Made by a program: the position numbers and the translations under genes. The notes under the pieces are model-generated. The model was not told the DNA's origin, made no database searches, and saw only the letters and a program-made list of their open reading frames with translations. Positions 1 through 64,000 of a stretch of 64,000 nucleotides of DNA are shown here, one piece after another. Each line of letters starts with the position of its first letter. Positions within the stretch are counted from its first letter, which is position 1. Source of the DNA: an uncultured Oscillospiraceae bacterium (lineage in GTDB: Bacteria > Bacillota > Clostridia > Oscillospirales > Oscillospiraceae); the NCBI GenBank assembly GCA_949841355.1, contig CATKZP010000016.1, positions 1 through 64,000 of the forward strand, given 5' to 3'.

Positions 1-1490
1 ACCCGGACAACATATTTACCGACAATTGCATACCAACGCTCAGTAACTTTCCGAACCCAATAGACCAGTAGTGCATCAGGCACATGTTTATCGCCTCTGG
101 GAGCAGACTGTACGGACATCATTTTTTTATACTGATTTTGATAGCCATAATAAGTATAGTCAAACTTTTCACTCTGATTGTCCAATATCAACGCCTGTAA
201 GAAAGACACAATTTGAAGTTCATCTGAAATCTCTCGTATATCTATTCGGCAATTTGCTCGATAGCAAAAATTCAGAAGCTTTTGAAGTTTGTGTGTATAT
301 GTGCATATGCGCTGAACATCTGCCCTTGTTGTCTCTCTTCCAAGATAGACATAGCGGGATAATCTCAGGGCATTATCATCGATGTATTTTTCAGCATCAT
401 TAAAATCTACATATGTATGGCGGAGAGATTTCATTTCCTCGACAAGTTCAGGGGGAACATCGTAGTTATTGCCGTTTTGAATATCGTTTACAAAAGCGAT
501 GTCAAGCAAGTTGCCCAAATACTCCCTCTGAGATATGGTTAAATACAGCCTTTCAACGGGGTATTGATAAGTGTTCTCCCGATTACCTTCATCACTTTCA
601 AAAGTAGGTATGGGCAGTTGAAGCGGTTCTACTGAGTTGTAGTCAAATCCATAGTCATATAAAAAGTCCAGAAGGAGCCGTACGTTGTCTAAGATGTTAT
701 CCCATGCAAGGGATATATTCGCAATGGTTGAATAAACTCGATCTTTTTCCTCTAAAGAAAGTTCTTTCCCCAGGGATTCTTTTACGGTTCTCACAATTTT
801 CCCGTTATGAGTCTGCCAGCCTAAAAATGTATTGTCCACATTCTCCATTGATGGATTGTCAAGTAGCTTAAGCACATTTTTCTTATCATAGCTTTTATGT
901 TCCAGCAGATAAAAGAAGTGAAGTATTTTACAGCGTTCACGTCTGCTTCGCAAATCGGGCTTATTAAATGAATCTAAATCCAGTTTCAGATACTTTTTGA
1001 TACGTTCGTTAAGGCCGCCTTTCCTGCCAAATGTATTTAGAATCGCAATTACATGCTCATGCTGATCTGCTCCATCCGCAGAAGGATAGAGTAAGCATGC
1101 TATGTCGTCTGCAACGGATTCATCGCTATAGTCGGACGATTTGGGAAATTCAACAGGATTTCCCATCTCATATAGGCTAATATAATAGCAGCCATTATTC
1201 CTGTCCAGCAGAAATCTTTCAATGAATTCTTCCAAAGACATAGAACCGCCTGGAAATCCCTGAATCTGTTCGTTCTTAATCGTCTGATAATTTATTACAT
1301 CATCCTTGTAAGTAAGATTTTTGATGTCTATTCCTTTATATTGCAATATCTTTCTAATGACGGGAATCAATTCGTCCCTGTATTGCTTAAGACTAAATCC
1401 AGCGGGGTCTGAAACTCGTTTGCACTGGAGAGCAAAAAAGTTGGCCCACTCCTTGTTGAGATCATCTTTGTTTTGGGGCTCAGACTGCAT
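1..1490 (-). CDS. Hypothetical protein, runs off the left edge of the window (N-term MQSEPQNKDDLNKEWANFFALQCKRVSDPAGF...)
   Basis: Open minus frame read by hand from ATG at 1490 (RBS-like gaaaggag upstream) to the edge; absent from the ORF track because it has no stop inside the window. Confidence 0.75.
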   Translation of the reverse strand, partial: MQSEPQNKDDLNKEWANFFALQCKRVSDPAGFSLKQYRDELIPVIRKILQYKGIDIKNLTYKDDVINYQTIKNEQIQGFPGGSMSLEEFIERFLLDRNNGCYYISLYEMGNPVEFPKSSDYSDESVADDIACLLYPSADGADQHEHVIAILNTFGRKGGLNERIKKYLKLDLDSFNKPDLRSRRERCKILHFFYLLEHKSYDKKNVLKLLDNPSMENVDNTFLGWQTHNGKIVRTVKESLGKELSLEEKDRVYSTIANISLAWDNILDNVRLLLDFLYDYGFDYNSVEPLQLPIPTFESDEGNRENTYQYPVERLYLTISQREYLGNLLDIAFVNDIQNGNNYDVPPELVEEMKSLRHTYVDFNDAEKYIDDNALRLSRYVYLGRETTRADVQRICTYTHKLQKLLNFCYRANCRIDIREISDELQIVSFLQALILDNQSEKFDYTYYGYQNQYKKMMSVQSAPRGDKHVPDALLVYWVRKVTERWYAIVGKYVVR

Positions 1491-1538
1491 GGTATGTTCT
1501 CCTTTCTCACTATCGCTTACTATCGTGGCTATTCGCAC

Positions 1539-1560
1539 CATGCGACACCGATGTCGCATG
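1539..1560. promoter_or_regulatory. Perfect 9-bp inverted repeat CATGCGACA-ccga-TGTCGCATG upstream of the 1..1490 gene
   Basis: Direct sequence reading. Confidence 0.6.
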
Positions 1561-1694
1561 CCTTACAATGAAGTAAGCTCCAACACAGAAGACGTTCCGG
1601 AGAGGACAAATATTGCCGGTTTATGCGAGTAGTGTTTACAAGTGCTTCTTTAGCACACAGAATTATATTTCATAGAAGGTAGAATGTCAATTAT

Positions 1695-1726
1695 AAAGGG
1701 TCTGCCCCTTGTGCGGCAGACCCTTT
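1695..1726 (-). terminator. Hairpin AAAGGGTCTGCC-ccttgtgc-GGCAGACCCTTT
   Basis: Perfect 12-bp arms, directly after the stop of the 1729..1947 remnant. Confidence 0.7.
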
Positions 1727-1728
1727 CT

Positions 1729-1947
1729 CTAGTTATCTACATCCAAATCGTTTGAATCCATATTATCGTAATAAGTCAGCATGACCGGAATCCCCTCAAT
1801 ACGGGTGGAGCTGTTCATCTTGTTAAGGGCTTCTGTGGCAATCTTGACGCACTCGTCCTTTATAGTATCCGCATCTGACCTGTCATTATCGCCATATACA
1901 ATAGTATCTTCATATCCAATCTTCTTAGAAGATACACAAGCGAAAAA
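1729..1947 (-). pseudogene. 3' remnant of a coding sequence (…FFACVSSKKIGYEDTIVYGDNDRSDADTIKDECVKIATEALNKMNSSTRIEGIPVMLTYYDNMDSNDLDVDN*)
   Basis: Open minus frame with protein-like composition, no start codon at its 5' end and an in-frame stop at the palindrome junction. Confidence 0.5.
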
Positions 1948-2017
1948 GTCCCATTAGGATCGGCTTTCGGTCTGGAACGTACCAAAACCCGAAAACCAAC
2001 TCTAATGGGACACTTTT
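1944..2017. repeat. Imperfect palindrome AAAAGTCCCATTAG…CTAATGGGACACTTTT with paired inner segments
   Basis: Direct reading; arms about 30 nt with small indels. Confidence 0.55.
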
Positions 2018-2020
2018 CTA

Positions 2021-2052
2021 CCGTACCATTTGGGTGTACCCTAACGGTACGG
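2021..2052. repeat. Inverted repeat CCGTACC…GGTACGG abutting the stop of the DUF262 gene
   Basis: Perfect 7-bp arms. Confidence 0.45.
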
Positions 2053-2053
2053 C

Positions 2054-3184
2054 CTAAATGAAATCAGACGTACTCATTCCTGGTGCATCCCACGGATGGG
2101 CGGGACTGTAATCGCCACCTGTGCTGGATGGAGTTGTGGGGCCATCGGCACCTTCTTCCTCATCAAAACAAACTTTTTCCTGGTCAGCTTCCTCCACCTC
2201 ATCGGTCGCCGGAAGCAAAGACCGCATCACATCCCGCCGTGTCTGCACCGAAGCAGGTTTTGCGCTGCCAGCGGATACCGTGTGATTGTACTCTGGCGAT
2301 ATGGAGGGATGCCCGCTGAAGAACTCAGTCAGGGTGCGGTTGATTTCATCCTGGCTCACACCACGCTCAACCGCCAGACAGCAGTAATAGGCACAACTGA
2401 TGAAGTGCGTTCTGCCCTTGGCAGTGCGGAGGACCTTGTTGTTGACATCAATCAGGCTCTTTGCAAACACCGAATAAGCATCAAGCCCGGAGCTGATCGT
2501 GTCCAGCACTTCACTGTCAACCTCAACCTTGCTGGCCCACTCCCGGAAGGGCTTGGTGGAGAAGTCGGGATATTCCTCTGTGGAAAGCTGGTAGAGCTGC
2601 ATGGCGATCATTTCATCGGTGAACCGTTTTCTGCCAGCCTCCGAGACTACGAACTGAATTGCCCTGTGTTTGGCAAGCTGCTGGAAAATCGCCAAGCTGG
2701 GAACATTGGCACGGGTCAGCTCAATGGCGCTCAAAGGCTTGCCGTTGTTCAGCCTGCGGAAGAACTCTCGGACCTCCTGCTCCGTCATATCCTCATAGTA
2801 GTAGATGGTCAGGTTATAGTCCTTGATTTTGTCCTGCACCCACTCCGGCAACTGGGAGAAGTACATTCCGCTGATGTCCTCCATGCCCCCGTTTTCATCC
2901 ACAACGGCAGGGGTGTCGGCGGACAGCGCAAATTCATCATGGAGAAATTCGCTGATGGTATTTGACCGCTGCTTTCCATCCAGGCTGTCATAGATGCCGT
3001 TCTCGTCACGGGTAAAGTACATGGCGGGAATTGCGTAGCCGTAGATCATACTGTGGATCAGAAGGGATTTTTTGTCCTCATCCCAAACAAGGCTGCGTTG
3101 CACGGCGTTGTCGTAGTTGACCTTGCCCTTTTCCATCTGATTCACCAGGGCCTTTGCGGTCCAGTTGATATTGAATCGCTGCAT
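2054..3184 (-). CDS. DUF262 domain-containing protein (GmrSD N-terminal/ParB-like fold family)
   Basis: WDEDKKSLLIHSMIYGYAIPAMYF…SLDGKQRSNTISEFL motif pattern. Confidence 0.85.
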   Translation of the reverse strand: MQRFNINWTAKALVNQMEKGKVNYDNAVQRSLVWDEDKKSLLIHSMIYGYAIPAMYFTRDENGIYDSLDGKQRSNTISEFLHDEFALSADTPAVVDENGGMEDISGMYFSQLPEWVQDKIKDYNLTIYYYEDMTEQEVREFFRRLNNGKPLSAIELTRANVPSLAIFQQLAKHRAIQFVVSEAGRKRFTDEMIAMQLYQLSTEEYPDFSTKPFREWASKVEVDSEVLDTISSGLDAYSVFAKSLIDVNNKVLRTAKGRTHFISCAYYCCLAVERGVSQDEINRTLTEFFSGHPSISPEYNHTVSAGSAKPASVQTRRDVMRSLLPATDEVEEADQEKVCFDEEEGADGPTTPSSTGGDYSPAHPWDAPGMSTSDFI

Positions 3185-3212
3185 ATTATCGCCCCTTTCT
3201 GTGTCGGAGAAC

Positions 3213-3470
3213 TCATGCGGGGATCATAGAAAGAAACTCCTGCTCAGTCAGAACGGGGATGCCCAGCTCCCGGGCCTTGGTGAGCTTGCTGCCGGGCTTC
3301 TCCCCGCAGATAACGTAGCTGGTCTTACGGGTCACAGAGCTGCCGGCGGTGGCCCCGAGGCTGGCAATCTTGCTGTTGATGCCGTCACGGGTGAAGTGCT
3401 CCAGTTTACCCGTAGCGACGATGGTGCAGCCGTAGAAGGGACTGTAAGTTACGCTGTTTTTGTTGTCCAT
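3213..3470 (-). CDS. Stand-alone BRCT domain protein
   Basis: GCTIVATGKLEHFTRDGINSKIASLGATAGSSVTRKTSYVICGEKPGSKLTKARELGIPVLTEQEFL resembles the ligase/PARP BRCT pattern. Confidence 0.85.
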   Translation of the reverse strand: MDNKNSVTYSPFYGCTIVATGKLEHFTRDGINSKIASLGATAGSSVTRKTSYVICGEKPGSKLTKARELGIPVLTEQEFLSMIPA

Positions 3471-3549
3471 GGTGATATTCTCCTTCCTATCTTCAAATGT
3501 AAATTCTCCCCGAAGGGTTCTTCACAGTTCAATTTTGGCGGTTTTCAAG

Positions 3550-3996
3550 TTAAAGATGTACTGCCGTGGGTACGACCTCGAACTCCACCCCGGCAAAGCA
3601 CTCCGGCCCAAGGACAAACTCCCGTTTTCTCCAGTCGGCGGACACGATCTGCTCGGCTTTCTGGCTGCTGTCCGCCTCGATTTCGATGGTCGCCTGAAAT
3701 GTCTCCGTGACTGTCACATGGAATTTTTGAGAACCCTCCACACCTCGGGCGTTATAATCCCGGATGGCCTCCTCTCGGTCCGCTATGTAGTGGCCCCGGT
3801 AGACCGACACCGATTCGTCGTCTTTCAGGTAAAATTCCCAAGTCACATATTCTTCTCTGGTGTTTTTGCCCAACATAACGCCGCAATGGTCACTGTCAAC
3901 GAACGCCCCTTGCCTGATCTTCGCCGCTACAACACGATAGCCTTGAATGGTCTGGCCCCTGATGTCAGCCAGATCCCCGTCCGTCAGCCTACGCAT
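3550..3996 (-). CDS. DpnD/PcfM-like C-terminal domain protein
   Basis: C-term FHVTVTETFQATIEIEADSSQKAEQIV; start moved to MRRLTDGD from the longer track ORF. Confidence 0.6.
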   Translation of the reverse strand: MRRLTDGDLADIRGQTIQGYRVVAAKIRQGAFVDSDHCGVMLGKNTREEYVTWEFYLKDDESVSVYRGHYIADREEAIRDYNARGVEGSQKFHVTVTETFQATIEIEADSSQKAEQIVSADWRKREFVLGPECFAGVEFEVVPTAVHL

Positions 3997-4195
3997 GAGT
4001 GACCTCCTGGACGCCATACACATCGTCAACATAATAGGCTCCGGTGAAGAAGTTGAAGATGGCCGTACACCGAACGCCGTTGACCTCGGCCAGATAGAGG
4101 TTGTCGCCGATCTGCTTGATGATCTCAGCCTCGCCCAACACATGACGATTGTGTTTATGGTCTTTCAGGCTGTGAATGTACGCTTTTACCCTCAT
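3989..4195 (-). CDS. Small hypothetical protein
   Basis: ORF MRVKAYIHSLKDHKH…, 8-nt overlap with the next gene. Confidence 0.65.
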   Translation of the reverse strand: MRVKAYIHSLKDHKHNRHVLGEAEIIKQIGDNLYLAEVNGVRCTAIFNFFTGAYYVDDVYGVQEVTHA

Positions 4196-4222
4196 GATCT
4201 GAACCCCCTGTAAAATTTTCGG

Positions 4223-4379
4223 GGAAGGGCTGGCTCGACCATCGCGCGGGGATTGTTCCAGCGTTTTTCGGTTTCCTGCATCGCATAGGGATAAACGCTA
4301 TGAAAGCTTTCGTTCTCTTTTGCAGTCAATCGGAAAACGCTGGAACAATCCCCGCACACTGATCTCGCTCAGCCCTTCC
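4223..4379 (-). ncRNA. Long imperfect palindrome (about 52-nt arms) between sigma-like gene and downstream gene; candidate structured RNA or MITE-like repeat
   Basis: GCGGGGATTGTTCCAGCGTTTT…AAAACGCTGGAACAATCCCCGC plus outer GGAAGGGCTG…CAGCCCTTCC. Confidence 0.5.
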
Positions 4380-4382
4380 AAT

Positions 4383-4901
4383 TCAGCCGATGGCGGCTCT
4401 GGCCCGACAGCAGAAGTCATCCATGTAGTTCACGGCGGCGGCTCTCGGTATCTTCAAGAGCTGTGCGGCCTCATGGAGCGCAAAGCCGTCGATCAGCAGA
4501 TTGATGATCTTGCTCTCCCGTGGTGTGGCTACCGTTGCCGCCTGTTCCAGAAGGGCCTTGCGCTCGGTCTGTCGTTCAACGTCCTGCTTTTGGTCAGGGA
4601 TGGTACTGTGGCGTCCCTCGGTATCCAGGCTTACGGTGTAGCCGCAGCGTTTGGAACGGGCATGGTACTCACCATCCCGGAGAACGGCGTCTTTCATAGC
4701 ACGGAACGCCATCGCCTTGAACTCTACGCCAGCCGGAGGGTTACGAAAATACTGCTGCACAGCGGAGAGATAGCCGAAGATCACGACATCGTAGAACTCG
4801 TTCATCGGGAGACGTTTACAACGGAGGAAGTCGATTACCAGGCCGTGGCGTTGTTCCGCAAACTCCCGTTCCTCGTTTGTCATGGGATGTAAGGCCCTCA
4901 T
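4383..4901 (-). CDS. Sigma-70 family-like protein of mobile-element type
   Basis: Region-2-like N-term and region-4-like C-term (SKIINLLIDGFALHEAAQLLKIPRAAAVNYM). Confidence 0.6.
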   Translation of the reverse strand: MRALHPMTNEEREFAEQRHGLVIDFLRCKRLPMNEFYDVVIFGYLSAVQQYFRNPPAGVEFKAMAFRAMKDAVLRDGEYHARSKRCGYTVSLDTEGRHSTIPDQKQDVERQTERKALLEQAATVATPRESKIINLLIDGFALHEAAQLLKIPRAAAVNYMDDFCCRARAAIG

Positions 4902-4930
4902 TACTCGTCAACTCCATTCATTGATAAAAT

Positions 4931-4963
4931 GAGAGGGAATCCCAAGAGTTACAGGGGTTCCCT
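4931..4963 (-). terminator. Hairpin GAGGGAATCCC…GGGGTTCCCTC
   Basis: Inverted repeat downstream of the DUF3846 gene. Confidence 0.55.
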
Positions 4964-4978
4964 CAAAGACAGGCTTAT

Positions 4979-5349
4979 TTAATCGGTCTCCAGCGGCAGA
5001 CAGACGATACGGCCATCCATCCCCCAAAACATCTCCGGGGTGTAGAACTGTTTCCGATACCGTTCGATCTGTTCCGGGGTCAGGCTGGTGAAGTGGTCAC
5101 AGTCCGGCGGGGCACCACACAGGAAGAACGTGCCACACACGATGTCATATATCTGGCCGTCGCTGTTCCTCAACCCACGGTTTGCCGTCAGGTTCATCAA
5201 CTTGCCCTCGTCGTTGCAGATCAGAGCCACGGAATCATCGAGGTAGATGGGTTGAATCAATCCGCCTACGATGTTCTGCATGGCCTCCAAGGAACCGTCG
5301 ATCTCCCGTACCTCCGCCTGTGTTCTGGCTCAACTACCAAAGTACGCAT
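4979..5349 (-). pseudogene. DUF3846 domain protein with an apparent 1-nt frameshift near its N-terminus
   Basis: ATG at 5349 gives MRTLVVEPEH.. and then frame change is required to continue QAEVREIDGSLEAMQNIVGGLIQPIYLDD…; the track ORF only starts at 5290. Confidence 0.6.
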
Positions 5350-5351
5350 TA

Positions 5352-5885
5352 TCACACCTCCCTGTTGAGATACCGCTCCAGTAAGATGCAGTAGCCGTGT
5401 ACCCGGTCAATGGGCAGTTCCACCCACTCACCGCAGGCTGTCTGATCTCCGGCCACAGGCTCCAGACGAATCTTCCCGTCCTCATGGGATTCACGAACCC
5501 GGATACAGGTATCACCGAAGAAATAGCAGACCGTTCCATCCTCCTGCTCCGTCCGGGTCAAATGGGGGATAGCAGCTACATCCCGCATCTGCTCCAAAAT
5601 GTAACAGTCCTCGACCTTCCACCCGTCAGCGTTGCCTTCCTCAGCCATGTACCAATCCAGCCGAACACCCTGATCGGTTCCATCCAAGCAGCCAGCAAAG
5701 ATAGATTTGCTGAACATATGGGGCCAGAACGCCTTGTTGTCGCTGCTGACACGGTAGGTACGGCTCAACAGGGGATATTCCTTCGTAAAGCTGCCTTCTG
5801 TAAAAATGATGTGCGCGGTCAAATCATCCTTTGGAGAAGTACGTTTCAGTTCTTGGAAAATCTGTTTCATTTCACCATAGTTCAT
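5352..5885 (-). CDS. Hypothetical protein (MNYGEMKQIFQELKRTSPKDD…)
   Basis: ORF with strong RBS (aggaggtatcactATG); start shortened from track. Confidence 0.7.
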   Translation of the reverse strand: MNYGEMKQIFQELKRTSPKDDLTAHIIFTEGSFTKEYPLLSRTYRVSSDNKAFWPHMFSKSIFAGCLDGTDQGVRLDWYMAEEGNADGWKVEDCYILEQMRDVAAIPHLTRTEQEDGTVCYFFGDTCIRVRESHEDGKIRLEPVAGDQTACGEWVELPIDRVHGYCILLERYLNREV

Positions 5886-5970
5886 AGTGATACCTCCTGA
5901 TTCCAAAAGCAAGTGACCCGGCATCCCCACCGTAAGGCAGGGACACCGAGCCATCGCAGCGTGTTTTATC

Positions 5971-6759
5971 TTAGCTGGCCTCGGCCAAATCGGGAACCAA
6001 CTGGGCGGCGTTCACGATCTCCATGAACTGCTGTCCGAACAACTTCGCCTGAGCAGCTTCCTCCGGGCTGAGAGTGCCGACCGTCTGGAAGTTGAATAAG
6101 GCGTAGGGTTTCCCCTGTTTGCTGGTGGCCTTCTCCAAGGTGATCTTTGTGACCACGCTGGAGATCGGCGTCAGGGTACTCAGGAGCCGGGTGGAATATT
6201 TCAGGAACCGGGGCTTGCTGGTCACAGGGACACGCACCAGAAGAGGGATGATGCTATTGGGCCGCAGCAGGAACAGCAGAACCGATTCCTTACATGCCTT
6301 GGCATTGCTGTCTCCATCCTTGGAACCGAAATCGTTATAGGGGCACATGGCGCAGGACTTCCCATCGTGGGAAATGATGCTGTTCTGGCTCATGCAGACA
6401 GGCGGCGTACCCTCCACCGGATCAGGGGTATCCCAATAGGCCCTCGGCGTGGTGTAGTCCAGCACAATGCCCGTCAGCTCCATAGCAGCCTCGTTTCCAG
6501 TCAGCCCAGGAACCTCAAACACGGTGGAGCCGCCAGATGGGGATTTCACAATGTCGAAAAGGTCGAGGGTCAGGGGCTGGCTTTTCAGATTCGCCCTGAT
6601 GATGTCAAGGGCGTTGTTGCTCAGAGCCAGATAGCTGGACTCCACCGGGGCCAGAGAGGTTTCCGGCGCAGAGGTAACAGTGATGTTCTGATTTTCGGTG
6701 GGCTGCTGCAACTCCTGTACCTTGCCGCTGATGCGGCCTTTCAGTTTTGTGTTGTCCAT
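5971..6759 (-). CDS. Hypothetical protein, mobile-element/phage DNA-metabolism neighbourhood
   Basis: 262-aa ORF, upstream of YqaJ; conserved-looking Cys cluster CAMCPYNDFG. Confidence 0.7.
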   Translation of the reverse strand: MDNTKLKGRISGKVQELQQPTENQNITVTSAPETSLAPVESSYLALSNNALDIIRANLKSQPLTLDLFDIVKSPSGGSTVFEVPGLTGNEAAMELTGIVLDYTTPRAYWDTPDPVEGTPPVCMSQNSIISHDGKSCAMCPYNDFGSKDGDSNAKACKESVLLFLLRPNSIIPLLVRVPVTSKPRFLKYSTRLLSTLTPISSVVTKITLEKATSKQGKPYALFNFQTVGTLSPEEAAQAKLFGQQFMEIVNAAQLVPDLAEAS

Positions 6760-6772
6760 AATAAACCTCCAT

Positions 6773-7717
6773 TCAGCTTGCCGCCTTAATTGTAAAGCGG
6801 CGATATGATGTGGTATTGGTGTACTTTTTGCAGAGAACAGGGTGTTCGGCCTTCAAGGTCTTGCTGTCAAGCCGTTTCTGAGACACGCTTTTCCAAGTAA
6901 CGATGCGGCCTCCGGCAGTTCCCACCTCATTATCACCCATCATCTCTTTCAAGAGATTTTCGGCCTTCTGCTTCCGCTCGGTGACGATCTCCAACTGCTC
7001 ACAGGCTTCATCGTACTGAACCAGCAAATCAGCGGCGGTGTCGGGCAGGGTGATGTGGGACTTGGGTGTGCTGCTGGGGAACTGCTCAGACAGGAACTTG
7101 GCGGAGGCATCGGAGCCATCCAGCGGCGGGGGTGTACCGTCCTGCACATGATTCCAGAAGGCAGTTTCCAGCTCCACGAGTATAGAAATCAATTCCTCGT
7201 CACGTTCCACGAACCGCCATTTGAAGGTGTTGCCGCCGATCAGCACCGCAATGTACGTCCCAGCATATCCAGTGACCGCCATGTAGTGCTGAATCTGGAG
7301 CATATACTCGTCAGGGATGGTATCTTCCCATTCGTCAGCCTTGTAAGCCGAAGCGGTCTTGGCCTCGAAAATGCAGATGCCAACATCAGGGACTTCACAG
7401 ATACCGTCCAGATTCGCCAGCATGAAGGGGTATTCCTCGCTTTGCAGCAACTCCTTCACCTGCTTGACCTCAATCCCGGTACGCTTGGTGAACTCGGAGC
7501 GCACGAAGGGTTCCAACTGCGTCCCCCAATAGGCCGCTTCTCCGGCCTCCTGGGGTGGGAGTTGGCCTGTCTTATCTAGCCACAGTTCCACAGGAGACTT
7601 GTAGCGGTTGATCCCGCAGACCACGGAGGCATCCGATCCGCCGATACCCAACCTGCGGTATTCAAGCCATTCCTCATAGGGCATATTCTCGGTGGAAACA
7701 AGAACTTTTGCAGGCAT
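6773..7717 (-). CDS. YqaJ-family viral recombinase / phage-type exonuclease
   Basis: EWLEYRRLGIGGSDASVVCG…YWGTQLEPFVRSEF…FEAKTAS…YMLQIQHYMAVTG. Confidence 0.9.
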   Translation of the reverse strand: MPAKVLVSTENMPYEEWLEYRRLGIGGSDASVVCGINRYKSPVELWLDKTGQLPPQEAGEAAYWGTQLEPFVRSEFTKRTGIEVKQVKELLQSEEYPFMLANLDGICEVPDVGICIFEAKTASAYKADEWEDTIPDEYMLQIQHYMAVTGYAGTYIAVLIGGNTFKWRFVERDEELISILVELETAFWNHVQDGTPPPLDGSDASAKFLSEQFPSSTPKSHITLPDTAADLLVQYDEACEQLEIVTERKQKAENLLKEMMGDNEVGTAGGRIVTWKSVSQKRLDSKTLKAEHPVLCKKYTNTTSYRRFTIKAAS

Positions 7718-7796
7718 ATGATAACCTCGCTTTCACTAAAATAAGATAAGGAGCGCACAGCCAAATGGCCATGCGTTCCCTACTTGATGCAGCACA

Positions 7797-8732
7797 TCAC
7801 GCCGCCGCCAGTGCCATCTTGTAGGCCCGGTCGATCATGGGGTTGCCCTCCACAGTACGGAGGAACAGGTTTTCATCGTAGTTTTTCGTCCTGCGGATGG
7901 GGTCAGCATGGGTGGCGAAGTCGCTGACGGCGTTGATGAAACGGTAGCCGCTCTTGTCCATATTGGACAGGTCGGGAGCATCCCAATACCGCCGCTTCAT
8001 CTCCTCCATCAGACGAAGGTTGTTCTTGCGCTGAACATCGGGCAGGTCAGCGGTGGTCGGGAAGAACTCCTGCATGAACTCCATCACCTTCTTGTCGGTC
8101 AGCTTGATTCTGGACAGGGCATCAATGCCACGGCCCAACTCGCCCATGTACTTCTCGGCCAAACCAAGGGTTTCCTCGGCCTCATGGACACGGAACATGA
8201 CATTCTCGGTGTGCTTGGTGGTCCAGATGCGCTTGGCACTGTTTAAGGCCAGGTTGAGGGTGTTCTGACAGACCACCCGGATGGGGGTCATGGCAACCTT
8301 GATACCAGAGCTGCCATCGTGGGAGTTCATCACCACCAGGTAGGGCGCGATCTCGTCCCCGGCGATGATGTAGCGGTGGGGCATCCGGGCCAGCATCCAG
8401 ACCTTGCGGCCACCCTGCAAAGCCCCGGCAGTTTCATAGGTCACGCCAGCACCCAGCAGATCATCGGTGAACTGGAAAGCGTCCTCGTTCTGCACCACTT
8501 TGTAGCGGTCAGAGACGATACCCAGGGCGGCGTTGTCGGTGCTGCGGAGATTGACCTTGTAACCGGGGATCAGGGAGCCGTCCTGCGTATAGACGTTCTT
8601 CTGAATGACCTCCCAATCCAGACCAGCAAGAATCAGGGCGTCGATGGACATGGGGGCCTCCTGTACCTCGGTGCCAAGGCCATGCCAGGGTTTCTCACGG
8701 ACATAGAACATGGTTTCAACATTTGCGGGCAT
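7797..8732 (-). CDS. DUF932 domain-containing protein
   Basis: FYVREKPWHGLGTEVQEAPMS…VRVVCQNTL-type pattern. Confidence 0.85.
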   Translation of the reverse strand: MPANVETMFYVREKPWHGLGTEVQEAPMSIDALILAGLDWEVIQKNVYTQDGSLIPGYKVNLRSTDNAALGIVSDRYKVVQNEDAFQFTDDLLGAGVTYETAGALQGGRKVWMLARMPHRYIIAGDEIAPYLVVMNSHDGSSGIKVAMTPIRVVCQNTLNLALNSAKRIWTTKHTENVMFRVHEAEETLGLAEKYMGELGRGIDALSRIKLTDKKVMEFMQEFFPTTADLPDVQRKNNLRLMEEMKRRYWDAPDLSNMDKSGYRFINAVSDFATHADPIRRTKNYDENLFLRTVEGNPMIDRAYKMALAAA

Positions 8733-8818
8733 AATTGTACCTCCTAACAGATTTTGATTGGGGCTTGGATGACAAACAGAGGACTTCCCGCACGGAAAGC
8801 CCTCTATTGCTGGCGCTT

Positions 8819-8938
8819 ATTCAGTCTCGTCATCGAACTCGGCGAGGATGGATTTCTCCTTTCCCTCCAGACTCTGTACTGTTGTCACCAGTACAGAGAG
8901 CACCAGCAGGATCTTTTTGAGCACCTTTTTCTTGGACA
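8819..8938 (-). CDS. Possible ~40-aa peptide (LSKKKVLKKILLVLSVLVTTVQSLEGKEKSILAEFDDETE)
   Basis: TTG-initiated small frame, downstream of the 8972-9010 promoter-like motif. Confidence 0.3.
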
Positions 8939-8971
8939 ATACAAATCACTCCGTTTCCTTTGATGTCACCA

Positions 8972-9010
8972 GTAGAATATATCGCTGAAACGGAGCGTGA
9001 TGCGATGTTT
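8972..9010 (-). promoter_or_regulatory. Promoter-like motif (minus): AAACATCGCAT-N15-CGATATATTCTAC
   Basis: Shared with 13547-13585 at identical spacing. Confidence 0.45.
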
Positions 9011-9053
9011 ATGATCGTTTTCAAGTAACATCCATGACGATTTATAAAGTGCA

Positions 9054-9239
9054 TTAAGGATTATTGCTGGCTGATTGGTTCTTGTTTGCGGATTGCTTGA
9101 ACCGCTTATACGCCCGATACCCTTCCGACTTGCACTGAGGGCAGGGATTGACCAGTGTGTGTACCAGCCCCAGCGTATAGGGGCACTTGGTGCATGACGG
9201 TTTTATGCGATAGATCAATTCTTTCAGTGATGCCACCTC
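9054..9239 (-). CDS. Small zinc-ribbon-like protein
   Basis: CTKC…CPQC motif; start uncertain because the track start lies in a terminator-like hairpin. Confidence 0.45.
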   Translation of the reverse strand, partial: EVASLKELIYRIKPSCTKCPYTLGLVHTLVNPCPQCKSEGYRAYKRFKQSANKNQSASNNP

Positions 9240-9250
9240 CGACGTAGAAC

Positions 9251-9281
9251 AGCAAGGGTGCGGCTTGACCGCACCCTTGCT
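9251..9281 (-). terminator. Perfect hairpin AGCAAGGGTGCGG-cttga-CCGCACCCTTGCT
   Basis: 13-bp arms just downstream of the 9296 gene. Confidence 0.65.
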
Positions 9282-9295
9282 ACTCCATTTAATCA

Positions 9296-11110
9296 TCAAT
9301 TTCCAACTTTGGTATATATCTGACTGCCATTAGAGAAATAAATGGTAAGTATATCCCCAGATACCGTGTAATCATACGCGCTCCGTGTTGTCCACTCATA
9401 GTTGAAATTTGTATCATCTGTCCACCAAGTAATAGGAATTATTTCACGCGCCCAAGTAGCAGATGATACAACCTTATTTATTGTACCAGTCCCGTCCGCA
9501 TATAAAACAAGAGCATCCGTATTTCTATATCCATCCCCAATCTCATCCCATGTGCCGACTAAGGATGTGTCCGATTCTGAACGGGCGTATATTGTGCTAG
9601 TTAGAGTGGATAAGGTAAGGTATTGCTTCGAACCACGCTCTGAAAGCTCCCATCTGTACGTATCGCTAAAGCGAGATGAAAGGACTATTTGCCCATTAGA
9701 AGCTTCCCAAGTGATGTAGTCGGGAGGTAGTATACTTGCATTGGGCCTAAAGCTCACAGCGGCATTCCCATATTCGTCAAATTCAACCGATCCGCCATCA
9801 TATGATCTCCAACGGCCAACCAACGCCTGATCTCTGAGTAGAGAATCATCAATATCCCCTGGCACCCAACTGTAATCGTCATCATCAACGGGAGTTTCCG
9901 AATCGGACTTCATAACGTCAATACTGTACGGCTTATCATCGTCCGAATCCCTTGAGAAAGAGAAATAAATTTGATAATCTCCATAGTTCCAGAACACTTC
10001 CCATGTGTACATTGTGCCACCCATGTCGGTATAGTTTTCTCCAAGGATAGCAACAAGTGCATCGAAGTTTTGAGCCAGACTTTCCCCATTATATGTAAAA
10101 TGGGATGGGAGAGAGCTAACTCTATCGACTATGTCACCATCTGAGAGTTCAAAGTACATCCCCATTTCCATGGGACTATAATCCAATTCATAATTTTCAG
10201 TGTACATTGCAGGTTCCCCGAAGAGTGCGATAATATCGCTTGAATGCGCTCCCATTATGTCTTGTATGGGGGTTCCTTGGAAAAGCAGTTGATCTTCCGC
10301 CGCAGGTGTGCCGTTTGAGGGTGCCACCGATGAATCCGTCCTGATAGTATAGCTGTCCATGAGGTCATCAATAAAGCTTTTGATCTCATTGCTCTCCATG
10401 TCATCTGTGTACCCGGAAAATTCGATTTGATATTGAAATGAATTAACAAAGTAGACATATCTTTGAATCGTAATATCGCTTCCATCATTTGCTTTAGTTG
10501 CAAGAGTGAATTTTCGGTATGGAATATCCCCTATAGAACCATCGTCGATTTCAGTGACTATCATGTTTCCCTCTGGAGCAACATTTGACAACGTGGCAGA
10601 GAATACTTCATCCATCACCGACTGTGTGGCTGGCACTTTGCGGATGTCAAGAATTGGCGTTTGCCCGCCATTAACTGTACGCGCCAAAAGATACACAATC
10701 ATGGTCATGCTGTCATCAGTAAAATATGTTCCGGCTTCAGATAGAGAACCTTCCTGTAGAGTATCGGGATATTGGAAGGAAATTCCTTCCTCCGTATTTG
10801 TGTAGGTCAGATAGCCAGCGGGGGGCTGAGAATTGTCCGTAGAAGGATTTGAACCAACCTTGCTCCCAATGACTGCTATAATAACAAGGACAATGATAAG
10901 AGCCGCTACCACACCGAGGATAATGGGCAGTTTCGACTTCTTCTTTTCAAAACCACTCCTCGGAGTTTGGGTTGGTACCTGAGCAGAACTGGCAGGATGT
11001 GCGGACGCTGATTGCCCCACAGGAGTATCAGCAATTAGCTTTGCGCCGCACTTCTGGCAGAACTCGGCGTCATCTAACGCCTTGGTGCCACATTTAGGAC
11101 AGAACATCAT
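9296..11110 (-). CDS. Zinc-ribbon + TM anchored extracytoplasmic protein
   Basis: MFCPKCGTKALDDAEFCQKCGAKL, then a hydrophobic segment (PIILGVVAALIIVLVIIAVIG) and a large extracellular part. Confidence 0.8.
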   Translation of the reverse strand: MMFCPKCGTKALDDAEFCQKCGAKLIADTPVGQSASAHPASSAQVPTQTPRSGFEKKKSKLPIILGVVAALIIVLVIIAVIGSKVGSNPSTDNSQPPAGYLTYTNTEEGISFQYPDTLQEGSLSEAGTYFTDDSMTMIVYLLARTVNGGQTPILDIRKVPATQSVMDEVFSATLSNVAPEGNMIVTEIDDGSIGDIPYRKFTLATKANDGSDITIQRYVYFVNSFQYQIEFSGYTDDMESNEIKSFIDDLMDSYTIRTDSSVAPSNGTPAAEDQLLFQGTPIQDIMGAHSSDIIALFGEPAMYTENYELDYSPMEMGMYFELSDGDIVDRVSSLPSHFTYNGESLAQNFDALVAILGENYTDMGGTMYTWEVFWNYGDYQIYFSFSRDSDDDKPYSIDVMKSDSETPVDDDDYSWVPGDIDDSLLRDQALVGRWRSYDGGSVEFDEYGNAAVSFRPNASILPPDYITWEASNGQIVLSSRFSDTYRWELSERGSKQYLTLSTLTSTIYARSESDTSLVGTWDEIGDGYRNTDALVLYADGTGTINKVVSSATWAREIIPITWWTDDTNFNYEWTTRSAYDYTVSGDILTIYFSNGSQIYTKVGN

Positions 11111-11121
11111 CTTTTCTCCCT

Positions 11122-11976
11122 TCAATTTTGTTTGTCGCTTCGCAGATAATATTCCATAGCTGCTTGCAATATGGGAGCCGTCTTAACAATGCAGGCGTAT
11201 TTTGCAGGCCACATAGCAAAAGCTCTGCTCGATGCGCCAAGGGAATATCCAGCGTTTGAAGCAGTAACATCGTTCTTGATATAGATTTGGACAAAGCATT
11301 TTTGCTTTGCTCCAAATCCGGTGCCTATAGTAATCTCGTTTGCACGTTCTGCCGCCGCATTTATGGCTGATGCGGCGATTGTACCGCCAACACCTATACC
11401 TGCTCTTCTTATATACCACCACTCATGGAACCACGGCTGTAAATACGCTAACTGCCTGTTTAAGAAAGCGAGCAAGTCATCCGTATCCAAGTTCTCGCTG
11501 AATTTGGTTGCATTCTTGGAAGTTTGTAAAGTAATGCGAGCCGTGAAGATGAAATCAAATAAGCACGCTGCCATATATCCCACTAGTAGTGTAAATGCTG
11601 GTGCGGCTATTAAATCCATGGGCGAAAAGGAACGCAAAAGCCCTATGATAGACAGCACCGCCGGGACACCAAAACAGACCCACACAAATCTCTGCGGAAC
11701 GTGGCTGTTGAGCAGTTCCTCGGCTGACAGGTATGCTGTGGTCGCTTGGACATGGCTGTCCAGGAACCTTCTAAAGTCATTCTCACCGTTTACTGCTGTA
11801 TCTGCTTGGACAGGCACGGCAGATATTTCTTGGGCCATTTCGATCTGAGACTCTATGGTTTGTACAGTGGCGTCTATGGGCTGTTGGAAGGTGTCCGCAT
11901 ACACAACCTTTGTACCGCACTTGTGGCAGAAAGCCGCTCCTTCGGCTATCTGCGTTCCGCATTTATGGCAGAACAA
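11122..11976 (-). CDS. Zinc-ribbon domain membrane protein
   Basis: MFCHKCGTQIAEGAAFCHKCGTKV; hydrophobic segments. Confidence 0.8.
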   Translation of the reverse strand: MFCHKCGTQIAEGAAFCHKCGTKVVYADTFQQPIDATVQTIESQIEMAQEISAVPVQADTAVNGENDFRRFLDSHVQATTAYLSAEELLNSHVPQRFVWVCFGVPAVLSIIGLLRSFSPMDLIAAPAFTLLVGYMAACLFDFIFTARITLQTSKNATKFSENLDTDDLLAFLNRQLAYLQPWFHEWWYIRRAGIGVGGTIAASAINAAAERANEITIGTGFGAKQKCFVQIYIKNDVTASNAGYSLGASSRAFAMWPAKYACIVKTAPILQAAMEYYLRSDKQN

Positions 11977-12011
11977 TGTTTTTCCTCCCTTTTTATTCAG
12001 ATGATATGCCT

Positions 12012-12467
12012 TTAGGATTCCCTTGATAATTCTGTAACCTGGATAAGCCCTTTCTTTTCACGTTTCTTAGCGTATTCTGTTAATTCTCTCGCATTGCTGG
12101 CCGGATGCCACGCATAGGAAATCAGATAGTCGCTATGCTCCACCATGTAGCGATTAGCCCTGACGATAGCGGCCCGTTTCGGTACAGTTTCCATCCCTGG
12201 CGGGTAAAACGTACTGTCAAACCCATCCGGGGTTGGAATCGGTCGATCATACGGATGATAGTGTAATAATAATGTAAGCGTCACCTCCGGGTGGTGCTTT
12301 TTAGCTGCCCTGACAGTCCTGGCCGCCATTGAATCAAACCATCCGTAACTTCCTACGACAAAATCAGTTACGCCAAGTTCTGTGATATGATGCTCTACCG
12401 CAGCAGATAGTTGAGGCAACAGGCTATCCAATGCCTCACGATGCCCGATGAAGAAACAGGTTGGCAT
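12012..12467 (-). CDS. SLOG/YpsA-like (DUF1273-type) protein
   Basis: FFIGHREAL…FVVGSYGWFDSMAARTVRAAKKHHP…RANRYMVEHSDYLISY; RBS AGGAGGG before ATG 12467. Confidence 0.75.
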   Translation of the reverse strand: MPTCFFIGHREALDSLLPQLSAAVEHHITELGVTDFVVGSYGWFDSMAARTVRAAKKHHPEVTLTLLLHYHPYDRPIPTPDGFDSTFYPPGMETVPKRAAIVRANRYMVEHSDYLISYAWHPASNARELTEYAKKREKKGLIQVTELSRES

Positions 12468-12529
12468 GGCATCCCTCCTAAGCAGAAAAGGAGTTTTCTC
12501 ACGCTTCATCCTGCCATTATATCAAATAA

Positions 12530-12544
12530 TTTACTTGAAGTAAA
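12530..12544. promoter_or_regulatory. Palindrome TTTACTT-g-AAGTAAA in the divergent SLOG/XRE intergenic region; candidate XRE operator
   Basis: 7-bp perfect arms between divergent regulator and target. Confidence 0.5.
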
Positions 12545-12615
12545 TAATTATTTCTTTTATAGAAATTTTAATTGTATTGGAGAATTGGTAGCATACTATC
12601 AAGGAGTGGTGTTGT

Positions 12616-12846
12616 ATGCAAACCGAATTTCCAGAAAAGTACAGGATACTTGGCCTAAAGATTGCTTACTACCGGAAGAAAGCCGGTTACACGCAGGAAG
12701 TATTTGCCGAGAAAATCAACAAAAGCGTCAATTTCCTTGCTCAAGTGGAGGGGACTGGCACAACCAGAGGCGTATCATTGGAAACGCTGTTCAAAATGGC
12801 GGCTGTGCTCCAGATTCCAGCTTCAAAATTACTTGAAGATGACTGA
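12616..12846 (+). CDS. XRE-family helix-turn-helix regulator
   Basis: LGLKIAYYRKKAGYTQEVFAEKINKSVNFLAQVE…VSLETLFKMAAVLQIP. Confidence 0.9.
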   Translation: MQTEFPEKYRILGLKIAYYRKKAGYTQEVFAEKINKSVNFLAQVEGTGTTRGVSLETLFKMAAVLQIPASKLLEDD

Positions 12847-12923
12847 CTTGAACTATCAAACATTGACAAACCATTGCCTGGAATGAAGCAGTCTATCCAT
12901 ATCAAGAAATTGAAGCACTCGGA

Positions 12924-12950
12924 ATAGTGCGGCACAAAGCCGCACTATTC
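12924..12950. terminator. Hairpin AATAGTGCGGC-acaaa-GCCGCACTATT between convergent genes
   Basis: Perfect 11-bp arms. Confidence 0.7.
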
Positions 12951-13286
12951 TGTTTCACCCACGCCTTCGTTCTCTTTACGCCGCTTATTTAACAAATTCT
13001 CTATAACCCGTGCGGAATAGCCTCCGGCTCTGGCGATCTTAGCCCGTTCCCGTCTGTCTGTTTCTGTCTTGGCGAGATCAGCGATAAACTCCGGGCGGTA
13101 CAGCCGCATGGGGCAGTCGATTTTGTCACCGTGGAAATGAGTATATATTTTGAGCATGGCGTCCCGGCCCAACAGCTCGAACAACTCCAAATAGATGTCG
13201 TTTAGGGCCTCGCCCTCGTTGCCCTCGACTTGGAAGATATCATAAACAATGGCATCGTTTATGTTGTCAAAGTCAATTTTCGTCAT
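12945..13286 (-). CDS. Hypothetical protein (Mor-like length/architecture, not assigned)
   Basis: 113-aa ORF MTKIDFDNINDAIVYDIFQVEGNEGEAL…GYSARVIENLLNKRR. Confidence 0.65.
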   Translation of the reverse strand: MTKIDFDNINDAIVYDIFQVEGNEGEALNDIYLELFELLGRDAMLKIYTHFHGDKIDCPMRLYRPEFIADLAKTETDRRERAKIARAGGYSARVIENLLNKRRKENEGVGETE

Positions 13287-13546
13287 TATATCGCCTCCTA
13301 TGCCGCAGTATAACAGACCATTTTGGTATATTTCCAGTGAAGAAACGATGTCTTTTATCCATCGAAAATTGTCGTATTTTTGAGAAACATTTTATACAAC
13401 ATTTTCTGTATGCACCTTGTGTCCGTGGGCGGATGAGCAGCCGATAGCAGGGTTTCTCTAGCGATCTTTTTCTTTGTGGTCATATTCATAGCCCCCCAAA
13501 ATAGTTGAAGCCCAGGGCGTGGGTGTGCCTTGGGCTTCTTGTATAT

Positions 13547-13585
13547 GTAGAATATATCGTTTGAGGGTAGGCTCATGCGACGTTT
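13547..13585 (-). promoter_or_regulatory. Promoter-like motif (minus): AAACGTCGCAT-N15-CGATATATTCTAC
   Basis: Second copy of the island motif. Confidence 0.45.
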
Positions 13586-13685
13586 GGGCGAGATATTGGG
13601 AACGCTACAAATAAAATTGTAGTGGAAATGTTAGCTGAGTCGTGTTATACTAATACCAGAACTAAATTTGCTAGGGGGTTGCCCT

Positions 13686-14576
13686 ATGGGACTGCTGCCA
13701 ATGGAAGCGGATATATTGCCACCGTCCGATGACCGAGTATTCAAACTGATTCTGACCCATCCAGAGGCCAAACAAGCATTGATGAATTTGATTTCAAGCA
13801 TCATTGGGCGTACTGTTGTAGATGTGGTTCTTCTTCCCAACGAGCTGGCACCAGGGGATACAGAAGAAAAGGCAGAGCGGTTCGATGTCAACTGCAAAAT
13901 TGATGATGGCTCGCAGGTGAATATGGAAATGCAAGCCAGCCGTATGCAGGAGGACATGGGTGGGCAGCATAATAACTTGAAGGGAAAGAGTGTCTATTAT
14001 CTGACTGATCTGCACTCGTCCCAGCCCTCGAAGGGTGTGCGGCGGTATGACAGATTGGCCCGGACGTATCAAATCACATTTTGTTCCTACACGATCTTTC
14101 CTGACCAGCCAGACTATGTAAACTCCTTCTCTCTGCGGCATGACGCAACGGGAGAATTGCTGTGTGACGCAATCCAACTTGTCTTTGTAGAATTATCGAA
14201 GCTCAACGCATTACTGGATAAACCAGTCAGCGAGATGACAGACTTGGATAAGTGGTCTCTGTTCCTTCAATACGCGCCGGACCAAACACATCGTGAGAAA
14301 GTAAACGAGGTCATTGAATCGGAGGAGGTGCTTCAAATGGCCGGAAATCTTTTAATGAGTATCAGTCAGGATGAGGTGGAACGGGCCAGATTCCGCAGCC
14401 GCAGGAAGTTCCAAACTGATTATCAGTCGGATATGGCTACATCGTGGGATAACGGAGCCAAGAGTGCGGCATTATCTATCGCAAAAAAACTTTTGGCTAT
14501 GGATATGCCTCATGACCAAATTGCAGCAGCTACAGGGTTGACCCTTGAAGAAGTGGAAAGCACAGCTATGAACTGA
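13686..14576 (+). CDS. Rpn-family recombination-promoting nuclease / PD-(D/E)XK transposase-like protein
   Basis: DRVFKLILTHPEAKQALMNLISSIIG…VNMEMQASRMQ…RSVYYLTDL; family pattern. Confidence 0.85.
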   Translation: MGLLPMEADILPPSDDRVFKLILTHPEAKQALMNLISSIIGRTVVDVVLLPNELAPGDTEEKAERFDVNCKIDDGSQVNMEMQASRMQEDMGGQHNNLKGKSVYYLTDLHSSQPSKGVRRYDRLARTYQITFCSYTIFPDQPDYVNSFSLRHDATGELLCDAIQLVFVELSKLNALLDKPVSEMTDLDKWSLFLQYAPDQTHREKVNEVIESEEVLQMAGNLLMSISQDEVERARFRSRRKFQTDYQSDMATSWDNGAKSAALSIAKKLLAMDMPHDQIAAATGLTLEEVESTAMN

Positions 14577-14582
14577 ACACAA

Positions 14583-14617
14583 AACACCGGGTACTCACAT
14601 TGGAGTGCCCGGTGTTT
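14583..14617 (+). terminator. Hairpin AACACCGGGTACTC…GAGTGCCCGGTGTT
   Basis: Directly downstream of the Rpn gene stop. Confidence 0.7.
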
Positions 14618-14959
14618 CTGTTCATCCGTTTGTTGCAGGGTCTCTCCTGTGGCAAAATACCCGCCACATTTCCGCCACATTTTTGCGTGGCAATTCGTAT
14701 TGAAACATAAGAGTACATGGACTAGTCAAGTCCCGAACCCCTTGAGCCATCAGGCTTTGTGGTATTTCGTAGAGATTTGAGCGAAGAACTGAAATCGGCA
14801 AAAAGCTACGATGCCTAATTTCATAGTCTCTCACGTCTCCTCGTCATGTGCAGTACCTTTGATTATAGCATACCGCCGTCCGTTTCTCAATAGGCAATCC
14901 AACAGGGCGCGACAGGGCGCGGCTTTCGTTGCTCCGGGACGTGCATCTGCGCCATGATT

Positions 14960-14982
14960 ATCCCTCCCCGTCAGGGAGGGAT
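14960..14982 (+). promoter_or_regulatory. Hairpin ATCCCTCCCC-gtca-GGGAGGGAT occluding the SD of the 14988 gene
   Basis: Inverted repeat whose 3' arm carries GGGAGG 5-10 nt before ATG; mirrored copy at 23681-23705. Confidence 0.6.
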
Positions 14983-14987
14983 AAAAA

Positions 14988-15410
14988 ATGCAGCAAACAG
15001 AAAAATATCAGTTCAACCTCATCGAACCCAGCGACGTATTTTCCCCGGAGCCGCTCAACCAGAACATGGAGAAAACAGAGGCGCAATTCACCGCCGAGGC
15101 CGCCGCGCGGCAGTCCGCCGACAGCGCGCTGGAGCGGCGGATTGCGGTGCTGGAGGCGCGTAAACTGGTGACGGGCAGCTACACCGGCGACGGAACCTAC
15201 CGCCGGGTCATCAGTCTGGGCTTCACGCCGAAACTGGTGTACGTCCACACCAACGTGATCGACGGAACGGACGGCCTTGCTTTCCCTGGTCTGCCCACTC
15301 CGGGACAGATGGGAAACATGGAGCTGGAAATCGTGGACGGCGGCTTCAAAACCTATGGACAGCATCTCAACGTCAGCAGCTACACTTACTATTACATCGC
15401 CGTGCTGTGA
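14988..15410 (+). CDS. Small tail-fibre-like protein, paralogue of 23266..23676
   Basis: MQQTEKYQFNLIEPSDVFSPEPLNQNMEKTE… + GSYTGDGTYRRVISLGFTPKLVYV. Confidence 0.8.
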   Translation: MQQTEKYQFNLIEPSDVFSPEPLNQNMEKTEAQFTAEAAARQSADSALERRIAVLEARKLVTGSYTGDGTYRRVISLGFTPKLVYVHTNVIDGTDGLAFPGLPTPGQMGNMELEIVDGGFKTYGQHLNVSSYTYYYIAVL

Positions 15411-15416
15411 GCGCGC

Positions 15417-15455
15417 AAAAAGGCCCCCCGGGAATTCCCGGGGGGCCTTTTTTGC
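15417..15455. terminator. Bidirectional terminator AAAAAGGCCCCCCGGGAATTCCCGGGGGGCCTTTTTT
   Basis: Perfect hairpin with A- and T-tracts between convergent genes. Confidence 0.85.
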
Positions 15456-15491
15456 TTTGGTTCGTTCAGCTAGGTCTCAGCCTGTGTCCTA

Positions 15492-18400
15492 TTAGGGATT
15501 GGGAGCGTTGACGTAGATGACGGACACGGTGCGGGCGTTGGTGTCAGCGGTGTTCAGCACGCAGGACACGGGCACGCCCACGTTGTTCACCAGAGAGCTG
15601 GCGTTGTTCAGGGCGGTCAGAGTGTCGTTGATGCCGGGATAGGTGCGAGTGTTCAGGTTCTTCACCGTGGCATTGCCCACGTTATACAGGTCGTCGGTGT
15701 TCGCGTCGCAGGTGATGTAGCCCACCTGGCTGCTGTAAGTGGTGGCGTAGTACTTGGCCCAATCGGTCAGCGCGGCAGCGCCCGGATCCAGGGTCCACTC
15801 AGTGCTGGTGGTGATATCACCATTGGCAGCCGTGGTGCCGTTGTAGTACTTACCAATGACGATCTGGCTGGCAGCGGCCTGAGTATCGGCCACCTTGCGG
15901 ATGGTGTAGATGGGCTTGCCGTCAGCGGCGGTCTTGCCGGTGTCCACCAGGCGGTAGAACACGTTGTTGCCGTTGGTATCAATGGCATTGGCGGCGGTGT
16001 TGGCCTCGCTCTCCCAACCGGCGATCCAGTAGTCGCCCGCGACGCCGTCCTTGTACATGGTGTACTGGGTGGCGTGAGCGTTAATGGCGGTAACCATGGT
16101 GGAGTTGCTGTCGCCAATGAACACCAGGCTGTCGTCGATGCTCTTGTTGAAGTCCACGCAGGCGGCGGGGATGAACACAGTCTTGATCTCCAGAGCGCTG
16201 GGATCATAGTTCTGCGCGTACTCGAAGATGCCCGCCTGGTAGTAGATCATCTTGTAGGGATCCTCAACGGGAGCCAGGAACCTGCTGGTGATGTCGTTCT
16301 TGCCGTCGATGGTAACGGAATCCATACCGGCCATCAGCTCGGCCAGGCCCTTGTAGGCGGTGACCTTCTGGTTGTCGGTACCAGCGCCGTCCACCAGGTA
16401 GAACTGGGTGTTGTTGGTCAGGTACAGCTTGTTGGCGGAGTCCACAGCCTTGGCGGTGATGGACACATCCAGAGAGGTGATCTCAATGGGATTGGCGCCG
16501 AAGTTGGTGGTGTCAGCCATCAGGTAGCCGGTATCCTGGCTGTTGGTGTCGGTCACGGCCACCAGGTTGCCGTTGCTGTCCAGAGCGTAGCCCACATAGC
16601 GGCCCTTCTCATAGCCAGCGGTAGCAGCGGCGTTGTTGTTGTCGCGCTTGGGCAGCTGGAGCGCGTTGTAAGTGCTGTAGCCCATGCCCACGCCGCCACT
16701 CAGGTCGACCGGAGTAGTCACGTTGGCGTCGGTCACCTTAACGATGTTCTCCTGGCCCATCTTGCCATCGGTGCCCACGTAGACCAGCGGGTAATCGAAG
16801 GTGCTGGAAGCGGTCTTGGTGGTGAAGTCGATGTAGGTGCCGTAGACGAACTTCGCGGTGTTGGAAGCGGTGGTCCAGTAGATGTAGTTGCCCTGCTCGT
16901 CCAGAGTGAAGGTGTAGTCGCGGCCGGCCTGCAGGAAGGTGCCCTGGTTGCTGGTCACAGTGTTGGAGCCCTCAATCTGGGTGGTGAAGGTCGCGTCAGT
17001 GGCCTCAGCGAACACGGACTGGTGCAGCACGGTGCCGTCGCTCAGGGTCACGTCCTGGCTGGCGTAGTCAACCTTGATGACGGTGGCGGTGCGGTGCAGG
17101 GTGTTCTCGGTCAGCTGATAGTAGTAGGTGGAGGTCAGCGGATTCTGCGGCCAAGCGAAGCCCCAGTCGGGATCGGCCACGGTCTTGCCGATGCGGCCGT
17201 AAGCGTTGCCGCCCGCGGTGCCGGTGATCTCAATGGCGGCCACCTTGGTGCCCAGGTCGAGCTTCGGGCTGTTCTTCAGGTTGGCCTGAGCCAGGGAGAC
17301 GTAGTTGGTGGTGGTGCCGGCAACGTTGGTCTTGCCGTCGTCAGCCGCCACGCCGAAGTACTGATTCGCGCCAGCGGTAGTGGCGCCGGCCTCATTGGCG
17401 GCCAGCACGCCCACGCTGAAGGGGCTGGTGGTGTTGTTGGCCTGCACGATCTGGGTCATGGTCATATCCAGGGGGATAACCACGTCCAGGGCCTTGTTGG
17501 CGCTGTTGGAGATCAGCAGGTACAGGTTCCACTCATCAGTCTCGTCGTTCTTCAGCACGGGGCTGTCGGCGGAAGCGCTGCTAGTGGGGTCGGACCCATA
17601 GTTCGCGGGAGAAATGGGGCCGAAGGAGTAGTTGAAGTAAGTCAGGTAATCAGTGCCGTTGTTGCGCAGGGTAAAGCCGGGAGCCTTCCAGTTGTTGGTC
17701 CGGTTGGAATTCCAGTTGTTGGTGGCCGCCGCGCCCAGGTTGCCCATAGCGGCCAGCGCACCCAGATCGGCGGTATCCTCCAGGCTCACCACGGCGGTGT
17801 TGACGACCTTGTCGAAGTAGGCGTAGGTGGTCAGGTTGGTGCTGAACTGAGCGGTGCCGGTATTGCCGTCGATGTCGCCCACGGTCTCGTACTGGCTGCT
17901 GCGGTTGTCGTACCACACCTTGACGGCGTGGTTGAACATGCGCAGGTCAGTGGAGAACTTGAAGGAACGGGTCACGTTCTCAGGCAGGGCGTTGGTGGTG
18001 TCGCTCTCGTACACGTAGGCGCTGCCCTTGTTGGTGCGGATGTTCATGCCGTCGTCGATGGCGGTCAGGAACCGGGTCTGGTTGTCAGAGGCGCCGATAA
18101 CCGCACCGTTATTGTCCACCTCGATGGAGATGTTGGAACCAGCGATCTGGGAGTTCAGGGAGAAGCCGATCTTGGTGGTGCCGGCGGCCTCGCCGGTGAC
18201 CTCGTTGCCGACGACGACGCCGGTGTTGTGGGTCAGACCGAAGATCTTGTAGCCCAGGGTCGGGTTCTTGGTGGAGCCGACCACGCCGCCCTCCATGCCG
18301 GTGTCCTGATAGCCGAAGGCCAGGGTGTACTTCACCATGGGCACATAAGCGGCAGTGTTGAACAGCAGGGAGGCGACCACGTCACGGCGGGCAGCCAGAT

Positions 18401-18971
18401 GCAGGGTGCCGCCATAGATGGTGGTGTCAACATCATTCAGGATGCCCAGGGTCTTGGAGATGGAGTTCACCTCAATGCGCCAGGTGGAGCCGGTGAACTC
18501 ATCGTTCTTGTCGTAGCCCACAGCGCGCAGGATCATCGCCAGAGCCTCGTAACCAGTCACGTTATCACGGGGGTTAAAGGTGGTGGTAGTGGTGCCCTTG
18601 ATGATCTTGGCGTTGTGCAGGTAGCCAACATAACCGGCATACCAGGCATCGGCAGCCACGTCGGTGTAGGGGTGCCGGGTGGTGTAGAGGCCGGCCTGGC
18701 TGTCGGTCACGTCGCCGGTGACCAGACGGTAGATGATAGCCGCAACCTCAGCGCGGGTGATGCTGCTGCCGGGACGGAAGGTGGGGGCCTCAGCGTCGCC
18801 CTGGAACACCTTCATGCCGGTCAGAACATCGACCGCTTCCTCAAACGCAGGAGTGACGCCAGCGACGTCGCTGTACTGCGTGCCGGTGGTGGCGGCGTTG
18901 GCGGTCACCATCAGGGAAAACGCCATAACCATCGCCAGAGCCAGCGCGAGGAACTTCTTCAAGTTTCTCAT
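15492..18971 (-). CDS. S-layer homology (SLH) domain protein 1
   Basis: Signal peptide MRNLKKFLALALAMVMAFSLMVTANA; SLH-like YSDVAGVTPAFEEAVDVLTGMKVFQG…FRPGSSITRAEVAAIIYR; start at the RBS-preceded ATG. Confidence 0.9.
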   Translation of the reverse strand: MRNLKKFLALALAMVMAFSLMVTANAATTGTQYSDVAGVTPAFEEAVDVLTGMKVFQGDAEAPTFRPGSSITRAEVAAIIYRLVTGDVTDSQAGLYTTRHPYTDVAADAWYAGYVGYLHNAKIIKGTTTTTFNPRDNVTGYEALAMILRAVGYDKNDEFTGSTWRIEVNSISKTLGILNDVDTTIYGGTLHLAARRDVVASLLFNTAAYVPMVKYTLAFGYQDTGMEGGVVGSTKNPTLGYKIFGLTHNTGVVVGNEVTGEAAGTTKIGFSLNSQIAGSNISIEVDNNGAVIGASDNQTRFLTAIDDGMNIRTNKGSAYVYESDTTNALPENVTRSFKFSTDLRMFNHAVKVWYDNRSSQYETVGDIDGNTGTAQFSTNLTTYAYFDKVVNTAVVSLEDTADLGALAAMGNLGAAATNNWNSNRTNNWKAPGFTLRNNGTDYLTYFNYSFGPISPANYGSDPTSSASADSPVLKNDETDEWNLYLLISNSANKALDVVIPLDMTMTQIVQANNTTSPFSVGVLAANEAGATTAGANQYFGVAADDGKTNVAGTTTNYVSLAQANLKNSPKLDLGTKVAAIEITGTAGGNAYGRIGKTVADPDWGFAWPQNPLTSTYYYQLTENTLHRTATVIKVDYASQDVTLSDGTVLHQSVFAEATDATFTTQIEGSNTVTSNQGTFLQAGRDYTFTLDEQGNYIYWTTASNTAKFVYGTYIDFTTKTASSTFDYPLVYVGTDGKMGQENIVKVTDANVTTPVDLSGGVGMGYSTYNALQLPKRDNNNAAATAGYEKGRYVGYALDSNGNLVAVTDTNSQDTGYLMADTTNFGANPIEITSLDVSITAKAVDSANKLYLTNNTQFYLVDGAGTDNQKVTAYKGLAELMAGMDSVTIDGKNDITSRFLAPVEDPYKMIYYQAGIFEYAQNYDPSALEIKTVFIPAACVDFNKSIDDSLVFIGDSNSTMVTAINAHATQYTMYKDGVAGDYWIAGWESEANTAANAIDTNGNNVFYRLVDTGKTAADGKPIYTIRKVADTQAAASQIVIGKYYNGTTAANGDITTSTEWTLDPGAAALTDWAKYYATTYSSQVGYITCDANTDDLYNVGNATVKNLNTRTYPGINDTLTALNNASSLVNNVGVPVSCVLNTADTNARTVSVIYVNAPNP

Positions 18972-19087
18972 AGGAATTGTTTCCTCCTTTATATATTTGC
19001 CAGAAATTCGGAGCTTTTCAGCATTTATGGAAGAGATAGGATAAGCCATCCCGTCCGCCGTCAAGCTCCTCCCTTCAGGCTGAGGTC

Positions 19088-19116
19088 ATTATAGCAACGC
19101 CCAATCCTCAAGTCAA
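19088..19116 (-). promoter_or_regulatory. Sigma-A promoter TTGACT-N17-TATAAT for SLH gene 1
   Basis: Near-consensus hexamers at 17-nt spacing on the minus strand. Confidence 0.75.
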
Positions 19117-19130
19117 TGGGTCAAGCTCAA

Positions 19131-19147
19131 CTGTAACACAACTGTAA
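19131..19147 (-). promoter_or_regulatory. TTACAG-N5-TTACAG direct repeat (11-bp period) just upstream of the SLH1 -35
   Basis: TTGTTACAGTTGTGTTACAGTT read on the minus strand. Confidence 0.45.
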
Positions 19148-19404
19148 CAAAGCCTTGCGTTGCCCATACGGGTGCACCCCCTGCGCTTGGCGGCGCGTCT
19201 TTTTTATTTATTTTAATGTATGTCCCACTCGCCCACGGGATCAATTCTCCTGTAAAATACGCTTAAAAAATTATGATTTTTTCACATTTAGATGAAAAAC
19301 AATGCCGTTTCGCCCATAAACGGGATGGCTTATCCTGTCCCACGCAAGACCGCCAAAAAAAGTTCCGAATTTCTGGCAAATATATAAAGGAGGAAACAAT
19401 TCCT

Positions 19405-22400
19405 ATGAGAAACTTGAAGAAGTTCCTCGCGCTGGTTCTGGCGATGGTTATGGCGTTCTCTCTGATGCTGACCGCCAACGCCACCACCACCGGCACGCAG
19501 TACAGCGACGTCGCTGGCGTCACTCCTGCGTTTGAGGAAGCGGTCGATGTTCTGACCGGCATGAAGGTGTTCCAGGGCGACGCTGAGGCCCCCACCTTCC
19601 GTCCCGGCAGCAGCATCACCCGCGCTGAGGTTGCGGCTATCATCTACCGTCTGGTCACCGGCGACGTGACCGACAGCCAGGCCGGCCTCTACACCACCCA
19701 GCATCCCTTTACCGACGTTGCTCCCAACGCCTGGTATGCTGGTTACGTGGGCTACCTGCACAACGCTAAGATCATCAAGGGCACCACTACCACCACCTTT
19801 AACCCCCGTGAGAACGTGACTGGTTACGAGGCTCTGGCGATGATCCTGCGCGCTGTGGGCTACGACAAGAACGACGAGTTCACCGGCCCCACCTGGCGCA
19901 TCGAGGTGAATTCCACCTCCAAGACCCTGGGCATCCTGAAGGATGTTGACACCACCATCTATGGCGGCACCCTGCATCTGGCTGCCCGCCGTGACGTGGT
20001 CGCCTCCCTGCTGTTCAACACTGCCGCTTATGTGCCCATGGTGCAGTACACCCTGGCCTTCGGCTACCAGAACACCGGCATGGAGGGCGGCGTGGTCGGC
20101 TCTAAGCTGAATCCCACCCTGGGCTACAAGATCTTCGGTCTGACCCACAACACCGGCGTCGTCGTCGGCAACGAGGTCACCGGCGAGGACAAGGGCACCA
20201 CCAAGATCGGCTTCTCCCTGAACTCCGCCCGGACCGCGGCCGACCTATCCGGTATCTGGAATCCTGACGATCCGGACGCTCCCACTAACATTATTAATGG
20301 TATCCTCAGCACTCAGCAGACCGCTTTCGTCACCACCATCGACGACACCATGACCATCCGCAAGGCTCCCACTGATGTGTTCGATCATGATGAGGACGGC
20401 ACCGCCGACGCTCCCTACTACGGCAGCGCCTACGTGTACGAGAGCGACACCACCAACCCCCTGCCCCTGAACGTCACCCGTTCCTTCAAGATCTCCACTG
20501 ACCTGCGCATGTTCAACCACGCCGTCAAGGTGTGGTACGACGACCGCAGCAGCCAGTACGAGACCGTTGGTACCGGCGTGAACGGCACCGCTCAGTTCAC
20601 CACCAACCTGACCACCTATGCCTACTTCGACAAGGTCGTCAACACCGCCGTGGTGAGCGTCAACAGCGAGACCGCCGCTCAGCACGAGCTGGGCTCCGTG
20701 GGAACCACCACCGCTCTGGGCGCTCAGGCTACCAACAGCTGGTCCGCCAACGCGTCCAACAACTGGAAGGCTCCCGGCTTCAAGCTGCGCACCCTCGACA
20801 TCGACGGCGACGGCACTCTGGATAACGTGGCTTACAACAACTACTCCTTCGGCCCCATCAAGCCGAACGAGTACACCAACGCCATCACTCAGAGCCCCGT
20901 GCTGAAGAACAACAAGAACGAGGGCACCCACGATCATACCGATGCCAACCTCGGCAATGACAACTGGGGTCTGTACCTGCTGATCTCCAACAGCGCCGAC
21001 AAGGCTCTGGACGTGGTGATCCCCCTGGATATGACCTTCACCAAGATCACCCAGATCAACAACACCACCGCCCCCTACACCGTGGGCGTGTATAACGGCA
21101 ACATCAGCCCCATTGCCGACAGTCAGGCTAACATCTACTTCGACACGTGGGATACTGTCAAGTCCTCCAACAACGAGCAGTACGCCGTGATGGCCCAGCA
21201 GAACCTGCGCAACAGCCCCAACACCGCGCTGAACACCAAGGTGGCCGCTATCCAGATCACCGGCACCGCTCCCGGCTACCTGAGCCGTCCCACCGCTGTT
21301 AGCAACACTCCTTACACTGGCAATGTTACCGGCGGCGGCAAGCCCGTGCTGGACATCGGTCCTGACTGGAACGACGGCAACGCCCCCCTCCCCTTCGGCT
21401 TCAATCCGGGCGCTGTCGATGAGGTTTCCACCTACTACTATCAGCTGAGCGAGAACACCATCCATCAGACCTATAAGGTGCTCTACATCGACCCGAAGAA
21501 CCAGGACCTGACCGTTCAGAAGGCCGACGGCACCACCGCCGTGCTGCATCAGTCCGTGTTCGCTGAGGCCGTTGACGCCACCTTCACCACTCAGATGGAG
21601 GGCGTGGCCATCCAGGCCGACGGCACCTACCAGAAGCAGCTGGAAGAGGGCCGCGACTACACCTTCACCCTGGACGAGCAGGGCAACTACATCTACTGGA
21701 CCACTCCCGTTGACACCGGCCGGTTCGTGTACGGCACCTACATTGACTTCACCACCAAGGTGGCCTCCAGCACGTTCGCCTATCCGTTCGTGTACGTGGG
21801 CGCCAACGGCGAAGTGAAGCAGCAGACCAACGTCACCAAGATGACGGTGAACGACGGTACCACCAACTCTCAGTCCACCCTGAGCACCGTGACTTATGAC
21901 CTGACCGAGCTGCCCAAGCGCGACAGCAGCGCCGCCGTGGCCGCCACTTCCGGCTACATGAAGGGCTACTACATCGGCTACGCTCTGGACGGCACCGAGC
22001 TGAAGGCCATCCGTCCCTACGACGCCTCCGATCCCGACACCTACAAGAACGACTCCCTGTACACCGGCTTCTACCAGGCCACTGCCGCTAACTTCGGCGC
22101 TGGCGTGCTCACTGTTGACAAGGACGCCGAGACCCTGGGCGCCGTGTCCGTGCCCGGCGGTATCGCTGGCATCGAGTACTTCCTGACCAACAACACCACC
22201 TTCTACGTGGTGGACGGCGCCGGTACCGACAACCAAACCGTGAAGGAGTACAAGGGCCTGACCGGGCTGCGCGCTGGTTACAAGGATGTCAAGATCGACG
22301 TCACCACCGCCACCTCCAAGCTGCTGACCGCCCGCAAGTACCTGCTGGCCGCTGACGGCACCGATCCCCACAGTGTCAACGTTGATGCTACCGGCACCGC

Positions 22401-23190
22401 CATCAAGACCTTCCCGTACAGCATGGTGTACTACAGCTTCGGCCGTCAGGACTATGCTCAGGACTACATGGGCAGCGCCTGGGAGATCAAGAGCGTGTTC
22501 CTGCCCGTGGACGCCCTGACCTTCACCGGCACCGTGGAGAACGCCCTGCGCTTCGTGGGCGACAACACCCTGGACGCCATCAGCGTGGTGGAGGGCGATC
22601 AGATCACCCGGTTCACCATGTATGACAAGGACGGCAACGAGGGCAAGTACTGGGTTGACGGCTACATTGCCGACGGCAACTCCTCCGCCTGGGTCATTGA
22701 GCAGAACAACGACAACGTGTTCTACAACCTGGTAGCGACCGGCAAGGCCACCGTGGACGGCCAGCCCATCTACTCCGTGCGCCCGCTGAGCGCCAAGGAA
22801 GCCGAAGGCGTGATCGGTCAGTACTACGACGAGACCCCGACCATGGTTGGCGACACCCTGACCTACACTGCGGGCGTTGACGTGAGCATCGGCACCGATT
22901 ATACCGGCGCTACCGCTCCGGCTCTGTACGCGGCTACCACCGCCAACAGCCAGATCGCTTACATTGACGAGAAGCCGCTGTCCGCTGCCAGCGATCTGTA
23001 CAACGTGGGCGCGGCCAAGGTCGTGAACCTGAACAGGGGCGTATTCCCCGGCATCACCGACCTGGCCAGCCTGAACAACGCTGGCTCCCTCACCGATAAC
23101 GGCGGTGTGCCCGTGTCCTGCGTGCGCAGCGGCATCACTGTGAGCACCATCTTCGTCAACGCCAACACCGCTGCTGAGACCACTCCCTAA
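19405..23190 (+). CDS. S-layer homology (SLH) domain protein 2
   Basis: N-terminal ~275 aa nearly identical to SLH protein 1; same RBS and 5' leader. Confidence 0.9.
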   Translation: MRNLKKFLALVLAMVMAFSLMLTANATTTGTQYSDVAGVTPAFEEAVDVLTGMKVFQGDAEAPTFRPGSSITRAEVAAIIYRLVTGDVTDSQAGLYTTQHPFTDVAPNAWYAGYVGYLHNAKIIKGTTTTTFNPRENVTGYEALAMILRAVGYDKNDEFTGPTWRIEVNSTSKTLGILKDVDTTIYGGTLHLAARRDVVASLLFNTAAYVPMVQYTLAFGYQNTGMEGGVVGSKLNPTLGYKIFGLTHNTGVVVGNEVTGEDKGTTKIGFSLNSARTAADLSGIWNPDDPDAPTNIINGILSTQQTAFVTTIDDTMTIRKAPTDVFDHDEDGTADAPYYGSAYVYESDTTNPLPLNVTRSFKISTDLRMFNHAVKVWYDDRSSQYETVGTGVNGTAQFTTNLTTYAYFDKVVNTAVVSVNSETAAQHELGSVGTTTALGAQATNSWSANASNNWKAPGFKLRTLDIDGDGTLDNVAYNNYSFGPIKPNEYTNAITQSPVLKNNKNEGTHDHTDANLGNDNWGLYLLISNSADKALDVVIPLDMTFTKITQINNTTAPYTVGVYNGNISPIADSQANIYFDTWDTVKSSNNEQYAVMAQQNLRNSPNTALNTKVAAIQITGTAPGYLSRPTAVSNTPYTGNVTGGGKPVLDIGPDWNDGNAPLPFGFNPGAVDEVSTYYYQLSENTIHQTYKVLYIDPKNQDLTVQKADGTTAVLHQSVFAEAVDATFTTQMEGVAIQADGTYQKQLEEGRDYTFTLDEQGNYIYWTTPVDTGRFVYGTYIDFTTKVASSTFAYPFVYVGANGEVKQQTNVTKMTVNDGTTNSQSTLSTVTYDLTELPKRDSSAAVAATSGYMKGYYIGYALDGTELKAIRPYDASDPDTYKNDSLYTGFYQATAANFGAGVLTVDKDAETLGAVSVPGGIAGIEYFLTNNTTFYVVDGAGTDNQTVKEYKGLTGLRAGYKDVKIDVTTATSKLLTARKYLLAADGTDPHSVNVDATGTAIKTFPYSMVYYSFGRQDYAQDYMGSAWEIKSVFLPVDALTFTGTVENALRFVGDNTLDAISVVEGDQITRFTMYDKDGNEGKYWVDGYIADGNSSAWVIEQNNDNVFYNLVATGKATVDGQPIYSVRPLSAKEAEGVIGQYYDETPTMVGDTLTYTAGVDVSIGTDYTGATAPALYAATTANSQIAYIDEKPLSAASDLYNVGAAKVVNLNRGVFPGITDLASLNNAGSLTDNGGVPVSCVRSGITVSTIFVNANTAAETTP

Positions 23191-23219
23191 TCGCTTCGGC
23201 TGAGACGAACGCAAAGACC

Positions 23220-23256
23220 TAAAAAAGGCCCCCCGGATTTTTCCGGGGGGCCTTTT
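23220..23256. terminator. Bidirectional terminator AAAAAAGGCCCCCCGGATTTTTCCGGGGGGCCTTTT
   Basis: Same design as 15417-15455. Confidence 0.85.
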
Positions 23257-23265
23257 CTGCGCGGT

Positions 23266-23676
23266 TCACACAACGGCGACGTAGTAATAGAGGCGGCCTT
23301 CTGTGTTCAGGGTGTGCACGTTGTTGGTTCCCACCCGGAAGCCGCTGCCCTCCACGTAGAACACCGGGGAGCATTCGTGGTCCTTCACCGTAAAGTGCGG
23401 AGTCATGCCGCGCGATTGGACAAATACGGCCTGGACCTCGTATCCCACGTCCACAAACCGCAGCTGCACGCCGTTGCCGGTGTAGGCGCCGATGATGATC
23501 TTGTGCGCCTCCAGCACCGCGATCCGGGCGTCCAGGGCATCGTCCGCGGCCTTAGCCTCCGCCCGGGCGGCCTCCAGCGCGGCCTCCGCCCTCTCCATGT
23601 TTTGGTTGAGCGGGTCTGGGGAAAACACGTCGCTGGGTTCGATGAGATTGAGCTGATACGTTTCTGTTTGCTTCAT
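23266..23676 (-). CDS. Small tail-fibre-like protein, paralogue of 14988..15410
   Basis: MKQTETYQLNLIEPSDVFSPDPLNQNMERAE… + IIGAYTGNGVQLRFVDVGYEVQAVFV. Confidence 0.8.
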   Translation of the reverse strand: MKQTETYQLNLIEPSDVFSPDPLNQNMERAEAALEAARAEAKAADDALDARIAVLEAHKIIIGAYTGNGVQLRFVDVGYEVQAVFVQSRGMTPHFTVKDHECSPVFYVEGSGFRVGTNNVHTLNTEGRLYYYVAVV

Positions 23677-23680
23677 TTTT

Positions 23681-23705
23681 ATCCCTCCCTATACCGGGGA
23701 GGGAT
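23681..23705 (-). promoter_or_regulatory. Hairpin ATCCCTCCC…GGGAGGGAT occluding the SD of the 23676 gene
   Basis: Mirror copy of 14960-14982. Confidence 0.6.
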
Positions 23706-23738
23706 AACGGCGGCGCGGGTGCACGCTCCGGGGCAACG

Positions 23739-23766
23739 AAAGCCCCCGCCTTGGGCGGGGGCTTTC
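23739..23766 (-). terminator. Hairpin AAAGCCCCCGCCTTGGGCGGGGGCTTT
   Basis: Directly downstream of the PFL gene. Confidence 0.75.
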
Positions 23767-23767
23767 C

Positions 23768-25126
23768 TTAATTTTTGAGGCTGTGCAGCGGCGCGGGGAT
23801 ACGCCCGCCCCGGGCCACGAAGTCCTCCGCGCTCCCGGTGTGGCAGGGCATCACCGGCGCGGAGCCCAGCAGCCCGCCGAACTCCACCACATCCCCCACG
23901 TTCTTTCCGGGGGCGGGGATGAGGCGCACGGCGGTGGTCTTTTGGTTCACCATGCCGATGGCGGCCTCGTCCGCGATAATGGCGGACAGGGTGGCGGCGG
24001 TGGTGTCGCCGGGGACGGCGATCATGTCCAGCCCCACCGAGCACACGCATGTCATGGCCTCCAGCTTGTCCAGAGTGAGGGCCCCGGACTGGGCGGCAGC
24101 GATCATGCCCTCGTCCTCGCTCACCGGGATGAAGGCCCCGGACAGCCCGCCCACGGAGGAGCTGGCCATCACGCCCCCCTTCTTCACCGCGTCGTTCAAC
24201 AGGGCCAGGGCGGCAGTGGTGCCGTGGGTGCCACATACCTCCAGGCCCATCTCCTCCAGGATGCGGGCCACGCTGTCTCCCACGGCGGGGGTGGGGGCCA
24301 GGGACAGATCCACAATGCCGAAGGGCACGCCCAGCCGCGTGCTGGCCTCCCGTGCCACCAGCTGGCCCATGCGGGTCACCTGGAAGGCGGTCTTTTTGAT
24401 GGTCTCCGCCACCACGTCGAAGCTCTGGCCCTTCACCCGCTGGAGGGCGTGGTGGACCACCCCGGGGCCGGATACGCCCACGTTGATGACCCGCTCGGCC
24501 TCCCCCACGCCGTGGAAGGCGCCCGCCATAAAGGGGTTGTCCTCCACCGCGTTGCAGAACACCACCAGCTTGGCGCAGCCAAAGCCGCCGTTATCGGCGG
24601 TGCGCTGGGCGGCGGCCTTGATGGTCTCGCCCATGAGCCTCACCGCATCCATGTTGATACCCGCCTTGGTGGAGCCCACATTGACGCTGGAGCACACCAC
24701 GTCGGTGACGGCCAGCGCCTCGGGGATGGCGGCGATGAGCTTTTTGTCCGCCCCCGTCATCCCCTTCTGAACCAGGGCGGAGAAGCCGCCGATGAAGTTC
24801 ACCCCCACCGCCTTGGCCGCCTTGTCCATGGCGGCGGCGAAGGGGACGTAGTCCTCGGTGCGGGACGCCCCGGCCACCAGGGCCATAGGGGTAACGGAAA
24901 TGCGCTTGTTGACGATGGGAATACCGAACTCGGCCTCGATGTCCTCACCGGTTTTCACCAGCTTTTCCGCCGAGGTGGTGATCTTGTCGTAGATCTTCCG
25001 GCAGGCGGCGTGGGGGTCGGGGTCGCAGCAGTCCAGCAGGTTGACGCCCATGGTGATGGTGCGCACGTCCAGGTGCTGGTGGTCGATCATCTGAATGGTC
25101 TGTAAAATGTCGTTGGTGTTAATCAT
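23768..25126 (-). CDS. PFL family protein (UPF0210/DUF711)
   Basis: [28 protein letters not shown]…; typical pairing with an ACT protein. Confidence 0.9.
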
Positions 25127-25163
25127 GGTGTTGACTCCTTGATTATGTTATGCTGCGAAGCAC

Positions 25164-25439
25164 TCAGATCCTGTGCATGGCATCGAAAATATCTTCTCTC
25201 TGAACCCGGATGTCCAAGCCCCGCTCCTTGCCCGCTTCCATCAGGTCCTCCCGCAGCCGGGCGAAGGGCACCGTGGTCTGGGAGGCATCCACCAGCATAA
25301 TCATGGTGAAATACTCCTGCAAGACGGTCTGGCTGATGTCCAGCACGTTGACGTTTTTCTCGCTGAGCAGGGCGCACACGGCGGCGATAATGCCCACCTG
25401 ATCCCTGCCGATAACGGTGACAATGGCTTTCATACTCAT
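25164..25439 (-). CDS. ACT domain protein (UPF0237 type)
   Basis: MKAIVTVIGRDQVGIIAAVCALLSEKNVNVLDISQTVLQEYFTMIMLVD. Confidence 0.9.
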   Translation of the reverse strand: MSMKAIVTVIGRDQVGIIAAVCALLSEKNVNVLDISQTVLQEYFTMIMLVDASQTTVPFARLREDLMEAGKERGLDIRVQREDIFDAMHRI

Positions 25440-25924
25440 TTCTCCTTACTTTTTTGATATACCCAAACCGCGCTGAACACGTCGGCGCAGAAGATAAACT
25501 GCAAGGTCCCGTTCAAAACGGCGGCCTTTGTGGTCAGCCTGCCCTCCGCCCTGCACCGCAGCACCGCCGCCAGCCCCGCCAGGCCGCTGATGCCGATGGT
25601 GAACAGGTCCAGCACCCACACGATCATGGTGACGGCGGCGAACTGGACCATCGCCAGCCCGCTCAGCCCCACCCAGAAAAACACCAGATAGGCGGGGATC
25701 TGGGCCAGCTTCACCGCCATGGACAGCAGCGCCGCCTCCCGGCCCGCCCACCGCCGCCAGCCGCTGAGGGTCAGAATGACCACGGCGCACACCAGCCCGA
25801 TGGTGAGGGCCGCCGGGATCAGCAGCACCACGCTCCCGTTTCCCGTCCGGCCTCCCAGCCACAGGGCAACCAGGACGGAGTATGGGAACACCCCCGCGCC
25901 CACGCCCAGCAATGCCTTTTCCAT
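25436..25924 (-). CDS. Hypothetical membrane protein
   Basis: Multiple hydrophobic segments; start at MEKALLG. Confidence 0.7.
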   Translation of the reverse strand: MEKALLGVGAGVFPYSVLVALWLGGRTGNGSVVLLIPAALTIGLVCAVVILTLSGWRRWAGREAALLSMAVKLAQIPAYLVFFWVGLSGLAMVQFAAVTMIVWVLDLFTIGISGLAGLAAVLRCRAEGRLTTKAAVLNGTLQFIFCADVFSAVWVYQKSKEK

Positions 25925-25938
25925 GTCTCCTCCTTCCC

Positions 25939-26424
25939 TCAAACGCCCAGTTCATACAGCAGCATCCACGGCCTGCCGTCTTTTTCAATGGTTTTGACAA
26001 TCTCAAACCCCGCGGCCAGGTAGATGTCCCGCACCCGTATCTCCTCCGCGCCGGTGTCCAGCCGCAGCCGGCCCACGCCCCGGCGGGCGCACTCGGCCTT
26101 GACCGCCTCCACCACCCGGGCGGTCATGCCCCGGTGGGCGAATTTGCGCCGGACGCACAGCTTATGCAGGTACCCCGCTTCCAGCGGCTCTGCCTGGGGC
26201 CACCACTCCCGGTCGCTCCACTGGAGGATGAAGGCGCAGGCCGTTTCTCCGTCCACCGTGCCCACGCAGAAGTTTTCCGCCCCCGCCTCATCGGTCAGCA
26301 GCTCCTCCGGGGTGAGCCACTCGTCGGGCCACAGCCGCAGCCCCCGCTCCCGGCCCCAGGCGGCCACCTCCCGCATGACGGCCATGGCCCGCTCCGCGCT
26401 GTTGGGAATCAGCGTCAGCTCCAT
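25939..26424 (-). CDS. GNAT family N-acetyltransferase
   Basis: LHKLCVRRKFAHRGMTARVVEAVKAECARRGVGRLRLDTG…IYLAAGFEIV. Confidence 0.85.
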   Translation of the reverse strand: MELTLIPNSAERAMAVMREVAAWGRERGLRLWPDEWLTPEELLTDEAGAENFCVGTVDGETACAFILQWSDREWWPQAEPLEAGYLHKLCVRRKFAHRGMTARVVEAVKAECARRGVGRLRLDTGAEEIRVRDIYLAAGFEIVKTIEKDGRPWMLLYELGV

Positions 26425-26428
26425 GCCC

Positions 26429-27004
26429 TCACCCCAGGTCGTCCAGGGTGAGCCGGAAGGTCCCGCCCATGCGCTCCATAAACCAGTCCACTTCCTCCAT
26501 ATTCATGGAACGCAGGGCGGCCATGGTTTCGTCCGCGGCGCGGCCGAACTCGCTGTTGCCCGCCTTCAGCTCCTCCTGGCACTTGAGCCACGCCGCCAGC
26601 TTGTCCGCCGCCTTCACGTAGCGGCTGGTCTGCCCGTCGCTCTCCCGCACCAGGGGCTCGTAGGCGGGGACCAGCTCGGGGGGCAGCATGGACAGCAGCT
26701 TGTCCTGAGCCGCCGCCTCCACCTGCTTATAGGCGTCCTTCAGGGAGGGGTTGTAGTATTTGATAGGGGTGGGCATGTCACCGGTGATGATCTCCGGCGC
26801 GTCGTGGAACAGCGCGGCGGCGGCGGTCTTGTCCGGGTCCAGGTCCTTGCGGAACACGTCCCGGCCGATGACCGCCAGGGCGTGGGCCAGCACCGCCACC
26901 TCGTAGGAGTGTTCCTCCACGTTCTCGGTGCGGGTGTTGCGCATCAGCGCCCAGCGGGCGATGTAGCGCATCCGAAAGATGTACGCGAAAAAGCTGTGGT
27001 TCAT
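26429..27004 (-). CDS. 5'-deoxynucleotidase, YfbR-type HD protein
   Basis: RWALMRNTRTENVEEHSYEVAVLAHAL…ALFHDAPEIITGDMPTPIKYYNP. Confidence 0.9.
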   Translation of the reverse strand: MNHSFFAYIFRMRYIARWALMRNTRTENVEEHSYEVAVLAHALAVIGRDVFRKDLDPDKTAAAALFHDAPEIITGDMPTPIKYYNPSLKDAYKQVEAAAQDKLLSMLPPELVPAYEPLVRESDGQTSRYVKAADKLAAWLKCQEELKAGNSEFGRAADETMAALRSMNMEEVDWFMERMGGTFRLTLDDLG

Positions 27005-27128
27005 GGGATCAGGCCGCCTTTCTATGTCTGCCCCGGTATTTTACCATGGCGGGGTGCAAAAGTAAATTGCTATTTCGCCCGCCGGATGGTATAATGACGG
27101 GAAAACGTCCCCAAGGAGAGGCTGCCAC

Positions 27129-28424
27129 ATGAACATCGCCATCTATACCCTGGGCTGCAAGGTGAACCAGGTGGAGACCCAGGCCATGGAGCGGGAGCTG
27201 CTGGCCCGGGGCCACGCCCTGGTCCCCTTCGACGGCCCGGCGGACGCCTATATCGTCAACACCTGCACCGTCACCGCCGTCAGCGACAAAAAGTGCCGCA
27301 ACATCATCCGCCGGGCCCGCAGGCGCGCGCCGGATGGGATCGTGGCGGTGTGCGGCTGCTACGCCCAGACCGACCCCCAGGCCGCTGCGGCGCTGGGGGC
27401 GGACCTGGTGTCCGGCTCGGCGGGGCGCATGGCCTTTTTGGACCAGCTGGAGGAGCTGCTCCAGGCCGGGCGGGGACAAGTGGTAACGGTTGACAGCGCC
27501 CTGGCTCGCCGGGACTTCGAGCGCCTGCCCGCCGGGGGCGCGTCGGGCCGCACCCGTGCCATGCTCAAGGTGGAGGACGGCTGCGTCAATTTCTGCTCCT
27601 ACTGCATCATCCCCTACGCCCGGGGGCCGGTGCGCTCGCTGCCCCTGGCCGAGGCGGTGGCGGAGGCCCGCCGTCTGGCGCAGGAGGGCTACCGGGAGGT
27701 GGTGCTCACCGGCATTGAGATCTCCTCCTGGGGGCGGGATCGAAAGGACGGCTCGGAGCTGGGCGGCCTGGTGGAGGGGGTGTGCGCCGCCGCGCCGGAG
27801 CTGCGGGTGCGCCTGGGCTCGCTGGAGCCGCGCACCGTCACGGCGGACTTCTGCCGCCGGTGCGCCGCCCTGCCCAACCTGTGCCCTCACTTCCACCTGT
27901 CCCTCCAATCGGGCTGCGACGCCACCCTGGCCCGCATGAACCGGAAATACGATACCTCTTGGTATTATGAGAGCGTTCAATTACTCAGGGACTACTTCCC
28001 CGACCCTGGAATCACCACCGACCTCATCACCGGCTTCCCCGGCGAGACCGAGGAGGAGTTCGCCCAGACCCTGGCCTTTGTGGAGCGGTGCGCCTTCACC
28101 GCCATGCACGTGTTCCCCTACTCCCGCCGCCCCGGCACCCCGGCGGCGGACATGCCCGGCCAGGTGCCCATGGCGGAGAAGGAGGCCCGCGCCCGCCGGG
28201 CCATCGCCCTGGGAGAGACCCTGGAGCGGCGCTGGCTGGACAGCCAGGTGGGCAGGGTTCTGCCCGTGCTGTTTGAGGAGGAAAAGGGCGGCGCGTGGCA
28301 GGGCCACACCCCTCACTACGCCCTGGTGCGGGCGCAAGGAGAAGCCCTTCACAACCGGCTGGCGGACGTGAGCATCACCGGCGTGGAGGGGAACGCCCTG
28401 ACGGGCACGGTCCTGGGCCTGTGA
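27129..28424 (+). CDS. mtaB: tRNA threonylcarbamoyladenosine methylthiotransferase MtaB
   Basis: TLGCKVNQVETQAMERELL…VEDGCVNFCSYCIIPYARGPVRS. Confidence 0.9.
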   Translation: MNIAIYTLGCKVNQVETQAMERELLARGHALVPFDGPADAYIVNTCTVTAVSDKKCRNIIRRARRRAPDGIVAVCGCYAQTDPQAAAALGADLVSGSAGRMAFLDQLEELLQAGRGQVVTVDSALARRDFERLPAGGASGRTRAMLKVEDGCVNFCSYCIIPYARGPVRSLPLAEAVAEARRLAQEGYREVVLTGIEISSWGRDRKDGSELGGLVEGVCAAAPELRVRLGSLEPRTVTADFCRRCAALPNLCPHFHLSLQSGCDATLARMNRKYDTSWYYESVQLLRDYFPDPGITTDLITGFPGETEEEFAQTLAFVERCAFTAMHVFPYSRRPGTPAADMPGQVPMAEKEARARRAIALGETLERRWLDSQVGRVLPVLFEEEKGGAWQGHTPHYALVRAQGEALHNRLADVSITGVEGNALTGTVLGL

Positions 28425-28488
28425 CCTTGCGCTCCGCGGCTGGCTGTGCTAAAATAAACATCTCACACACCAAAGAGGAGGCGGACCC

Positions 28489-29334
28489 ATGCCTATCCCC
28501 ATCACCCTCACCTCTCTCATCCCCGACGAGGAGACCACGCAGAGCCTGTGGAACAGCATCGAGCACATTACGGCCAGTAATATTTTCAGCGCGGTTTTAT
28601 CCGTCGTAATCAGCCTGGTGCTCATCAAAATCCTCACCCGCGTGCTGGAGCGGGCCCTGGGCCGCTCCAAGCTGGACCCGCCCCTCCAAACCCTGCTGCG
28701 CACCGTGCTGAAGGGCGCGCTGTGGTCGGTGGCCGCCATCATCGTACTGGGCTGCCTGGGCATTGAGGTCACGTCTCTGGTGGCGGTGCTGTCGGTGGTG
28801 GGGCTGGCCTTCTCCCTGGCGCTGCAAAACTTCCTGTCCAACGTGGCGGGCGGGATGCAGCTGCTGGCCTCCCACCCCTTCGCGGTGGGGGACTTTGTGG
28901 ACGCCGGAGGCTGCTCCGGTACCGTGGCCGAGATCGGCATGTTCTACACCAAGCTCACCACTCCGGACAACAAGCTGGTCCAGCTGCCCAACAGCACCAT
29001 TGTGTCCGCCAACATCACCAACTTCTCCGCCCAGCCCACCCGCCGGGTGGAGCTCACCGTCTCCGCCTCCTACGACGCGCCGACGGAGCAGGTGCTGGCC
29101 CTGCTCTCCCGCATGGCGGCGGACCACCCCCTGGTGCTGGTCGACCCGGCGCCCGTGGTCCACGTGGACAGCTATGGCGACAGCGCCGTCGGCTACGTCC
29201 TGCGGGCGTGGTGCGCCAATACCGACTACTGGACGGTGTATTACGACCTGATGGACGGCTTTAAGCCCGCCTTCGACAACGCGGGCATTGAGATGACCTA
29301 TCCCCACGTGAACGTGCACATGGTGGAGCGCTGA
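28489..29334 (+). CDS. Mechanosensitive ion channel (MscS family)
   Basis: GLAFSLALQNFLSNVAGGMQLLASHPFAVGDFVDAGGCSGTVAEIG. Confidence 0.9.
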   Translation: MPIPITLTSLIPDEETTQSLWNSIEHITASNIFSAVLSVVISLVLIKILTRVLERALGRSKLDPPLQTLLRTVLKGALWSVAAIIVLGCLGIEVTSLVAVLSVVGLAFSLALQNFLSNVAGGMQLLASHPFAVGDFVDAGGCSGTVAEIGMFYTKLTTPDNKLVQLPNSTIVSANITNFSAQPTRRVELTVSASYDAPTEQVLALLSRMAADHPLVLVDPAPVVHVDSYGDSAVGYVLRAWCANTDYWTVYYDLMDGFKPAFDNAGIEMTYPHVNVHMVER

Positions 29335-29349
29335 GAGGAGGCCGGAGCC

Positions 29350-29940
29350 ATGGAGGAGAACGCGGTTTCCCGCTGCCCCAGAGCGGCGGGCGGGCTGACG
29401 CTGGTGCTGGCCGGCACCCTTTTGAGCGGCGCGGGGGGCGTCCTCTACCGCTGGGGCCTTCCGTTGGCGGCGGGGCTGGCGGCGGCGCCCGGCGGCATCC
29501 TGCTGGCGGCGGGGCTGTACCGCGCCGGGGCGGACGAGCCGGGGTTTTATCACGCCCTGGCCTATCAGGCCGTCAGCCTGGCCGTCAACCAGAGCCGCGG
29601 TTATTTCGGATATCAGTTTTACGCCGCCGGACTGCTGCTCTACGGGGCGGCCATGCTGCTGTCCCTGCGGGCGCTTAACCTGGCCTGTACCGCCGCGGCC
29701 CGCCTGCTCCCCGCCGCCGGGCGGGAGGATCTGGCCGCTCTGGGCCGCATTGTGCGCAAAACCAACGTCATATGCTATGCCGCGGCCCTTGCCGACCTGC
29801 TTTTGACCCCGCTGCTGGGCATGGGCCTGCTCCTCGCCGCCCAGCTCATCTGCATCCCACTGTCCATTTTGTGCCTGGCGTTCCTATTCCTGGCCGCCAG
29901 GGCTCTGCGGGGCAATCCCCCACCATATAATATGAAATGA
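29350..29940 (+). CDS. Hypothetical membrane protein
   Basis: Multiple TM-like segments; in line with tmk. Confidence 0.7.
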   Translation: MEENAVSRCPRAAGGLTLVLAGTLLSGAGGVLYRWGLPLAAGLAAAPGGILLAAGLYRAGADEPGFYHALAYQAVSLAVNQSRGYFGYQFYAAGLLLYGAAMLLSLRALNLACTAAARLLPAAGREDLAALGRIVRKTNVICYAAALADLLLTPLLGMGLLLAAQLICIPLSILCLAFLFLAARALRGNPPPYNMK

Positions 29941-29951
29941 GGCGCTGCGCC

Positions 29952-30575
29952 ATGGAAAAGGGAAAATTCATCGTGCTGGAGGGCATCGACGGTTCGGGCA
30001 AGAGCAGCCAGACCGGGCCGCTGATGGAGCGGCTGAGGGCCCTGGGCATCCCCTGCCGGGACACCAGGGAACCCACCGGCGGCCCTGTAGGCTCCCTGAT
30101 CCGCCAGATCTTCACCGGCCGGGTCACCGCCGACAACCGGGTTATCGCCGCGCTGTACGCCGCCGACCGCATCGACCACCTGGTGAACGAGGTGGACGGC
30201 CTGCTCTCCGCCATCGACAGCGGCGTCGCCGTGGTGAGCGACCGCTATTATTTCTCCTCCTACGCCTACCACAGCGTGGACGTGGATATGGACTGGGTTA
30301 TTGAGGCCAACGCCCTCAGCGCCCAGCTGCTGCGCCCCACCCTCACGGTGTTTTTGGACGTGCCGGTGGACACCGCCCTGGAGCGCATCCGCAAAAACCG
30401 CTTTGTGGAGGAAATTTTCGACCAGGAGGACCGCCTGCGCAAAACCCGCGAGCTCTATTTCCGGGCCTTTGACCGGCTCAAGGACGTGGAAAAGGTGGCG
30501 GTGGTGGACGGCTCCGGCACCCAGGACGAGGTAGCCGGGCGCATCTGGGACGCGGTAAAGCCCTGCTTTTTGTGA
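29952..30575 (+). CDS. tmk: dTMP kinase
   Basis: KFIVLEGIDGSGKSSQTGPLMERL…REPTGGPVGSLIRQIF. Confidence 0.9.
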   Translation: MEKGKFIVLEGIDGSGKSSQTGPLMERLRALGIPCRDTREPTGGPVGSLIRQIFTGRVTADNRVIAALYAADRIDHLVNEVDGLLSAIDSGVAVVSDRYYFSSYAYHSVDVDMDWVIEANALSAQLLRPTLTVFLDVPVDTALERIRKNRFVEEIFDQEDRLRKTRELYFRAFDRLKDVEKVAVVDGSGTQDEVAGRIWDAVKPCFL

Positions 30576-30611
30576 CGGGGACATCCAACCCCTCTAAATT
30601 TCTTGGTGATA

Positions 30612-30735
30612 TTAACAAACTTTTTGTTAATACTACACAGCTTTTCCGCGTGAGAATTGTTAACTTTAGAAAATTTTTTTATTTTTCATGAAAACTCTTT
30701 TCATTCCCTGGTAAATGTGTTAACATACTGTTAAC
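30612..30735 (+). promoter_or_regulatory. Multi-palindrome regulatory region upstream of PTS genes
   Basis: TTAACAAA-ctt-TTTGTTAA (30612-30630), GTTAAC (30659), ATGAAAA-ctc-TTTTCAT (30688-30704), GTTAAC-N5-GTTAAC (30719-30735). Confidence 0.5.
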
Positions 30736-30814
30736 ATGGGTGCGCTTCTCCGGAACCAGCGGGGGGCGGCCCCTGTATGAAACCCAATTTTCTTTAAGAG
30801 GGAGGAATTGAGTT

Positions 30815-32305
30815 ATGTATAAGTTCCTGCAAAAACTGGGCAAATCTCTGATGCTGCCCGTAGCGGCCCTTCCCATCTGTGGTATCCTGATGGGCCTGGG
30901 CTACGCCCTGGCCCCCGGCGTTATGGGCGTGCCGGGCGCGCCTACCGAGGGCGCGGCGTTCATCGTGGGCTTCCTGCTGATCAAGGCCGGCGGCGCACTC
31001 ATCGACAACATGCACTGGCTGTTCGTCATCGGCGTGGCTGTGGGCATGGCCGACGATAAGGACGGCACCTCCGCCCTGGCCGGCCTGGTCAGCTTCCTGA
31101 TGATGAAGTCCCTGCTGGCCCCCGCCGTTGTCACCACCATCATGCCTTCCATCGCTGATGACCGCGTGCGCCTGCTGGCCTTCGAAAAGTTTGAGAACGT
31201 GTTCCCCGCCATTCTGGCCGGCCTCATCGGCGCCACCTGCTACAATAAGTTCAAGAACACCCAGCTGCCTGACTGGCTGGCCTTCTTCAGCGGCAAGCGC
31301 TGCGTGGCTATCATCACCGGCGTGGTGTCCATCGGTGCCTCCGTCATCCTGCTGTTCGCGTGGCCCGTCATCTTCGGCGCTCTGTACGCCGTGGGTCAGG
31401 CCATCATCGGTCTGGACATCGTTGGCGTGGGCATCTACACCTTCCTGAACCGTCTGCTGATCCCCACCGGCCTGCACCACGCCCTGAATAACGTGTTCTG
31501 GTTTGACACCGTGGGCATTGGCGACCTGACCCACTTCTGGGCCGGCCGCGTGATGGGCGACGTGGTGGATGGGACCACCCTCAACTGGAGCATCGGCATG
31601 TATATGGCCGGCTTCTTCCCCTGCATGATGTTCGGCATCGTGGGTGCCGCCGCCGCCATGGTCCGCGCCGCCAAGAACAAGAAGGTCGCCATGGGCATTG
31701 TGCTGTCCGCCGCCGTCTGCGCGTTCCTGTGCGGCGTCACCGAGCCCTTCGAGTTCTCCTTCATGTTCCTGGCCTTCCCGCTGTACGTGGTCTACGCCCT
31801 GCTGTACGCCATCTTCGCCATGATCACTGTGGCTCTGGGCTTCCGTGCGGGCTTCTGCTTCTCCGCCGGCGCCACCGACTGGATCTTCTCCGCCTCCCTG
31901 CCCGCCGCCGAGAACACCCTGCTGCTCATTCCCATCGGCCTGGTCGCCCTCGTGGTGTTCTACTTGGTGTTCTACTTCGCCATCAAGAAGTTCAACCTCA
32001 AGACTCCGGGCAACGAAGATGAGGACGCCGAGGCCGAGGAGGCCAAGATCGTGTTGTCCAACAACGACTTCACCGCCATCGCCAGTGGTGTGCTGGCGGC
32101 CATCGGCGGCAAGGAGAACGTGTCCAACGTGGATTACTGCACCACCCGCCTGCGCTTCGAGATCAAGGATTACACCGCCGTCAACGAGAAGGCCGTCAAG
32201 GCCGCCGGCGCGGCCGGTGTCATCCGTCCCAGCAAAACCGCCTGTCAGGTCATCATTGGCCCGAAGGTCCAGTTCGTGTACGACGAGCTGAAGAAGATGC
32301 TGTAA
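30815..32305 (+). CDS. PTS transporter subunit IIBC, glucose/N-acetylglucosamine-type
   Basis: LQKLGKSLMLPVAALPICGILMGLGYAL…GVTEPFEF…NVDYCTTRLRFEIKD. Confidence 0.9.
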   Translation: MYKFLQKLGKSLMLPVAALPICGILMGLGYALAPGVMGVPGAPTEGAAFIVGFLLIKAGGALIDNMHWLFVIGVAVGMADDKDGTSALAGLVSFLMMKSLLAPAVVTTIMPSIADDRVRLLAFEKFENVFPAILAGLIGATCYNKFKNTQLPDWLAFFSGKRCVAIITGVVSIGASVILLFAWPVIFGALYAVGQAIIGLDIVGVGIYTFLNRLLIPTGLHHALNNVFWFDTVGIGDLTHFWAGRVMGDVVDGTTLNWSIGMYMAGFFPCMMFGIVGAAAAMVRAAKNKKVAMGIVLSAAVCAFLCGVTEPFEFSFMFLAFPLYVVYALLYAIFAMITVALGFRAGFCFSAGATDWIFSASLPAAENTLLLIPIGLVALVVFYLVFYFAIKKFNLKTPGNEDEDAEAEEAKIVLSNNDFTAIASGVLAAIGGKENVSNVDYCTTRLRFEIKDYTAVNEKAVKAAGAAGVIRPSKTACQVIIGPKVQFVYDELKKML

Positions 32306-32364
32306 ATCCATCCGCCGCTTCAAACCACCGCGGGAGCTGGTTCCTCCCGCAGATAGAAACGCTG

Positions 32365-32399
32365 CCGTGGGCGGGCTTCTGGCCCGCCCGCGGCTTTTT
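32365..32399 (+). terminator. Hairpin GGGCGGGC…GCCCGCCC plus T-tract between IIBC and IIA
   Basis: ccgtgggcgggcttctggcccgcccgcggcttttt. Confidence 0.6.
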
Positions 32400-32415
32400 G
32401 AAAGGAAGGATCATC

Positions 32416-32922
32416 ATGGGATTTCTGGACAAGCTGAAAAAGGGCCTGCTGGGTGAGGAAGCCGCCCCCGCCGGCCTGACGGTGGCCGCAGTGGCCAAGG
32501 GCAGCGCCATCCCCATGGCGGATATTCCCGACCCGGCGTTCAGCCAGGGCTTCGTGGGCTTCTGCTGCGGCATTGAGCCGGAGGACGGCCAGGTGTTTTC
32601 CCCCGTGGACGGCGTGGTCAGCCAGGTGCCCGACACCCTCCACGCCGTGGGCATTGAGAGTCAGGGCATGGAGCTGCTGGTCCACTGCGGGGTGGACACC
32701 GTGGACATGAAGGGCCAGGGCTTCACCATGCTGGTGAAGGAGGGGCAGAGCGTGAAAACCGGCGACCCCCTGCTCACCATGGACCTGGAGGTGATCCGCG
32801 GGGCGGGCCATCCCACCACCATCATCACCGCCGTCACCAATTCCGATGATTTTGCCGGGGTGGAGCAGGTCAAAACCGGCCCCGTCCAGCCCGGGGACGG
32901 CGTGTTGAACGTCAAAAAGTGA
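32416..32922 (+). CDS. PTS glucose-type IIA (Crr-like) protein
   Basis: VFSPVDGVVSQVPDTLHAVGIESQGMELLVHCGVDTVDMKGQGF. Confidence 0.9.
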   Translation: MGFLDKLKKGLLGEEAAPAGLTVAAVAKGSAIPMADIPDPAFSQGFVGFCCGIEPEDGQVFSPVDGVVSQVPDTLHAVGIESQGMELLVHCGVDTVDMKGQGFTMLVKEGQSVKTGDPLLTMDLEVIRGAGHPTTIITAVTNSDDFAGVEQVKTGPVQPGDGVLNVKK

Positions 32923-32995
32923 GATCAGGCGCGCTCTCCAACGAGGGCGCGCCTCTCAGCCATATTAACGAACTGTCAGAAAGGAACGATTTGAA

Positions 32996-33760
32996 ATGGG
33001 ACGTTTAGAAGGTAAGGTCGTCATCGTCACCGGCGGCAATTCCGGCGTGGGCGCCGCCACCGCGCTGCTCTTCGCCAAGGAGGGCGCCAAGGTGGTCATC
33101 AGCGCCCGCCGCCAGGCCCAGCTGGAGGAGGTCGCCGCCAAGATCCGCGAGGCGGGCGGCGAGGTCCTCCCCGTAGTCACCGACATCTCCAAGCCGGAGG
33201 ACGCCAAGAACCTGGTGGCCAAGACGGTGGAGGCCTACGGCAAGGTGGACGTGCTGGTGAACAACGCCGGCGTGCTGGAGGAGGGCCTGAAGCCCATCGA
33301 CAAGGTGACCGACGAGGACATGGAGCGCATCCTGTCCATCAACGCCAAGGGCACCATGTACTGCATGCGGGAGGCCCTGGCCGAGATGAAGAAGGCCAAC
33401 TACGGCTCCATCGTCAACGTGGCCTCGGTGGCGGGCGTGATGGGCTGCGGCGGCGCGGCCTATGTGTCCTCCAAGGCGGCCATCATCGGCGTCACCCGCC
33501 ACACCGCCCTGCGCTTCGCGGGCACCGGCATCCGCTGCAACGCGGTGTGCCCCGGCTCCATCGCCACCCCCATGGTGGCCAACATGCGCCCCGACAACCA
33601 GGACCCGGACATGTTCGGCCAGATGGCCAAGCACTCCGACATGCGGGTGGGCGTGTGCATGCCGGACGACGTGGCCAACATCCTGCTGTTCTTCGCCAGC
33701 GACGAGTCCCGGGCCATCACCGGCCAGGCCGTCGTCTCCGACTTCGGCAGCACCCTGTAA
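32996..33760 (+). CDS. SDR family NAD(P)-dependent oxidoreductase
   Basis: GKVVIVTGGNSGVGAATALLFAKEGAKV…YVSSKAAIIGVTRHTA. Confidence 0.95.
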   Translation: MGRLEGKVVIVTGGNSGVGAATALLFAKEGAKVVISARRQAQLEEVAAKIREAGGEVLPVVTDISKPEDAKNLVAKTVEAYGKVDVLVNNAGVLEEGLKPIDKVTDEDMERILSINAKGTMYCMREALAEMKKANYGSIVNVASVAGVMGCGGAAYVSSKAAIIGVTRHTALRFAGTGIRCNAVCPGSIATPMVANMRPDNQDPDMFGQMAKHSDMRVGVCMPDDVANILLFFASDESRAITGQAVVSDFGSTL

Positions 33761-33772
33761 ATGGACGCAGAA

Positions 33773-33807
33773 AAGCGGCGGTTCCATCTGGAACCGCCGC
33801 TTTTTGT
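33773..33807. terminator. Hairpin AAAGCGGCGGTTCC…GGAACCGCCGCTTTTT
   Basis: Between convergent genes. Confidence 0.8.
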
Positions 33808-33989
33808 CATACTTCCCGCTCAAAGATCAGGTCTATTTTGGTCATCGCGCCGCTGGTGACGTCCAGGGGCATCCAGCTCACGAACCGCCAGCCGTCGGCG
33901 GCCTCCCGGTCGATGACCTCCCGGTAGCCCTGGAAACCGGCAAAGATCCAGCCCTCCCGCTCCACGGAGACATATTTGTATTCGTACAT
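33807..33989 (-). CDS. DUF4177-like small protein
   Basis: MYEYKYVSVEREGWIFAGFQGYREVIDREAADGWRFVSW. Confidence 0.7.
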   Translation of the reverse strand: MYEYKYVSVEREGWIFAGFQGYREVIDREAADGWRFVSWMPLDVTSGAMTKIDLIFEREV

Positions 33990-33999
33990 TTTGGGCGCC

Positions 34000-34227
34000 T
34001 CACTTCGCTTTTGCGTCAAAGACAGTCAGCCGGTTGCAGGTCCGGCAGTACCAGGCCTCGGCCGTTCTCTCGAAGCTCCTGGTCAGGCGAAAGCCGCCCC
34101 GCCGTTCCAGTCCGCGCGCAGTGGTAAAGAAGCCCGCCTTTTCTCCGTTGGGGCACCAGAATATGGGGTCACGGGGAGAGATGATATTCCCCGCCTCCAG
34201 CTCGCCGTGGCAGTGCGGGCACTCCAT
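34000..34227 (-). CDS. Zinc-ribbon protein (PF20097-like)
   Basis: MECPHCHGELEAGNI…WYCRTCNRL. Confidence 0.7.
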   Translation of the reverse strand: MECPHCHGELEAGNIISPRDPIFWCPNGEKAGFFTTARGLERRGGFRLTRSFERTAEAWYCRTCNRLTVFDAKAK

Positions 34228-34233
34228 GGCGGT

Positions 34234-35229
34234 TTACTTGCCCCCCTTGGGCTGGTTGGGCTCCACGGTGTCAAACACGCTCTTGGCGGCGGCGCACATG
34301 CCCGCCAGCCCCTGGAGCTCGCTGGGAATGATGATCTTGGTGGCCCGGCCGTCGGCGGCCTTCTGGAACGCCTCCAGGGCCTTGATCTTCAGCACGCCAT
34401 CGCTGGGCGCGGCCTCATTGATGAGCTTGATAGCGTCGGCGGTGGCCTGCTGGACCTTCAAAATGGCCTCGCTCTCGGCCTCGGCGGCCAGGATCTTGGC
34501 GGTCTTTTCCGCCTCGGCCTCCATGATCTTGGCCTGCTTGGCGGCGTCGGCCCGGAGGATGGCGGACTGCTTCTCGCCCTCGGCCACCAGGATCTGGGAC
34601 TGCTTCTGGCCCTCGGCCTGGAGGATGGCCTCGCGGCGCTCGCGCTCGGCCCGCATCTGCTTCTCCATGGACTCCTGGATGTCCCGGGGCGGCATGATGT
34701 TTTTCAGCTCCACGCGGTTGACCTTGATGCCCCAGGGGTCGGTGGCCTCGTCCAGGATGGCCCGCATCTGGGTGTTGATGTGGTCGCGGCTGGTGAGGGA
34801 CTGGTCCAGCTCCAGATCACCGATGATGTTGCGCAGGGTGGTGGCGGTGAGGTTCTCAATGGCGCTCATGGGGTGCTCCACGCCGTAGGTATACAGCTTG
34901 GGGTCGGTGATCTGGAAGTAGAGCACGGTGTCGATCTGCATGGTGACGTTATCCTTGGTGATGACGGGCTGGGGGGCGAAGTCTACCACCTGCTCCTTGA
35001 GGGACACGGTCTTGGCAATCCGCTCGATGAAGGGGACCTTCACATGCAGGCCCACGCCCCAGACGGCGCGGAAGGCGCCCAGCCGCTCCACCACCACGGC
35101 CTTGGACTGCTGGACCACCTTGATATTGGCGGCCAGGATGCCCAAAACGATGACGATGACCAGCAGGATGATGACGGGCCCCACGATGTTGCCCAATTCG
35201 ATGGCTCCGGCCAATGCGAGTGTTTTCAT
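34234..35229 (-). CDS. SPFH/Band 7 (stomatin-like) protein
   Basis: VVQQSKAVVVERLGAFRAVWGVGLHVKVPFIERI…. Confidence 0.95.
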   Translation of the reverse strand: MKTLALAGAIELGNIVGPVIILLVIVIVLGILAANIKVVQQSKAVVVERLGAFRAVWGVGLHVKVPFIERIAKTVSLKEQVVDFAPQPVITKDNVTMQIDTVLYFQITDPKLYTYGVEHPMSAIENLTATTLRNIIGDLELDQSLTSRDHINTQMRAILDEATDPWGIKVNRVELKNIMPPRDIQESMEKQMRAERERREAILQAEGQKQSQILVAEGEKQSAILRADAAKQAKIMEAEAEKTAKILAAEAESEAILKVQQATADAIKLINEAAPSDGVLKIKALEAFQKAADGRATKIIIPSELQGLAGMCAAAKSVFDTVEPNQPKGGK

Positions 35230-35270
35230 TTGACTACCTCCTCATATATGTTGTGACATTTGCCGCTTGG

Positions 35271-35756
35271 TTACCAGTTCTTTGTCTCGCCGGCGGACAC
35301 CGGGGCGGCGATGGGTTCCACGAACACCTTGACCCCCTCGATGCGCAGCACCTTCACCATGGTGCCGGCGGCGATGGGCCCGCCGTCCTCGCTGCGGGCG
35401 GACCAGGGCATCCCCCGGATGACCACGGCGCCCTTGCCGTGGATATTGTCGATGTCCTCCGTGACCTGGGCCTTGGCCCCGATCACCCGGTCGGCGTTGG
35501 TGTGCTCCACCCTGCTGTTCAGGTGCTTTTTGGCCAGGGGCCGCACCGCGATGAGGCACAGCAGGCTCACCGCGAAAAACAGGGTGAGCTGCACCCACAG
35601 CGGCCCGCCCAGCAGTGCGGCAACGAGGGCGGTGAACGCCCCGGCCGCAAACCAGATGGAGGTGAGCCCCACGGTGGCCGCCTCGCTGGCGGCAAATACG
35701 ATCAGCAGCACCAGCCAAATGATCTGCATGGCGGCTTCCATATTGAATGACGGCAT
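35271..35756 (-). CDS. NfeD family protein
   Basis: 4 hydrophobic segments then OB-like C-term; paired with SPFH. Confidence 0.85.
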   Translation of the reverse strand: MPSFNMEAAMQIIWLVLLIVFAASEAATVGLTSIWFAAGAFTALVAALLGGPLWVQLTLFFAVSLLCLIAVRPLAKKHLNSRVEHTNADRVIGAKAQVTEDIDNIHGKGAVVIRGMPWSARSEDGGPIAAGTMVKVLRIEGVKVFVEPIAAPVSAGETKNW

Positions 35757-35970
35757 ACGCTGCACTCCTTTCTTTGCTTCACGTGCTTTCAATAAATTGT
35801 ATCACAAAACTCCGCCGGGGGAAAGAAGTTTTTCGCCTCCCGCGCCATATTATTGTTGCCAGCGCTTCCAATTTACATTATACTAGGATTTGTAACCCTT
35901 TTCCCCTCCCTGCGCCATCATACTACACCTTCCATCGGATGTAAAGTCAAGGGGATTTTCAAAAAAATTT

Positions 35971-37137
35971 GTGGAGCGTTTTATGGATCAGACATTACAC
36001 TTTGTCATACCCACCCTCATGGGGGTGGAGAGCACCGTCTCCTACGAGCTGAAGAAGCTGGGCCTGACCGGCGTCCGGGCGGAAAACGGCCGGGTGCTGT
36101 GCCAGGGCTCCCCCGCCGACATTCCCCGGCTCAACCTGAATCTGCGCTGCGGCGCCCGGGTGCTGCTGGCCCTGGGCAGCTTCCAGGCCCGCTCCTTTGA
36201 GGAGCTGTTCCAGGGCTGCGCCGCCCTGCCCTGGGAGGACTTCATCCCCCGGGAGGGCCGCTTCCCGGTGAAGGGCTACTCGGTGAGCTCCCAGCTCCAC
36301 TCGGTGCCCGCCTGCCAGTCCATTTTAAAAAAGGCGCTGTGCAAAAGGCTGGGGCAGGTCTATGCCCTGGACGTCCTGCCCGAGACGGGAACCTTATACC
36401 AGGTACAGTTCTCCATTTTAAAGGATACAGTGACTTTAATGCTGGACACATCCGGAGACAGCCTCTATAAACGGGGCTACCGGGCCCAGAACATGGGCGC
36501 GCCCCTGCGGGAGACGCTGGCGGCGGCGCTGGTGTCCCTGTCCCGCTACAAGGGGCGGGACCCCTTCTGCGACCCCTTCTGCGGCTCGGGCACCATCCCC
36601 ATCGAGGCCGCCCTCATCGCCAAAAACCGCGCGCCGGGCTTGAACCGCTCCTTCGCCGCCCAGCGGTGGAGCTGGCTGCCGTCCAGGCTGTGGATGGACG
36701 CTGCGGACGAGGCCATGGACCGCGAATTCCGCGGCCAATACGACATATGGGGCGGGGACATCGACCCCGCCGCCGTGGAGCTGTCCCGCCACAACGCCGA
36801 ATTGGCCGGGGTGGAGGACACGGTGCGCTTTGAAGCGGCGGACGCCGCCCACTTCCGCCGGGAGACCCCCCACGGCCGTGTGGTGACCAACCCGCCTTAC
36901 GGCGAGCGCCTGCTGGAAAAGCAGGAGGCGGAAGCGCTCTACCGCGCCTTCGGCAAAGCGGCCCAGGCCCTGCCCCGGGGCTGGGAGGTGGATGTGCTCA
37001 GCTCCCACACCGAGTTCGAGCGCGCCTTCGGCCGCCCCGCGGACAAAAAGCGCAAGCTCTACAACGGCATGATTAAGTGCGATTTGTTCACCTATAGCGC
37101 GGAGAAGCGGTCAGCGAGGGCGCTTGGAGCGAAGTGA
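35971..37137 (+). CDS. Class I SAM-dependent RNA methyltransferase, RlmL/YpsC type (THUMP + MTase)
   Basis: YKGRDPFCDPFCGSGTIPIEAALIAKNRAPG…VVTNPPYGERL. Confidence 0.9.
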   Translation: MERFMDQTLHFVIPTLMGVESTVSYELKKLGLTGVRAENGRVLCQGSPADIPRLNLNLRCGARVLLALGSFQARSFEELFQGCAALPWEDFIPREGRFPVKGYSVSSQLHSVPACQSILKKALCKRLGQVYALDVLPETGTLYQVQFSILKDTVTLMLDTSGDSLYKRGYRAQNMGAPLRETLAAALVSLSRYKGRDPFCDPFCGSGTIPIEAALIAKNRAPGLNRSFAAQRWSWLPSRLWMDAADEAMDREFRGQYDIWGGDIDPAAVELSRHNAELAGVEDTVRFEAADAAHFRRETPHGRVVTNPPYGERLLEKQEAEALYRAFGKAAQALPRGWEVDVLSSHTEFERAFGRPADKKRKLYNGMIKCDLFTYSAEKRSARALGAK

Positions 37138-37303
37138 GCTTTGCAAACCAAGAACCGCACAGCGGTTCTGTTTGTGAAGCGAATCGCAGCGAAAGCACCC
37201 GAGCGCCCTGACCGCTTCGCAGCGTGAATGGGACCGCGCGGACAAGCAGTCAGCGAGAGGGCTTGGAGCGAAGTGAGCTTTGCAAACCAGAAACCGCGCA
37301 GCG
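37108..37303. repeat. Two ~56-bp direct repeats (37108-37163 and 37248-37303) separated by an inverted partial copy
   Basis: cggtcagcgaggg-cgcttggagcgaagtgagctttgcaaacc repeated; gagcgccctgaccgctt inverted. Confidence 0.75.
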
Positions 37304-37328
37304 TCTGAAAGAGAGAGGGACGGGAGCT

Positions 37329-38240
37329 ATGAGACATCTATTCATCATCAACCCCACGGCGGGCAAAAAGAGGAGCACGCGGGCCCTGGTGGACAGCATC
37401 CAGGCCCTGGACCTCCCCTATGAGATCGCGTTCACCGAAAAGGCGGGGGACGCCCGGTCCATCGCCCAGGCGGCGGTGGAGCGCGGCGAACCGGTGCGCC
37501 TCTACGCCTGCGGGGGGGACGGCACCCTCAACGAGGTGGTGAACGGAGCGGCGGAGTTTGACAACGCCGCCGTCACCAACGTGCCCACCGGCACCGGCAA
37601 CGACTTTCTCAAAATCTTCGGCCGGGAGAACAAGGGCCGCTTCCGCGACCTGGCCGCCCTGGCCCAGGGGCCCCAGACCCCCATGGACCTCATCGACTGC
37701 AATGGGATGCTGGGCCTGGACATCGTGTGCGTGGGGCTGGACTCCCGCATCGCTGTGGATAAGGACAAGTATAACGACTTCCCCCTGGTCACCGGCATGG
37801 GGGCCTATGTGCTCTCGCTGCTGGCCAACGTGATTTTCAAAAGCATCGCCCAGCCCACCCTGGTGGACTGCGGCGGCCTCCACTTTGACGGCGAGACCAC
37901 CATCGTGTGCGTGTGCAGCGGCCGGTATTACGGCGGCGGCTTCATGCCGGTGGGGGACAATATGCCCGACGACGGCCTGCTGGAGACGCTGGTGGTGCCC
38001 AAGGTGAGCCGGGCCACCTTCTTCCGCCTGATTGGCAAGTACGCCAGCGGCAAGTACCGGGACTACCCCGACCTCATCTGGTACCACCAGGGGGAGACGG
38101 TGACCATCCGGGGCCGGAAGGAGCTGGTGGCGGTGGTGGACGGCGAACCTCTCCGCGCCCAGGAGCTGACCATCGGCCTGTCGGACAAAAAGGTGAATTT
38201 CTTCTACCCCGCCGGGCTGACCTACGAGCCCAAAGAATAG
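37329..38240 (+). CDS. YegS/BmrU-family lipid kinase (diacylglycerol kinase)
   Basis: LFIINPTAGKKRS…CGGDGTLNEVVNGAAEFDNAAVTNVPTGTGNDFLK. Confidence 0.9.
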   Translation: MRHLFIINPTAGKKRSTRALVDSIQALDLPYEIAFTEKAGDARSIAQAAVERGEPVRLYACGGDGTLNEVVNGAAEFDNAAVTNVPTGTGNDFLKIFGRENKGRFRDLAALAQGPQTPMDLIDCNGMLGLDIVCVGLDSRIAVDKDKYNDFPLVTGMGAYVLSLLANVIFKSIAQPTLVDCGGLHFDGETTIVCVCSGRYYGGGFMPVGDNMPDDGLLETLVVPKVSRATFFRLIGKYASGKYRDYPDLIWYHQGETVTIRGRKELVAVVDGEPLRAQELTIGLSDKKVNFFYPAGLTYEPKE

Positions 38241-38289
38241 CAAAGAGCGCCGGTCACCCCGGCGCTCCCGCTTTGTCCGCTTCAGCATA

Positions 38290-39003
38290 TCAGCCGCCTG
38301 CTCCCGGGCGCTGCGCGCTCAAGCGTTCCCGTTCCGCCTGGCTCAGCCGGTGGTAGCTGGGGGCCATGGCGGCGGCGGACACCAGCTCCCCCGCCCGTGC
38401 CATGCGCAGGGCGCACCGCGCCACCCCCCAGGCGGTCTGATGCCGCAGGTGGGGCGGTGTGAGCACCCAGGGCAGGCCCGCCTCTTCCAGCGCGGCCTGC
38501 ACCAGATGGGCTCCGTCCCCCACCAGCACCTGGGGCCTGCCGGACGCCCGCGCCTCCTCCGCCAGCTCGTCCAGGCCCATAGCCCGGTCGGGGGTGAGGC
38601 GGGTCAATTCCTCGTTTTCCGCCCAAAATCGGGCGCAGTACACCTGACTGCGCCGGGCGTCCATGGCGGCGCAGATCTCCCCCCCCATGTGGGCGCACTG
38701 CCAGGCCATGGACTCCAGGGTGGAGCAGGGGGCGCAGGGCTTGTCCCCCGGCCACGCCAGCCCCTTGGCCGCCGCCACGCCGATGCGCACGCCAGTGAAG
38801 GACCCCGGCCCCGCCGCCACCGCCACCACGTCCATCTCGTCCAGAGTGAGCCCCGTGTTTTTCAGCAGGTCCGCCGCCATGGGCATCAGGGTGGCGGAGT
38901 GGGTCAGCCCGCTGTTCTGAAAGGACTGGGCCAGCAGGCGTTCGTCCTCGGTGACGGCCGCCGACGCGGTGACCGCCGAGCTCTCCAGCGCGATGATCTT
39001 CAC
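38290..39003 (-). CDS. tsaB: tRNA t6A biosynthesis protein TsaB
   Basis: [24 protein letters not shown]…GPGSFTGVRIGVAAAKGLA. Confidence 0.9.
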   Translation of the reverse strand: MKIIALESSAVTASAAVTEDERLLAQSFQNSGLTHSATLMPMAADLLKNTGLTLDEMDVVAVAAGPGSFTGVRIGVAAAKGLAWPGDKPCAPCSTLESMAWQCAHMGGEICAAMDARRSQVYCARFWAENEELTRLTPDRAMGLDELAEEARASGRPQVLVGDGAHLVQAALEEAGLPWVLTPPHLRHQTAWGVARCALRMARAGELVSAAAMAPSYHRLSQAERERLSAQRPGAGG

Positions 39004-39425
39004 AAATCCACCCCCTCAATAGTGATCTTCCGGTCGTCGTCCCTGTCCCCCCGGACGATGGACACCCGGACGGCGTCCGGCTCGATGGCCCCGGCCACGT
39101 TCTCGCTCCACTCCACGGCGCACACGCCCCCCCGGGCCAGGTAGTCCTCCCAGCCGATGTGGAACAGCTCGTCGGCGCTGTCCAGCCGGTACATGTCGAA
39201 ATGGAACAGGGGCAGCCGCCCCCCTTCGTACTCGTTGACGATGGTGAAGGTGGGGCTGGTCACCCGCTCCTCCACCCCCAGCTCCCGGGCCATGCCGGAC
39301 ACAAAGGCAGTCTTGCCCGCCCCCAGGTCCCCGGTGAAGGCCACCACCCGGCCCCCCGCCAGCGCCCGCGCCAGCCGTGCGCCCAGCGCCTCGGTCTCCT
39401 CCCGGCTGTGGGTGAGAAATTCCAT
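39000..39425 (-). CDS. tsaE: tRNA t6A biosynthesis ATPase TsaE
   Basis: [24 protein letters not shown]…[14 protein letters not shown]. Confidence 0.9.
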
Positions 39426-39573
39426 GGAAGCTCACTTCCTATCCCCAAAGTTAAGAATTCGGAAACTCTTGCAAATCAGTATAGCATAATCCTTCCGGAT
39501 GTGCTATACTAATTTGCAGCTGTTTTTCCGCCGTTACCCACCGTGATCATCCAGAGAGGAGGCGGCCCCCGCC

Positions 39574-40764
39574 TTGCAGCCGACGCGCACACTCAGGGAA
39601 TTTTTCAAAAAGGGCGACGTGCTCCTGCTGGGCCTGTGCATTCTGGCCAGCCTCATGGGGCTGGTGCTCGTCTATTCCGCCACCCGGTATATGGACGCGC
39701 TGCACAGCTTTCCCAGAAAGCAGGCCATGTTTTTGTGCATGGGCGTGGCGGCCTACATCTGGGTCACCTTCATCGACATTGAGTACCTGATGGAGAAATG
39801 GTGGTGGGTGTTTCTGCTGCTGGGTCTGTTCGTCATCGCCCTGATCTACCCCTTTGGCGAGGGCGGGGAGAGCGGCAATCGGAGCTGGGTCTACCTCCCC
39901 ATACCCGGCTTCCCCGGTTTTCAGCCCGGGGAGATCGCCAAGCTGTCCTATATCGTGGTGCTGGCCTGGATGATTAACAAGGCCCGCCCCCGGGGGCTGG
40001 GCCGGTTTTCCGCCGTGACCCAGTACGTGGTGCTCACCGGGGTGTTCGCCGGGTCGCTGGCGGTGCTGTCCGGCGACTGGGGCATGGTCATCGTCTATAT
40101 GTTCATTTTCGTCATCATGGCCTGGGTGGCTGGGGTGAGCAAGTGGTGGTTCATCGGAGTGGGCGGGCCCCTTGTGGGCGCGGTGGTGTTTTTGTGGCAC
40201 TTTATCCTCCCCCGCACCCCCTATTGGACGGACTACCGCGTCATGCGCTTTCGGATCGTGGTGGAGCACTGGAAGGGCAATAACCTGGACCCCAGGGGCG
40301 CGGGCTGGCAGCAGAACCAGTCTCTGTCGGCCATCGGCTCGGGCCAGCTCACCGGCATGGGCTATCTCAACGGCACCTGCACCCACTCCCCCAGCCGGGA
40401 GACCCTGCCCGCCCGGCACACCGACAACATCTTCGCCGTGTGCGGGGAGGAGTTCGGCATGATCGGCTGCTGCGCGGTGCTGCTGGTGCTGCTGCTCATC
40501 ATCCTGCGCTGCGTGTGGGTGTCCCGCCGGGCCAAGAGCCATATGTCCGCCTATATCGCCATGGGCATCGCCGGGATGCTGATGATTCAAACCATCATCA
40601 ACGTGGCCATGACCCTGTATCTCGGGCCGGTGATCGGCCTGACCCTGCCCTTCATCAGCTACGGCGGGTCGTCCACCCTGACGCTGTTCATCGCCATGGG
40701 CATTGTGTCCGGCATTAAGATGCGCCCGCTGCCCAGCTGGCTCAAGGACCGAAGCCAATTATAA
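39574..40764 (+). CDS. rodA: FtsW/RodA/SpoVE family protein, RodA-like (TTG start)
   Basis: GNRSWVYLPIPGFPGFQPGEIAKLSYIVVLAW…PFISYGGSSTLTLFIAMGI. Confidence 0.85.
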   Translation: MQPTRTLREFFKKGDVLLLGLCILASLMGLVLVYSATRYMDALHSFPRKQAMFLCMGVAAYIWVTFIDIEYLMEKWWWVFLLLGLFVIALIYPFGEGGESGNRSWVYLPIPGFPGFQPGEIAKLSYIVVLAWMINKARPRGLGRFSAVTQYVVLTGVFAGSLAVLSGDWGMVIVYMFIFVIMAWVAGVSKWWFIGVGGPLVGAVVFLWHFILPRTPYWTDYRVMRFRIVVEHWKGNNLDPRGAGWQQNQSLSAIGSGQLTGMGYLNGTCTHSPSRETLPARHTDNIFAVCGEEFGMIGCCAVLLVLLLIILRCVWVSRRAKSHMSAYIAMGIAGMLMIQTIINVAMTLYLGPVIGLTLPFISYGGSSTLTLFIAMGIVSGIKMRPLPSWLKDRSQL

Positions 40765-40864
40765 CGAAAGGCCGCGCGGCCGCTCCCGTTCCCGGGAGCG
40801 GCCGCATAATTTTTCATGAATCAGAGTAAGCTAGTCCCACAACCACACAAAGGAGGTTTTCCCT

Positions 40865-41824
40865 TTGAACAAGCGAATCCTGATTTTGTCCCTGTGTCTG
40901 GCCGGGGCGCTCACCGTCCCCGCCCTGGCGCTGACCACCCCCACCGCCGACGTGGAGAACGCCGCCCCCATTGCCGAGGACCTCACCCTCAAGACCTACA
41001 AGGGCATCGCCATCTCCAGCCGCTTCGCCGCCGTGGACCCGGAGGGCGATCTGGTCACCTTCCAGGTGGTGGACAGCCCCGCCCGGGGCCAGGTGGCCAT
41101 GGACGAGACCGACCCCGCCGCCTTCACCTACACCCCCTACGAGGGCAAGAAGGGCAAGGACACCTTCACCTACGTGGCCATCGACGCCAAGGGGAACATG
41201 TCCAAGCCCGCCACGGTGAAGGTGACCATCCAGAAGCAGTCCACCGCCGTCAGCTACTCCGACCTGTCGGGGGACAGCGCCCACTACGCCGCCCTGCGCC
41301 TGGCGGAGGCAGGGGTATACACCGGGCGCAGGGTGGGCAGCCTGTACTGCTTCGACCCGGACAGCACCTTCACCCGCCAGGAGTTTCTGGCCATGGCCAT
41401 GACCGCCGCGGGGCGGGAGCCTCTCAGCGGCGTCACCCTCACCGGGTTCTATGACGACGGCGACATCTCCGCCTGGGCCAAGGGCTACGTGTCCGCCGCT
41501 CTGGCGGTGGGCACGGTGGAGGGCAGCCGCAACAGCGCGGGCCAGACGGTGTTCGTCCCCGGCGGCGCCGTGACCTGCGCCGAGGCCGCCGTCATCATCG
41601 ACCGCCTGCTGGCCACCGGCGACGTGGCCGCGGCCTCCTCCGCCCTCTCCGCCGAGACCGCCCCCGCCTGGGCCTACCAGTCGGCGGTGAATATGGAGGC
41701 GGTGGCCGTCCTGCGCAGCAGCACCGACCTGTCCAAGCCCCTCACCCGGGCTCAGGCCGCCGAGATGCTGTCCGCCATGCTGGACGTGCTGGACAGCCGG
41801 GACACCGGCGGCTGGTTCCGCTGA
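40865..41824 (+). CDS. Secreted protein with cadherin/Ig-like (Big_9-type) repeat and SLH domains
   Basis: Signal peptide; AAPIAEDLTLKTYKGIAISSRFAAVDPEGDLVTFQVVDSPARGQV; SLH-like C-terminal part. Confidence 0.75.
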   Translation: MNKRILILSLCLAGALTVPALALTTPTADVENAAPIAEDLTLKTYKGIAISSRFAAVDPEGDLVTFQVVDSPARGQVAMDETDPAAFTYTPYEGKKGKDTFTYVAIDAKGNMSKPATVKVTIQKQSTAVSYSDLSGDSAHYAALRLAEAGVYTGRRVGSLYCFDPDSTFTRQEFLAMAMTAAGREPLSGVTLTGFYDDGDISAWAKGYVSAALAVGTVEGSRNSAGQTVFVPGGAVTCAEAAVIIDRLLATGDVAAASSALSAETAPAWAYQSAVNMEAVAVLRSSTDLSKPLTRAQAAEMLSAMLDVLDSRDTGGWFR

Positions 41825-41836
41825 CACAATCCTCTA

Positions 41837-41882
41837 AAACGGGCAAAGCCCGGCGGGAGAGTTCTCCCGCCGGGCCTTTTTG
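41837..41882. terminator. Hairpin GCCCGGCGGGAGAGTTCTCCCGCCGGGC between convergent genes
   Basis: Strong hairpin plus T-tract. Confidence 0.8.
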
Positions 41883-41887
41883 CCCCT

Positions 41888-43384
41888 TTACAGGCCGTAC
41901 AGCTCGGTGTACTTCTTTTCCAGGTAATCAGCAAACACGTTGGGGTCGAAGTCGCCGCAGGCGTGCTTCACCACCTGCGCGGGCTCCATCAGGCCGCCGT
42001 GCCGGTGGATCTTCTCCCCCAGCCAGGCGGACACCTGGGACAGGTCCCCCCGGGACACGGGGCCCCATACGTCGATGTCCCCCTCCATATTGCGCAGCAT
42101 CTGGGCGCCGTAGGCGCTGCCCAGGGCGTAGGACGGGAAGTAGCCGAAGGACCCGCCGGACCAGTGGCTGTCCTGGAGGCAGCCCCGCTTATCGTCGGGC
42201 ACATCCACCCCCAGGTACTCCTTATACAGCTTGTTCCAGGTCTCCGGCACGTCCTTGACGGCCAGGGCGCCGCCGATGAGCTGCTTTTCGATCTCATAGC
42301 GCACCATCACGTGCAGGCAGTAGGTCAGCTCGTCCGCCTCGGTGCGGATGAGGGAGGGCTGGGCCTTGTTCACCGCCCGGTAGAGCTGCTCCGCCGTCAC
42401 GTCGGAAAGCTGCTCGGGGAAGAACTCCCGCATCTTGGGGAAAATGGCCTCGATGAAGGGCTTGGAGCGGCCGATGAGGTTCTCATAGAACCGGGACTGG
42501 CTCTCGTGGACGCCCATGGACACGCCCCCGGCCAGGCAGGTGTATTGCAGCTCGTCGGCAATGCCCAGCTCGTACTTGGCGTGGCCCCCCTCGTGGATGA
42601 CGGAGTACATGGAGAAGTCCACGTGCTCCTCGTCGTAGTGGGTGGTGATGCGCACGTCCTTGTTGTTGAACTCCAGGGTGTAGGGGTGCTCGGTCTCCCC
42701 GATGGTGCAGTGGGCCCGGTCCAGCCCCAGCACCTGCATCAGGTAGTCGGAGAACTTCCGCTGGGCGTCCACGGGGTAGCGGCGGCGCAGGAAGGCGTCG
42801 TCGGGGGGCTGCTTTTCCATCACGGCGTGGAGCAGGGGGACGATGCGCTCCCGGAGGGTGGCGAAGAACCCGTCCAGGTACTTCATATCCACCCCCCGCT
42901 CGTACTCGTTGAGCAGGGCGTCATAGGGGGCCTTGGAGGCGTCGTAGTACCCGGCGAACTTGATGTTGAAGGCCACCAGCTTTTCCAGCACCGGGCGGAA
43001 CAGCTCAAAATCGCTCTGCTCCTTGGCCCGGTGCCACACGTCGCTGGCCTCGTTGGTGAGCATGGCGTACTCCATGTACTCGTCCGCCGGGATGCGGCGC
43101 AGCTGGTCGTAGGACCGGCGCAGCTCCTCCACCTGGCGGCGGACGGCGTGGTCCAGCTCATCCTTTTGCGCCCACAGGCCGTCCAGCAGCTCCCCCACCT
43201 CAGGGGCGGAGAACAGCTTGTGCCGCTCCCCGGCCAGGATGCCCAGGGCCACGCCCCGGCCCTCGGCGGTGTCCCTGGGGGCCACGGTGGTGCCGTCCAG
43301 GTACAGCGCGGAGGACGCCGCCTGATAGGCGTACATTTTTCTTTGCAGCTCGGCCAGTCTGGCCAGCGCTTCGCTTCGTTCCAT
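41888..43384 (-). CDS. M32 family carboxypeptidase
   Basis: SVIHEGGHAKYELGI (HExxH-like HEGGH), ESQSRFYENLIGRS. Confidence 0.9.
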   Translation of the reverse strand: MERSEALARLAELQRKMYAYQAASSALYLDGTTVAPRDTAEGRGVALGILAGERHKLFSAPEVGELLDGLWAQKDELDHAVRRQVEELRRSYDQLRRIPADEYMEYAMLTNEASDVWHRAKEQSDFELFRPVLEKLVAFNIKFAGYYDASKAPYDALLNEYERGVDMKYLDGFFATLRERIVPLLHAVMEKQPPDDAFLRRRYPVDAQRKFSDYLMQVLGLDRAHCTIGETEHPYTLEFNNKDVRITTHYDEEHVDFSMYSVIHEGGHAKYELGIADELQYTCLAGGVSMGVHESQSRFYENLIGRSKPFIEAIFPKMREFFPEQLSDVTAEQLYRAVNKAQPSLIRTEADELTYCLHVMVRYEIEKQLIGGALAVKDVPETWNKLYKEYLGVDVPDDKRGCLQDSHWSGGSFGYFPSYALGSAYGAQMLRNMEGDIDVWGPVSRGDLSQVSAWLGEKIHRHGGLMEPAQVVKHACGDFDPNVFADYLEKKYTELYGL

Positions 43385-43425
43385 GTCGGATTCCTCATTT
43401 CTTTCGTAATTTGATATCAAACTAA

Positions 43426-43441
43426 TGTTTCACGTGAAACA
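43426..43441. promoter_or_regulatory. parS site TGTTTCACGTGAAACA
   Basis: Exact 16-bp palindrome identical to the Bacillus-type ParB/Spo0J parS consensus. Confidence 0.85.
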
Positions 43442-43450
43442 ATTTGACCG

Positions 43451-43783
43451 TCACACGCTGTCCCACCTGTCCTGGTGGAAGCTCACCCCCGGCCGCCGGG
43501 CCAGAGCCTGCGCCAGCGCCTCCCCCCCGGCGTCCAGCCCCCGGTCCCGGATGACCACCTCGCCCCACCAAAGCCCGGTGCGCCGCAGCCACAACAGGGC
43601 CTTGATGGTCTGCTCCAGCCCGTCCCCGCAGCCCTGGGCGTCCACCACCATCCGGGCGGGGCACACCCCCGGCAGCAGCAGCGCCCCCAGCCCCAGCCAC
43701 CCCAGGCTCACCAGCCCGAAGGCCGCCAGCAGCGCCGCCAGAAATTGGACCACCTGCGTCATTTCCGCCGCCTCCTTTGACAA
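43451..43783 (-). CDS. Hypothetical protein with one hydrophobic N-terminal segment
   Basis: 110-aa ORF. Confidence 0.55.
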   Translation of the reverse strand: MSKEAAEMTQVVQFLAALLAAFGLVSLGWLGLGALLLPGVCPARMVVDAQGCGDGLEQTIKALLWLRRTGLWWGEVVIRDRGLDAGGEALAQALARRPGVSFHQDRWDSV

Positions 43784-43818
43784 GTCTGCGGTATTCTATG
43801 GCGCGGCCCGCCTTTTTG

Positions 43819-44406
43819 TCACCGGTTGAAGCACACCAATTCCGCGCCGGTCTCGTCCGCCCGGACGGCGGAATAGGTCCCATGGCGGAAAAACCAGCCG
43901 GATTGGAGCAGCTCCTCCTCCTTCACCAGCCCCAGGTGGTACAGGAGGAGGGACAGCGAGCCGTTGTGGCCCACCACCAGGGTGTCCTCCCCCCGGGCGA
44001 TCAGCCCGTCCACGCACCGCCCCACCCGCTCCAGCATATGGGCGGGGCTCTCCCCGGCGGGGGGCGTGGTGTGGAACCAGTCGCTCAGCAGCCGCCCCAC
44101 CAGGGCACCGCACAGCTTTTCCGCCTGGGCCCAGGTGAGGTCCTCCAGCGCGCCCATGTCCTGCTCCCGCAGGGCGGGGCAGGGCTCCGCCGCCACGTTC
44201 CGCCCCTGGAGGCAGAGTTCCGCCGTGTCCCAGCACCGGGCCAGGTCACTGGACACGCAGCGGGTGAAGGACACCTCCCGCAGCTTGTCCGCCGCCTGCC
44301 GGGCCTGCTCCCGGCCCAGCTGGGTGAGGGGGTGGTCGCTGCTGCCGAAAAACAGCTGCCGCTCATTGCCGTCGGACTGGCCGTGGCGGACGAGATAGAG
44401 ATACAT
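43819..44406 (-). CDS. Histidine phosphatase family protein
   Basis: MYLYLVRHGQSDGNERQLFFGSSDHPLTQLGREQA. Confidence 0.9.
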   Translation of the reverse strand: MYLYLVRHGQSDGNERQLFFGSSDHPLTQLGREQARQAADKLREVSFTRCVSSDLARCWDTAELCLQGRNVAAEPCPALREQDMGALEDLTWAQAEKLCGALVGRLLSDWFHTTPPAGESPAHMLERVGRCVDGLIARGEDTLVVGHNGSLSLLLYHLGLVKEEELLQSGWFFRHGTYSAVRADETGAELVCFNR

Positions 44407-44555
44407 GTGGGGGCCTCCTTTCCTTGTCACGCTCCGATTGGGCGCATGGCCGGCTCGCTTTCCCTCCGTCTCAGGCAAAACCCGGCCCGCTTCGCGGCCC
44501 TGGGCTTTTCCCTTCGCTCCGGTCCAAGCTCGCCTATGCGCCTATCGTCGCGCTT

Positions 44556-45047
44556 CTAAAACAGACTGACCACGCCGGAGGTCAAAAGGGTAATAATCAG
44601 CCCCGCGACGAGCACGCCCGCCACCACCGAGGGGATGGCGCGGCGCAGCGGCATGTCCAGAAACGCCGCCGCCAGGGAGCCCGTCCACGCCCCGGTGCCC
44701 GGCAGAGGGACGGCCACGAAAATGGCCAGCCCCAGGTACTTGTATTTGGTCACCTTCTGCCCCTTCAGGTGGGCCTTGCGCTCCAGCTTGTCCACCAGGC
44801 TGTTGAGCCGGGGTATGTGCCGGCGCAGCCACTGGAAAATGCGCCGGATGTAGACGATGATGAAGGGCACGGGGATCAGGTTGCCGATGACGGCGGCCAG
44901 AAATGCCGCCCACTCCGGCAGCCCCAGGGTGCCGATGCCGAAGGGGATGCCGAAGCGCAGCTCCACCACCGGCACCATGGACACCAGAAGGGTGAGCAAA
45001 AACTTGCCCGCGAAGGTCTCTGTCAGCCATTGCAGCGTCAATTCCAT
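44556..45047 (-). CDS. Small multidrug export-type membrane protein (COG2426-like)
   Basis: LLVSMVPVVELRFGIPFGIGTLGLP…VPLPGTGAWTGSLAAAFLDM. Confidence 0.85.
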   Translation of the reverse strand: MELTLQWLTETFAGKFLLTLLVSMVPVVELRFGIPFGIGTLGLPEWAAFLAAVIGNLIPVPFIIVYIRRIFQWLRRHIPRLNSLVDKLERKAHLKGQKVTKYKYLGLAIFVAVPLPGTGAWTGSLAAAFLDMPLRRAIPSVVAGVLVAGLIITLLTSGVVSLF

Positions 45048-45053
45048 GGGAGA

Positions 45054-47885
45054 TCAGCTCGTTTCCAAAACAGTTTTCAGGTACTTGCCCGTGTAGCTCT
45101 CAGGGTGCCGGGCCACCTCTTCCGGGGTACCCGTGCACACCACGGTTCCGCCGCCGGAGCCCCCCTCGGGACCCAGGTCGATGAGATAGTCCGCCGTCTT
45201 GATAACGTCCAGGTTGTGCTCGATCACCACCACCGTGTTCCCCTTGTCCACAAACCGCTGGAGCACCTCCACCAGCTGGTGGACGTCGGCGGTGTGCAGC
45301 CCCGTGGTGGGCTCGTCCAGGATATATACCGTGGACCCGGTGGACTGCTTGGAAAGCTCGGTGGCCAGCTTCACCCGCTGGGCCTCGCCCCCGGACAGGG
45401 TGGTGGAGGGCTGGCCCAGCTTCACATAGCCCAGCCCCACGTCCTTCAGCGTCTGGATGCGGTTTTTCAGCCGGGGCAGGTTTTCAAAGAAGGGCAGGGC
45501 CTCCTCCACCGTCATCTCCAGTACCTCGTGGATATTCTTGCCCTTGTAGCGCACCTCCAGCGTCTCCCGGTTATACCGCTTGCCCTTGCACACCTCGCAG
45601 GGGACGTAGATGTCGGGCAGGAAGTGCATTTCGATTTTCAGCAGGCCGTCGCCGGAGCACGCCTCGCACCGCCCGCCCCGGACGTTGAAGGAGAACCGGC
45701 CGGGGCCGTATCCCCGGGTTTTGGCGTCCGGGGTGGAGGCGAACAGCTCCCGGATGTCGTTGAACAGCCCCGTATAGGTGGCGGGATTGGACCGGGGGGT
45801 GCGCCCGATGGGGGACTGGTCAATGGCGATCACCTTGTCCAGATGCTCGATGCCGTCCATGCCGTCGTGCTTGCCCGGGCGGGCCTTGGTGCGGTTCAGC
45901 TCCGCCCCCAGGCGCTTGTAGAGGATTTCGTTCACCAGCGACGACTTGCCCGAGCCGGACACGCCGGTGACGGCGATGAACGTGCCCAGGGGGAAGCTCA
46001 CGTCGATGCGGCGCAGGTTGTTCTCCGCCGCCCCCCGAACGGTGAGCACCTTGCCGTTCCCCGCCCGGCGCTCCGCGGGGACGGGCACCTTTTTCCGCCC
46101 CGCCAGGTAGTCCCCGGTGATGGAGCCGGGGGTGTCCATCACCTCCTGGGCGGTGCCGCAGGCCACCACCTGGCCGCCGTGCACCCCCGCGCCGGGGCCG
46201 ATGTCCACGATGTAGTCGGCGGCCCGCATGGTGTCCTCGTCGTGCTCCACCACGATGAGGGTATTGCCCAGATCCCGCAGGTGCTTCAGCGTGCCCAGCA
46301 GCAGGTCGTTATCCCGCTGGTGCAGGCCGATGGACGGCTCGTCCAGGATATACAGCACCCCCATCAGGGACGAGCCGATCTGGGTGGCCAGGCGGATGCG
46401 TTGGCTCTCGCCGCCGGACAGGGTGCCCGCCTGGCGGGTGAGGGTGAGGTATTGCAGCCCCACCGACTTCAAAAAGCCCAGCCGGGCGCGGATCTCCTTC
46501 AAAATCTGGTCCGCGATCATGGCCTGGGTGTCGGTGAGGGTCACGGTGTCCAAAAACGCCAGCGCCTCGTCCACCGGCTTTTCGCAGAACTGGTGGATGG
46601 AGCTGCCCCCCACGGTGACGGCCAGCGCCTCCCGCTTGAGCCGGCGGCCCCGGCACTCGGGGCAGGGGCACTCGCTCATGCACTCCTCGATCTCCCGCTT
46701 CATGGCGTCGGACTGGGTCTCCCGGTAGCGGCGCTCCAGGTTGTTGACGATGCCCTCGAAGGGCTGGTAGAGGGTGCCCTTGCCCCGGGGCTGGTCGTAG
46801 TTCAGGGTGAGCTTCTCCCCCTTGGTGCCATAGAGGATGATGTCCATCACCTCGGCGGACAGCTTTTCCACCGGGTCGGAGAGCTTGAACTTGTACTTTT
46901 TCGCCAGGGCGTCGAAGTACATCCGGGAGACGCCGTCGGACTTGATGTGGTTCCAGCCCGAGGCGGTGATGGCCCCCTCCAATATGGACAGGGAGCGGTT
47001 GGGGAGGATGCGGTCCGGGTCCACCTTCAGCTGCGCCCCCAGGCCGGTGCAGGCCGGGCACGCTCCATAGGGGTTGTTGAAGGAGAACATCCGGGGGGTA
47101 AGCTCCTCGATGGACACGCCGCAGTCCTCGCAGGCGTAGTTCTGGGAGAAGAGGATATCCCGGTCCTCGTCCACCACGTTGATGACCACGATGCCGCCGG
47201 ACAGGTTGGAGGCGGTCTCCACGCTGTCGGTGAGCCGCCGGGCCACGTCCTCCCGGATGACCAGCCGGTCCACCACGATCTCAATGGAGTGCTTTTTGTT
47301 CTTGTCCAGCTTGATCTCTTCCGTCAGGTCGTACAGCGACCCGTCCGCCCGCACCCGGACGTAGCCCGACTTCCGGGCGTCCTCGAAGATTTTGGCGTGC
47401 TCGCCCTTCTTGCCCCGGATGACGGGGGCCAGCACCTGGATGCGGCTGGCCTGGGGCAGGGTGAGCACCTGGTCGATGATCTGGTCGATGGTCTGCTGGC
47501 GGATCTCCTTGCCGCACACGGGGCAGTGGGGGGTGCCCACCCGCGCCCACAGCAGGCGCAGGTAGTCGTAAATCTCCGTCACCGTGCCCACGGTGGACCG
47601 GGGGTTTTTGGAGGTGGTCTTTTGGTCGATGGAGATGGCGGGGGAAAGGCCCTCGATGTAGTCCACGTCCGGCTTCTCCATCTGGCCCAGAAACATCCGG
47701 GCGTAGGAGGACAGGGACTCCACATACCGCCGCTGGCCCTCGGCGTACAGCGTCTCAAAGGCCAGGGAGGACTTCCCCGACCCGCTCAGGCCGGTGAGCA
47801 CCACCAGCTTGTCCCGGGGTATCTCCACGTCGATGTTTTTCAGGTTGTTTTCTCGCGCGCCTTTGATGACGATTTTGTCCTGCAT
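45054..47885 (-). CDS. uvrA: Excinuclease ABC subunit A
   Basis: [48 protein letters not shown]. Confidence 0.98.
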
Positions 47886-47927
47886 GGGTGTTCTCCTCAG
47901 TTTTCTTTAAATTTAGGCCCGAATATC

Positions 47928-47956
47928 AGCATAGCGAAACCAATTTTTAATGTCAA
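47928..47956 (-). promoter_or_regulatory. uvrA promoter TTGACA-N17-TATGCT
   Basis: Hexamers at 17-nt spacing. Confidence 0.65.
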
Positions 47957-48324
47957 GCCCCATTTTCGTCGGATTTTTCGGGGATTTCCCCGGGCCGGGG
48001 CGGGCGGGCGTGCCGGACCAGATCGGGCCACACCGCGCCGCACTGCTTGAAATTTCCCCTCCCCTGCCGGAGGGTCATGCCGCTATTTTCGTCGCTGGGG
48101 GCGTCCTCGCCGGGGTCGAACACGTCGTTCTCCCAATAGCACACCGGGCAGATAAAGGCGACGGCGGCCTCAATGGGGACGGGGACGGTGAGATACCCGC
48201 AGCAGGGGCAGGCATAGCGCCCGGCAGGCTCCTCCGGCGCCGGTTCAGGCTCCGGCGCGGGCGTGGAGGCCGGCCCGCACTCCCTCGCCTCGGGGAGGAA
48301 AAAGGGTTTTCTCCGCTCAGCCAT
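47953..48324 (-). CDS. CPCC family cysteine-rich protein
   Basis: YACPCCGYLTVPVPIEAAVAFICPVCYWENDVFDPGEDAPSDENSGMTLRQGRGNF. Confidence 0.85.
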   Translation of the reverse strand: MAERRKPFFLPEARECGPASTPAPEPEPAPEEPAGRYACPCCGYLTVPVPIEAAVAFICPVCYWENDVFDPGEDAPSDENSGMTLRQGRGNFKQCGAVWPDLVRHARPPRPGEIPEKSDENGA

Positions 48325-48700
48325 CGCCCCTCAGCTCCCTCTGCACGTACTTGGGCAGCTTGGACAGCACCAGCTCGTAGGACATGTCGCACAGGTCCTT
48401 CAAGACAATGTCGGGCAGCTCCCCGTCCAGCAGAGCGGCCACCCACAGCTTTTTGTCGCAGTAGAAGCCGGGGAGAATCTCCGGGTACTGCTCCCGGAAG
48501 GCCTCGGCCAGCCGGGGATCGCATTTCAAGTTCACCAGGTCGTGGTCGTTATACCGCTCGTCCTTCATCCCCCGGGGGGAGCAGACGGCGGCGAACAGCT
48601 TGCCCCGGACCATGTAGCGGTGCCAGCCCCACTCCAGCTTGAAATCCTTCTCCGCGCCGGGTTTTTCCAATAAATATTGGTCCAGCCATTGGTATTTCAT
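48317..48700 (-). CDS. MmcQ/YjbR family DNA-binding protein
   Basis: KLEWGWHRYMVRGKLFAAVCS…VNLKCDP…; start reset to MKYQWLDQYL. Confidence 0.8.
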   Translation of the reverse strand: MKYQWLDQYLLEKPGAEKDFKLEWGWHRYMVRGKLFAAVCSPRGMKDERYNDHDLVNLKCDPRLAEAFREQYPEILPGFYCDKKLWVAALLDGELPDIVLKDLCDMSYELVLSKLPKYVQRELRGDG

Positions 48701-48713
48701 ACCCTTCTCCTCC

Positions 48714-49490
48714 TTAAAAAACTTCCCCGTGAGATACCGACCACTCCCGCCCGTCCCCCTTGGGGCGGAAGGTGCGGCAGCGGTAGTTGATGCCCGCCTT
48801 CCGGGCCTGGGCGTGCTGGAGCTTCCGGGGCACGCGGTACAGCTTCCCGTCCTTGATGAGCTTCGCCCCCGTCTGCTTGAACAGGAAGGGCACGCCCGCC
48901 TCCACGCACTGGCGGCGGATGTCCAGAATCCACTCGTACCGGCAGGGCCGGGCCTGGGGGCCAGACTCGCCCCCCGCCACCACCTGGGTGATGTCCTCCC
49001 CCAGCCAGGGGGTGAGGTCGATGGGGCCAAGCAGCGGCTCGCAGGCGATGGACTTGTGCTGGATGGGGGCGGCCTTCAGGACGGGCAGGCGCAGCCGCGC
49101 CCGCTCCTGGTCCTCCGCGGTGGAGCAGATGGCCACGTTTTCCCAGCCCTCCCCCCAGTCCGGCGGCAGGCAGTCCGCCAGGCGGCGGATGCGCTTGGTG
49201 ATGAAGAAGAAGCTCAGGTCCCGCCGCACCTTCATCATGGCCCAGGCCCAGGGCCGCCACTCGTCCGCGTCCTCCAGCAGAAAATCCGACGAAAAGCAGG
49301 TCCACACCATGTCCCCCGGCGGGACCACCCAGCTGCCGTCCCGCTTCTGGCGCAGGGGCAGGTCGTAGCTCTTGGTGCGGTACACCTTTGAGGCGTCCAG
49401 CCCCCGGCGCTCGTCCCCCCGGTAGACGTAGCAGTTGGCGCAGCCCGGGGACACCTTATGGCACCCGTGCCAGGGATTCCAGCTGGCCAT
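48714..49490 (-). CDS. DUF5131 family protein (phage gp37/gp68-like)
   Basis: WNPWHGCHKVSPGCANCYVYRGDERRG. Confidence 0.9.
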   Translation of the reverse strand: MASWNPWHGCHKVSPGCANCYVYRGDERRGLDASKVYRTKSYDLPLRQKRDGSWVVPPGDMVWTCFSSDFLLEDADEWRPWAWAMMKVRRDLSFFFITKRIRRLADCLPPDWGEGWENVAICSTAEDQERARLRLPVLKAAPIQHKSIACEPLLGPIDLTPWLGEDITQVVAGGESGPQARPCRYEWILDIRRQCVEAGVPFLFKQTGAKLIKDGKLYRVPRKLQHAQARKAGINYRCRTFRPKGDGREWSVSHGEVF

Positions 49491-49491
49491 G

Positions 49492-50424
49492 TCAGTCCAG
49501 AGCGGCGGCGTACCGCAGGGCCCCGTCCCGGAGCAGGGCGATGTTCGCCTCGTCCAGCACGGTGTCCCGGCCGGTATGGATGCGGTCCATATAATAGCCC
49601 ACCACGGGCCTGTGCTTCAGGGCGCACACACCCGCGCCTTTCTTGAAGCTGGCGTTGTCCGAGGGGTAGAAGCCGAAGCTCCGCACCACCTGCACGTCCT
49701 TGCCGCCGGCGGGGAGGAAGGCGGCCTCGATGCGCTCCAGGGCGGCGGGGTCCTTTTTCAGCTGCCGCCGGGGGAAGAACTGGATGGAGTCCCCGTCCCC
49801 CACGCAGTCAAAATTGAGCACGACGGCGGTTTTCTTTGCCGTTTTGTGCCGCTTGGCAAAGGCGGCGGAGCCAAGCATCCCCTTTTCCTCGTTGTCAAAG
49901 AACACAAAGCACACCCGGTCCCGGTGCTCGGGGGGCAGGGCCAGGGCGGTCTCCACCAGGGTGAGCACGCCGCTGGTGTTGTCGTTGGCGGTGTGCCTGT
50001 TGGCTTTGCCGTCGATGACCCACCACATGAAAAACGCGCAGATGGCTATGCAGGACAGCGGCGCCAGCCACCAGGCCGCAGACTTCGGGACAAACGCGAA
50101 GATGAGGCCCTCCGCCGCCGCCACCGCGAGAAACAGCGGCAGCACGATGAGCGCCTGATAGAGCACGAAGAAAAACAGGCTGCGGGGCGTGATGAGATTG
50201 GGGACGGGCAGCACAGCCTGGGTGTCGTAGTGGGCGGTGAGCAGCACGCGCGCCTTGTCCGGGTCGCCCACGACCACATTTCGGGCGGCAAAGGACTCCT
50301 CCACCCTTGGCGCGTACCCCGCCCGCTCCAGCTCCCCGCACAGCCACGCGCGGAAGGCCGCCTTCTGCTTTTTGGACTTGCGCACCTGCATTTCGGCCAT
50401 GATTTTGTTGGATTGACCGGTCAT
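49492..50424 (-). CDS. M28-like aminopeptidase
   Basis: VLLTAHYDTQA…ANDNTSGVLTLVETALALP…VCFVFFDNEEKGMLGS. Confidence 0.85.
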   Translation of the reverse strand: MTGQSNKIMAEMQVRKSKKQKAAFRAWLCGELERAGYAPRVEESFAARNVVVGDPDKARVLLTAHYDTQAVLPVPNLITPRSLFFFVLYQALIVLPLFLAVAAAEGLIFAFVPKSAAWWLAPLSCIAICAFFMWWVIDGKANRHTANDNTSGVLTLVETALALPPEHRDRVCFVFFDNEEKGMLGSAAFAKRHKTAKKTAVVLNFDCVGDGDSIQFFPRRQLKKDPAALERIEAAFLPAGGKDVQVVRSFGFYPSDNASFKKGAGVCALKHRPVVGYYMDRIHTGRDTVLDEANIALLRDGALRYAAALD

Positions 50425-50930
50425 CTCTCTATCCCCTCCACAATAATGTCCGCTATGGCCGCGCCCACCAGCGCCATCAGGTCCGCCGGCCGCACCTCCA
50501 CCTGGAAGCCCACCTTCCCGGCGGACACGCAGACGGTCTCCCGGTCCAAGCAGCTCTCATGGAACACGGTGGGGAGGCGCTTTTTCATCCCCACCGGAGA
50601 GCAGCCCCCGTGGACGTAGCCGGTGAGGGGGAGCAGCTCCCTGCTTGGCAGCATGGCCACGGACTTCTCCCCCACCGCCCTGGCCGCCTTTTTCAGGTCC
50701 AGCGCGGCCTCCACCGGGAGATCAAAGACGTAGCAGCCGCCGGACGCCCCCTTGACCACCAGTGTCTTGAACACCGCCGCCGGGTCCTGCCCCAGCAGGC
50801 GGGCCACCGCCGCGCCGTCGAGGACGGCGTCCCCCACCGGGTAGGCGTGGGCGGTGTAGGGGATCTTTTTCTGGTCCAGAATGCGCATGACATTGGTTTT
50901 TTCCTCTTTTGGCTTGGACATAACACACAC
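50421..50930 (-). CDS. ybaK: Cys-tRNA(Pro) deacylase YbaK/EbsC
   Basis: FKTLVVKGASGGCYVFDLPVEAALDLKKAARAVGEKSVAMLP…GGCSPVGMKK. Confidence 0.9.
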   Translation of the reverse strand: MCVMSKPKEEKTNVMRILDQKKIPYTAHAYPVGDAVLDGAAVARLLGQDPAAVFKTLVVKGASGGCYVFDLPVEAALDLKKAARAVGEKSVAMLPSRELLPLTGYVHGGCSPVGMKKRLPTVFHESCLDRETVCVSAGKVGFQVEVRPADLMALVGAAIADIIVEGIER

Positions 50931-50931
50931 C

Positions 50932-51348
50932 TCACAGCACCATCACCAGCGTGCCCAGCGTGATGAGGGCGCCGCCGATGACCGTTTTGACCTCCACCTT
51001 CTCGTGCAGCACCACAAAGGCCAGCACCAGCGAGATCACCACGCTGAGCTTGTCGATGGGGATGACCTTGCTGGCGGGCCCCTGCTGAAGGGCGTAGTAA
51101 TAGCACAGCCAGGAGGCTCCGGTGGCCAGGCCGGACAGGGCCAGAAACACCCAGCTCCGGGCGGCGATATGGGAGATGCCCCCAGCCTTCCCCGTCAGCA
51201 GCACCATGCCCCAGGCCATGACCAGCACCACTGCGGTGCGAATGGCGGTGGCCAGGGTAGAGTCCACACTCTCAATCCCGATTTTGGCCAAAATAGACGT
51301 CAGCGCCGCGAACACAGCGGACAGCAAGGCAAAAACGGCCCACGTCAC
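50932..51348 (-). CDS. EamA-family half-size transporter
   Basis: ALLSAVFAALTSILAKIGIESVDSTLATAIRT…LVFVVLHEKVEVKTVIGGALITLGTLVMV. Confidence 0.85.
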   Translation of the reverse strand: MTWAVFALLSAVFAALTSILAKIGIESVDSTLATAIRTAVVLVMAWGMVLLTGKAGGISHIAARSWVFLALSGLATGASWLCYYYALQQGPASKVIPIDKLSVVISLVLAFVVLHEKVEVKTVIGGALITLGTLVMVL

Positions 51349-51385
51349 GAGCGATTCCCCCTTAATTTGATGTCCGGTCCCCTGA

Positions 51386-51480
51386 CGCGGGGCCCCAGGA
51401 GGCGGCTACGCTCCGTTTCCCCGCAGCTTGATGATCTGGTCCCGCAGCGCTGCGGCCACCTCGAACTCCAGCATCTTGGC
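51386..51480 (-). repeat. Partial duplicate of the uvrB 3' end
   Basis: Encodes [23 protein letters not shown] again, ~221 bp downstream of the real uvrB end. Confidence 0.85.
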
Positions 51481-51622
51481 CGCGCCCCACGCAGCAGGCC
51501 GCGCGGGGACCCCAATTTGACTTCTCGCAGGGTGGAGTGAATCCGCCTTGCAAAATTCTTCGCTCCGCTCCGAATTTACGGCGCACGCGCCGCCCCGCCT
51601 CCGGCGGGGCCCCAGGAGGCGG

Positions 51623-53593
51623 CTACGCTCCGTTTCCCCGCAGCTTGATGATCTGGTCCCGCAGCGCTGCCGCCACTTCAAATTCAAGCATTTTGGCCGC
51701 CTCCTTCATCTGCTTCTCCAGAGAGGCGATGGCCTCCATGCGCTGGAGCTTGGTCATCTGGGATACAGCCTTGTCGTTATAGTCCGGCTTCTCGTCGGCG
51801 GACAGCGCCATCAGCTCCCGCACCGCCTTCTTCACCGTCTTGGGCACGATGCCGTGGGCGCGGTTGAAGGCGTCCTGCTTTTCCCGGCGGCGCTCCGTCT
51901 CGTCCATGGCCCGGCGCATGGAGGGCGTGACGGTGTCGGCGTACAGAATCACCACGCCGTCGGCGTTTCGCGCCGCCCGGCCGATGGTCTGAATCAGCGA
52001 GATCTCCGAGCGCAGGAAGCCCTCCTTGTCCGCGTCCAGAATGGCCACCAGGGACACCTCCGGCAGGTCCAGGCCCTCCCGCAGCAGGTTGATGCCCACC
52101 AGCACGTCGAACTCGCCCAGCCGCAAATCCCGGATGATCTCCATGCGCTCGATGGTGTCGATATCGTGGTGCATGTACCGCACCCGAATACCCGTGTTTT
52201 TCAGGTAGTCGGTGAGGCTCTCCGCCATTTTTTTGGTCAGCGTGGTCACCAGTACCCGCTCGTCCCGGGCGGTGCGGGCGGTGATCTCCCCGATGAGGTC
52301 GTCGATCTGGCCGTTTACCGGCCGCACCTCCACCCTGGGGTCCAGCAGGCCGGTGGGCCGGATCACCTGCTCCACGATCTGGCCTGACCGCCCCCGCTCG
52401 TACTCCCCGGGGGTGGCGGAGACGTATACCACCTGGTTTAAGCGCTTCTCAAACTCGTCGAACTTCAGCGGCCGGTTGTCGAAGGCGCAGGGCAGGCGGA
52501 AGCCATACTCCACCAGGGTGGTCTTGCGGGCCCGGTCGCCGTTGAACATGGCCCGGACCTGGGGCAGGGTGGCGTGGCTCTCGTCGATGAAAAGCACGAA
52601 GTCCTTGGGGAAGTAGTCCAGCAGGGTATGGGGGGGCGAGCCCACCGGCCGGCCCTCGATCACCCGGGAGTAGTTCTCAATGCCGGAGCAGTAGCCCAGC
52701 TCCTGCATCATCTCGATGTCGTACATGGTGCGCTGCTTGATGCGCTGGGCCTCGATGAGCTTGTTCTCGCTCTCAAAGAAGGCCACCCGCTCCTCCATCT
52801 CCTTGTAGATGTGCTGGATGGCGGCGTCCATTTTCTCCTTGGGGGTGACGTAGTGGGTGGCGGGCCAGACGGGGATGTTTTGCAGCCGCCGGATGGGCGT
52901 GCCCGTCACCACATTGATCTCGCTGAGCCGGTCGATCTCGTCCCCGAAGAACTCCACCCGGACGGCGGTGTCCTTCCAGTAGGCGGGCCAGATCTCCACC
53001 GTGTCCCCCCGGACGCGGAACATATTGCGCTCAAAGGCGATGTCGTTGCGCTCGTAGCGGATGGCCACCAGCTTTTTCAGCAGCTCCTCAATCTTGATGA
53101 CCGCCCCCACCCGCAGGGCCACCATCATCTTGCCGTAGTCCTCCGGCTCGCCCAGGCCGTAGATGCAGGACACGGAGGACACCACGATCACGTCCCGCCG
53201 CTCCAGCAGCGACGCGGTGGCGGACAGGCGCAGCCGGTCGATCTCCTCGTTCACCGACGAGTCCTTTTCAATAAAGGTGTCGGTGTGGGGGATATAGGCC
53301 TCCGGCTGGTAATAGTCGTAATAGGACACGAAATACTCCACGGCGTTGTGGGGGAAGAACTCCTTGAACTCGGCGCACAGCTGAGCGGCCAGGATCTTGT
53401 TGTGGGCCAGCACCAGGGTGGGCCGCTGCACCGCCTCAATGACCTTGGCCATGGTGTAGGTCTTGCCCGAACCGGTGACGCCCAGCAGCGTCTGCTCGTC
53501 CAGGCCGTTGTCGATGCCCGCCGCCAGGGCGGCGATGGCCTCCGGCTGGTCGCCGCTGGGGGTATATTCGGAAACCACTTCAAATTTCGGCAT
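51623..53593 (-). CDS. uvrB: Excinuclease ABC subunit B
   Basis: [21 protein letters not shown]…[18 protein letters not shown]…. Confidence 0.98.
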
Positions 53594-53630
53594 GGGCGCA
53601 CCTCCTGGATGAAATCAATAACGTGTTTCT

Positions 53631-53659
53631 ATAATAGAACATTGGTTTTAACATGTCAA
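53631..53659 (-). promoter_or_regulatory. uvrB promoter TTGACA-N17-TATTAT with LexA-like GAACATTGGTTT in the spacer
   Basis: Consensus -35, near-consensus -10, GAAC-N4-GTTT at 53637-53648. Confidence 0.7.
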
Positions 53660-53848
53660 CCCTTTTATTGGACAAACCTTTGTGGAATAGCCCACAATTT
53701 TGAGCATATCATTATATCATGTACTTCTATGGGCGGCAAGGCATTTCCGCCGGGAAAAGTATTTAAAATACTTTAAGCCGCCGCCAGATTCCGGCAGAGC
53801 GCTCCAAAACCCGGCGGGGAAACGGCCGAATTTTCGTGATTTTGTTCC

Positions 53849-53877
53849 TTGCGCTTTCCGGTTTGAGATGCTATCAT
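53849..53877 (+). promoter_or_regulatory. Promoter TTGCGC-N17-TATCAT upstream of antiporter gene
   Basis: Spacing 17 nt. Confidence 0.5.
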
Positions 53878-53897
53878 GTGTAGCGCTTAAACAGTAT

Positions 53898-53932
53898 GCG
53901 GGCCCGTTCGCACAGAAGGGGCCCGCTTTTTT
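53898..53932 (+). terminator. Leader terminator GCGGGCCC…GGGCCCGC-TTTTTT before antiporter gene
   Basis: Hairpin plus U-tract lying between promoter and start codon. Confidence 0.65.
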
Positions 53933-53986
53933 CGGCCCGATTCCCCCGGAGGGACAGGCCCGAAACGGAAAATTGAGGTGTCTCTT

Positions 53987-55276
53987 ATGGAAGTTTTAAT
54001 TCAACTCTCATTCTCCCTGGTGGGCGGACTGCTGATGTCCCGGGTGGCCAAGCGCCTGAACCTTCCCGCCGTCACCGCCTATCTGGTGACGGGGCTGCTG
54101 CTGGGACCCTACTGCCTGGGGGCGCTCCACCTCACCTCCCTGGGCTTCACCAGCTCCGAGGCGGTGGCCCACCTGGACATCATCTCCCAGGTGGCCCTGG
54201 GCTTCATCGCCTTCACCATTGGCAACGAGTTCCGGCTGGAGCAGCTCAAGCACATGGGCAGGCAGGCCATCACCGTGGGCATTTTGCAGGCGGTGGCCAC
54301 CACCGCCCTGGTGGACACGGCCCTGGTGGCTCTCCACTTCATCAACCCGGAGCTCATCTCCATCTCCTCCGCCATCACCCTGGGCGCCATCGCCGCCGCC
54401 ACCGCTCCCGCCGCCACCCTGATGGTGGTGCGCCAGTACAAGGCGGACGGCCCGCTCACCCGGCTGCTGCTGCTGGTGGTGGCCATTGACGACGCGGTGG
54501 GCCTGGTGCTCTTCTCCGCCTCCTTCGGGGTGGCCGCCGCGCTGGAGAGCGGGTCCATCAGCCTGGTCACCGTACTGCTGGAGCCGGTCATCGAAATTCT
54601 GCTCTCCCTGGCTCTGGGGGCGCTGGCGGGCTGGGTGCTGTTCTGGGTGGAGAAGTTCTTCCACTCCCGCAGCAAGCGTCTGTCCATCTCCATCGGCTTC
54701 GTGCTGCTCACCGTGGGGCTGTCCATGATGAAGTTCGAGCTGGGCGGCATCCACTTCGGCTTCTCCCTGCTGCTGGTGTGCATGATGACCGGCACGATTT
54801 TCTGCAATATCTGCGACTTCTCCGAGGAGCTGATGGGCCGTGTGGACGGCTGGACCGCCCCGCTGTTCGTGCTGTTCTTCGTGCTGTCCGGCGCGGAGCT
54901 GAATTTGAAGATCCTGTCCAACCCCATGGTGCTGCTCATCGGCGTGGTGTATATCATTTTCCGCTCTCTGGGCAAGTATCTGGGCTCTTACGGCAGCTGC
55001 GCCCTCACCGGATGCAGCGACAGCATCAAAAAGCACCTGGGCATCACCCTGCTGCCCCAGGCCGGCGTGGCGCTGGGCATGGCCCTCACCGCCCAGCAGC
55101 TGGCCGACGGCGCGGTGGTGCGCAGCGTGGTGCTCTTCTCCGTGCTGGTGTACGAGCTGGTTGGCCCGGCGCTGACCAAGCGCTCCCTGGTGGCCGCCGG
55201 CGAAATCCACGAGGAGGGCCGCACCAGCGCCCGGCAGAAGAACACCCCCAAAGCCCCCGTCCAGCTGGACAAATAG
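53987..55276 (+). CDS. Cation:proton antiporter (CPA family)
   Basis: LVGGLLMSRVAKRLNLPAVTAYLVTGLLLGPY…; polytopic. Confidence 0.9.
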   Translation: MEVLIQLSFSLVGGLLMSRVAKRLNLPAVTAYLVTGLLLGPYCLGALHLTSLGFTSSEAVAHLDIISQVALGFIAFTIGNEFRLEQLKHMGRQAITVGILQAVATTALVDTALVALHFINPELISISSAITLGAIAAATAPAATLMVVRQYKADGPLTRLLLLVVAIDDAVGLVLFSASFGVAAALESGSISLVTVLLEPVIEILLSLALGALAGWVLFWVEKFFHSRSKRLSISIGFVLLTVGLSMMKFELGGIHFGFSLLLVCMMTGTIFCNICDFSEELMGRVDGWTAPLFVLFFVLSGAELNLKILSNPMVLLIGVVYIIFRSLGKYLGSYGSCALTGCSDSIKKHLGITLLPQAGVALGMALTAQQLADGAVVRSVVLFSVLVYELVGPALTKRSLVAAGEIHEEGRTSARQKNTPKAPVQLDK

Positions 55277-55354
55277 CTCCCGGCCCGGTTTTGCCATTGG
55301 TCCCCAGTAGTTTTCCCGCCCTTCCGGGGCATACTAGGGGCGAGGTGATACCAA

Positions 55355-55783
55355 ATGCTCAGCGAAAACCAACTGCTCAACCACATCTACCAGACTGCCG
55401 AGATGGGGGGCGAGGGCATCCGGTCGGTGCTGAAGTACACCCAGGAGCCCAAGCTGGCCGACGCCCTGAACAGCCAGCTCACCGAGTACGAAAAGCTGCA
55501 AAACGCCGCCGGGTCCCTGCTCCAGGCCCGTGGCGAGCCCCCCAAGGGGCTGGGCCCCGTGGCCAAAGCCTCCTCCGAGGTGATGAGCACCGTGAAGACC
55601 ATGGCGGACCGCTCCCCCGCCAACATCGCGGAGATGATGATTCAGGGCTCCACCATGGGCGTGACCAAGAGCCTGCGCACCATCCGGGCCTGCGACCTGC
55701 GGGACGCCGGGGTGCGCCGTCTGGCGGACCGGCTGCTGGAAACCGAGCAGGCCAACATTGAGGAAATGAAGCGGTTCCTTTGA
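55355..55783 (+). CDS. Hypothetical helical (ferritin-like/spore-type) protein
   Basis: ENQLLNHIYQTAEMGGEGIRSVLKYTQEPKLADALNSQL…. Confidence 0.7.
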   Translation: MLSENQLLNHIYQTAEMGGEGIRSVLKYTQEPKLADALNSQLTEYEKLQNAAGSLLQARGEPPKGLGPVAKASSEVMSTVKTMADRSPANIAEMMIQGSTMGVTKSLRTIRACDLRDAGVRRLADRLLETEQANIEEMKRFL

Positions 55784-55803
55784 GAAGCTGCCCCATTCCA
55801 AGC

Positions 55804-55840
55804 AAAACAAAGGGCCCCTGCGTCCGCAGAGGCCCTTTCC
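55804..55840. terminator. Hairpin AAAGGGCCCCTGCG…CAGAGGCCCTTT
   Basis: Between convergent genes. Confidence 0.7.
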
Positions 55841-55843
55841 TTT

Positions 55844-56236
55844 TCAGTTGAGCGACTCCGGCCCGAAGCCGTGGGGCAGCAGCTGCTTCAAGGCCAGCTT
55901 CACATAGTCCCCGTCCCCCCGGGCCACCAGCACCGTCAGCTCCGGCGCGAACTCATACAGCACCTGCCGGCACACCCCGCAGGGCCAGCAGTAGTCGCTG
56001 CTCCTGCCCGCGATGGCGATGGCGGAAAACTCCCGGTATCCCTCGCTGACCGCCTTGGCCACCGCGGTGCGCTCGGCGCAGATGGTGGGGCCGTAGGCGG
56101 CGTTTTCGATATTGCAGCCGGTGAACACCGTGCCGTCGGCGCACAGCAGCGCCGCCCCCACCGGAAAGCGGGAGTAGGGCACGTAGGAGCGCTCCAGCAT
56201 GGAGAAGGCCAAATCTACCAGGGCTTGGTCAGTCAT
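55844..56236 (-). CDS. cdd: Cytidine deaminase
   Basis: YVPYSRFPVGAALLCADGTVFTGCNIENAAYGPTICAERTAV…CWPCGVCRQVLYEF. Confidence 0.95.
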   Translation of the reverse strand: MTDQALVDLAFSMLERSYVPYSRFPVGAALLCADGTVFTGCNIENAAYGPTICAERTAVAKAVSEGYREFSAIAIAGRSSDYCWPCGVCRQVLYEFAPELTVLVARGDGDYVKLALKQLLPHGFGPESLN

Positions 56237-56507
56237 GTTTAAAACTCCTTTCCAAATTCCGCCTATGGAAGGCGCGGGGCCCAGCCGGCTCCTCATTTCT
56301 TATAGTATACCAGCTTTTCTCCCGCCGTGGAAGAGGAAAAGTGAGGCGCGGCGCGATTTTTGTTGTTGCAATGCCGGAAGGTTTCTGATATACTATACTG
56401 CGTTCCATGCCGGGACGGGGCGTCCCGGCCCCGCCGCCCCACAAAAACAAACCGCGCCGGGGCATATTCCCCGGCTTTGACCATCTAAAGATAAAGGACG
56501 GATGACA

Positions 56508-57275
56508 ATGTTCGAGAAAGGAAAGCGCGCACGCCGCCAAAATGAGGAAGATAAGGTTTTTAACCGCATGCTCCTCTGGCTCGCGGCTGCGGTCGTGCTG
56601 GAGCTGCTGCTGTTTCTTCTGCAAAAGGCGTATGTGGATCTCGCCTTTGCCCCCATCATCGCCAAGGGGCTGCTGGAGTTTTTTAAGATCTTTACCATCG
56701 CCGGGCTGGTGATCGCCGCCGGCTGCGCCGTCTGGGCGGTGCTCTTTGCCCGCGGCGGAAAGCCTATTCTGCTGCCCGCCGCCATCGCCGCGGCCAGCGC
56801 GGCGCTCTGGGTGGTGTCCGTGGTGTGCCGCTTCGCCTACCCCGACGGCGTGCGCATCCTGATGATGTTCCCGGCGGGCGGCGCGGTGCTCATCATCATC
56901 TTCTTCCTCTACCAGCGCCCCTTCTTCTACAACGCCGCGCTCACCTGCGGCGGACTGCTGGCCCTCTGGCTCCACCGGCAGTACTATATGAACCATCCCC
57001 GGCTCATCACCGCCTGCATCGTGGGCGGCGTGGTGGTGCTGGCCCTGGCCGCCGCCCTGGCCTTCCAGCTGCGCAAGACCGACGGCAAGCTGGGCTCCCT
57101 GCGGGTGCTCCCCCCCGAGTCCAACTATTTCATGACCTGGCTCACCTGCGCCGTCACCGCGGCGGTGATGGTGCTGGCCCTGGTGCTGGGTATCTCCGCC
57201 AGCCAGTATCTGCTGTACGTGCTGGCGGGCTGGCTGTTCGCCCAGGCGGTCTACTTCACGGTGAAAATGATGTGA
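56508..57275 (+). CDS. Hypothetical multi-pass membrane protein
   Basis: ORF MFEKGKRARRQNEEDKVFNRMLLWLAAAVVLELLLFLL…. Confidence 0.75.
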   Translation: MFEKGKRARRQNEEDKVFNRMLLWLAAAVVLELLLFLLQKAYVDLAFAPIIAKGLLEFFKIFTIAGLVIAAGCAVWAVLFARGGKPILLPAAIAAASAALWVVSVVCRFAYPDGVRILMMFPAGGAVLIIIFFLYQRPFFYNAALTCGGLLALWLHRQYYMNHPRLITACIVGGVVVLALAAALAFQLRKTDGKLGSLRVLPPESNYFMTWLTCAVTAAVMVLALVLGISASQYLLYVLAGWLFAQAVYFTVKMM

Positions 57276-57435
57276 GAAGCTGTACTAATAGCCGAAGTAT
57301 TCAGATTTGCGAGCCCAAATTGCCGGTGGCAAGGCGAAGAATCGCGGGAATACTTTGTGTATTTCAAGATTTTTCAACGCAGCCAGCGGCAATTTGGGCC
57401 GTAAAGCTGGGTGCTGAGGCGATTGGTACAGCTTC
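57276..57435. repeat. Palindromic intergenic element copy 1 (~160 bp)
   Basis: GAAGCTGTAC…GTACAGCTTC outer arms; core AAGGC-stem-GCGGGAATACTTTGTGTATTTCAA-stem'-AACG. Confidence 0.8.
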
Positions 57436-57447
57436 TGAGCAACACAG

Positions 57448-57476
57448 AACCCGGCGTCCTGACGGACGCCGGGTTT
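57448..57476. terminator. Hairpin AACCCGGCGTCC…GGACGCCGGGTT
   Basis: Upstream of the ZIP gene 3' end. Confidence 0.75.
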
Positions 57477-57494
57477 CGTCTGCTTCGCGCTTTG

Positions 57495-58274
57495 TCAGTG
57501 GTGCGTGTGGCCGAAGATGAGCAGCACCCCCAGGGCGAAGCCCACCACCGTGGCCAGGATGGACCAGCGGGACCGCCACTGGAGGGACGCCTCGGGCAGC
57601 AGCTCGAAAAACACCACGTACAGCATGGCGCCCCCCGCCAGGGCCAGGGCGGCTGCCAGGGCGGCGGGGGCCTGATTGCCCACAAAATAGCCCGCCAGCG
57701 CCCCCACCACCGTGGGCAGGCCGGACAGCGCCGCCACCGCGATGGCCCCCAAAGTCTTGGACCCGTCGTGGAGCAGGGGGATGGCGATGCTCATGCCCTC
57801 GGGCAGGTTGTGCAGGCCGATGGTCACCGCCGCCAGCACGCTGGCCAGGCAGATGCCCTCCACCGCCACCGACGCCCCCACCGCCATCCCCACCGGGACG
57901 TTGTGCAGCGCCACCGCCGCCGCCAGCACCAGCCCCGCCGTGTGCAGGTCGTGGTGGCCGCAGGCGCAGTGGTGGGGATTGCCCGCGTCCTCGTGGTGGG
58001 CGCTCTTGTCGATCCAGCAGTTGAGCAGATAGGTCACCACAAAGCCCGCCACCAGCACCAGCGGCGTCATGGGCAGCCAGGGGGCGGCCTCCATGGCCTC
58101 GGGCACCATGTCCAGCGCCACAATGGACAGCATCAGCCCCGCGGTGAAGCTGAGCAGCAGGCTGGTCCCCCGGGGGGATTCCCGCTTCACCAGCGCGGCC
58201 AGCGCCCCCCCGAGGGCCAGTCCGCCCACGCCGGTGGCGGCGGTGAGAAGAACCACGAACAGAATGGGATTCAT
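57495..58274 (-). CDS. ZIP family metal transporter
   Basis: AALVKRESPRGTSLLLSFTAGLMLSIVALDMVPEA…HNVPVGMAVG…HNLPEGMSIA. Confidence 0.9.
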   Translation of the reverse strand: MNPILFVVLLTAATGVGGLALGGALAALVKRESPRGTSLLLSFTAGLMLSIVALDMVPEAMEAAPWLPMTPLVLVAGFVVTYLLNCWIDKSAHHEDAGNPHHCACGHHDLHTAGLVLAAAVALHNVPVGMAVGASVAVEGICLASVLAAVTIGLHNLPEGMSIAIPLLHDGSKTLGAIAVAALSGLPTVVGALAGYFVGNQAPAALAAALALAGGAMLYVVFFELLPEASLQWRSRWSILATVVGFALGVLLIFGHTHH

Positions 58275-58370
58275 GTGTACGCGCTCCTAAAACGTGATCT
58301 GCCGGACGGCCCGCAAGGTCCGTCCGGCAAACAGCATCTTACCACAGCTCACCTGGAAAGGCAAGCAAAA

Positions 58371-58730
58371 TCATCCTTTTCGCAGCAGCTCCCGCAGGCC
58401 GATGAGGATAAGAAACCCTCCAAAGCAGCGGCGCAGCACCTCCACATCCAGCGCCGTGGCCGCCCAGGCGGCGAGGGCGGAGCACCCCAGCCCCGCCGCG
58501 ATGGCGGGGAGAAGCGCTTTCTTCTCCACGTACCCGTTTTTCACATGGGCGGGGAGGGCGGTGGCGGCGGTTGGGAGAAAATAGAGCAGATTGACCCCCT
58601 GGGCCAGCGCCTGGGGCGCCCCGGCAAAGCTGGTCATGTAGATGAGCAGCAGCGAGCCGCCCCCCACTCCAAAGCCGGACAGAACCCCCGTGACCGCCCC
58701 GGCCAGAGCGGCGATGAGAAAATCCGTCAT
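58371..58730 (-). CDS. Half-size TauE/SafE-family permease
   Basis: GAVTGVLSGFGVGGGSLLLIYMT. Confidence 0.85.
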   Translation of the reverse strand: MTDFLIAALAGAVTGVLSGFGVGGGSLLLIYMTSFAGAPQALAQGVNLLYFLPTAATALPAHVKNGYVEKKALLPAIAAGLGCSALAAWAATALDVEVLRRCFGGFLILIGLRELLRKG

Positions 58731-59092
58731 AATAACGCCCTCACCCCGCCGTACAGAATGAGCAGGGCAAAGCCCCGGCGCAGCCAGGTCATGGACAGGT
58801 TTTTAAACACCCTGCCCCCCACAAAGCCGCCGATCAGCCCGCCCAGCAGGTAGGGCAGAGCCAGTCCGACGTCCAGCTGCCCCCGGACATAGTAGATGGC
58901 GGCGGACAGGGCGCACAGCGGCGCGATCACCGCCACCGAGGTGGCAAAGGCTTTTCGCTGGTCCAGCCCGCACCTGCCCGCCAGCAGAGGCACCAGCACC
59001 TGGCCGCCGCCCCCGCCGAAAAAGCCGTTCACCACCCCGGCTGCCGCCCCCGCCAGCGCGTACCAAAGGGTTTTGCTCTTTTTTTGCTTCAT
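58727..59092 (-). CDS. Half-size TauE/SafE-family permease
   Basis: AGAAAGVVNGFFGGGGGQVLVPLL; start MKQKKSKTLW reset from longer track ORF. Confidence 0.85.
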   Translation of the reverse strand: MKQKKSKTLWYALAGAAAGVVNGFFGGGGGQVLVPLLAGRCGLDQRKAFATSVAVIAPLCALSAAIYYVRGQLDVGLALPYLLGGLIGGFVGGRVFKNLSMTWLRRGFALLILYGGVRALL

Positions 59093-59140
59093 CACGTTCA
59101 CCCCCAAGCTCAGTCTGCCGCCGGAGCAAAAAATTATTCC

Positions 59141-59164
59141 TTGACAGATGAGCAAAACTGTCAA
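59141..59164. promoter_or_regulatory. Inverted repeat TTGACAG-N10-CTGTCAA between TauE pair and TetR gene
   Basis: 7-bp perfect arms. Confidence 0.55.
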
Positions 59165-59174
59165 GCCCGGTTTC

Positions 59175-59203
59175 TTGCTTCTCTTGGCAAAACCCGGTAT
59201 AAT
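59175..59203 (+). promoter_or_regulatory. Promoter TTGCTT-N17-TATAAT for the TetR gene
   Basis: Consensus -10, 17-nt spacing. Confidence 0.65.
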
Positions 59204-59233
59204 GTTCCAAAATCTCAGAAAAGAGGAAGCGAT

Positions 59234-59794
59234 GTGCCAAAGTCTACCAAAAACCAAATCATGACCACCCTGGCGGAGCTGCTCCAGGCCAAGCGGCTGG
59301 ACGATATCACCGTCACCGAGCTGGTGGAAAACTGCGGCATCTCCCGGCAGGCCTTTTACTACCACTTCTCCGACCTGTACGGGGTGGTGGACTACGGCAT
59401 CCAGATTCTGCTGGACGAGCTGGGGGCCGCCCGCCCCGAGGACTGGCACACCGCCATGGAGCGCGCCCTGACCCTTTTGCGGGAGCACCGGACGCTGGTG
59501 CTCAACGTCTACCGGGCCTACGAGCGCAGCTATGTGGAAAGCCATGTGCGCCGCTGGGCCGCGCCCCTGGTGGGCGCCCGCACCCGGCTGGCCGCCCGGA
59601 GCTACGCCGTGACGGAGAGCCAGATCGCCTTCATGACCGACCTGCTCACCCAGGGGCTGGCCAGCATCGTCCTGAGCTGGGTGGAGCAGGGAATGCCCTC
59701 CAGCGTCATCGAGCGGATGGACGATTTCGACATCCTGGTGGGGGGCTGCCTGGACTACACCCTGGAGCGGCTGGCCCAGAAAAACAAGCGGTGA
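59234..59794 (+). CDS. TetR/AcrR family regulator (GTG start)
   Basis: IMTTLAELLQAKRLDDITVTELVENCGISRQAFYYHFSDLYGVVDY. Confidence 0.9.
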   Translation: MPKSTKNQIMTTLAELLQAKRLDDITVTELVENCGISRQAFYYHFSDLYGVVDYGIQILLDELGAARPEDWHTAMERALTLLREHRTLVLNVYRAYERSYVESHVRRWAAPLVGARTRLAARSYAVTESQIAFMTDLLTQGLASIVLSWVEQGMPSSVIERMDDFDILVGGCLDYTLERLAQKNKR

Positions 59795-59835
59795 CGCCCG
59801 AAAATCCTCATCATCCGGAAATATTTTACATGGGG

Positions 59836-59882
59836 GAGGTCCCTGTCAGAGTTTTGACAGGGACCTCTTTCCTGTCTATGGA
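59836..59882 (+). promoter_or_regulatory. 13-bp inverted repeat GAGGTCCCTGTCA…TGACAGGGACCTC overlapping a TTGACA-N17-TATGGA promoter
   Basis: Direct reading; arms 59836-59848 and 59855-59867. Confidence 0.6.
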
Positions 59883-59955
59883 AACCGCCCGCCGCCGGGG
59901 GTATCATGGCGCTGACACCACAAAAACGCCGCAGACAGAAAGGAACGTGTATGAT

Positions 59956-61347
59956 ATGGCCATGATGAACAGCGTGAAACGGGCGGGCTTCCGCGCCCTT
60001 TACGGTTACCTGGACAAGGACCCCGATACCAATATCCCCAAGCTCATGGACTGGGTGGACCGCTTCGCCGGGGACGGGCCCAACAGCTTCCCCGACCAGC
60101 GCGCCGCCTTCCGTCGTGTGATCGAAAACCCCGACAACAACTGGTACCGCCTCATCCGGTCCATGTGGACGGACATCGACGGCGGGGTGCGCAGAACCTT
60201 CTTCGAGAACTTCATGCTCAACGGCAATCTCATCGGCTGGCCCATTCAGGAGCAGGCCCGGGAGCGCTACGGCTGCAATATCCCCTGGGCCATTCTGCTG
60301 GACCCCACCAGCGCCTGCAATCTCCACTGCACCGGCTGCTGGGCGGCGGAGTACGGCAATAAGCTCAACCTCAGCTTTGACGAGATCGACAGCATCATCA
60401 CCCAGGGCAAGCAGCTGGGGGTGTATATCTACATCTACACCGGCGGCGAGCCCCTGGTGCGCAAGGACGACCTCATCGCCCTTTGCAACAAGCACAGCGA
60501 CTGCGAATTCCTGTGCTTCACCAACGCCACCCTCATCGACGAGGACTTTGCCGACCAGATGCTGCGGGTGAAGAACTTCGTCCCCGCCATCAGCGTGGAG
60601 GGCTTTGAGGCCGCCACCGACGGCCGCCGGGGAACCGGCGTGTTCCAGAAGGTGCGCCGCGCCATGGAGATTCTCAAGGCCCGCCAGCTGCCCTTCGGCA
60701 CCTCCTGCTGCTACACCAGCGCCAACCTGGACTCCATCAGCTCCGAGGAATTCGTGGACCAGCTGGTGGAGTGGGGGGCCAAATTCGCCTGGTACTTCCA
60801 CTACATGCCGGTGGGCAATGACGCCGCTCCGGAGCTGATGCCCTCCCCGGAGCAGCGGGAGCAGATGTACGCCCGCATCCGGGCCTACCGCAACAGCAAG
60901 CCGCTGTTCCTCATCGACTTCCAGAACGACGGGGAGTACGTGGGCGGCTGCATCGCCGGGGGGCGGCGGTATCTGCACATCAACGCCAACGGGGACGTGG
61001 ACCCCTGTGTGTTCATCCACTACTCCGACTCCAACATCCGCCAGAAGTCCCTGCTGGACTGCCTGCGCTCCCCCCTATTCATGGCCTACCACGACGGCCA
61101 GCCCTTCAACGAAAACCATTTGAAGCCCTGCCCCATGCTGGAAAATCCGGACAAGCTGCGGGAGATGGTGGCGCGCACCAACGCCGCCTCCACCGACCTC
61201 CAGTCCCCGGAGAGCGCGGAGCACCTGTGCGCCAAATGCGACGGCTACGCCGCCGCCTGGCACCCCGCCGCCCAGCGGCTGTGGGCGTGCGGGCACAGCC
61301 GCGAGGGCTGCGCGGACGCCTGCGCCCCGCGCAGGCAGGCGGGCTGA
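59956..61347 (+). CDS. Radical SAM protein with SPASM-like Cys-rich C-terminus
   Basis: DPTSACNLHCTGCWAAEYG (CxxxCxxC), C-terminal CP…CAKCDGY…C. Confidence 0.9.
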   Translation: MAMMNSVKRAGFRALYGYLDKDPDTNIPKLMDWVDRFAGDGPNSFPDQRAAFRRVIENPDNNWYRLIRSMWTDIDGGVRRTFFENFMLNGNLIGWPIQEQARERYGCNIPWAILLDPTSACNLHCTGCWAAEYGNKLNLSFDEIDSIITQGKQLGVYIYIYTGGEPLVRKDDLIALCNKHSDCEFLCFTNATLIDEDFADQMLRVKNFVPAISVEGFEAATDGRRGTGVFQKVRRAMEILKARQLPFGTSCCYTSANLDSISSEEFVDQLVEWGAKFAWYFHYMPVGNDAAPELMPSPEQREQMYARIRAYRNSKPLFLIDFQNDGEYVGGCIAGGRRYLHINANGDVDPCVFIHYSDSNIRQKSLLDCLRSPLFMAYHDGQPFNENHLKPCPMLENPDKLREMVARTNAASTDLQSPESAEHLCAKCDGYAAAWHPAAQRLWACGHSREGCADACAPRRQAG

Positions 61348-61360
61348 CCGTCCGCATACG

Positions 61361-61390
61361 GCAGGGGTCCCCCCCCCGGGGACCCCTGCA
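61361..61390 (+). terminator. Hairpin GCAGGGGTCCC…GGGACCCCTGC
   Basis: Downstream of radical SAM gene. Confidence 0.75.
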
Positions 61391-61400
61391 AAATTTTCTC

Positions 61401-61428
61401 TTGCAATTCTGCGAGAGTATGCTACAAT
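61401..61428 (+). promoter_or_regulatory. Promoter TTGCAA-N16-TACAAT
   Basis: Upstream of ABC operon. Confidence 0.55.
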
Positions 61429-61449
61429 GGACCCCGACAACTGAATAAG

Positions 61450-61492
61450 GGGCAGGACTGCGCCATTCGGTGAGAATGGCGGGGTGCTGCCC
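61450..61492 (+). promoter_or_regulatory. Structured 5' leader GGGCAG[gactg CGCCATTC ggtga GAATGGCG gggtg]CTGCCC
   Basis: Nested perfect stems in the 5' UTR of the ABC SBP gene. Confidence 0.5.
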
Positions 61493-61533
61493 AAAAGTTG
61501 CGAGAAATGCAGTAAAAGAAAGGAAGAAGCAAA

Positions 61534-63093
61534 ATGCCCAAGCTCGTCAAACGGGCCCTTTTGCTGCTTGTCGCGGCGGCCATGCTGCCGGCTTCACTGT
61601 ACGGATGTGCAGGAGGCACGGAGTCCAGCCAGAGCCCCACGGCATCTGCACAATCGGGCGAGTTACCCAATGGGAACTCAGTCACGGTAGGTATCGCACA
61701 GGATTTGAGCAACCTCGACCCCCAACGCAACGCCACGGCTGGGATTCGCGAGGTCTTGTTCAACATCTTCGAGGGACTGGTGAAGGCCAGCCCCGACGGC
61801 TCCGTTACCGAGGCCGTCGCCAGTGACTACGAGATCTCTGAGGATGGCAAAACGTACACCTTCACCCTGCGGGAGGGCGTCACGTTCCACAACGGGGAGC
61901 CGGTCACTGCCGGGGATGTGGTCTATTCCCTGGAACGCTGCGCCGGATCGGAGAACGATGGAACGCCTCTGGTCTCGGCGTTTTCTATTGTGGAGGGCGT
62001 CGCCGCGCCGGACGAACGCCATGTGGTGGTCACCCTGTCCGAGCCCAACCTGGAATTCATCTACTCCATGACCGCCGCCATCATCCCCCAGGGCTCCGGC
62101 CCCGACATCACCGACACCATGGTCGGCACCGGCCCCTTCCGCTTTGTCTCCTACGCCCCCCAGGACAGCCTGGTGATGGAGAAATACGACGGCTACTGGA
62201 GCGCGGACAAGGCCGCCCGGCTGGACCAGGTCACCTTCAAGATCATCCCCGACGTGAACGCCATGGTCATCGGCCTGAAGGGCGGCTCGCTGGACATGGT
62301 GATCCATCTCCCCAACACCCTGGAGGAGGAGGTTCAGGGCAGCTTCACCGTCCTCCAGGACACCATGAAGCTGGTCCAGGCGCTCTACCTCAACAATGCC
62401 GTGGAGCCCTTTGACAACGAGCTGGTCCGCCAGGCCATGTACCACGCCATCGACGTGCAGGAGATCATCGACTTTGTGTGCGGCGGGGCGGGGGTGGCCA
62501 CCGGCACCAGCATGTACCCCGCCAACCAGCGCTATTTCATGCCCGAGCTGGCGCAGAAGTACCCCCACGACGTGGAGAAGGCCAGGCAGCTGCTGGCCCA
62601 GGCCGGCTATGGGGACGGGTTTGAGATGAGCATTACCGTCCCCTCCAACTACGCCCAGCATATGGAGACCGCTCAGGTCATCATCGAGCAGCTCAAGGAG
62701 GCGGGCATCACCGCCACCCTCCTCCCCGTGGAGTGGGAGAGCTGGGTGAACGACGTGTACCGGGGGCGGGACTACCAGTCCTCCGTGTGCGCCATCTCCG
62801 CCGACGACATGACCGCCCGGGAGATGCTGGTGCGCTATACATCCGACCACCAGAAGAACTTCATCAACTTCCAGGACGGGGAGTTCGACCAGTCGGTGGC
62901 CCAGGCCATGGCCGCCACCAGCCAGGACGAGCAGACCGCCCTCTACAAGCGGGCGGAGGAGATCCTCAGCGAGCGGGCCGCCAGCCTGTGGCTCCAGGAC
63001 ATGTGCGAGCTGGTGGTGATGGACCCGGCGCTGGACGGCTTCACCTTCTACCGCACCTACGTGCTGGACATGTCCACCATCGGCTACCAATAA
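61534..63093 (+). CDS. ABC transporter substrate-binding lipoprotein (SBP family 5, Dpp/Opp/Ni type)
   Basis: Lipobox LYGCAGG; YTFTLREGVTFHNGEPVTAGDVVYSLER. Confidence 0.95.
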   Translation: MPKLVKRALLLLVAAAMLPASLYGCAGGTESSQSPTASAQSGELPNGNSVTVGIAQDLSNLDPQRNATAGIREVLFNIFEGLVKASPDGSVTEAVASDYEISEDGKTYTFTLREGVTFHNGEPVTAGDVVYSLERCAGSENDGTPLVSAFSIVEGVAAPDERHVVVTLSEPNLEFIYSMTAAIIPQGSGPDITDTMVGTGPFRFVSYAPQDSLVMEKYDGYWSADKAARLDQVTFKIIPDVNAMVIGLKGGSLDMVIHLPNTLEEEVQGSFTVLQDTMKLVQALYLNNAVEPFDNELVRQAMYHAIDVQEIIDFVCGGAGVATGTSMYPANQRYFMPELAQKYPHDVEKARQLLAQAGYGDGFEMSITVPSNYAQHMETAQVIIEQLKEAGITATLLPVEWESWVNDVYRGRDYQSSVCAISADDMTAREMLVRYTSDHQKNFINFQDGEFDQSVAQAMAATSQDEQTALYKRAEEILSERAASLWLQDMCELVVMDPALDGFTFYRTYVLDMSTIGYQ

Positions 63094-63124
63094 GCGCCGC
63101 CCCCGCCGGAGGCGGGGAACGGCT

Positions 63125-63286
63125 GGGCGCTGTTTGAAAATTGACGACGTGCCCAGCGGCGAGGGATTTTTTCGCCAGACAAGGCGATTTGACGCGGAAA
63201 TACTTTGTGTATTTCAAGTCAAATCAACGACATATGGCGGAAAAAGACCTGTCGTTTGGGCATGTTGGCAATTTTCAAACGAGCCC
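63125..63286. repeat. Palindromic intergenic element copy 2 (~162 bp)
   Basis: GGGCGCTGTTTGAAAATTG…CAATTTTCAAACGAGCCC; core AAGGC-stem-GCGGAAATACTTTGTGTATTTCAA-stem'-AACG. Confidence 0.8.
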
Positions 63287-63322
63287 TAAGTGCGGAACCT
63301 GTCCGCCCTTGCCTGCAAATAA

Positions 63323-63353
63323 CCGGCATTCCCCCGCCTCCGGCGGGGGAATG
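63323..63353 (+). repeat. Intercistronic hairpin GGCATTCCCCCGCC-tcc-GGCGGGGGAATGCC
   Basis: Perfect arms, directly before the permease gene. Confidence 0.7.
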
Positions 63354-63373
63354 CCATAGAAAGAGGGAACCCC

Positions 63374-64000
63374 ATGGGAAAAACCCTGCTGAAACGGCTG
63401 GGGCTGCTGCTGGGCACGCTGCTGCTGGTGAGCGTGCTGGCCTTCACCGCCTTCTCCGTCATCCCCGGCGACCCCACCCAATCGGTGCTGGGCATGGAGG
63501 CCACCGACGAGCAGGTGGCCGCCTTCCGCGCCCAGCACGGCCTGGACCTGCCCGTGTGGCAGCGGTACGCCGGCTGGCTGGCCGCCTTCGCCGCCGGGGA
63601 CTTCGGCTGGTCCTTCAAGTTCGACATGCCGGTGGCCAGGCTGGTGGCCACCCGGACCCAGGCCACCCTGGTGCTGGCCGCCATCGCCTTTGCCCTCATC
63701 CTGGCCATCTCCCTGCCCCTGGGGCTCACCGCCGCCCGGCGGCCCGGGGGGCTGGCGGACCGGGCGGTCACCGTGCTCAGCCAGATCACCATGTCCGCCC
63801 CCAATTTCGTGCTGGGCATCGCCCTGATGTACCTCTTCGCCTTGGTGCTCCACTGGTTTGAGCCGGAGTACGTCCCCCTGGAGGCGGGGCTGGGGGCCCA
63901 CCTGCGTTTCATGGTGTTCCCCGCCCTGGCCATCGCCCTGCCCAAGAGCGCCATGACGGTGAAGCTCCTGCGGGGCTCCATCCTGAGCGAGCTGGGCCAG
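63374..64000 (+). CDS. ABC transporter permease (DppB/OppB-like), truncated by window end
   Basis: MGKTLLKRLGLLLGTLLLVSVLAFTAFSVIPGDPTQSVLG…; continues past the edge. Confidence 0.9.
   Translation, partial: MGKTLLKRLGLLLGTLLLVSVLAFTAFSVIPGDPTQSVLGMEATDEQVAAFRAQHGLDLPVWQRYAGWLAAFAAGDFGWSFKFDMPVARLVATRTQATLVLAAIAFALILAISLPLGLTAARRPGGLADRAVTVLSQITMSAPNFVLGIALMYLFALVLHWFEPEYVPLEAGLGAHLRFMVFPALAIALPKSAMTVKLLRGSILSELGQ

Follow-up and report, generated by a model that had tools for sequence, protein, structure and literature searches.

The two palindromes in the window, that is, the entire stretch of 64,000 nucleotides of DNA analyzed here, are judged from their sequence to be non-autonomous DNA transposons (MITEs) with every MITE feature tested here, and probably belong to a long-lived MITE superfamily that combines a structured core with borrowed IS5-type ends, the fold serving the element and not the operon in which one of the copies resides. 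The usual view of MITEs is that they are decayed insertion sequences (IS) and that their interiors are inert. If an interior is conserved between Bacillota and Myxococcota under changing ends, then some MITEs would be long-lived lineages that have their own function, and folded nucleic acid would be part of their biology. The conservation of the fold across phyla under changing ends suggests that its importance is for the element itself and not for the adjacent transporter genes. The combination of fixed internal loops with variable stems provides a testable handle on the persistence of non-autonomous elements, and the covariance model can be used to annotate genomes for the element. The features in the window are as follows.

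63126 to 63286, plus strand: MITE copy 2 (family A), 161 bp, one long hairpin, supported by sister copies with 91-97% identity and the same ends and by the z-score of the fold.
63126 to 63143, plus strand: left terminal inverted repeat (TIR) of copy 2, GGCGCTGTTTGAAAATTG, preceded by TG, where the sister copies have TA; this end matches the IS5-family element L172.
63269 to 63286, minus strand: right TIR of copy 2, GGGCTCGTTTGAAAATTG, followed by TA at 63287-63288, the only side of this copy with TA; based on the sequence and the sister copies.
63150 to 63262, plus strand: inner structured module of copy 2, 113 positions, scoring 103.9 bits with covariance model R1 and 96.8 bits with R2.
63181 to 63231, plus strand: most conserved core of copy 2, consisting of CAAGGC, a variable stem, GCGGAAATAC-TTTGT-GTATTTCAA, a variable stem and AACG.
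57276 to 57435, plus strand: MITE copy 1 (family B), 160 bp, with TIRs GAAGCTGTACTAAT / GAAGCTGTACCAAT and the same inner module at 57300-57412.
57273 to 57275, no strand: left target-site duplication (TSD) of copy 1, TGA, which is the stop codon of the ORF 56502-57275.
57436 to 57438, no strand: right TSD of copy 1, TGA.

Read directly from the window, both palindromes agree letter for letter with those quoted in the initial annotation, and their 8-nt stems pair as it claimed (GATTTGAC/GTCAAATC, and GAAGAATC/GATTTTTC with one G-U). The 19-mer shared by the copies, AATACTTTGTGTATTTCAA, occurs twice in the window and not once in 100 shuffles. The segment 63125-63286 folds into a single long hairpin of -88.5 kcal/mol (z = -11.3), a value equalled by none of 200 shuffles, and copy 1 yields -97.5 kcal/mol (z = -14.7). 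The hairpin of copy 2 extends beyond the core of about 50 nt to cover the entire element. The two copies differ in both TIRs and TSD and have in common only the inner module of about 113 nt; these other terminal repeats and the other TSD rule out that copy 1 is a diverged copy of the repeat represented by copy 2.

The assignment to MITEs derives from the TIRs, the TSDs, the near-identical dispersed copies and the IS5-family insertion sequences with matching ends in relatives. The host genome (G000; 2.76 Mb in 44 contigs) holds about 16 copies of the element, with 17 matches, fragments included, in a covariance-model search. Among these are five complete or almost complete sisters of copy 2 with 91-97% identity, along with fragments; the family A sisters all end in terminal repeats of the GGCGCTGTTTGAAAATTG / GGGCTCGTTTGAAAATTG type, and most are bordered by TA or CTAG, as are copies of other families. 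Family B ends in GAAGCTGTACCAATCG and is flanked by 3-base TNA duplications (TTA, TAA, TGA, TCA). The elements are non-coding and 160-166 bp in size, and an automatic score detects TIRs in 134 of 173. Family B insertions often coincide exactly with a TAA or TGA stop codon, and its duplication as the target site leaves the upstream gene intact (window 57273-57438; loci L032 and L035).

On the element strand, the fold follows the plan C-AA-G-GC-[G-stem-C]-GCA-G-n-ATAC-loop-GTAT-n-C-AA-[G-stem-C]-AA-C-GCA-G, embedded within longer arms. As read from the alignment, an asymmetric internal loop, CAAG opposite CGCAG (C-AA-G / C-GCA-G), is present twice in opposite orientations. The stems vary freely, the loop residues are mostly fixed, and the internal loops keep the same letters in both phyla. 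Among the 43 inner modules of the Bacillota set, two-sided changes occur in 32 of the 36 pairs, with 375 two-sided cells compared to 127 in shuffles, and 90.6% of the cells pair, compared to 65% in shuffles and 34-52% in slid controls. Under a tree-based null that keeps the tree and the per-column substitution count (our own R-scape-like script, E < 0.05), 11 of the 36 structure pairs, and no other pair, are significant in this set; in an independent set of 44 Myxococcota modules, significance is reached by 17 of 28 pairs and by only two others, both of which extend the same helix. The two-sided stem change that the initial annotation interpreted as covariation is, therefore, real, and the element displays covariation beyond phylogeny, as expected of a structured RNA.

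The hairpin also has a polarity. G-U pairs outnumber A-C by 126 to 31 in Bacillota and by 97 to 11 in Myxococcota (17 columns to 1); a mere double-stranded palindrome would give equal numbers of G-T and A-C, so one strand is favoured, implying a fold of RNA or single-stranded DNA. The excess is found in the TIRs as well (114:41), hence the whole hairpin is concerned and not the core alone. In 97% of 180 modules, the fold of the element strand is more stable than that of its complement, the mean difference being 10.9 kcal/mol, and the complement of the copy 2 hairpin reaches only -62.6 kcal/mol. As the TIRs share the G-U excess, a strand-biased mutation process could also be its source, a point against our reading.

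A search for DDE_Tnp_1 in relatives revealed insertion sequences of 0.8-0.9 kb with ends like those of the MITEs (L171, L172, L178 and L180). The 849-bp L172, from a congener, ends in TAGGGCTTGTTTGAAAAA, and L171 in TAGGCCTTGTTTGAAAAA; the 873-bp L180 ends in AGAGCCTGTTTAAAATCTT, which is also the end of MITE L131, and L178 in AGAACCCGTATTCACAAGTG, as does MITE L049. With matches to DUF4096, DDE_Tnp_1 and NF033580, the proteins of L172 and L180 belong to the IS5 family. Within the host genome, no intact IS with the exact ends of family A or B was found. The likeness between the MITEs and the IS elements is confined to the terminal 20 bp or so, and the interior is, therefore, not a leftover of these IS elements. 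The initial annotation had named, as the explanation that would undo its structural reading, exact TIRs of a transposon with a known transposase; this explanation holds for the outer 20 bp or so, which are IS5-type TIRs, but does not extend to the core.

The ends have been replaced while the structured interior persisted, as shown by comparison of the 134 elements with TIRs, which form about 41 TIR clusters, and by 61 pairs of elements in which the cores are at least 78% identical and the TIRs differ. In one genome (G125), for example, cores with about 88-95% identity are bounded by GGGTAACGCCGAACAA, GAAGCTCTGAGTAAAT, AGGCAACACCGCACAA or AGGAAACCTTGAATAA.

In the scenario that we favour, each copy is a non-autonomous transposon, of which the terminal repeats of about 18-20 bp are, judging from the matching ends, most likely recognised in trans by an IS5-family DDE transposase that would then insert the element at TA/CTAG or TNA targets. 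The interior module persists while its ends are swapped for those of whichever IS5-type element is available. As the statistics of structure and strand preference suggest, selection would act on the module as a folded single strand with a fixed polarity, made of RNA or possibly of single-stranded DNA and forming a long hairpin in which two opposed asymmetric internal loops are joined by freely varying stems. The fold would serve the spread or tolerance of the element itself, for example, by binding a widespread host factor. The mobility signature, the IS5-type ends, the covariation, the fixed loops, the strand preference and the exchange of ends are established from sequence and statistics, and all support this scenario, which on the whole we consider likely. 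We more tentatively entertain, at somewhat less than even odds, a class of selfish elements with a persistent structured RNA or single-stranded DNA core that is spread over at least two phyla, repeatedly acquires IS5-type ends and has a fold to which a conserved factor, of the host or of transposition, would bind.

Copy 2 lies between the SBP_bac_5 and BPD_transp_1 genes, and this position, together with the great stability of the hairpin, speaks for the earlier proposal of a cis-acting RNA, an attenuator or mRNA stabiliser, that tunes the SBP:permease stoichiometry. The comparison with related operons makes this proposal highly improbable. The genus is represented by 41 genomes, 36 of which, that of the host among them, carry the SBP gene; the element is missing at all 19 other congeneric SBP loci that were retrieved, 18 of which have a readable SBP-permease junction that keeps a GC-rich hairpin of its own; the nineteenth lacks a readable junction and has no model match either. 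A search of 84.8 kb of related operon DNA with R1 found only the known copy. This polymorphism points to a lineage-specific insertion in the operon of the window. The sister copies adjoin unrelated genes in both orientations, and the insertions show no strand bias relative to the flanking genes (35/31 and 29/33, from simple ORF calls with many cases undecided), which also counts against our own reading, given that read-through RNA from the neighbours might have produced such a bias. Inside the element, there is no sigma-70 consensus promoter and no intrinsic terminator; the hairpin lacks a terminator tail, and the sole terminator-like match is the native GC-rich hairpin. An effect on the ABC operon is possible as a side effect and not as the purpose of the element. 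In the window, a GC-rich hairpin stands on either side of the MITE (63100-63118 and 63325-63355), and several relatives carry a tandem duplication of the final SBP codons together with the GC-rich hairpin, as in L235 (junction loci L232, L234, L235, L238 and L246).

The more serious contender, although in our estimate still unlikely, is that these are ordinary MITEs with interiors shared by descent only, so that the two-sided changes result from quasipalindrome correction and not from selection on the fold. All the MITE features are compatible with this explanation, and in L043, a family A copy (G000:C8:93111-93129), the internal loop has been replaced by the perfect palindrome GCGGAAATAC-TTTGT-GTATTTCCGC, a clear case of such correction. 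Because of this case, arm-to-arm template switching is a candidate route for the joint change of both ends, for which correction would also account, and part of the two-sided changes could stem from it, a point against our reading as well. Correction, however, should erase mismatched internal loops, which retain the same letters in two phyla, and it is blind to the strand, yet G-U far exceeds A-C. Y1 (HUH) transposases typically act on imperfect hairpins that have strand polarity and conserved unpaired bases, and the polarity of the element fits a REPIN- or IS200/IS605-like element that such an enzyme would move as a single-stranded hairpin. We give this possibility very little weight: the TA/CTAG/TNA duplications and the TIRs that match IS5-family DDE elements speak against it, and the replication-strand bias expected for IS200-like movement of single-stranded DNA is absent, with 12 of 24 in a rough count made by hand from the match coordinates in two single-contig genomes (G751 and G1046), the origin being assumed at the contig start.

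The module is dispersed far beyond the host genome. With up to 2 mismatches allowed, 51 of the 151 genomes in the host's family contain the core pattern, and a reversed control gives close to no matches; each genome has its own TIR types, and the length of the element stays near 160 bp. Model R1, built from 43 inner modules of the host bacterial family only, recovers the module at full length in further Bacillota families as well as at Myxococcota loci. The latter were first spotted by a DNA pattern, the 8 matches of which are an undercount because its right stem was set to 8 nt as opposed to the usual 7. The broader model R2 detects the element in 70 of 292 genomes of the class and in 95 of 284 genomes, about one third, in the phylum to which the Myxococcota locus belongs. 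Many of these genomes have at least 10 copies, and the per-genome counts are lower bounds. By these sequence matches, the module spans two phyla, Bacillota (Firmicutes) and Myxococcota; we do not claim three because the genome of the "Deltaproteobacteria" locus L223 has a phylum list that largely coincides with that of Myxococcota. At the gathering cut-off, no Rfam family matches either the window or any of 10 loci taken from Myxococcota and other families, and a permissive search gives only weak, sub-threshold miRNA-like matches. No account of the element family was found in a search of open-licence PMC papers, and some of these MITE families may already bear names in other literature.

Among the known systems, the element resembles IS5-family-derived MITEs in being short and non-coding, with IS5-matching TIRs, TA/CTAG or TNA duplications and many dispersed copies, but differs from them in that the likeness to IS ends at about 20 bp and the structured interior is common to some 40 unrelated TIR types in two phyla. 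The bcr1 element has a TTTAT target-site duplication, whereas the duplications here are TA, CTAG or TNA. In the Bacillus cereus group, bcr1-3 are MITE-like and often transcribed, and bcr10 and bcr18 have conserved secondary structures (PMC3446304); bcr1-bcr18 are described as specific to one species group, unlike the element here, and are set apart on the basis of this description. The Chunjie MITE of Geobacter uraniireducens has 38 copies with TIRs and direct repeats, one of them inside an operon (PMC10969869), and, compared by description only, is 178-235 bp in size versus 160-166 bp here. The Correia/NEMIS elements of Neisseria are MITE hairpins that become part of mRNA, where RNase III cleaves them, with other sizes and ends than the element here and no conserved core under changing ends described (PMC10969869). 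REPINs and RAYT-associated REPs are small, imperfect, non-autonomous palindromes (PMC3116915). REPINs have GTAG-type tags and a Y1 transposase and lack a target-site duplication, in contrast to the DDE-type TIRs and target-site duplications of the element here; these duplications and the IS5-type ends speak against membership in REPIN/RAYT.

A plasmid collection contains no match to the element, and the sole match in a phage collection is an unannotated gut phage record (MT835573.1:678-768) with 74% identity to part of copy 2. At one locus (L068, G092:C85), unlike all others, the core is repeated in tandem every 112 bp or so, and no TIRs are obvious. Another genome (G136, loci L143-L154) has many copies that either lack half of the hairpin or show deletions close to the loop, which looks like erosion of the palindrome.
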